The translations under genes and the position numbers were made by a program. 33,882 nucleotides of DNA from NCBI GenBank assembly GCA_001785195.1, contig MFTB01000019.1, forward strand, positions 1 through 33,882, given 5' to 3'. Each line of letters opens with the position of its first letter. The stretch's first letter is position 1. This DNA comes from Candidatus Muproteobacteria bacterium RIFCSPHIGHO2_12_FULL_60_33. GTDB taxonomy: Bacteria > Pseudomonadota > Gammaproteobacteria > Acidiferrobacterales > Sulfurifustaceae. This document shows positions 1 to 33,882 of the stretch, piece by piece. The notes below the pieces were generated by a model. The model saw only the letters and a list, made by a program, of their open reading frames with translations. It searched no databases and had not been told where the DNA came from.

Positions 1-1
1 G

Positions 2-1309
2 CGCCTGCACTATCTCGCCTATTACGATTCGCTCACCGGTCTGCCCAATCGCCAGCAGATCAACGACAGTCTTGGCCGTGCCATGCTGGAGGCCGAAAGC
101 CGCGACCGCCTGGTCGCCGTCATGTTCCTTGATCTCGACCGCTTCAAGAACATCAACGATACCCTCGGGCATGACGTGGGCGACGCGCTGCTGAAAGAAG
201 TCGCTGTGCGCCTGAAGGCCAGCTTGCGCCCCGGCGACACCATTTCACGTCTCGGCGGGGACGAGTTCACCATTGTGCTCGCCAACGTCGCACACGTGGA
301 CGACGTTGCGCGCGTGGCGCAGAAAATTCTGGATCAGTTCATACCGCCGTTCCGCATCGCCGGGCGCGACCTGTTCGCGTCACCCTCCATCGGCATCACG
401 CTCTATCCCTTCGACGACAACAACACCGAGAACCTGCTGAAAAACGCGGACGCCGCCATGTACCACGCCAAGTCGCTGGGGCGGAACAATTTCCAGTTCT
501 ACACCGCGGAACTCAATGCCCGCGCCGCGCGCCAGCTCGAACTGGAGACCGGCATGCGGCGTGCGCTGGAGCGCGAGGAATTCGTGCTGCACTATCAGCC
601 GCTGGTGAACATGCAGAGCGGGCTCATCGTGGGCATGGAGGCGCTGTTGCGCTGGCAGTACCCGGAATACGGGCTGATCCCGCCGATGGAATTCATTCCG
701 CTCGCCGAGGAAACCGGATTGATCGTGCCCATCGGCGAATGGGCTCTGCGTACCGCCTGTGCCCAGATCAGGGTCTGGCACGCTACCGGCTTCCCGGCCC
801 TGCACGTGGCGGTGAATCTCTCGAGCAAGCAACTGCAGCAAAAAAATTTCGCGGAAGTCGTCAAACGGGCTCTCGGGGAAACCGGCCTGGAACCCCGCTA
901 TCTCGATCTCGAACTGACCGAAAGCCTCCTGATGCAGGACATGGAATCGGCGGACGCGATCCTGAAAGAACTGAAGGACCTGGGCGTGCTGATCTCCCTC
1001 GATGACTTCGGCACCGGCTATTCGTCACTGAGTTACCTCAAGCGTTTCCCGATCGATTTCCTGAAAATCGATCGCAGCTTCGTGAAGGACATCGCCCACG
1101 ACCGCTATGGCGCGGGCATCGTGCGCGCCATCATCGTCATGGCCCACACGCTCGGCATCAAGGTGATCGCCGAGGGCGTCGAAACCAGCGAACAACTCGG
1201 GTACCTGCGTGACCAGGGCTGCGACATCGGCCAGGGCTACTTCTGGAGCAAGCCGCTCGCGGTGGAAACCTTCACCGAACTGCTGCATGACTGGGAGCTT
1301 ATCCAGTAG
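2..1309 (+). CDS. GGDEF-EAL domain protein, 5' end truncated by the window
   Basis: Frame 2 is open from the window start (RLHYLAYYDSLTGLPNR...). Motifs SRLGGDEF, EALLRW, NLS, ELTES, DDFGTGYSS and AEGVET are present. TAG stop at 1309. Confidence 0.95.
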   Translation, partial: RLHYLAYYDSLTGLPNRQQINDSLGRAMLEAESRDRLVAVMFLDLDRFKNINDTLGHDVGDALLKEVAVRLKASLRPGDTISRLGGDEFTIVLANVAHVDDVARVAQKILDQFIPPFRIAGRDLFASPSIGITLYPFDDNNTENLLKNADAAMYHAKSLGRNNFQFYTAELNARAARQLELETGMRRALEREEFVLHYQPLVNMQSGLIVGMEALLRWQYPEYGLIPPMEFIPLAEETGLIVPIGEWALRTACAQIRVWHATGFPALHVAVNLSSKQLQQKNFAEVVKRALGETGLEPRYLDLELTESLLMQDMESADAILKELKDLGVLISLDDFGTGYSSLSYLKRFPIDFLKIDRSFVKDIAHDRYGAGIVRAIIVMAHTLGIKVIAEGVETSEQLGYLRDQGCDIGQGYFWSKPLAVETFTELLHDWELIQ

Positions 1310-1384
1310 GGAAAGTGCAACCTCGCAAGCAGAAACGATCCGGCCGATGATTGGCGGGTCCATTGAACAGCGGGAGAAGCTCGC

Positions 1385-3913
1385 ATGGCCGACATGACCG
1401 GTCCGCTCCAGGCGGCCAGCTACGACTACCCGCTCGCGGCGTTGTCCATCCTGGTGGCCGTGTTCACCGCGTATACCGCCGCGGATATCCTCTGGCGCAC
1501 CTCGATCAGCGATGCCGACAAGACGCGTACCCGCTGGTTCTGGACCGGGGGCGTCGTTCTGGGATTGGGCGCCTGGACCGCCCACCTCACCGGGATGCTC
1601 GCCGCCAAGGAGCATTTCTCCTTTATCTACAGAACGGACATCACCGTCGTCTCGATTCTCCTTGTGCTGGCAGGCAGCGTCGGCGCTTTGTACCTGATCA
1701 GCCGTTGCCGGAGAGCGGCCTGCCTGTTCGCCGGCGGCGCGCTCCTGGGTCTTGGTCTCGTGGCGATGTGCTTCACGGGAATGCACGCCGTTCTGATGCC
1801 CGGCATGCAACACAGTTACGACTACGGCTTGGTGGCACTGTCATACGCGGTTGCCGCGGTTTTTTCCGTCATGGCGCTGCGGGTGCTGCGCCGGTTTTAT
1901 CACGGGGGATCGGTGAATCCCGGTTGGGAGAAGGTCGCCTTTTCCATCCTGATGGCGAGCGCCGTCATCGGGATGCACTACACCGACATGGCCTCGATGC
2001 AAATGACCATGCTCCCCGCCGGCATGGATATGGCCGGGATGCCTGGCATGGACATGCCGGGTATGCCTGGCATGGCGCCGGATATTGTGGACAGCAAGAC
2101 CATGGCGGTTGCCGTCTCCGCCGTGATGGCGGCCCTCATGTTGATTGCGCTCTGGACTTCCCATCTGTATTACCGGAACTCCCTGCGTGAAAAAAAGCTC
2201 CTTCAGGAGGCCAAGGAATACGCGAATATCATCCTGAGGGACATTGTGGAGGGAGTCATTGTCATCGACGAACAAGGCCTGATTCAGTCCCTGAATCCGG
2301 CCGCGGCGAGCGCCTTCGGTTATTCCGCCGCGGAAGTCACCGGAAAGAATGTCGCCGTGCTGATACCCGAGCCGCACCGCCGGCACGACGGCGATATCCG
2401 CCATTACCTCGAAACCGGAACGGGCAAGGTAATCGGTGCCGGTCCCCGCGAAGTCGAGGGCCTGCGCAAGGATGGAACGGTGTTTCCGCTGGAGGTGGCG
2501 GTCAGCGAAGTCCGTTTCGGGGGGCGGCGGCTGTTCGCGGGGGTGGTGCGCGACATCACGCGGCGTAAAGAGGCCGAGGCCCGCCTGACCTATCTGGCCC
2601 ACCACGACCCACTGACGGGGCTGCTCAGCCGGGCACTCTTTCGGGACCGCGCCGCCCAGGCGCTGCGCCACGCCGATCGCGCCGAGAGGCTGGTGGCGAT
2701 CATGTATGTGGACCTCGATCGGTTCAAGGACATCAACGACAGCCTGGGGCACGAGGTGGGCGACAATCTGCTCAGGGAGGTCGCCAAACGCATCACGGCC
2801 TGCGTGCGTGCCGGGGATACCGTTTCCCGCCTGGGGGGTGACGAGTTCGCGATCGTTCTGGAGAATCTTTCCGGCACCGAAGATGCCGCCGCCGTGGCCG
2901 GAAAAATCCTCGAGGACGTGGCCGAGCCGTTCGAGATAGATGGCCACGAGATCCGCGTCGGCGCCAGCATCGGAATGACGATCTATCCCTTCGACGACCA
3001 GGATCTCGACGGTCTGCTCCGGGACGCCGACGCCGCCATGTATCGGGCCAAGCAACAAGGTCGAAACCAGCTTCAACTTTACAGCACCGAGATGGCGCCC
3101 AAGGTGCATATGCCCGCGGACCTGGAGGAGGATATCGAAGGGGCATTCGCGCGGGGCGAACTGCGGGTGTACTACCAGCCCCGCGTGGATCTGCTGACCG
3201 GCGAGATCACCGAAGTGGAGGCGCTGCTGCGCTGGCAGCACCCGGAACACGGTCTGCTGGAAGCGCACGAGTTCGTTCCGCTGCTGGAGAAAAGTCAGAT
3301 CGGCCCCGTGAGCGAGTGGGTGTTGCGCACCGCCTGCGCGCAGTTCCGCGCCTGGCGGGATGCCGGCCGGCCGCTCACGCGCCTGACGGTCAATCTTTCC
3401 TTTGCCGAGTTTCGTGACACGAAGCTGCCGGAAAAGGTCCGCCGCATTCTGGAGCAAGCCGAACTTCCGGCGGACTGCCTCGAGCTCGATATTCCCGGCA
3501 GTTACTTCGACCTCGGCCGGGACGCCCGCTGTACGGCCGTCACGGAGGAGATCAGAAAGCTCGGTGTGCACCTGACGCTGGAGGATTCCCGCACGGGGTA
3601 CTCTTTCGTCGAACTCCTGCATCGCTCGCCGATCGATACCCTGAAAATCGAACGCGATCTGGTGCGGGACATGCATGTGGACCGGGATCGCGCAACGGCG
3701 CTGCAGGCGCTGATCGCCATGGCGCGGGTGCTGAAGCTGAGGGTCGTCGCCGAAGGCGTCGAAAGCGAGGAGGAACTGGCGCTGCTTCGCCAATACGGTT
3801 GCGATGCCGTGCAGGGTTATCTTTTCAGCCAGGCAAAACCGCCGGAGGAGCTTAACCGGCTGTTCGCGTCGCGGAAATCGCACCAGGCCACGTCTTCAAG
3901 GATGCTTGGCTGA
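1385..3913 (+). CDS. MHYT (7TM)-PAS-GGDEF-EAL protein with intact GGDEF and degenerate EAL
   Basis: N-terminal TM segments with MCFTGMH and GMHYTDM motifs, a PAS domain, SRLGGDEF and EALLRW. ELTES is replaced by DIPGS and DDFGTG by EDSRTG. Confidence 0.92.
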   Translation: MADMTGPLQAASYDYPLAALSILVAVFTAYTAADILWRTSISDADKTRTRWFWTGGVVLGLGAWTAHLTGMLAAKEHFSFIYRTDITVVSILLVLAGSVGALYLISRCRRAACLFAGGALLGLGLVAMCFTGMHAVLMPGMQHSYDYGLVALSYAVAAVFSVMALRVLRRFYHGGSVNPGWEKVAFSILMASAVIGMHYTDMASMQMTMLPAGMDMAGMPGMDMPGMPGMAPDIVDSKTMAVAVSAVMAALMLIALWTSHLYYRNSLREKKLLQEAKEYANIILRDIVEGVIVIDEQGLIQSLNPAAASAFGYSAAEVTGKNVAVLIPEPHRRHDGDIRHYLETGTGKVIGAGPREVEGLRKDGTVFPLEVAVSEVRFGGRRLFAGVVRDITRRKEAEARLTYLAHHDPLTGLLSRALFRDRAAQALRHADRAERLVAIMYVDLDRFKDINDSLGHEVGDNLLREVAKRITACVRAGDTVSRLGGDEFAIVLENLSGTEDAAAVAGKILEDVAEPFEIDGHEIRVGASIGMTIYPFDDQDLDGLLRDADAAMYRAKQQGRNQLQLYSTEMAPKVHMPADLEEDIEGAFARGELRVYYQPRVDLLTGEITEVEALLRWQHPEHGLLEAHEFVPLLEKSQIGPVSEWVLRTACAQFRAWRDAGRPLTRLTVNLSFAEFRDTKLPEKVRRILEQAELPADCLELDIPGSYFDLGRDARCTAVTEEIRKLGVHLTLEDSRTGYSFVELLHRSPIDTLKIERDLVRDMHVDRDRATALQALIAMARVLKLRVVAEGVESEEELALLRQYGCDAVQGYLFSQAKPPEELNRLFASRKSHQATSSRMLG

Positions 3914-4104
3914 TCTCTCGAGAGCTTGCCGCCGCTCTGAGCCGGGCCGCGCTGATCATGATCAATTACCCCGGCAAACCCCCGTTACCGGCGAGACGAT
4001 AACAAGGCGGTCGCGGAAAAACCGCCTCACGCGACACCAGCCCGCCAAAAACAAAAAGCGCGCGGAGCGGGAAAAATACCTGTCCCACCGCCTTCGAATC
4101 CGCC

Positions 4105-4132
4105 TTGGCACAAGCCACGCGAAAGCTATAGT
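4105..4132 (+). promoter_or_regulatory. candidate sigma70 promoter for the 4218 CDS
   Basis: TTGGCA at 4105-4110, 16-nt spacer, TATAGT at 4127-4132. Confidence 0.45.
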
Positions 4133-4217
4133 TATACAGGCCAGCGAACAGGAAACCGATCGGGGCGACATCCCGGGAAGCCGCTCCCGATCCTAAAAAC
4201 AGCTTGCAGGGGGCATT

Positions 4218-7043
4218 GTGTCGGGACCGGTATTTTTCTCCAGTGTGCGTGCGCGGCTGCTGCTGCTCGTGTTGCTCGCCACGCTGCCGGCGCTGGAATT
4301 GATTCTGTACCTCGCCCATCACCACGGCCGCGAGGCGCTGTCGGCGGCGCGGGAGCAGATGTACCTGTTGGCGCACATGACGGCCGCGGACTACGCGCGC
4401 CTGCTGGACAACACGCACCAACTGCTGGCGACGCTCGCGCATCTTCCCGAGGTGCGGGAGGGTCGCGGCCAACCGTGCAACGCGCTCATGGCCCAAGCAA
4501 AGACCGGCTACGCACAGTACGCCAACCTCGGCGCCATACGTCCGGACGGGACGGTCTTCTGCAGCGCGCAACCCATGAAGGGCCGCATCAACGTTTCCGA
4601 CCGCACCTATTTCCAGAAGGCCCTGGCGACACGCGATTTTTCCATCGGCGAATATCAGATCGGGCGCATCACCGGCAAACCGGTGGTAGTGCTGGCGCAC
4701 CCGGATTACGACAGCGGCGCGCGCCTGCGCGCCGTGCTGTTCGCCGCGGTGGACCTCATCTGGCTCAACCCGCTGGTGCAGCAGGCGCGCTTGCCCGAAG
4801 GCCTGACGCTGACCCTGCTCGACAGCCGCGGCGTGGTCCTCAACCGCTATCCCGAATCGGAAAAGTGGACCGGCGTCTCCCATGCCGGCTCGGCGCTGTT
4901 TCGCGCCATGCGCGAGACCCGGGGCGAGGGCACGGTGGAAGACGTCGGGCTGGACGGCGTCAGGCGGATATACGCCTTCGCGCCGTTGCGGCACAACGCA
5001 TCCGATGGCGGCGCCTTTATCGCCATCGGCATTCCGCGCCACGTGGTTTATGCGGAAATCAGAAATATCCTCATTCTGGTCGTGACGGGACTCGTTATCG
5101 TGACCGTCCTGGTCCTGCTCGCGGCCTGGTACGGGGGCGACGTATTTCTGCTGCGCCGCCTGAATGCGCTCGTGGACGCCACCCAGCGGCTTGCCCGGGG
5201 CGAAGCCGGCGCGCGCAGCGGCATCCGCGATGGCGCGCGCGAGATCGCACAGCTTGCGCACGCCTTCGACGACATGGCGGAAACCATCGAACGCCGCGAC
5301 ACCGATCTCAGGCGCTCCGCGCTCATACTCAAGGAAAGCGAGGAGCGTTTCCGGGCTCTGGTCGAAACCACGAGCGACTGGATATGGGAGGTGGACGCGC
5401 ACGGCGTTTATACCTACGCCAGCCCCAAGGTCAAAGAACTTCTGGGATATTTGCCGGAGGAAATCATCGGCAAGACGCCTTTCGATTTCATGCCGCCGGA
5501 GGAGGCGGCGCGCGTCGGCCAACAGTTCGCCGAAATCGCGGCGGCGCAACGGCCGTTCGAGCGGCTGGAAAACACCAACCTCCACAAGGACGGCCGCCGG
5601 GTGGTGCTCGAGACCAGCGGTGTTCCGATCTTCGACCGCGAGGGCCGGCTCGCGGGCTACCGCGGCATGGACCGCGATATCACCGAGCGCATCCAGGCCC
5701 AGGAAAAACTTCATTACCTCGCCTACTACGACGAACTCACCGGCCTGCCCAATCGCGCGCTGCTGCTCGACCGGCTGAAGCAGACCTTGATCGACGGCCA
5801 GCGCCATCGGCGAATGGTCGCGGTGCTGTACATGGACCTGGATCATTTCAAGAACGTCAACGACACGCTCGGGATGGAGACGGGCAACCGGCTGCTCCGG
5901 ATGGTGGCCGAGCGCCTTCAGGGCTGTGTGCGGCCCGGCGATACCGTGGCGCGCATGGGCGGAGACGAATTCTGTGTCGTGCTGGCGGATCTGGCGCAGG
6001 AAAGCGACGTCGCCGAGATCATCCAGAAAACCCTGGTCAGCCTCTCCGCCCCGCATCGGCTGGCGGAACGGGAGCTGAGTCTTTCGGTCGCGATCGGAAT
6101 CAGCCTGTTCCCGCGGGACGCCACGGAGCCGGAGACGCTGCTCAAGAACGCGGACATCGCCATGTACCGCGCCAAGGAGCATGACGATAGTTACCAATAC
6201 TACTCACCCGACATGACGGCGAGCGCCACCGAGCGCCTGATGCTCGAAAACGACCTGCGGCACGCACTCGAACGGCGCGAGCTTTTTCTGCACTACCAGC
6301 CGCAGGTCCACCTGCACACCGGCGCCATCACCGGGGTCGAGGCCCTGCTCCGTTGGCGGCATCCGCGACTTGGCATGGTATCGCCGGCGAAGTTCATTCC
6401 GCTGGCCGAGGACACGCACCTGATCCTGCCCATCGGCGAATGGGTGCTGCGCCAGGCCTGCGCCCAAGCACGCAGCTGGCAGGACGCGGGGTTGCCGCCG
6501 CTGCGAATGGGGGTAAACCTTTCGGCGCGCCAGTTCCGCCAGCCGGATCTCGCGGGGACCGTGCGGCGCATCCTCGGCGAAACCGGCCTCGACCCGCACC
6601 GGCTGGACATCGAGCTGACGGAGAGCACGCTGGTGAAAAGTCCCGAGGCGGTAGCGGAAATCCTCTCCGGGCTGGAGACGCTGGGCATCCAGATCTCGAT
6701 TGACGATTTCGGCACCGGCTACTCGAGTCTGACCTACCTGAAGCGTCTGCCGATCGACATCCTCAAGATTGACCAGTCGTTCGTGCGCGGCGTGGCAAGC
6801 GATCCGGACGATGCCTCGATTGTCATCGCCATCATCGCCCTGGCGCACGCGCTCGGCATCCAGACCATCGCCGAGGGCGTGGAAACGCGCGAGCAGGCGC
6901 AGTTCCTGCGCAAGCACGGTTGCGAAACCATGCAGGGCTTTTACTTCAGCAAACCCATCGAGGCCGACGCGCTGGCGGCGTTGCTGCGCAAGCAGGCGCG
7001 ACAATCCGAACGCGAACGCATGCTGGAATGGATCGAGCGCTGA
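4218..7043 (+). CDS. Cache-like sensor-HAMP-PAS-GGDEF-EAL protein
   Basis: GTG start, N-terminal TM and periplasmic sensor region, second TM, PAS, ARMGGDEF, and an intact EAL set (EALLRW, ELTES, DDFGTGYSS, AEGVET). Confidence 0.93.
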   Translation: MSGPVFFSSVRARLLLLVLLATLPALELILYLAHHHGREALSAAREQMYLLAHMTAADYARLLDNTHQLLATLAHLPEVREGRGQPCNALMAQAKTGYAQYANLGAIRPDGTVFCSAQPMKGRINVSDRTYFQKALATRDFSIGEYQIGRITGKPVVVLAHPDYDSGARLRAVLFAAVDLIWLNPLVQQARLPEGLTLTLLDSRGVVLNRYPESEKWTGVSHAGSALFRAMRETRGEGTVEDVGLDGVRRIYAFAPLRHNASDGGAFIAIGIPRHVVYAEIRNILILVVTGLVIVTVLVLLAAWYGGDVFLLRRLNALVDATQRLARGEAGARSGIRDGAREIAQLAHAFDDMAETIERRDTDLRRSALILKESEERFRALVETTSDWIWEVDAHGVYTYASPKVKELLGYLPEEIIGKTPFDFMPPEEAARVGQQFAEIAAAQRPFERLENTNLHKDGRRVVLETSGVPIFDREGRLAGYRGMDRDITERIQAQEKLHYLAYYDELTGLPNRALLLDRLKQTLIDGQRHRRMVAVLYMDLDHFKNVNDTLGMETGNRLLRMVAERLQGCVRPGDTVARMGGDEFCVVLADLAQESDVAEIIQKTLVSLSAPHRLAERELSLSVAIGISLFPRDATEPETLLKNADIAMYRAKEHDDSYQYYSPDMTASATERLMLENDLRHALERRELFLHYQPQVHLHTGAITGVEALLRWRHPRLGMVSPAKFIPLAEDTHLILPIGEWVLRQACAQARSWQDAGLPPLRMGVNLSARQFRQPDLAGTVRRILGETGLDPHRLDIELTESTLVKSPEAVAEILSGLETLGIQISIDDFGTGYSSLTYLKRLPIDILKIDQSFVRGVASDPDDASIVIAIIALAHALGIQTIAEGVETREQAQFLRKHGCETMQGFYFSKPIEADALAALLRKQARQSERERMLEWIER

Positions 7044-7071
7044 GCGCGCACCACCCAGGCGCCGCTGGATT

Positions 7072-7407
7072 TTATGGAACGAACCGGCGCAACAGCCACA
7101 CGGATACAGCGAGCAGCGCCAGCCCGATCAGCATGTTGGAAACGAAACCGAGGCGGGTTCTGGTTTCGAGTAGAAACGGCACAAAGAACACCAGTGACAC
7201 CGGCACGACCAGAAAAATATCTCTCGCAAACTTTGTGACGAGGACATTGTCGCTGGTCTCGGCATACAGCCAGCCCATGGCCAGAATCGAGGTCAGCGGC
7301 AGGGCGATGATGACCGCGCCCCAGAAGGGATAGCGTTTGGCCACCTCCGTGGCCACCCCGATAATGACGGCGGAGATCAGAACTTTCGCAAAGAATAAAG
7401 CATTCAC
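7072..7407 (-). CDS. small multi-TM membrane protein, DUF3147/GlpM-like
   Basis: 111 aa with four hydrophobic stretches (e.g. KRYPFWGAVIIALPLTSILAMGWLYAETSD), resembling the DUF3147 family. Confidence 0.65.
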   Translation of the reverse strand: MNALFFAKVLISAVIIGVATEVAKRYPFWGAVIIALPLTSILAMGWLYAETSDNVLVTKFARDIFLVVPVSLVFFVPFLLETRTRLGFVSNMLIGLALLAVSVWLLRRFVP

Positions 7408-8882
7408 GGCTTCGCGCGCCTTGGCTGCGCGAGATGAATGGCGCGGCCGGCGACAGCGAGTGCCGATTCGTGAAAGGCTTCTGAAAGCGTGGGGTGGGCG
7501 AACATCGTGAGCATGATGTCCTCGTTTGAAGCATTAAAGGACATCGCGAGTGCCGCCGTAGCAACAAGCTCGGAGCAGTTCGGGCCGATCAGGTGCACGC
7601 CCAGCACGCGGTCGGTGTGCGTGTCGGCAAGGATCTTGATGAAGCCGGCGGCCCGGCCCATGGCCCTGGCGCGGCCGTTCGCCGCGAACGGAAAAACACC
7701 GGCGCGATAAGCCACTCCCGCGGCCTTCAGCGCCTGTTCGGTCTTGCCGACCCAGGCGATCTCGGGCTGGGTGTAAATCACCGAGGGCACCACATCGTAA
7801 TTCACCGCGGTTTCGCGTCCGGCAATGCGCTCGGCCACCATCACCCCTTCTTCCATGCCCTTGTGCGCGAGCATCGGCCCCCGCACCAGGTCGCCCACGG
7901 CGTATACGTTGGGAAGATTGGTGCGGCAGTGCTCGTCGACATGCACGAAGCCCCATTCATCCTGCAACAGTCTGGTTTCCTCGGCAACGAGGCCGTCGGT
8001 GTTGGGCCGCCGCCCGACCGCGACGATGAGCCGGTCCACGCTTTCCGTGCGCGCGCCGTCCTTGTGCATCCTCGGCTCCGTAACCGCGCCATCCCTGGTG
8101 CACTTCTCCTGGTAACGCACCGCGACCGCGCTGTTTTCGACCTTGCTTCCCAGCACCCGCGCCCCGAGGCGGATATCGAGTCCCTGGGCGGTGAACTGCT
8201 TGAGCGCCTCGCGCGCCACCTGCTCATCGGCCATGGGCAGGAATGTTTCCTGTGCCTCGAGCAGCACCACTTCCGCGCCGAGCCGGCGCCACACGCTCCC
8301 GAGCTCGAGTCCGATCACGCCCGCCCCGATGATGCCGAGACGCCGCGGCACCTCCTGAAACTCGAGCGCCGCCTGCGAATCCACGACCCGCTGCCCGTCG
8401 AACGGCGCGCTCTTGAGACCGACCGGGGTCGAGCCGCTCGCGAGGATCACATGTTCGGCTTCAAGCTGCTGCGGGGATTGCCCAGATACTTCCACCTGGT
8501 TCTTGGGCAGGAGTTTCCCGCGGCCCGGAATCCAGGTCACGCCGTGGGCCTTGAACAGCGTGGCGATGCCGCGCGTGAGATCCGACACCACCTTGTTCTT
8601 GTGCGCCAGCATGGCGGCGAGATCGAGGGCAAGTTCCTTGAATTTGAGTCCGCGCGCCGGACCGTGATCGCGCGCCTGGGCAAAAAATTCGGAGGTCTCG
8701 AGCAGCGCCTTGGAGGGAATACAGCCGGCGTTGAGACAGGTACCGCCGAGCGCGGGCTCGCCGGCCGGGCCGCGCCAGTCGTCCACGCACGCCACCTTCA
8801 GGCCGAGCTGCGCCGCGCGGATGGCCGCAGTGTAACCCGCCGGGCCGGCGCCGATGACGACAAGATCGTAACGCTCAGCCAT
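7404..8882 (-). CDS. lpdA: dihydrolipoyl dehydrogenase (E3); start taken at MAERYDLVVIGAG
   Basis: GAGPAGY FAD motif, GGTCLNAGCIPSK active site, GAGVIGLE, VAVGRRPNTDGL, HAHPTLSE-like C-terminus (FAHPTLSEAFHE). Lies downstream of sucAB. Confidence 0.95.
   Translation of the reverse strand: MAERYDLVVIGAGPAGYTAAIRAAQLGLKVACVDDWRGPAGEPALGGTCLNAGCIPSKALLETSEFFAQARDHGPARGLKFKELALDLAAMLAHKNKVVSDLTRGIATLFKAHGVTWIPGRGKLLPKNQVEVSGQSPQQLEAEHVILASGSTPVGLKSAPFDGQRVVDSQAALEFQEVPRRLGIIGAGVIGLELGSVWRRLGAEVVLLEAQETFLPMADEQVAREALKQFTAQGLDIRLGARVLGSKVENSAVAVRYQEKCTRDGAVTEPRMHKDGARTESVDRLIVAVGRRPNTDGLVAEETRLLQDEWGFVHVDEHCRTNLPNVYAVGDLVRGPMLAHKGMEEGVMVAERIAGRETAVNYDVVPSVIYTQPEIAWVGKTEQALKAAGVAYRAGVFPFAANGRARAMGRAAGFIKILADTHTDRVLGVHLIGPNCSELVATAALAMSFNASNEDIMLTMFAHPTLSEAFHESALAVAGRAIHLAQPRRAKP
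8061..8108 (-). repeat. element D copy 3 (48 bp), in-frame inside lpdA
   Basis: 39/48 nt match by eye to 10126-10173. Encodes EKCTRDGAVTEPRMHK. Core CGCGCCATCCCTGG is identical. Confidence 0.8.
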
Positions 8883-8895
8883 GACACAAAAAAGC

Positions 8896-9079
8896 AACCG
8901 CAGATGAACGCAGACAATTTTGCCGGGAGCGAAAATTGGACAGTGGATCGCAGCGACGCTGGCCCGAGCGCAAGCGAGGGCGAGCGCCAGGGACGGCGCG
9001 AGCATAAACGCAGATGAACAACGAAACTCTGCGCTCGGGCTTTATTGATCCGTGTTTATCTGTGTTCATCCGTGGTTCC
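8896..9079. repeat. family B inverted repeat in the lpdA-sucB spacer, enclosing a D-like core
   Basis: Left arm aaccgcagatgaacgcagac (8896-8915). Right arm gatccgtgtttatctgtgttcatccgtggttcc (9047-9079). The core gcgccagggacggcgcg at about 8984-9000 matches the D hairpin. Confidence 0.7.
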
Positions 9080-9087
9080 CCATTTTT

Positions 9088-10401
9088 TTAAACTTCCAGC
9101 AGCAGTCGCGCCGGGTCTTCCAGCAGTTCCTTGATCATCACCAGGAACTGCACCGCCTCGCGCCCGTCCACCAGGCGATGATCGTAGGAGAGGGCCAGAT
9201 ACATCATGGGCCGGATCGCGACCTGGCCGTTTTCCGCCACCGGGCGGTCCTGGATTTTGTGCATGCCCAGGATCGCGCTCTGCGGCGGGTTCAGGATCGG
9301 GGTGGACAGGAGCGAGCCGAACACGCCGCCGTTGGTGATGGTGAAGGTCCCGCCGGTGATTTCCTCGAGCGTGAGCTGCGCGTTCTGCGCGCGCTCGCCG
9401 AAATCGCGGATGCGGGATTCGATCTCGGCCATGGTCAGGCGGTCGGCGTCGCGCAGCAGCGGCACCACGAGCCCGCGCGGCGAGCTGACCGCGATGCCGA
9501 TGTCGTAGAAGCCGTGATACACGACGTCGTCGCCGTCGATCGAGGCATTGATCTCGGGGAAATGCCGCAGCGCTTCCACCGTGGCCTTCACGAAGAACGA
9601 CATGAAACCGAGGCGCACCCCGTGCTCTTTTTCGAAGCGCTCGCGATGACGCGCGCGCAGCTCCATCACCGGCTGCATGTTGACCTCGTTGAAGGTCGTC
9701 AGGATCGCCGCCGTTTGCTGCGCCTCGACCAGCCGCTCGGCAATGCGCTTGCGCAAGCGCGTCATGGGCACGCGCTTCTCCACCCTTTGGTCCGCCAACG
9801 CGCCTTCCCCTATGACAGGACGAACGAGCGAAGCGAGTAGGGCTTCCGATTCGGCGCGCTTTTCTGTCCTCAATTCAGGTGGCGCCGCGGGCGCAGGGGC
9901 AGCCGGCTTCGGCATTGGCTTGGGCGCCACCGGCGCAGCCTCCATCGCGTCAATCTGTTGCAGCACGTCTTCCTTGAGGATGCGTCCACCCTTGCCGCTG
10001 CCCGGCACCTTGCGCGTATCCAGGCCATGCTCTTCCATCAGCCGTTTCGCGGCGGGCATGACGGCCGCCTTGGGCGCGGGCTCCGCGGTTGCCGGTTTGG
10101 AAGGAGCAGCCGCGCCCGTCGCGGCCTTGTCCATCCTTAGGTCCGCAGACGCGCCATCCCTGGCGCGCTTCTCAAGCCGGCCCAATACTTCACCTGACTT
10201 CACGGTCGCTCCGACCGGGGCCATGATCTCGGCGAGCACCCCGTCAGCGGGCGCCGGAACCTCGAAGACAATCTTGTCGGTTTCGATCTCGGCCAGCAGT
10301 TCATCGCGTGTAACTTTTTCGCCCGGCTGCTTGTGCCAGGTGAGGATCGTGCCTTCGGTGACCGATTCCGGAAAAACCGGGACCGTGATGTCAGTGGCCA
10401 T
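9088..10401 (-). CDS. sucB: dihydrolipoyllysine-residue succinyltransferase (E2)
   Basis: Lipoyl domain ([17 protein letters not shown]), peripheral subunit-binding domain, and catalytic [13 protein letters not shown]. Confidence 0.95.
9775..9864 (-). repeat. element D copy 1, in-frame in sucB, interrupted by the 42-bp element F (about 9810-9852)
   Basis: With 42 bp removed, about 40/48 nt match the copy at 10126-10173. Encodes EKRA[[14 protein letters not shown]][12 protein letters not shown]. Confidence 0.8.
9810..9852 (-). repeat. element F copy 1, nested in element D
   Basis: Minus strand GAAGCCCTACTCGCTTCGCTCGTTCGTCCTGTCAT matches 33/35 nt with 18050-18084. Confidence 0.8.
10126..10173 (-). 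repeat. element D copy 2 (48 bp), in-frame in sucB
   Basis: CTTGTCCATCCTTAGGTCCGCAGACGCGCCATCCCTGGCGCGCTTCTC on the plus strand. Internal hairpin GCGCCA-TCCC-TGGCGC. Encodes [16 protein letters not shown]. Confidence 0.8.
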
Positions 10402-10419
10402 GGCGTGCTCCCTGCGCCA

Positions 10420-13284
10420 TCATGTAATCGGCCCCAGCGCCTCATCGAGCAAGGCATGCAGCTGGGCGATATGAAGCTGATAGCTGCCCACGGCCGGGGC
10501 GGCCGAGGTCGGACGGCCGGTGTATTCGAGCGTCGCGCCCGGCGGGAGCGTGCGCCACAGGCGATGCTGGGTCTGGTACCAGACGCCCTGGTTGCGCGGC
10601 TCCTCCTGGCACCAGATGAAACGGCGCGCGGCGGGATAGCGCTGAAATGCCTGCTTCAACTCCTCCTCGGGAAACGGGTAAAGCTGTTCGATACGCAGTA
10701 TCGCGACGTCGCGTCGCCCGCGCGCCTGGCGTCGCTCGGCCAGATCATAATAGACCTTGCCGCTGCAAAGGACGACCTCCTTCACGGCGGCGTCCTCGAG
10801 CGCCTCGGTCTCGAACAGCACCGGGCGGAAACGGCCTTGGGACAAATCCTCCAGGCTGCTCACCGAGGACTGGTGACGTAGCATACTTTTCGGCGTCATG
10901 ACCACGAGCGGCTTGCGGCACAGCCAGCGCATCTGGCGCCGTAGCAGATGAAAAAACTGCGCCGGCGTGGTCGGCACGCACACGAACATGTTCTGCTGGG
11001 CGCACAGCTGTAAATAACGCTCTAGCCGTCCCGAGGAGTGCTCCGGTCCCTGGCCGTCATAACCGTGCGGCAGGAACAGCGCGAGTCCGCACAGGCGTTT
11101 CCATTTCTGTTCGCCCGAACAGATGAACTGGTCGATCACCACCTGCGCGATGTTGGCGAAATCGCCGAACTGCGCCTCCCAGATGGTGAGCGTCTTGGGG
11201 TCGGCGGTGGCGTATCCGTACTCGAAGGCCAGCACGGCCTCCTCCGAAAGCAGTGAATTGATGATGAGAAAATTCGGTTGTCCGTCGTAAAGATTGCGCA
11301 GCGGCACGTAGGCCGTGCCGTCCTTCTGGTTGGTCACCACCGCGTGGCGGTGAAAGAACGTGCCGCGCCCGGAATCCTGGCCGGACAGCCGCACCCCGTA
11401 ACCGTCCTGCAGCAGGCTGGCGTAAGCAAGGTTCTCAGCGAAACCCCAGTCGAGCGGCAGGGCGCCGGCCGCCATCTTGCGCCGCGCCTCGTAAATCTTG
11501 ACGACCTGCGGATGCAGCTCCAGGCCCTCCGGAACGTGCAGCATGCGCTCGGTCAGGGCGCGGACCGTCTCGAGGTTCACGCGTGTCTCGGTCGCGGGAT
11601 CGCAGGGGCCGCTCACATAGGGGTTCCAGTCCGCGCCGTAGGCATACTCGGATTTTTCCCTGGCCAGGAGATGCGGCGCGACATTGACGCCGGACTCGAG
11701 CCGCTGCTGATAATCCCGCAACATGCCGGTGGCTGCGTCCGCGCTGACGAGTTCCGCCTGCGCCAGCCGCTGCGCATAGAGCGCGCGCGCGGTCGGCAGC
11801 TCGTGGATGCGCTGGTACATGAGCGGCTGCGTCACCGTCGGTTCATCGGCCTCGGAATGGCCATGGCGGCGGTAACAATAGAGATCGATGATCACATCCT
11901 TGTGAAAGGTCATGCGGTAGTCGAGGGCGATCTGCGTGGCGAACAACACCGCCTCGGGATCGTCGCCGTTGACGTGGAAGATCGGCGCGCCGACCGCCTT
12001 GGCGATGTCGGTGCAGTAGAACGTGGAGCGCGCGTCCTGCTGCAGGCTCGTCGTGAAGCCGATCTGGTTGTTGATCACGATGTGCACCGTGCCCTTGGTG
12101 GCGTAGCCGCGCGACTGCGACATGCTGAAAGTCTCCATCACCACGCCCTGGCCCGCGAACGCGGCGTCGCCGTGGATCACCACGGGCAGCACGCGATTGC
12201 CGCGGCTGTCGCGGCGGCGCTCCTGGCGCGCGCGCACCGAGCCCTGCACCACCGGCCCGACGATTTCAAGATGCGAGGGATTGAAGGCCAGCGCCACGTG
12301 CACCGCGCCGCCCTCGGTGCCGATGTCGGAGGAGTAACCCAGGTGGTATTTCACGTCGCCGGTGCCGCCGTTCGATGGCGTCTTGCCCTCGAACTCGCGG
12401 AACAATACGGCCGGGCTTTTGCCGAGAATATTGACCAGCACGTTGAGTCGCCCGCGGTGCGCCATGCCGATGACCACCTCTTTCGTTCCGTGCGCGCCGG
12501 AGCGCTGAATCAGTTCGTCCAGCAGGGGGATCAGGCTTTCGGCGCCTTCCAGTGAAAAGCGCTTCTGTCCCACGTATTTCGTGTGCAGGTAGTGCTCGAT
12601 GCCCTCGGCCGCGGTCAGCCGTTCGAGCAGGTTGCGCTTTGTCTCGGGCGGATAGGCCGGCACGCCGTGCACGCTTTCGATGCTGCTTTGCAGCCAGCGC
12701 TTTTCCGCGGTGTCGGTGATGTGCATGTACTCGGCGCCGATGGTGCCGCCGTAGGTGGCGCGCAACAGCGCCAGAATCTCGCGCAGCGTGGCCTGGCGCG
12801 GCCCCACCAGCGAGCCGGTCTCGAACACCGCGTCGAGGTCGGTATCGGTGAGCCCGTGGTAACGCAAGTCGAGTTCCGGGATGGCCGGCGCCTCCCGCAA
12901 CCCGAGTGGATCGAGCCGCGCCGTCTGATGCGCGCGATAGCGGAAGGCGTTGATCAGCTGCAGTACCTTGACCTGCTTGTGCGCGGATTCGACCGGCGCC
13001 GCGCGACTGTCTTCACGGGGCGCGGCGGCGGGGCGGGATCGATGCGCGAGCCGGCGGAATTCCTCGCGGACCGCGGAGTGAGAGACATCCCGTTCCACAC
13101 CATCGACACGCGGCAGGCTCTCGAAGTAGCTGCGCCAGGCGGAAGGCACGGAGGCGGGATCGCGCAGAAACTGCTCGTAGAGGTCCTCGAGATACGCGGC
13201 ATTGCCGTCCGCCAGCGTCGAGGAGCGCCAGCGGGCGCTCAGGCTTTGCTCCTTGGTGGTGATGCTCGTCTGCTTTCTATCCAT
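10420..13284 (-). CDS. sucA: 2-oxoglutarate dehydrogenase E1 component
   Basis: 954 aa. YLEDLYEQFLRDPASVP, GMAHRGRLNVLVN, HGDAAFAGQGVV, YRRHGHSEADEPTVTQPLMY, LPHGYDGQGPEHSSGRLERYLQL. Confidence 0.97.
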   Translation of the reverse strand: MDRKQTSITTKEQSLSARWRSSTLADGNAAYLEDLYEQFLRDPASVPSAWRSYFESLPRVDGVERDVSHSAVREEFRRLAHRSRPAAAPREDSRAAPVESAHKQVKVLQLINAFRYRAHQTARLDPLGLREAPAIPELDLRYHGLTDTDLDAVFETGSLVGPRQATLREILALLRATYGGTIGAEYMHITDTAEKRWLQSSIESVHGVPAYPPETKRNLLERLTAAEGIEHYLHTKYVGQKRFSLEGAESLIPLLDELIQRSGAHGTKEVVIGMAHRGRLNVLVNILGKSPAVLFREFEGKTPSNGGTGDVKYHLGYSSDIGTEGGAVHVALAFNPSHLEIVGPVVQGSVRARQERRRDSRGNRVLPVVIHGDAAFAGQGVVMETFSMSQSRGYATKGTVHIVINNQIGFTTSLQQDARSTFYCTDIAKAVGAPIFHVNGDDPEAVLFATQIALDYRMTFHKDVIIDLYCYRRHGHSEADEPTVTQPLMYQRIHELPTARALYAQRLAQAELVSADAATGMLRDYQQRLESGVNVAPHLLAREKSEYAYGADWNPYVSGPCDPATETRVNLETVRALTERMLHVPEGLELHPQVVKIYEARRKMAAGALPLDWGFAENLAYASLLQDGYGVRLSGQDSGRGTFFHRHAVVTNQKDGTAYVPLRNLYDGQPNFLIINSLLSEEAVLAFEYGYATADPKTLTIWEAQFGDFANIAQVVIDQFICSGEQKWKRLCGLALFLPHGYDGQGPEHSSGRLERYLQLCAQQNMFVCVPTTPAQFFHLLRRQMRWLCRKPLVVMTPKSMLRHQSSVSSLEDLSQGRFRPVLFETEALEDAAVKEVVLCSGKVYYDLAERRQARGRRDVAILRIEQLYPFPEEELKQAFQRYPAARRFIWCQEEPRNQGVWYQTQHRLWRTLPPGATLEYTGRPTSAAPAVGSYQLHIAQLHALLDEALGPIT

Positions 13285-13405
13285 GACAGCGTGAAATCGC
13301 CGGGATACCGGGGTGTGGGCGGTGCACCACTACACACCAGCTTAGCAGGTCTGTGCCTCCCGCCTGCGCCGCCACAGGACGCGTAGCGTGCCGCATGGCT
13401 TGAAT

Positions 13406-13440
13406 CCCGCTACGGCGGGGAAACCTGCCGGACTTCCCCG
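13406..13440. other. hairpins in the spacer between sucA and dsbA
   Basis: cccgc-tacg-gcggg (13406-13419) and an overlapping cggggaa...ttccccg inverted repeat. Confidence 0.35.
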
Positions 13441-13454
13441 ATGTCATGAAGCCA

Positions 13455-14096
13455 TCACTTTTTTACAGGTTTTTTCTTGCGTTCCTTGGCGGCCTTGCCG
13501 ATCAGGTCATCCAACAGCTTTAACATGGCCCCCTCGCCGCCGGCCATGGCGGCGGTGGTCAGGTACTTGCCGTCCACCACCATCGCGGGGACGGAGTTGA
13601 TATTCAGGTCCTGGTTGAGCTGCTTGGCCTTCTCCAGCTTCAGGCGCACACCGAAGGAATTGAAGGCCTCCCCGAATTTCTTGCGATCCACGCCCTGGCT
13701 CGCCGCAAAACCGGTGATGGCCTTTTCATCATTGAACGCCCCCGGCTGCTCCTGCACGGCCTTGAAAAAAGCCATGTGGACTTTTTCCAGCACGCCCAGG
13801 GCCTCGAAGGCGTAATAGGCCTGAGCGTGCGTCATCCAGCGCGGGGCGGTGCCGGGGGTGCGCACGAATTGCGCGTTCGCAGGCATTTTTTTCTGCCAGC
13901 TCGCCAGCGCCGGTTCCAGCACGTAGCAATGCGGACAGCCATACCAGAAAAATTCCCGCACCTCGATGTTGTCACCGGTTTCGACCGGCGCCGGAAAGGG
14001 CAAGACCATGTAGTGCCGTCCCTCCTCGAAACCGGCGTGAGCCAGTCCCGGAAGCAGAAACAGAGTCATCAAGCAGCCGCCTAAAAATCGTTTCAT
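13455..14096 (-). CDS. dsbA: thiol:disulfide interchange protein, DsbA family
   Basis: Signal peptide, FFWYGCPHCYVLEP (CPHC active site), and VPAMVVDGKY cis-Pro region. Confidence 0.92.
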   Translation of the reverse strand: MKRFLGGCLMTLFLLPGLAHAGFEEGRHYMVLPFPAPVETGDNIEVREFFWYGCPHCYVLEPALASWQKKMPANAQFVRTPGTAPRWMTHAQAYYAFEALGVLEKVHMAFFKAVQEQPGAFNDEKAITGFAASQGVDRKKFGEAFNSFGVRLKLEKAKQLNQDLNINSVPAMVVDGKYLTTAAMAGGEGAMLKLLDDLIGKAAKERKKKPVKK

Positions 14097-14274
14097 TTAT
14101 GGTTCTCCGAAGAATCGTTGGGTGAGGGTAAAAAAACCGGCCAGGCTATGCAACTAGCGCCCAGTGCCCGAGGCGAACGCTCTTTCGGCAATGGGCGCAG
14201 TAGCCGCAATGAGCCATGTTTCTATGAGCGCCACTGCTGCCGTCTCCGAAATGCTGCGTCACGGGATCCGGCGG

Positions 14275-15684
14275 CTAGCGCTTCTGCAAATGCTCGAGCA
14301 GTCGGGCATGGATGTTACCGAAACCGCCGTTGCTCATGACCAATATATGATCATCCGGGCGCGCCTCGCGCGACAAGGTCTCGATGATTTCTTCCACCGT
14401 CGGATACGCCTGCCCGCGGCCTTGCAGCGCGTTCGTGACCCGCTCCAGGTTCCAGTTGAGGTCGGCGGGCCTGAGCATCCACACCTTGTCGGCGCACGCC
14501 AGCGAGCCGGCCAGCGTGTCGCGGTGCACACCCATGCGCATGGTGTGGGAGCGCAATTCCAGCACCGCCAGGATGCGCGCGTTGCCGACCCGGGCGCGCA
14601 AGGCCTCCAGCGTCGCCGTGATCGCGGTGGGGTGATGCGCAAAGTCGTCGTACACCGTGATGCCGCGCACCGCGCCACGCACCTCGAGCCGGCGCTTGAC
14701 GTTGCGGAATTTCGCCAGCGCCGCCAGCGCGGTCTTGACCGGCACCCCGGCATGACGCGCGGCCGCGATCGCCGCCAGGGCATTGGCCATGTTGTGGCTC
14801 CCCAGCAAGCCCCACGACACTTCGCCCTGATCCTGTTTTTTAAACAGTACCTGGAAACGGCTGGCCTCGGGATTGCGCGCAACAGCCTCCCACCCGTCCC
14901 CCGCCCCGACATGCTCGACGGGAGTCCAGCGGCCCATGGCTAGCACGTTGGACAGATTCTCGTCCTTGGCATTCACCACCAGCAGCCCTGACCCCGGCAC
15001 GGTGCGGACAAAATGATGAAACTGGAGGGCGATCGCGGCGAGGTCGGGAAAAATATCCGCGTGATCGAATTCCAGGTTGTTCAGGATGGCGGTGCGTGGG
15101 CGATAGTGAACGAATTTCGAGCGCTTGTCGAAAAAGGCGGTGTCATATTCGTCGGCCTCGATGACGAAGAAGGGTTCCTTGCCCAGGCGCGCCGAAACGC
15201 CGAAATTCTCCGGCACGCCGCCGATCAGAAAACCCGGTTTGAGTTTGGCGTGCTCCAGAATCCAGGCCAGCATGCTGGCCGTGCTGGTCTTGCCGTGCGT
15301 GCCCGCGACCGCCAGTACCCAGCGGCCGTGGTCGCTCGCGGTATCCTGCCTCCCGCGACACTTGTGCGTCCCTGCACATCGTAAAATATTCTCCCCGATC
15401 CATTGCGCACCGGAGGTGTAGCGGATTCCGCGCTCAAGCACCGCTTCCACCAGCGCGTTGCCGCGTGACAGCGCGTTGCCGATGATCACGAGGTCGGGCC
15501 TGGCACTGTCGAGATGCGCCGCGACGTAACCTTCCATCAACCGGATACCCTGGGCCTCGAGCTGCGTGCTCATGGGCGGATAAACCTTGGCATCCGAGCC
15601 GCTCACGTCGTGACCGAGATCGCGCGCGAGCAGCGCCACACCGCCCATGAAGGTTCCCCCGATACCGAGAATATGAATACGCAT
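14275..15684 (-). CDS. mpl: UDP-N-acetylmuramate:L-Ala-gamma-D-Glu-meso-DAP ligase
   Basis: MRIHILGIGGTFMGGVALLARDLGHDVSGSD, VAGTHGKTSTASMLAWIL, IEADEYDTAFFDKRSKFVHY, YDDFAHHPTAI. Confidence 0.95.
   Translation of the reverse strand: MRIHILGIGGTFMGGVALLARDLGHDVSGSDAKVYPPMSTQLEAQGIRLMEGYVAAHLDSARPDLVIIGNALSRGNALVEAVLERGIRYTSGAQWIGENILRCAGTHKCRGRQDTASDHGRWVLAVAGTHGKTSTASMLAWILEHAKLKPGFLIGGVPENFGVSARLGKEPFFVIEADEYDTAFFDKRSKFVHYRPRTAILNNLEFDHADIFPDLAAIALQFHHFVRTVPGSGLLVVNAKDENLSNVLAMGRWTPVEHVGAGDGWEAVARNPEASRFQVLFKKQDQGEVSWGLLGSHNMANALAAIAAARHAGVPVKTALAALAKFRNVKRRLEVRGAVRGITVYDDFAHHPTAITATLEALRARVGNARILAVLELRSHTMRMGVHRDTLAGSLACADKVWMLRPADLNWNLERVTNALQGRGQAYPTVEEIIETLSREARPDDHILVMSNGGFGNIHARLLEHLQKR
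15325..15378 (+). repeat. element E copy 1, in-frame insertion in mpl
   Basis: Extra peptide CAGTHKCRGRQDTASDHG between LR and RWVLAVAGTHGKT. CCCGCGACACTTGTGC is shared with mltA, in opposite orientation relative to the gene. Confidence 0.65.
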
Positions 15685-16214
15685 CAGTTCGTAGCCGGAA
15701 CAGGATTCATGAAAAGACCGGTCACGCCCATTGAGAGGATCAAATATAAAAGGCTCGCGGCCACGCCGGCCGCCAGGGTAATAGACAGGGCGTGCCGCCA
15801 TACGTGCCCGAACACCAGCGTATACCACACGAGAAAAGGTGCCCAGACCCATGCCGGGGGTAACCACTCCCGGGTCAGTCCGGAGGTCGCCCAGGCCAGC
15901 AACGAAAGCAGGGCACCACAGCCGGCCAGCGCGGTGAGTGTCTGGGTCACGCGATTTTCCAGTTGGCGCCACGGCAGCACCAAGTGTGTCACGGCAGCGA
16001 GCAGCAGCGTGTCCACCGCGGCCGCCAGAACGGCATTTTCAAAAGTGAGAACATCGAGCACGCCGAGCACGCCGGCCGCCGCGTAGGCGGCGAGCGCCGC
16101 GAGCATCCCGAGGCGGGATGCCGGCAGGTCCTGGGGGCTGGCGCGCAGCAGGCAGATATTGAGCAGTATTCTCAGCGGCACGGTCCGTCCCGTAGTTGTT
16201 TGAAGTTGTCTCAA
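15684..16214 (-). CDS. multi-TM membrane protein, possibly Yip1-like; start codon uncertain
   Basis: 176 aa ORF with several hydrophobic helices. Its stop overlaps the mpl start (TGATG). The start may be further downstream. Confidence 0.6.
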   Translation of the reverse strand: MRQLQTTTGRTVPLRILLNICLLRASPQDLPASRLGMLAALAAYAAAGVLGVLDVLTFENAVLAAAVDTLLLAAVTHLVLPWRQLENRVTQTLTALAGCGALLSLLAWATSGLTREWLPPAWVWAPFLVWYTLVFGHVWRHALSITLAAGVAASLLYLILSMGVTGLFMNPVPATN

Positions 16215-16235
16215 AAACGCTTCAACAAGAATTTG

Positions 16236-16318
16236 GAACCACAGATGAACACGGATTCACACAGATACCCGATCATTTCCTCTTAATCTGCGTTCATCTG
16301 TGTTTATCTGTGGTTTCA
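16236..16318. repeat. family B inverted repeat
   Basis: gaaccacagatgaacacggattcacacagat (16236-16266) pairs with atctgcgttcatctgtgtttatctgtggtttc (16286-16317). Confidence 0.85.
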
Positions 16319-16339
16319 CAAAAATTTTGGGGATAACTT

Positions 16340-16795
16340 CTAGTTGTCGCCCGTGACACGGGCGATGAGCCAGCGGCCTTGATCGTCTTTCTCGATCCGG
16401 ACCAGGAACCGGACCTCACCGGTCATGGGTGTCCCTGGCTGCAGATAGGTGACGCGGATGGTGACAGTGCGTCGCGCGTCATCCGCCCGCCGGGTTTCGC
16501 CTGGCACGAACTTCAGCGACACGCCCTGGGCCTGCCTGGCGCGCAGGAAATCCACACCGACACGGGCGGAGAGATCATCGATCAGCGCTTCGGGATCTTG
16601 TTCCGGTGCAAGATTGGCGATGTCGCGCAGCGGTTGGGTCTCCGCCGGGGCCGTCACCAGGGCCTCGATGAAATCCCGGGCACGACCTTCCGGGGTGCCC
16701 CAGAGCGGCTCGCACGCTGTCAGCGCCGACACCAGCCATATCCCGGCGATCCATGTTGTATTCCGCTTGCCCGTTTCCTGCCCACGCCGGTTCAT
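16340..16795 (-). CDS. small putative lipoprotein
   Basis: Signal sequence with lipobox-like LTAC. C-terminal VRIEKDDQGRWLIARVTGDN. Confidence 0.6.
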   Translation of the reverse strand: MNRRGQETGKRNTTWIAGIWLVSALTACEPLWGTPEGRARDFIEALVTAPAETQPLRDIANLAPEQDPEALIDDLSARVGVDFLRARQAQGVSLKFVPGETRRADDARRTVTIRVTYLQPGTPMTGEVRFLVRIEKDDQGRWLIARVTGDN

Positions 16796-16874
16796 TGCCT
16801 AATGATAAACCAAAAGCGGAACCCCCGAGCCGCAGTTGGGCCGGGCGCGGGAAATGCATACACTGGCATTCTCT

Positions 16875-18044
16875 ATGAGCGAATCGCCGGTCCAGGACAT
16901 GACGACACTCACGCGCTTGTGCGAGTCGCTGCGCGATCGCCCGTGGATGGCGCTGGATACGGAATTCATGCGCACGCGGACCTATTACGCGCGCCTGTGC
17001 CTGGTGCAGGTGGCGGCCCCGGAGGTCATTGCCTGCGTGGATACTCTCGCCCTGCCCACCATCGAGCCGCTGCTGGAGGTGATTTATTCACCGCGCGTGT
17101 TCAAGGTCATTCACGCCGCACGTCAGGACCTCGAGGTGTTTGCCCAGCACCTGGCGCTGAATACCGATGCACCTCCTGACTCAGCATTATACCCGCGCAA
17201 GGTGCTGGGGGCGCCGCCCGCGCCGGTGTTCGACACCCAGATCGCCGCCTCGCTGTGCGGATACGACGACCAGATCGGCTACGGTGCGCTGGTGGAATCC
17301 ATCACGGGTCACAAACTCCCCAAGCTGCATACGCGCGCCGACTGGGAAACCCGCCCGCTCCCGCCGGATCAATTGCACTATGCCGAAGACGACGTGCGCT
17401 ACCTGCGCGACCTGTATCAATTCCTCGCGCAAAAACTGGAAGGCCTTGGGCGGACCGATTGGCTGCGGGAAGAATGCGCCGCACTCACCGACCCCAAGCT
17501 GTATCGAAACGATCCGCGCGAGGCTTACCGGCGCCTGAAGCAGGGTCAGTCGCTGCCGCCCGCGGCGCAGACGCTGTTGCGCGAGCTGGCGGCCTGGCGC
17601 GAGCTCACGGCACAGAAACACAACCTGCCGCGCGGCTGGGCCGCCTCCGACGCCGCGCTGGTGGAAACCGCCTTGGCCGCCCCGACGACCGTGGAGGCGC
17701 TCGGCCGTATCACCGGCATGGGCGGATCGCCGGCACGCAAATGGGGCGAGGAAATTTTGCAGGCCGTCCAGCACGGACTGACGCTGAAGCCCGAACGCCT
17801 GTGGGAGGAACCACGACGTCTCGACCAGCGGCAACAGGCCTTGTACGAACAACTGCAAACGCGCGTGCGCGCGATCGCCGCACAGATGAAAATCAGCGCC
17901 ACCCTGCTGGCGCCGCGCCGGGAATTGTTGAAGCTCATTGCCGGCGATGCCTCGGGCAGCCTGGCGCGCGGCTGGCGCCGCGCGCTGATCGGTGAAGAGC
18001 TGTTGCAACTCTGCGGCAACCCGGCGGCCGCGGCCACCTCCTGA
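16875..18044 (+). CDS. rnd: ribonuclease D
   Basis: MALDTEFMRTRTYYARLCLVQVA, HAARQDLEVF, FDTQIAASLCGYDDQIGYGALVE, DWETRPLPPDQLHYAEDDVRYL, and an HRDC-like C-terminus. The ORF is open from 16836; start chosen at MSESPVQ. Confidence 0.93.
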   Translation: MSESPVQDMTTLTRLCESLRDRPWMALDTEFMRTRTYYARLCLVQVAAPEVIACVDTLALPTIEPLLEVIYSPRVFKVIHAARQDLEVFAQHLALNTDAPPDSALYPRKVLGAPPAPVFDTQIAASLCGYDDQIGYGALVESITGHKLPKLHTRADWETRPLPPDQLHYAEDDVRYLRDLYQFLAQKLEGLGRTDWLREECAALTDPKLYRNDPREAYRRLKQGQSLPPAAQTLLRELAAWRELTAQKHNLPRGWAASDAALVETALAAPTTVEALGRITGMGGSPARKWGEEILQAVQHGLTLKPERLWEEPRRLDQRQQALYEQLQTRVRAIAAQMKISATLLAPRRELLKLIAGDASGSLARGWRRALIGEELLQLCGNPAAAATS

Positions 18045-18049
18045 AAAAT

Positions 18050-18086
18050 GAAGCCCTATTCGCTTCGCTCATTCGTCCTGTCATTA
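18050..18086 (+). repeat. element F copy 2, in the spacer after rnd
   Basis: GAAGCCCTATTCGCTTCGCTCATTCGTCCTGTCAT, 33/35 nt identical to the insert in sucB. Confidence 0.8.
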
Positions 18087-18094
18087 TTATTTCG

Positions 18095-18958
18095 ATGCCG
18101 CTGAAAAAAAAGGTCGGCATTCTGCTCGGCATCGGCGTCGCGGCCGCCATCATTTTCGGACCGCTGTGGTGGCGCCCAGCCGTTCCCTGCGTGGCCGGCG
18201 ACCTGACGGCGCGCGCGCAGGCACAGGTGCCTGATAACTTGAAAGAGATTTATCTCGATGCCTGGAACATGCAGTTCGGCCTGGGTTCGGCCGCCATCGG
18301 CGGCTGGCAAGGTTTGGGCGACGCCATCGCCGTGGGCGGTCTGGCGTGGGTACGCACCACCCGTGCCGATTCACCGAAATATTTCGCGACAGTCAGCAAC
18401 CGTTATTTTCAATCTAACGGCTTTGTGTACATCCCGCTCGAGCGCGAGCATGAATCGAGCTTTCGCCTGGAGCAGGTCGCACCGCTTGCGCAGCTGTGGG
18501 AATCGTTGGCCAAAAAATATCCGCAAGGCGTGATGTTCAGTGGATACGTACGCCTGGCGCCACTGCGCATCATCGCCATCGCGCGACCGGCCATTGACGG
18601 ACGCGCCGTGCTCAAAAACGCGCCATCCTATTACACGCGCCCGATGGAGTCAGCCCAAGAGGCATGGGCCTATGTCGTCGGCATCGCCACGGCCAAGTCT
18701 ACGATCTCACGCACTAACCGTGCCTGGTTGTCGTCCCTGCTGGCGGCCCGCCCCGATCGTGCCGGCAACGGCGTGGGACTGGCACATGCGCTGTGGCTCA
18801 AATCCGCGCCCGCCGATGTTCAGTCACCCCCGGCGCGCGCGAACGTGAATGCCGTGGGTCAGCTCGTGGCGGATCAAACGACACTGATGGAAGGGGAACT
18901 CAAACTTTATCCCGTGACCCGCGCCAGCGGCTGCGGTGATGTCGCGCGCGCCCGTTGA
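18095..18958 (+). CDS. uncharacterised membrane-anchored protein
   Basis: 287 aa with one N-terminal TM (VGILLGIGVAAAIIFGPLWW). No confident family assignment. Confidence 0.65.
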   Translation: MPLKKKVGILLGIGVAAAIIFGPLWWRPAVPCVAGDLTARAQAQVPDNLKEIYLDAWNMQFGLGSAAIGGWQGLGDAIAVGGLAWVRTTRADSPKYFATVSNRYFQSNGFVYIPLEREHESSFRLEQVAPLAQLWESLAKKYPQGVMFSGYVRLAPLRIIAIARPAIDGRAVLKNAPSYYTRPMESAQEAWAYVVGIATAKSTISRTNRAWLSSLLAARPDRAGNGVGLAHALWLKSAPADVQSPPARANVNAVGQLVADQTTLMEGELKLYPVTRASGCGDVARAR

Positions 18959-18984
18959 GTCAGAGACTCCTAAAAATAAAGAAA

Positions 18985-19184
18985 AATGGACAGGATTAAC
19001 AGGATTTTTCAGGATTTACAGGATTAAGGAAGGTCTGATTAATTATGACTATTTGACGCCAAGGCGCGAAGGCGCAAAGAAAAACCCGGAAAAATAACTG
19101 AAAAAATCTTTGCGTCTCTGCGTCGAAAATTAATAAATCAGAGTTTCCTTAATCTTGTTTTTAATCCTGTAAATCCTGTCCATT
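18985..19184. repeat. composite nested inverted repeat: family A arms enclosing family C
   Basis: Outer arms aatggacaggatt...aggattaaggaa (18985-19031) and ttccttaat...aatcctgtccatt (19145-19184). Inner gacgccaaggcgcgaaggcgcaaaga (19055-19080) versus tctttgcgtctctgcgtc (about 19107-19124). Confidence 0.85.
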
Positions 19185-20405
19185 CTAATTCAGCGTACGC
19201 GAGGCCGGTAAGAGCACATACAGTTTTCCCCGGCTGCGCAGCGCGCCCGCCACACGCTCGGCGTTTTCGCCGAAACCGAGAAAAAGATCGGCGCGCGCCG
19301 GGCCGCGAATCGCACCGCCGGTGTCCTGGGCGAACACCAGCCGCCGATAAGGAATCAATCCACAATCCGGCGATGGGCAGGATGCACAAGTGTCGCGGGC
19401 GCAGGGACCCGCGGAAGCGACCAGGGAGGTATCGAACCACACCGGGCTTCCCAGCGGGATGAAACCCGGGTCCACCGCGATGGAGCGCTCCGGCAGCAGT
19501 GGCACGTTGAGCGCGCCCACCGGGCCCGGGCTGTCCGGCTCGCGCACGGCGAAAAAGACATAACTCGGATTACTGTTCAGCACCGCCTGCGCCTTGTCCG
19601 GGTTGGCGCTGAGCCAGGCGCGGATCGCCGGCATGGTTGCCTCCTCCAGTTTCAGGGCGCCGGACTCGACCAGCGTGCGTCCGATGGCGACATAGGGATG
19701 ACCGTTCTGGTCGGCATAACCGACACGCAGCATCTTCCCGTCCGGCAACCGAATGCGACCGGAGCCCTGGATTTCGAGAAAGAACAGCGCCACCGGATCA
19801 TCGACCCAGGCCAGCACGGCAGCGTCGGGCGGACGTTTGCCGTTGCCGATCTCGGCGCGCGAATAATAGGGCACCACGCGGTTACTGTTCAGTCGTCCGC
19901 GATAACGCTTGCCCTGCAGTTCCGGGTAAAGCCCGCCGAGATCCACCACCACCAGATCATCCGGCCGTCCGTAGAGCGGGTAACGAAAGCGATCGGTCCT
20001 GACCAGATTTCCTTGCAACAGCGGTTCGTAATAACCGGTGATGAGCCCGTCAGGGACGCCGTTGTTGCCGGCCACTTCATGCGCGCTGAAACGCGTCTCG
20101 AAAAAGGCGCGCGCGGTATCGTCGTCCGGGTCGGGAAACAGCGCTGCATCGGCGCACAGATCGCTCCAGCGCGCATCGCGCGCGGGCATCTTCTGGCAGC
20201 TGCTCAGCAATGCCGGCCACGCCTGCGCGAGACTGTCGTCCAGCCAGCCCGGCAGCTCGGTCCAGGAAACCGGTTGGCCAACACCGGGTATTCGGGATGG
20301 CGTGCTGAGGCAGGAAGCCAGCAGACAGGCCAGACCGGCAAGAACCAGCGCACCGGCGGTTTTTTTCGTGCGGGATGTCAGGATATGATGGCTCGCTTCA
20401 CACAT
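19185..20405 (-). CDS. mltA: membrane-bound lytic murein transglycosylase A
   Basis: Lipobox LLASC, GYYEPLLQG, YPLYGRPDDLV, FFLEIQGSGRI, VGYADQNGHPYVAIG, AQDTGGAIRGPARADLF. Confidence 0.93.
   Translation of the reverse strand: MCEASHHILTSRTKKTAGALVLAGLACLLASCLSTPSRIPGVGQPVSWTELPGWLDDSLAQAWPALLSSCQKMPARDARWSDLCADAALFPDPDDDTARAFFETRFSAHEVAGNNGVPDGLITGYYEPLLQGNLVRTDRFRYPLYGRPDDLVVVDLGGLYPELQGKRYRGRLNSNRVVPYYSRAEIGNGKRPPDAAVLAWVDDPVALFFLEIQGSGRIRLPDGKMLRVGYADQNGHPYVAIGRTLVESGALKLEEATMPAIRAWLSANPDKAQAVLNSNPSYVFFAVREPDSPGPVGALNVPLLPERSIAVDPGFIPLGSPVWFDTSLVASAGPCARDTCASCPSPDCGLIPYRRLVFAQDTGGAIRGPARADLFLGFGENAERVAGALRSRGKLYVLLPASRTLN
19371..19414 (-). repeat. element E copy 2, in-frame inside mltA
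   Basis: Coding strand CGCGGGTCCCTGCGCCCGCGACACTTGTGCATCCTGCCCATCG. Encodes AGPCARDTCASCPS within an apparent insertion. Confidence 0.65.
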
Positions 20406-20453
20406 CGCATGATTTCTAGCACGTCCCACTCCATCCTGCCACAGAACTGATAC

Positions 20454-21200
20454 TTGGAAGCGCTCGATCCGACTTTGTTCCTGTGGCTGCTCGCCCTCAT
20501 CGCGGTGGCGGCCATGCTCTATTCCTCCGTTGGTCACGGCGGCGCCTCCGGCTATCTCGCGGCGATGGCGCTTTTCGGTGTATCGGCTTCCCTCATGAAA
20601 CCGGCGGCGCTCGCCATGAACATCTTGGTGGCGGGACTGGTGTTCGTGCGCCTGTGGCGCGCCGGGTTTTTCAACGCCCGGTTGTTCTGGCCGTTCGCGC
20701 TCGGTTCGATCCCGCTCGCGTTTCTCGGCGGTGCGATACAGCTGCACGAGCGCGCGTATCAGTTTCTCGTGGCGGCCGCCCTGCTCGTGGCGGCGTGGCG
20801 ATTACTTCTTGCCAGCCACGAACCACCGACACGCGAAGCGCCGCACCCGGGAGTAGCGCTGCCGGTGGGCGCCGGTCTCGGATTTGTCTCCGGTCTGACC
20901 GGCGTGGGCGGCGGGATTTTTCTGAGTCCGCTGCTGCTGTTCCTGCGCTGGGCCAACATGCGTACCACGGCGGCTGTCTCGGCGGCGTTCATCCTGATCA
21001 ACTCCGTCGCCGGTCTGGCCGGCCTGTTTACGGCCGGTGTCACGCTGCCGCACGGCCTGCCCTGGATGATGCTCGCGGCGCTGTCGGGTGCGGTCGTGGG
21101 TTCAGAGCTCGCCGTGCGGCGGCTGGCACCGGTGCGGTTGCGTCAGTTGCTCGGGGTGGTGCTGGTCATCGCAGCGGTAAAGATGTTCATCACCGCCTGA
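20454..21200 (+). CDS. TSUP (TauE/SafE) family sulfite exporter/permease-like protein
   Basis: TTG start, SSVGHGGASGYLA and GLTGVGGGIFLSPLLLF motifs, multi-TM. Confidence 0.88.
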   Translation: MEALDPTLFLWLLALIAVAAMLYSSVGHGGASGYLAAMALFGVSASLMKPAALAMNILVAGLVFVRLWRAGFFNARLFWPFALGSIPLAFLGGAIQLHERAYQFLVAAALLVAAWRLLLASHEPPTREAPHPGVALPVGAGLGFVSGLTGVGGGIFLSPLLLFLRWANMRTTAAVSAAFILINSVAGLAGLFTAGVTLPHGLPWMMLAALSGAVVGSELAVRRLAPVRLRQLLGVVLVIAAVKMFITA

Positions 21201-21203
21201 ATG

Positions 21204-21288
21204 AACCGCAGATATACGCAGATTAATGAATGATGAACGCTGATTTGATTTATTCACACATCTGCGTCCATCTGCGTTCTAATTCATA
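21204..21288. repeat. family B inverted repeat between convergent genes
   Basis: aaccgcagatatacgcagatt (21204-21224) pairs with atctgcgtccatctgcgtt (about 21260-21278). Confidence 0.75.
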
Positions 21289-21298
21289 GAAAAACTCT

Positions 21299-23632
21299 TT
21301 AGGCCCCGGCGGCCATTTTAGGCGGTTCGGCGAACGGCACTTCGCCCTCATACGGCTCGGCGAAGCCGCATTCCTTGACCGGGCAGACCTTCTCGATGCC
21401 GCGGCGCTTGGTGGTCTTGATGGACAGGATCGGCCAGCCGCACTGCGGGCAGGGTTCCTTGATGGGCGGATTCCAGCAGGCATACTTGCAGTCGGGATAA
21501 CGCGCGCAGGAATAGAAAACCTTGCCGTAGCGCGATTTGCGCTTGAGCATGGTCGCCTGTTTGCACTCCGGGCACTCCACACCGGTGTCCGCTGGCTTTT
21601 CGAGCGGCTCCATGTGCTTGCAGTTGGGATAGTTGCTGCAGCCGATGAAGCGGCCGTAGCGCCCGCGCTTGATGACCAGGTTCGATTCGCATTTCGGACA
21701 CTTGCGGTCGGGCACGATCTCGGGCTCGTTCGAGGCACCCACGGCGTCGTCTACGTTGCGCGTGTAATTGCAGTCGGGATAACCGGTGCAGCCGATGAAG
21801 TAGCCGTTGCGCCCGAGGCGCTTGGCCAGCTTCTTGCCGCACTTGGGGCATTCCTCTTCCATCATCTCCACGCCGGGTCGGTCCACGGATTCCTTCTCCT
21901 TCACCTGATTCTTGAAATCGGTCCAAAAATCCTGCAGTACCGGTTTCCATTCTTTTTCGCCGCGCGAGATGGCGTCGAGGTCGTCTTCCATGCGCGCGGT
22001 AAAGTCGTAATCCACGTAGTGGAAAAAATGCTCCGAGAGGAATTTGTTGACCACGCGCCCGACGTCGGTGGGCCTGAAACGGCGGTTGTCGAGCGTCACA
22101 TACTCGCGGCTTTCGAGGGTATAGATGATGGAGGCATAGGTCGAGGGGCGGCCGATGCCGTAGGCCTCGAGCGCCTTGACCAGGCTCGCCTCGGAGAAGC
22201 GCGGCGGCGGTTCGGTGAAGTGCTGTTCCTTGCGCAGCAGCTTGAGTTCCACGGATTCGCCTTTTTCCATCGGCGGCAGCAGCTTCTCGTCTTCGACGAC
22301 CCCCTCCGGCGCATCCGCGGGCTTGTCGCCGGTGTCTTCCTGATACACCGCCATGAAGCCGGGCTTGACCACGGTCGAACCGTTGGCGCGGAACACGTTA
22401 CCCTCACCAGCACCTAGGTCTACTGTCACGGTGTCGAGCACCGCCGGCACCATCTGACAGGCGACGGTGCGCTTCCAGATCAGTTCGTACAGCCGCAGCT
22501 GGTCCGGCTTCAGGTGGCCCTTGATCGCATCCGGCGTGCGCGCGGCCGAGGTCGGGCGGATGGCCTCGTGCGCCTCCTGCGCATTCTTCGACTTGTTCTT
22601 GTACGCGATCGGCTCGTCCGGCAGGTTGTCGGGGCCGAAACGGTCCTTGATGACCTCGCGGATTTCGGCGACGGCTTCGTTCGCCAGGTTCACCGCGTCG
22701 GTACGCATGTAGCTGATGAGACCGACGACTTCGCCGTGGCCGAGATCCATGCCTTCGTAAAGCTGTTGCGCCGTGCGCATGGTGCGCTGGGCGGAGAAAC
22801 CGAGCTTGAGCGAGGCCTCCTGCTGCAGCGTGGAGGTGGTGAAGGGCGGGGCCGGGTTGCGGCGGCGCTGCTTCTTCTCGACCGACAGGACCTCCAGCTT
22901 GCCCTGCGCCTTGGCCTGCAGAGCGGTGTCAATTTCAGCGGCACGCGCGCCGTTGTCGACCGTGAATTGCTCGAGTTTTTCGCCGTTGAAATGGGTCAGC
23001 CGGGCGACAAAATCCTTGCCCTTGGTATTGAGGTCGGATTCGATGGTCCAGTATTCGCGTGCGATGAATTTTTCGATCTCCTCCTCGCGCTCGACGATGA
23101 GCCGCAGCGCCGGACTTTGTACACGCCCGGCCGACAGCCCGCGGCGCACCTTTTTCCACAGCAGCGGCGAGAGGTTGAAACCCACGAGGTAATCGAGCGC
23201 GCGCCGCGCCTGCTGGGCGTTGATGAGATTCTCGGATAATTTCCGCGGCTGCTGGATCGCATGCTGAATCGCGCTCTTGGTGATTTCAAAGAATTCCACG
23301 CGATGCACAGGCTTGTCGTCCAGCACATCCGCTTCCTTCAGAATTTCATGCAGGTGCCAGGAGATGGCTTCGCCCTCGCGGTCCGGGTCGGTCGCGAGAT
23401 ACAGCGCGTCGGCCTTCTTCATCGCCTTGACGATGGCATCGACGTGCTTTTTGTTCTTCTCGATCAGCTGATACTTCATGCCGAAGTCGTTTTCCGTTTC
23501 CACCGCACCCTGTTTCGGGATGAGGTCACGCACATGGCCATAGGAAGCCAGACACGTAAAATCCTTGCCCAGATATTTGGACATGGTTTTGGCCTTGGCC
23601 GGCGATTCCACCACAATCAGATGTTTTGGCAT
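21299..23632 (-). CDS. topA: DNA topoisomerase I with four C-terminal Cys4 zinc ribbons
   Basis: MPKHLIVVESPAKAKTMSKYLG, TDPDREGEAISWHL, SAGRVQSPALRLIVERE, ISYMRTDAVNLA, and repeated CPxCG...GCxxYPxC. Confidence 0.97.
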   Translation of the reverse strand: MPKHLIVVESPAKAKTMSKYLGKDFTCLASYGHVRDLIPKQGAVETENDFGMKYQLIEKNKKHVDAIVKAMKKADALYLATDPDREGEAISWHLHEILKEADVLDDKPVHRVEFFEITKSAIQHAIQQPRKLSENLINAQQARRALDYLVGFNLSPLLWKKVRRGLSAGRVQSPALRLIVEREEEIEKFIAREYWTIESDLNTKGKDFVARLTHFNGEKLEQFTVDNGARAAEIDTALQAKAQGKLEVLSVEKKQRRRNPAPPFTTSTLQQEASLKLGFSAQRTMRTAQQLYEGMDLGHGEVVGLISYMRTDAVNLANEAVAEIREVIKDRFGPDNLPDEPIAYKNKSKNAQEAHEAIRPTSAARTPDAIKGHLKPDQLRLYELIWKRTVACQMVPAVLDTVTVDLGAGEGNVFRANGSTVVKPGFMAVYQEDTGDKPADAPEGVVEDEKLLPPMEKGESVELKLLRKEQHFTEPPPRFSEASLVKALEAYGIGRPSTYASIIYTLESREYVTLDNRRFRPTDVGRVVNKFLSEHFFHYVDYDFTARMEDDLDAISRGEKEWKPVLQDFWTDFKNQVKEKESVDRPGVEMMEEECPKCGKKLAKRLGRNGYFIGCTGYPDCNYTRNVDDAVGASNEPEIVPDRKCPKCESNLVIKRGRYGRFIGCSNYPNCKHMEPLEKPADTGVECPECKQATMLKRKSRYGKVFYSCARYPDCKYACWNPPIKEPCPQCGWPILSIKTTKRRGIEKVCPVKECGFAEPYEGEVPFAEPPKMAAGA

Positions 23633-23811
23633 TCGTTTAACTCAATCACCACATTCAAAAAAATTTCGCGTCGCATGTATTCCGGCGGCTTTATTCGCGA
23701 CCGGATCGCGTCAGACCCGAATTGTTGTCGATAACAGGCAGGGCTTGTCAAGTCGCAGGCGCCGACAGCTGATCGGAAACGATTGGAACGGGGAACGAAT
23801 GATGATGTAAA

Positions 23812-24294
23812 TCAATGCAGATGGCCCTGCATCTCGTCGAACACCATGTCCTCGAGCATGTAATACACGTGCTCCTGTCCGGGCTGGTTGAACAGCACGA
23901 GCAGCATGACCCACTTGATCTGATCCAGCGCGATTTCATCCGTTTCCAACGCCATCAACCGGTCGACGATGACCTCGCGCGTGGCGGGATCGATCACGCC
24001 GCTGGCTTCCATGAAATGCAGATAGCCGCGGCATTCCTCGTCGAGCCGCTCCTGCTCCTTGGGCGCGTAGTGGCGTATGGCCGCGGACCTTGCCGCCGGC
24101 GGCTTGCCGGCGTTGTTCTCGCGCAGCGAGGACAAACCGTCCAGCCAGGAGAACGCCTTGCGGATTTCGCCGCGATGGAAACCGGCCTGTGTCAGCTCGT
24201 GGGTAAGTGCTTCCTGATCGGGATGGAATTCAGTGCCTTCATCCATGTAGTTTTCGAACAAATACATCAGCACATCGAAAACATTTTCTTTCAT
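23812..24294 (-). CDS. smg: Smg/DUF494 family protein
   Basis: MKENVFDVLMYLFENYMDE N-terminus, ECRGYLHFMEASGVID, and location between topA and dprA. Confidence 0.93.
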   Translation of the reverse strand: MKENVFDVLMYLFENYMDEGTEFHPDQEALTHELTQAGFHRGEIRKAFSWLDGLSSLRENNAGKPPAARSAAIRHYAPKEQERLDEECRGYLHFMEASGVIDPATREVIVDRLMALETDEIALDQIKWVMLLVLFNQPGQEHVYYMLEDMVFDEMQGHLH

Positions 24295-24322
24295 CAGTCG
24301 TTTGCGCCCTGCTTTCGTCGCG

Positions 24323-25483
24323 TCAGGAAATCCTTTGAACCTTGCCGCCCGGACAACTCGACACGAGTCCGTTCAACTCCATTTGCAAGAGCATGGAGGA
24401 AACGGCATCCGCCGTCAATCCGCTGCGCTCGATCAACGCATCCACAGTGACCGGATCGTGACCGATTTGTTGCAACAGCGCCGTCATCGACACGTCGAGT
24501 GCCGGCGCGGGTAGCGCGTTATCCGGTGCGACGCGGCGCGCCACGCTCGCAAGCGGGCCCAGCTCCTCGATAATGTCCTGCGCCGTCTCCACGAGTTTCG
24601 CGCCCTGGCGGATGAGCGCGTGACAACCGCGCGCCTGCGGCGCGTGGATCGAGCCAGGAATGGCGAACACCTCGCGTCCCTGTTCGGCGGCGAGCCGCGC
24701 GGTGATGAGCGAACCGCTCTGAAGCGCCGCCTCCACTACCAGCGTGCCCAGCGAAAGGCCGCTGATGATGCGGTTGCGTATGGGAAAATTCTCCGGCAGC
24801 GGCGGCGTGCCCAGCGCAAATTCGGACACGAGCACGCCGTGTTTGACGATCTCGTGCGCCAGTTCGCGATGCCGCGCCGGATACACGCGATCCAGCCCGG
24901 TACCCGCCACGGCGATGGTCATCCCGCCGGCCGCGAGCGCGCCGCGATGCGCGGCGCCGTCCACGCCCAGCGCCAGACCACTGGTGACGGTGAGCCCAGC
25001 GCCGGCCAGGCTTTTGGCGAAGGCCTGCGCATTTTCCCGGCCCATGGGGCTCGGATTGCGGCTGCCCACGATGGCGAGTTGCGGACTCGACAGGGCCCGC
25101 CGGTTGCCGATGAGAGAAAGCACCACCGGCGGGTCGGCGATTTCACGCAGCAGCGGGGGATAGTCGGGATCAGTCCAGACCAGCAGATGGTGGCCGGGTT
25201 GGTCCAGCCAGTCGAACTCGGATTGAAAGCTTTCCGCGTCGGGACCGTCGAGAAGGGCGTTGATGGCCTCGCTCTTTCCCGCCAGCAGCTTGTCGAGCTG
25301 GCCGCGGCCGGCGGAAAAAATATTTTCGATCGACCCGAAGTGCTCCAGCAGTTCCCGCTGCGTGCGCGTGCCCACGCCGGGCAGGCGGCGCAGCGTGAAC
25401 CACATCGCCAGGGAAGTGCGGGATAAATGTCGCCCTACTTCGTTCGTCTGGACATAAGAGTTGGGAGGTGGCGCGCCGACCAT
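24323..25483 (-). CDS. dprA: DNA-processing protein DprA; N-terminus uncertain
   Basis: IVGSRNPSPMGRENA, SGLALGVDGAAHRGAL, VAGTGLDRVYPARHREL, RNRIISGLSLGTLVVEAALQSGSLITA, FAIPGSIHAPQARGCHALIRQGA. Confidence 0.95.
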   Translation of the reverse strand: MVGAPPPNSYVQTNEVGRHLSRTSLAMWFTLRRLPGVGTRTQRELLEHFGSIENIFSAGRGQLDKLLAGKSEAINALLDGPDAESFQSEFDWLDQPGHHLLVWTDPDYPPLLREIADPPVVLSLIGNRRALSSPQLAIVGSRNPSPMGRENAQAFAKSLAGAGLTVTSGLALGVDGAAHRGALAAGGMTIAVAGTGLDRVYPARHRELAHEIVKHGVLVSEFALGTPPLPENFPIRNRIISGLSLGTLVVEAALQSGSLITARLAAEQGREVFAIPGSIHAPQARGCHALIRQGAKLVETAQDIIEELGPLASVARRVAPDNALPAPALDVSMTALLQQIGHDPVTVDALIERSGLTADAVSSMLLQMELNGLVSSCPGGKVQRIS

Positions 25484-25517
25484 GGCGCGCAGTCTACTCC
25501 AGGACGGAGGGATTACG

Positions 25518-26639
25518 TCAGGGCGTGATAACCGCGTCCAGCAGGTGCACCGGGCGGGTGGCCGTCATCACGAGCCCATAGCTCATTTTTTCGTAGGTAC
25601 GGAAAATGAGCAGCAGCCCGGATTCCTCGTCCGGCAGCTTGTAACGCTCGCGCGTCAGCGGGTCCTTGTGGGTGCCGACATGGCGCATGATGCGCAGCAC
25701 GTTGCCTTCCTCGATGCCTTCGCGCGCGCCGAGCGAGATGCCGACCACGGTTTGCGGACCGATCTCGGCCACGGCGTTCAGGGCCGAGACGATTCTTCCC
25801 TGCACCTGGGTCTTGGGCGCATGCGGATAGTAATAGGGCAGTGAGGCCTTTTTCGGGGCTGTCAGCAAACGGTCGGTCGGGATGATTTCCTGCTTGACCG
25901 CGGTCACCACGAGCTTGCTCGGGTCGCCCGTCTCGAGACGTTTCGCGTCGCCCAGATACAAGGCCTCGTAGGCCAGCAACTCGCCGGTATCGGGATGACG
26001 GATAGGCTTGCCCGGGCGGAAAATCTGGTAGTACTCCGCAGCGTCGTCCTGCAGGCCACGGGCGTAGAACTGGCTGCTGTCGCCGAGTGCGATGCGGTCA
26101 TCGAGCCCGGTGGTGATATAACCGGCCTGCTCGAGTTCATTTTCCTCCACCGCCAGCGGCCGCGTCAGAAACGGAACGATGGCGTTCGGGGGAATGGTGG
26201 GAATGGCCGCTTCGAGCGGTTCGCTGCGCGCTTGCGGGGAGAGTTTCACCGTACGGTCATCGACGCGCCGTTCCCCCACGGGCGCATCGGGTGCCTTGGC
26301 GGCCTCGGGCAACGAAGGCAAGCCCGACGCCTTGTCCTTGCGCTCCACGGTCAACACCGGCTTGCCATCCACCATGCGCAGCACCACCACGTCGCCGGGA
26401 TAAATCAGATGCGGATTTTTGATCTGGTCGTTGATCTTCCAGATCTTCGGCCAGTGCCAGGGGCTCTTGAGAAACCGGGTGGAGACGTCCCACAAGGTGT
26501 CGCCCTTGACCACGGTATAACGTTCGGGGTGATCGGGCTTGAGCTGAACCTCGTCCGCCCGCACCTGAACGGGAGCAGCCAGGAGCAGCGCAGTAATAAG
26601 AAGGAAAAAGCGGGTTCCCCGTAGAGGCTTAGGCGACAT
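25518..26639 (-). CDS. LysM domain-containing exported protein
   Basis: Signal peptide, RYTVVKGDTLWDVSTRFLKSPWHWPKIWKINDQIKNPHLIYPGDVV. Confidence 0.9.
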   Translation of the reverse strand: MSPKPLRGTRFFLLITALLLAAPVQVRADEVQLKPDHPERYTVVKGDTLWDVSTRFLKSPWHWPKIWKINDQIKNPHLIYPGDVVVLRMVDGKPVLTVERKDKASGLPSLPEAAKAPDAPVGERRVDDRTVKLSPQARSEPLEAAIPTIPPNAIVPFLTRPLAVEENELEQAGYITTGLDDRIALGDSSQFYARGLQDDAAEYYQIFRPGKPIRHPDTGELLAYEALYLGDAKRLETGDPSKLVVTAVKQEIIPTDRLLTAPKKASLPYYYPHAPKTQVQGRIVSALNAVAEIGPQTVVGISLGAREGIEEGNVLRIMRHVGTHKDPLTRERYKLPDEESGLLLIFRTYEKMSYGLVMTATRPVHLLDAVITP

Positions 26640-26764
26640 TCGTCCACATTCCGTGTAATCTGATGACGTTTTGAGTGTAGTCCATGCTTGGGCGCAACGC
26701 CAAGACTCCCAAAAGGCCAAATTTTGTTGTTATTCAGTGGTATCCGGACTGATAATAATCCTGT

Positions 26765-26793
26765 TTGACATGCAGTAAATCAGGCCCTATCTG
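26765..26793 (+). promoter_or_regulatory. candidate sigma70 promoter for def
   Basis: TTGACA at 26765-26770, 17-nt spacer, weak TATCTG -10. Confidence 0.4.
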
Positions 26794-26805
26794 ATCTAAA
26801 AAACC

Positions 26806-27309
26806 ATGACCATACGCCGCATCCTGCACTATCCCGACCCACGCCTGCGGCGCCAAGCGAACCCGGTCCCGGAAGTCACTGACGACATTCGCCGGCTGGT
26901 GGATGACATGGCCGAGACCATGTACGACGCACCGGGCATCGGCCTCGCGGCCATCCAGGTCAATGAGCCGTGGCGCCTTATTGTTATTGATATCTCGCAG
27001 ACGCGCGATCGGTTGCAGGTGTTCATCAACCCGGAAATCCTTTCCCGGGAAGGCGAGCAGGAACTCGAGGAAGGCTGTCTGTCCGTACCCGGCATCTACG
27101 AACCGGTCGCGCGCGCCCACAGCATCCGGGCGCGCGCGTTGAACCGCGATGGCCAGGCGTTCGAGATCGAGGCCGAGCATTTGCTCGCCTCCTGCATCCA
27201 GCACGAAATCGATCACCTCGACGGCAAGGTCTTCGTCGATTATCTCTCGCGCCTGAAACAGTCGCGTATCCGCAAGAAATTGGAAAAGCAGCAACAGTTA
27301 GCAATGTAA
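26806..27309 (+). CDS. def: peptide deformylase
   Basis: [35 protein letters not shown]. Confidence 0.97.
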
Positions 27310-27412
27310 TTTACAGGATTCACAGGATTTTTCAGGATTAACAGGATAAAACCAAAAATGAAAATTCTAATTCATAATCCTGTAAATCCTGCTTAATCCT
27401 GTTAATCCTGTC
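27310..27412. repeat. family A inverted repeat in the def-fmt spacer
   Basis: tttacaggattcacaggatttttcaggattaacaggat (27310-27347) pairs with ataatcctgtaaatcctgcttaatcctgttaatcctgtc (27374-27412). Confidence 0.88.
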
Positions 27413-27426
27413 TATTTTTTCATCTC

Positions 27427-28377
27427 ATGAATTTGATCTTCGCTGGCACGCCGCAATTTGCGGTTCCCGCGCTCGAGGCGCTGCTGCGCGCCGGCCACAC
27501 GGTTCGCGCCGTGTACACCCAGCCGGACCGCCCCGCCGGCCGCGGGCGCAAACTCGCCACCAGTCCGGTGAAGCAGTGCGCGCAAACCCATGGCATTGAA
27601 ATCCGCCAGCCGGAGAAAATCTCCGGTGAGGAAAAAATTCTTCGCGATGATGCGCCGGAGGCGATGATTGTCATCGCCTATGGCCTGTTGTTGCCGCCCG
27701 CCGTGCTCGCCAGTCCCCGTCATGGCTGTATCAATGTGCACGCCTCGCTGCTGCCGCGCTGGCGCGGGCCCGCGCCCATCCCGCGCGCGATCGAGGCCGG
27801 CGATACGGTGACCGGCGTCAGCATCATGCAGATGGAGGCCGGCCTCGACACCGGGCCGGTGCTGGCAGAAGCTCGAACACCCGTTCATGAAACCGACACG
27901 GCGCAGACACTGCACGATCGTCTGGCGCAGCTCGGCGCGGAGACGCTGATTGCCACGCTCGAACGTTTGGCGCGTGGCGCCATCACTCCACAATCGCAAG
28001 ACCCATCAGGCGCCTGCTATGCCAGAAAATTGCGCAAGGAGGAATCGCCCCTCGACTGGACCCAGCCCGCCATGGTGTTGCATCGCAAGATACGCGCGCT
28101 TAATCCGTGGCCGGTGGCGAGCACCACCTGGCGTGGGAAAACCCTGCGGCTGTGGGAGGTGGGGCCGCTGGAGGCGCGCCGCGCCGCAGGCGCGCCGGGC
28201 GCGATCGTGCAGGCCGATACCGCCGGTATTCGCGTGCAGACCGGCGATGGCGTGCTGACGCTCACGCGCCTGCAGGCAGAGGGCGGGAAAATCCTGGCGG
28301 CCGGTGATTTTCTGAATGGCCATAAACTGGCGGCCGGCGACCGGCTGGGCGATGAAGCAAGCACCCCAAGCCGCTAA
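27427..28377 (+). CDS. fmt: methionyl-tRNA formyltransferase
   Basis: MNLIFAGTPQFAVPALEAL, INVHASLLPRWRGPAPIPRAIEAGDTVTGVSIMQMEAGLDTGPVL. Confidence 0.97.
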   Translation: MNLIFAGTPQFAVPALEALLRAGHTVRAVYTQPDRPAGRGRKLATSPVKQCAQTHGIEIRQPEKISGEEKILRDDAPEAMIVIAYGLLLPPAVLASPRHGCINVHASLLPRWRGPAPIPRAIEAGDTVTGVSIMQMEAGLDTGPVLAEARTPVHETDTAQTLHDRLAQLGAETLIATLERLARGAITPQSQDPSGACYARKLRKEESPLDWTQPAMVLHRKIRALNPWPVASTTWRGKTLRLWEVGPLEARRAAGAPGAIVQADTAGIRVQTGDGVLTLTRLQAEGGKILAAGDFLNGHKLAAGDRLGDEASTPSR

Positions 28378-29695
28378 GCGCGCTGGCACGCGGATCAATC
28401 CGCGTGCGCTGGCGGCGCAGGTGGTGGATGAGGTCGTTGTGCGCGCGCGCTATCTCGATGCGGCATTGACCGAAACACTCGCTGCCCTGCCACGCGCACA
28501 GGCGCGCGATGCCGCGCTGGTCCAGGAAATGAGCTACGGCACCTTGCGCTGGTTCGACCAGCTCGCCGCCATCGCCGCGTTGTTTCTGGACAAGCCGCTC
28601 AAGACCAAAGATCAGGATGTTTACGCGCTGCTGCTGGTCGGACTGTACCAGCTGCGGTACATGCGCGTGGCCAGACACGCCGCGGTGAAGGAAACGGTGG
28701 AGGCCACGGCCGCGCTGAAAAAACCCTGGGCAAAAAATCTGCTCAATGCCTGTCTGCGCGCCTCGCTGCGCGAGGAGGCGCGCGCGCAGGCGGCAATCAC
28801 CGCGAGCCCTGAGGCGGCCTTCAGTCACCCGGCGTGGCTGCTGGAGGAAATCAAACACCACTGGCCCGGGAACTGGGCGGCAATTTTGGTGGCCAACAAC
28901 GAGCGCCCGCCGCTGGCGCTGCGCGTCAATCGACTGCATCAATCGCGCGATCAGTATCTGGCGCGCCTGGCCCAGGCCGGCATCGCGGCCAGCGTGCATG
29001 CCTGCAGCGAAACCGCCGTGGTGCTGGACACACCCGTGGCCGTGAGTGAACTGCCCGGTTTCGCCGAAGGCGATGTCTCGGTGCAGGATGCGGCGGCGCA
29101 ACTCGCCGCGACGCTGCTCGACGCTCAACCCGGTGAACGCGTGCTCGACGCCTGTGCCGCGCCGGGCGGCAAGACCGGACACCTGCTCGAACATTCCGCG
29201 CTGGCCGAGCTGGTGGCGCTCGACCGGGAGCCGGCGCGGGTGAAATTGATAGAGGAGAATCTGACGCGGCTGGGCCTGTCGGCCAAGACCGTCATCGGCG
29301 ATGCCGCGAATCCAGCGCCGTGGTGGGACGGACGTCCGTTCGACCGGATACTCGCCGACGCGCCCTGTTCCGCCACCGGCGTGATTCGCCGCCATCCGGA
29401 CATCAAGATCCGCCGCCGGCCCGAGGATCTGCCGCGGCTGGTCGCCACGCAGGAACGCATTCTCGACGGCCTGTGGCCCTTGCTCAAACCCGGAGGTAAG
29501 CTTCTGTACGCAACCTGCTCGATCCTTCCGGTCGAAAACGAAAATCAGATGGCGGCCTTCCGGCGGCGTCATCCCGACGCCGCCGAGGATGTCCTGCCCA
29601 TGAGCGCGGGGCGGGCGCGGGCCATGGGAAGACAGATTCTGCCGGGCGAGGCCGGCATGGATGGATTTTATTATGCGAGACTCCGCAAGAATTAA
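28352..29695 (+). CDS. rsmB: 16S rRNA (cytosine967-C5)-methyltransferase
   Basis: VLDACAAPGGKTGHLLE, ILADAPCSATGVIRRHPDIK, LLYATCSILPVENE. Overlaps the fmt end. Confidence 0.96.
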   Translation: MKQAPQAAKRAGTRINPRALAAQVVDEVVVRARYLDAALTETLAALPRAQARDAALVQEMSYGTLRWFDQLAAIAALFLDKPLKTKDQDVYALLLVGLYQLRYMRVARHAAVKETVEATAALKKPWAKNLLNACLRASLREEARAQAAITASPEAAFSHPAWLLEEIKHHWPGNWAAILVANNERPPLALRVNRLHQSRDQYLARLAQAGIAASVHACSETAVVLDTPVAVSELPGFAEGDVSVQDAAAQLAATLLDAQPGERVLDACAAPGGKTGHLLEHSALAELVALDREPARVKLIEENLTRLGLSAKTVIGDAANPAPWWDGRPFDRILADAPCSATGVIRRHPDIKIRRRPEDLPRLVATQERILDGLWPLLKPGGKLLYATCSILPVENENQMAAFRRRHPDAAEDVLPMSAGRARAMGRQILPGEAGMDGFYYARLRKN

Positions 29696-30245
29696 CCGGC
29701 GCCGCTGGGCCGCGGCCGTGCTCGCGCTGGCCTGCTTCGGCGACGCCAGCGCCGACTTCAAGGTGACCGACGTGCAGCCGAAGTTCGTCGAACAGTCGCT
29801 GGTGCTCACCGGCAATCTTGAGCTGGGGTTGAACGCGAAAGTGGAAGAGGCGCTGTCCAAGGGCATCCCGCTCGAGGTCAATATCGATGTGCATCTGCTC
29901 CGGGAGCGCCGCTTCCTGTGGGACCGCAAGATCGCCTCCTGGACGCTGCACCGCCGCATTCAGTATCACGCGCTGTCCGGCCAGTATCTGGTCAGCACCG
30001 CGGAACCCGAATCTGAAACGGGCGAAAGCCTGCTGACGTTGCAAGAGGCGCTGAAACAACTGGGCTCGCTCAACGGCGTCACGCTGACACTGGAAGAGCC
30101 CGTGACACCGGACGCCGTCCATTCCGTGGACGTGCGCGTGAGTCTCGACATCGAGGCCCTGCCCACGCCCCTGCGGCCGCTGGCCTACACCTCGTTTACC
30201 TGGCATCTCAACAGCGGATGGAGCACGTGGAAAGTCACGCCCTGA
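29673..30245 (+). CDS. DUF4390 family protein
   Basis: Signal-like N-terminus, RRFLWDRKIASWTLHRRIQYHALSGQYLV. Lies between rsmB and ntrY. Confidence 0.8.
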   Translation: MRDSARINRRRWAAAVLALACFGDASADFKVTDVQPKFVEQSLVLTGNLELGLNAKVEEALSKGIPLEVNIDVHLLRERRFLWDRKIASWTLHRRIQYHALSGQYLVSTAEPESETGESLLTLQEALKQLGSLNGVTLTLEEPVTPDAVHSVDVRVSLDIEALPTPLRPLAYTSFTWHLNSGWSTWKVTP

Positions 30246-32559
30246 ACCGCACCGTCACCCGTTACGTCACCGGCGTCACGCCGCTGGCGGTGCTGTCGGT
30301 GCTGCTGATCGCCGCCTTCATCATGATGAACGCGGCGGCCCAGAACTCGGCGCTGTTCGGGCGGATGTATTCGGTCCTGCTGCTGGTCAACATCCTCGGC
30401 GTGGTGCTGCTGATCGCGTTGATCCTGCTCAACCTGTTTCATTTCGCGGAGCAGTACCGCGCGCGCGTCGTCGGCACGCGGCTGACCCTGCGGCTGCTGG
30501 TGATGTTCGTGGTGCTGGCGGTGGTGCCGGTCTCGGTGGTGTTCTACTTTTCCATCCAGGCGCTCAATCGCGGCATCGACAACTGGTTCGACGTGCGCAT
30601 CGAGCGCGCGCTCGACGACGCGCTGCTGCTCGGGCGCACCGCGCTCGACGCGCAGCGGCAGGACCTGGTGAAAAACGCCCAGGAGATTGCCGTGGAACTG
30701 GAAACCCTGCCGGTGCGGCAGAAAAGCGGCGCGCTGCGTTCGGAGCTGTCGATGCTGAACGCGCTGCGCGAACAGTACAACATCACCGAGCTGACGCTGT
30801 TCACCCAGGACCGCCAGATTCTCGCCTCCAGCAGCGAAGCCAATCTCGAGGCCGGCACGCTGGTGCCGGAGCGGCCGAGCGACGCCGTGATGGTTCAGGT
30901 GCGCCAGGGGCTGACCTATGCCAACCTCGACGCCATCAGCAAATCCGGCCTGCGGCTGCGCGTGGTGGTGCCGGTGCAGGCGCGCAACGTCAGCGCGCCG
31001 CTGCGCGTGCTGCAAGTGCTGCAGGCGCTGCCGCCGCGTTACGCCAAGCTGGGCGAGTCGGTGCAGTCGGCCTTCGCCGAATACGAGAAGCTCGTGTACC
31101 TGCGCGGGCCGCTCAAATTCGGTTTCACGCTGACACTGTCGCTGATCGCGCTGCTGACGCTGCTGATCGCGGTGTGGGCGGCGATCTTCTTCGCGCGCCG
31201 GCTGGCCACGCCCATCCGCGAGCTGGCCGAAGCCACGCACGCGGTGGCGCAAGGCGATTACCAGAAGCAGATTCCCGTCACCAGCCACGACGAGATCGGC
31301 ATCCTGGTCGAATCCTTCAACGACATGACGCGCCGCATCCACCGCGCGCAGCTGCAATCCAAGCGCAGCCAGCAGGAGGCCGAAATCCAGCGCGCCTATC
31401 TCGAAACCGTACTGGGCCACCTTTCCTCCGGCGTGCTGACCTTCAACCAGCGCCTGCTGCTGCGCACGCACAACCCGGCGGCGGGCCAGATACTTGGCAC
31501 CGACCTGCGCGCCGGCGAGCGCAAGCCGCTGGGTTGGCTCTCAGAAAAATACCCGGAACTTCAGCCGCTGATTGAAGCCGTGGAACAGGCCGCGACGGCG
31601 GGGCAGGACGAATGGCAGGTCCAGATCCAATTGTCGATCAACAATCATCGCCGCACCCTGATGCTGCGCGGAACCTCGCTGCCCTCCTGGCGCGAAAAGC
31701 GCGGCGGTTACGTCGTGGTGTTCGACGACATCACCACGCTCATCCAGGCGCAACGCGACGCCGCCTGGGGCGAGGTAGCGCGGCGCATGGCGCACGAGAT
31801 CAAGAACCCGCTCACGCCCATCCAGCTCTCCGCCGAACGCATCCGTCACAAGTACCTGCGTCAGGTGCCGGAGGAAGAACGTGACGCGCTCGAGCGCGCC
31901 ACGCGCACGATCATTGAGCAAGTCGATTCGCTCAAGTCCATGGTTAACGATTTCTCCGAATACGCGCGCTCGGCCCAGATGCATTCGCGCCCGGTGGATG
32001 TGAACGATCTCATCCGTGACGTGATCGAGCTCTACAAAAACACGCGCAGCACCGCTAAGGGCGTAGTGCCACTGCACGGCGCCAGTAAAGCCGGCAAGGG
32101 CAAGGCGTCTCGCGCCATCACGACCAGGCTCGATCTCGATACCGACCTGCCCCGCATCGTGGCCGACCCCGGCCGGCTGCGCCAGGTGCTGCACAACCTG
32201 CTGCTCAACGCGCGCGACGCGCTCGCCGCCACGCCCAAACCGGTGATCCATATCGGCACGCGCATGGTGGGGCAGGATAATCACCGTTTTGTTGAAATGA
32301 CGGTGCAGGACAACGGCCCGGGATTCCCGGAGGCATTACTGGCGCACCTGTACGAACCCTATGTCACCCACAAGGAAAAAGGCACCGGGCTCGGGCTCGC
32401 CATCGTCAAGCGCATCGTCGAGGAACACGGCGGCACCATCCGCGCCTATAACCTGAAGGAAGGCGGCGCCTGTGTCATCATCCGTCTTCCGGTCAACGCG
32501 GCGACGGGGTCGGCTGAATCAGCGGCGGTTTCCAAATCGGCGCGGGGAGAAAAGAAGGC

Positions 32560-32563
<4 letters not shown>
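30218..32563 (+). CDS. ntrY: NtrY-family sensor histidine kinase (TM-HAMP-PAS-HisKA-HATPase)
   Basis: RMAHEIKNPLTPIQLSAERIRHKY, LHNLLLNARDAL, NGPGFPEALLAHLYEPYVTHKEKGTGLGLAIVKRIVEEHGG. Confidence 0.93.

Positions 32564-33882
<1,319 letters not shown>

Follow-up and report, generated by a model that had tools for sequence, protein, structure and literature searches.

A triple-nested hairpin at a convergent gene junction and the probable kinship of its iteron arms to GxxExxY elements

In the genome of Candidatus Muproteobacteria bacterium RIFCSPHIGHO2_12_FULL_60_33, the gap between two convergent genes is filled by a hairpin at 18985-19184 that consists, with near certainty, of three inverted pairs nested inside one another: the arms of an A hairpin outermost, the ends of an IS5-like MITE in the middle and the arms of a C hairpin innermost (coordinates refer to the window, the whole 33,882-nt stretch of DNA that was analysed). 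The explanation we favour overall, and regard as probable, is that this triple nest was built by successive insertions and that its iteron layers are related to elements carrying a GxxExxY gene. That A and C are kin of these elements is itself very probable. Both belong to a class of hairpins that is very widespread, and they are best read as gene-less relatives, either non-autonomous or decayed, of a minute element whose gene-bearing form measures about 0.5 kb and consists of inverted arms of 7-nt iterons around a single GxxExxY gene. What is new here is the pairing of GxxExxY with iterons; the MITE layer is of a kind already known.

The hairpin lies between an ORF on the forward strand (18095-18958) and the mltA ORF on the reverse strand (19185-20747), and its 3' edge at 19184 is one base before the mltA stop codon (19185-19187). 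Folded as RNA, it forms one long nested hairpin of -94.2 kcal/mol, whereas shuffled sequences average -48.9 (z = -10.4; none of 200 shuffles folds as well). The A arms, 18985-19006 and 19163-19184, are 22 nt long and 95% complementary; the middle pair, 19018-19045 and 19131-19158, is 86% complementary and corresponds mostly to the MITE ends; and the C arms, 19055-19079 (GACGCCAAGGCGCGAAGGCGCAAAG) and 19108-19124 (CTTTGCGTCTCTGCGTC), pair within the fold. The left arm of A as a whole runs from 18985 to 19027, holds four CAGGATT units (ACAGGATTAACAGGATTTTTCAGGATTTACAGGATTAA), is bordered by an A-rich stretch at about 18971-18984 and includes, at 19024-19027, the left TTAA of the MITE's target duplication. 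The MITE follows over 121 bp (19028-19148), and the right TTAA (19149-19152) opens the right arm of A, 19149-19184. Both the A and the C arms consist of inverted runs of 7-nt iterons spaced 9-10 nt apart. This copy carries no GxxExxY gene, hence our term relative, or non-autonomous form. The original prediction, a 200-bp nested inverted repeat in which a C hairpin sits inside an A hairpin and which fills the gap up to the mltA stop, holds with regard to the repeat itself, its position and the pairing of both sets of arms; however, it counted two layers and missed the MITE between them. A known RNA family was considered as an identity for the structure and rejected: in Rfam no family exceeds its gathering score, and the sole match, MIR7504 (26.6 bits against a threshold of 83), is a chance match to a miRNA. 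No promoter consensus is present at the junction hairpin.

The MITE of the middle layer is of the ordinary IS5 type. Its terminal inverted repeats are GGAAGGTCTGATTAAT with the matching inverted end, and the unit that carries C, mostly 121-190 bp long with ends GGAAGGTCTGATTAATTA...TAATAAATCAGAGTTTCC, has many copies in the genome. Among 30 scanned pairs of MITE ends, 27 are flanked by identical 4-mers, 25 of which are of the form YTAR (TTAA, CTAA, TTAG, CTAG). The flanking 4-mer varies among copies, yet its two occurrences in any one copy agree; it therefore represents a target duplication and no part of the MITE end. Ends beginning with GGAAG, together with 4-bp YTAR target duplications, are the rule of the IS5 family; what sets the middle layer apart from other IS5-family MITEs is that its interior is the C iteron hairpin, or other hairpins. 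The C hairpin lies within the MITE and travelled with it. The sole DDE_Tnp_1 gene of this 79%-complete genome is not flanked by the MITE ends as a pair, and a search of the incomplete genome recovered no full-length IS5 bearing such ends. At four further loci (L242, L243, L032 and L235), IS5-like MITEs with the same ends enclose quite different hairpins, of the GTTCGTGGTGAGCCTGTCGAACCACGAAC or the GGGTGCGCCCTGCGCACC type, which indicates that the MITE repeatedly acts as a hairpin carrier. At another four (L018, L021, L022 and L026), a further conserved insert, the small hairpin GGCGCAGGAGCGGTACAGGGATGTACCGGTTGCGGAGCCGAGGACGC, sits in the left C arm and adds a fourth level of nesting.

The order of the insertions can be read from other copies. 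At L028 and L237 a similar MITE has split an A arm at its first TTAA, and at L032 a related MITE has split A at a TTAA beside the loop; hence A was present before the MITE. In the window copy, the MITE lies between the left-arm and the right-arm TTAA, and the loop of A, about 25 nt, is missing. Plausibly, the MITE inserted at the right TTAA and the loop of about 25 bp was then lost by slippage between TTAAGGA repeats. The sequence of events would begin with an A-type iteron hairpin settling between the two convergent genes, followed by an IS5-like MITE, already carrying the C hairpin, inserting at a TTAA of A. The successive nesting that had been proposed is upheld as to its order, but C entered inside the MITE and not alone into the centre of A.

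Within the 1.86-Mb genome, the 211-bp stretch around the hairpin has 82 matches, which sort into A-only hairpins, C-carrying MITE units and composites, and the A half-site pattern GACAGGATTNACAGGATT occurs 116 times, versus 0 times when read backwards; both counts are well above what chance would give. The A-only hairpins are about 100 bp long (e.g. L029, L030, L031, L033, L034, L037 and L039); one of them, at 27313-27419 of the same window, stands between divergent ORFs and represents the simple form of the outer layer. A composite like that at 18985-19184 is found on contig C75, with 81% identity over positions 6-200. This similarity is the point in favour of a single fixed 200-bp repeat copied whole, a reading that we nevertheless consider essentially untenable and reject: many copies consist of A or of the MITE alone, and the A/MITE junction varies among the composites. 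The genome-wide search suggested with the original prediction has thus returned all three forms, namely A alone, the MITE with C, and A enclosing the MITE with C. A-rich tracts flank both outer ends of the A copies, and the border of A, as estimated from conservation, is an A-rich tract followed by RACAGGATT; inspection by eye found no target duplication of A.

The hairpin could also have been kept by the host as a bidirectional terminator or as an mRNA-stabilizing 3' end, whatever its origin. The strong fold and the convergent position speak for such a use, as do the A-rich outer borders, which, read on either strand, place a T-rich tract behind the stem, and 13 of 33 A copies do lie between convergent ORFs. 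The other 20, however, lie between tandem or divergent ORFs, no terminator consensus is matched in 18800-19400, and four congeners (G001, G005, G007 and G008) have no A element at the mltA junction. We therefore think host use improbable as the main explanation, and it is in any case compatible with the insertion history favoured here. In a fifth congener, G006, the mltA junction holds an A-only hairpin whose arms come in reverse order, which may mean that it inserted independently.

The link to GxxExxY comes from the genes that the same iterons enclose. The genome has two GxxExxY genes (TIGR04256/PF13366), and both lie between inverted iteron arms. The one on contig C112 has inverted A arms around it, about 0.5 kb in all, and the one on contig C23 has D-type arms resembling a gene-less D-type hairpin of the window at 16234-16318 (ACCACAGATGAACACGGATTCACACAGAT and its inverted counterpart). 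A arms frame GxxExxY in this genome (G000) and in G002, G006 and G009, and arms related to C frame it in G002, G003, G007, G008, G013 and G014. In a larger set, GxxExxY scores above the cut-off in 64 of 399 Pseudomonadota genomes, and 60 of 89 loci have flanking arms that pair in inverted orientation with a score of 14 or more, with arm boundaries set from the conserved protein core and not from the gene start. The corresponding controls give 2 of 276 for shifted pseudo-genes in the same loci, 4% for arm pairs drawn from different loci and 20% for pairs in direct orientation. In an earlier count with gene-start boundaries, none of 95 other ORFs in GxxExxY loci was framed; such boundaries undercount because the arms overlap the first codons. 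A cross-phylum set, which spans many phyla and includes a Methanosarcinales archaeon, yields 53 of 79 framed loci versus 3 of 237 shifted controls. About a fifth of GxxExxY loci have no clear arms under this scoring. The arms comprise 2-4 units (e.g. ACCACGAAG, ACCGCAGAG, GACGCAGAT, ACCGCAAAG and ACAGGATT) at 9-10-nt spacing, the units resemble one another within a locus but not between loci, and GxxExxY is the only gene between them. The 5' arm often overlaps the first GxxExxY codons (L042, L134, L115 and others), with N-termini such as MKPQINAD read from the iterons; annotated GxxExxY starts may consequently be unreliable.

Furthermore, the arms are cognate to the protein that they frame. 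Protein distance correlates with arm distance (Mantel r = 0.39; 0 of 2000 permutations). In 47 of 57 cases, versus 18 expected, the nearest GxxExxY protein shares the unit class; the classes are roughly labelled, however, and part of the covariation reflects common descent. GxxExxY is present in 31 of 35 genomes that contain 10 or more iteron pairs of a single broad pattern, versus 33 of 364 others; within the dominant family of the sample the figures are 31 of 35 and 14 of 39, and the association at this level is partly confounded by phylogeny. Dispersed iterons in five genomes are biased towards the resident gene's unit (53:16 versus 5:19, p = 2e-6), one of the two groups behind this comparison being a single genome. 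Paralogues within a genome (43 pairs) are at most 68% identical, so they are never recent duplicates, and their arms differ. GxxExxY iterons are only one among several hairpin types in these genomes.

These observations also bear on whether some other enzyme, such as an HUH (IS200-type) or IS5 transposase or the host's replication and recombination machinery, spreads the hairpins, with GxxExxY a captured gene that only uses the arms. Three findings point in that direction. The genome of G005, 99% complete, retains 123 A half-sites without a GxxExxY gene, as is likewise seen in the incomplete genomes G004 and G018; C clearly moves inside IS5-like MITEs in the genome studied here; and no target duplication of A turned up. 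On the other hand, a single gene family occurs across many phyla between arms of many sequences, and protein and arm type covary, which counts against hitch-hiking because chance capture would not yield cognate arms. In addition, the four genomes with an A-framed gene have retained the same arms around it. That G005 lacks the gene agrees with a gene loss that left relics and, equally well, with another mover. On balance, we regard a hitch-hiking gene as unlikely and prefer GxxExxY as the partner proper to the iterons.

The orthologous site of the A-framed gene gives the best support for insertion into a hairpin centre, though from a locus other than the mltA junction. Orthologues of the gene of G000 occupy the same site in G002 (where it is broken by a stop), G006 and G009, and the element is absent from that site in G001, G005, G011, G015 and G018. 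Remnants of the A arms surround a C-type hairpin at this site in G007 and G008 and a CACAGAG hairpin in G003, and in G004 (L373) the site holds an unrelated palindrome, CCCTCTCCCTACGGGAGAGGG... / ...CTTCTCCCGGAGGGAGAAGG. The centre of an A hairpin can hence hold either the gene or other hairpins. The filling of hairpin centres, which the original prediction had put forward, gains support from G007, G008 and G003, where C or CACAGAG lies within A without visible MITE ends. At the same time, the A-framed gene is confined to a single orthologous site and so does not look self-mobile.

Both GxxExxY proteins of the genome match PF13366 (PDDEXK_3) and TIGR04256. In the family alignment G25, E28, Y31, D67, E77, K79, Q91 and Y95 are invariant or nearly so; they make up a PD-(D/E)XK core with ExK and a QxxxY motif, as found in nucleases of the RecB and Cas4 type. 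The predicted structure (pLDDT 90) finds LHK-Exo, the Cas4-family protein SSO0001, lambda exonuclease and the Holliday-junction resolvase Hjc as fold matches, with modest TM-scores of 0.4-0.5. From the modelled fold and the invariant residues, GxxExxY is predicted to be a PD-(D/E)XK nuclease similar to Cas4 and lambda exonuclease. The two proteins share their family match and fold with Cas4, lambda exonuclease and Hjc; they differ from these in being stand-alone proteins of 120-140 aa framed by inverted iterons, and the element contains no CRISPR or recombinase partner. PADLOC reports a weak Cas4-like similarity (E = 0.003). This similarity, along with the frequent overlap of the arms with the first codons, could suggest a defence or toxin-like nuclease for which the iterons serve as operators or self-recognition marks and the dispersed hairpins as decoys or marks. 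Inverted arms on both sides of the gene nevertheless exceed what an operator needs, and GxxExxY is the sole gene between them, which makes a regulatory or defence role very improbable in our view.

We infer instead that the hairpins, A and C among them, are moved or maintained by the nuclease and owe their spread to it. GxxExxY would recognize its cognate iterons, the arms would form a cruciform or hairpin that the nuclease cuts, and repair of the cut would spread, convert or refill hairpins in trans, much as is thought for RAYTs acting on REPINs. Whether GxxExxY acts on its arms is, judged from sequence, an evenly balanced question, to which the covariation of arm class and protein lends indirect support; movement of any of these hairpins was not seen. 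In its widest form, the proposal is that GxxExxY is the specific partner of pan-prokaryotic iteron hairpins (the CACAGAG, CACGAAG, CGCAAAG, CAGGATT and other types), the two forming a hairpin-based mobile or self-propagating system with a chemistry unlike that of transposases or HUH enzymes, in which gene-less hairpins nest and exchange centres. We lean slightly towards accepting it.

In its logic, the arrangement comes closest to the REPIN/RAYT (TnpA-REP) system (PMC3116915, PMC8266576). In both cases extragenic palindromes are dispersed through the genome, a cognate nuclease gene is flanked by the same palindromes, the gene copies are distinct and single per genome, and arm and protein covary; the paralogue pattern of GxxExxY resembles that of RAYTs, which are described as distinctive single-copy genes (PMC3116915). 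Two defining features nonetheless fail. The framed gene encodes a PF13366 PD-(D/E)XK protein and not an HUH (Y1_Tnp) protein, and the GTAG/CGTC tag is absent from the foot of A, where an A-rich tract and RACAGGATT are found instead. The GxxExxY arms differ, moreover, in being runs of 7-nt iterons that pair around the gene over hundreds of bases. Iteron hairpins of this sort are dispersed in many of the genomes searched, and GxxExxY/PF13366 appears in just three of 5.39 million open-access papers. We found no report in open-access full text that links the family to such repeats, a search by which subscription papers could be missed; the same literature yielded no enzyme tied to these iteron hairpins and nothing relevant on combinations of repeat, nuclease and MITE, and longer iteron strings had no match in the papers listed, 8-mers giving chance matches only. 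The link to GxxExxY would offer an origin and a testable partner for very common bacterial repeats, and it makes the spread of hairpins accessible at the bench, with a single small protein and a defined site on the DNA. REPIN/RAYT logic would thereby gain a second case, with an unrelated enzyme.

Finally, a second, unrelated protein was observed in the same framed architecture. Stand-alone S23 / four-helix-bundle genes (23S rRNA IVS; PMC4990558), of the family TIGR02436, are likewise tiny elements with one small gene between inverted iteron arms, and 15 of 27 of their loci score at least 14 (L256, L257, L265, L269, L272, L275, L283 and others). Their protein is unrelated to GxxExxY and their iterons differ, being of the TAGGCAG, AGTAGTG, TGTGAGA and TGGCGAA types.
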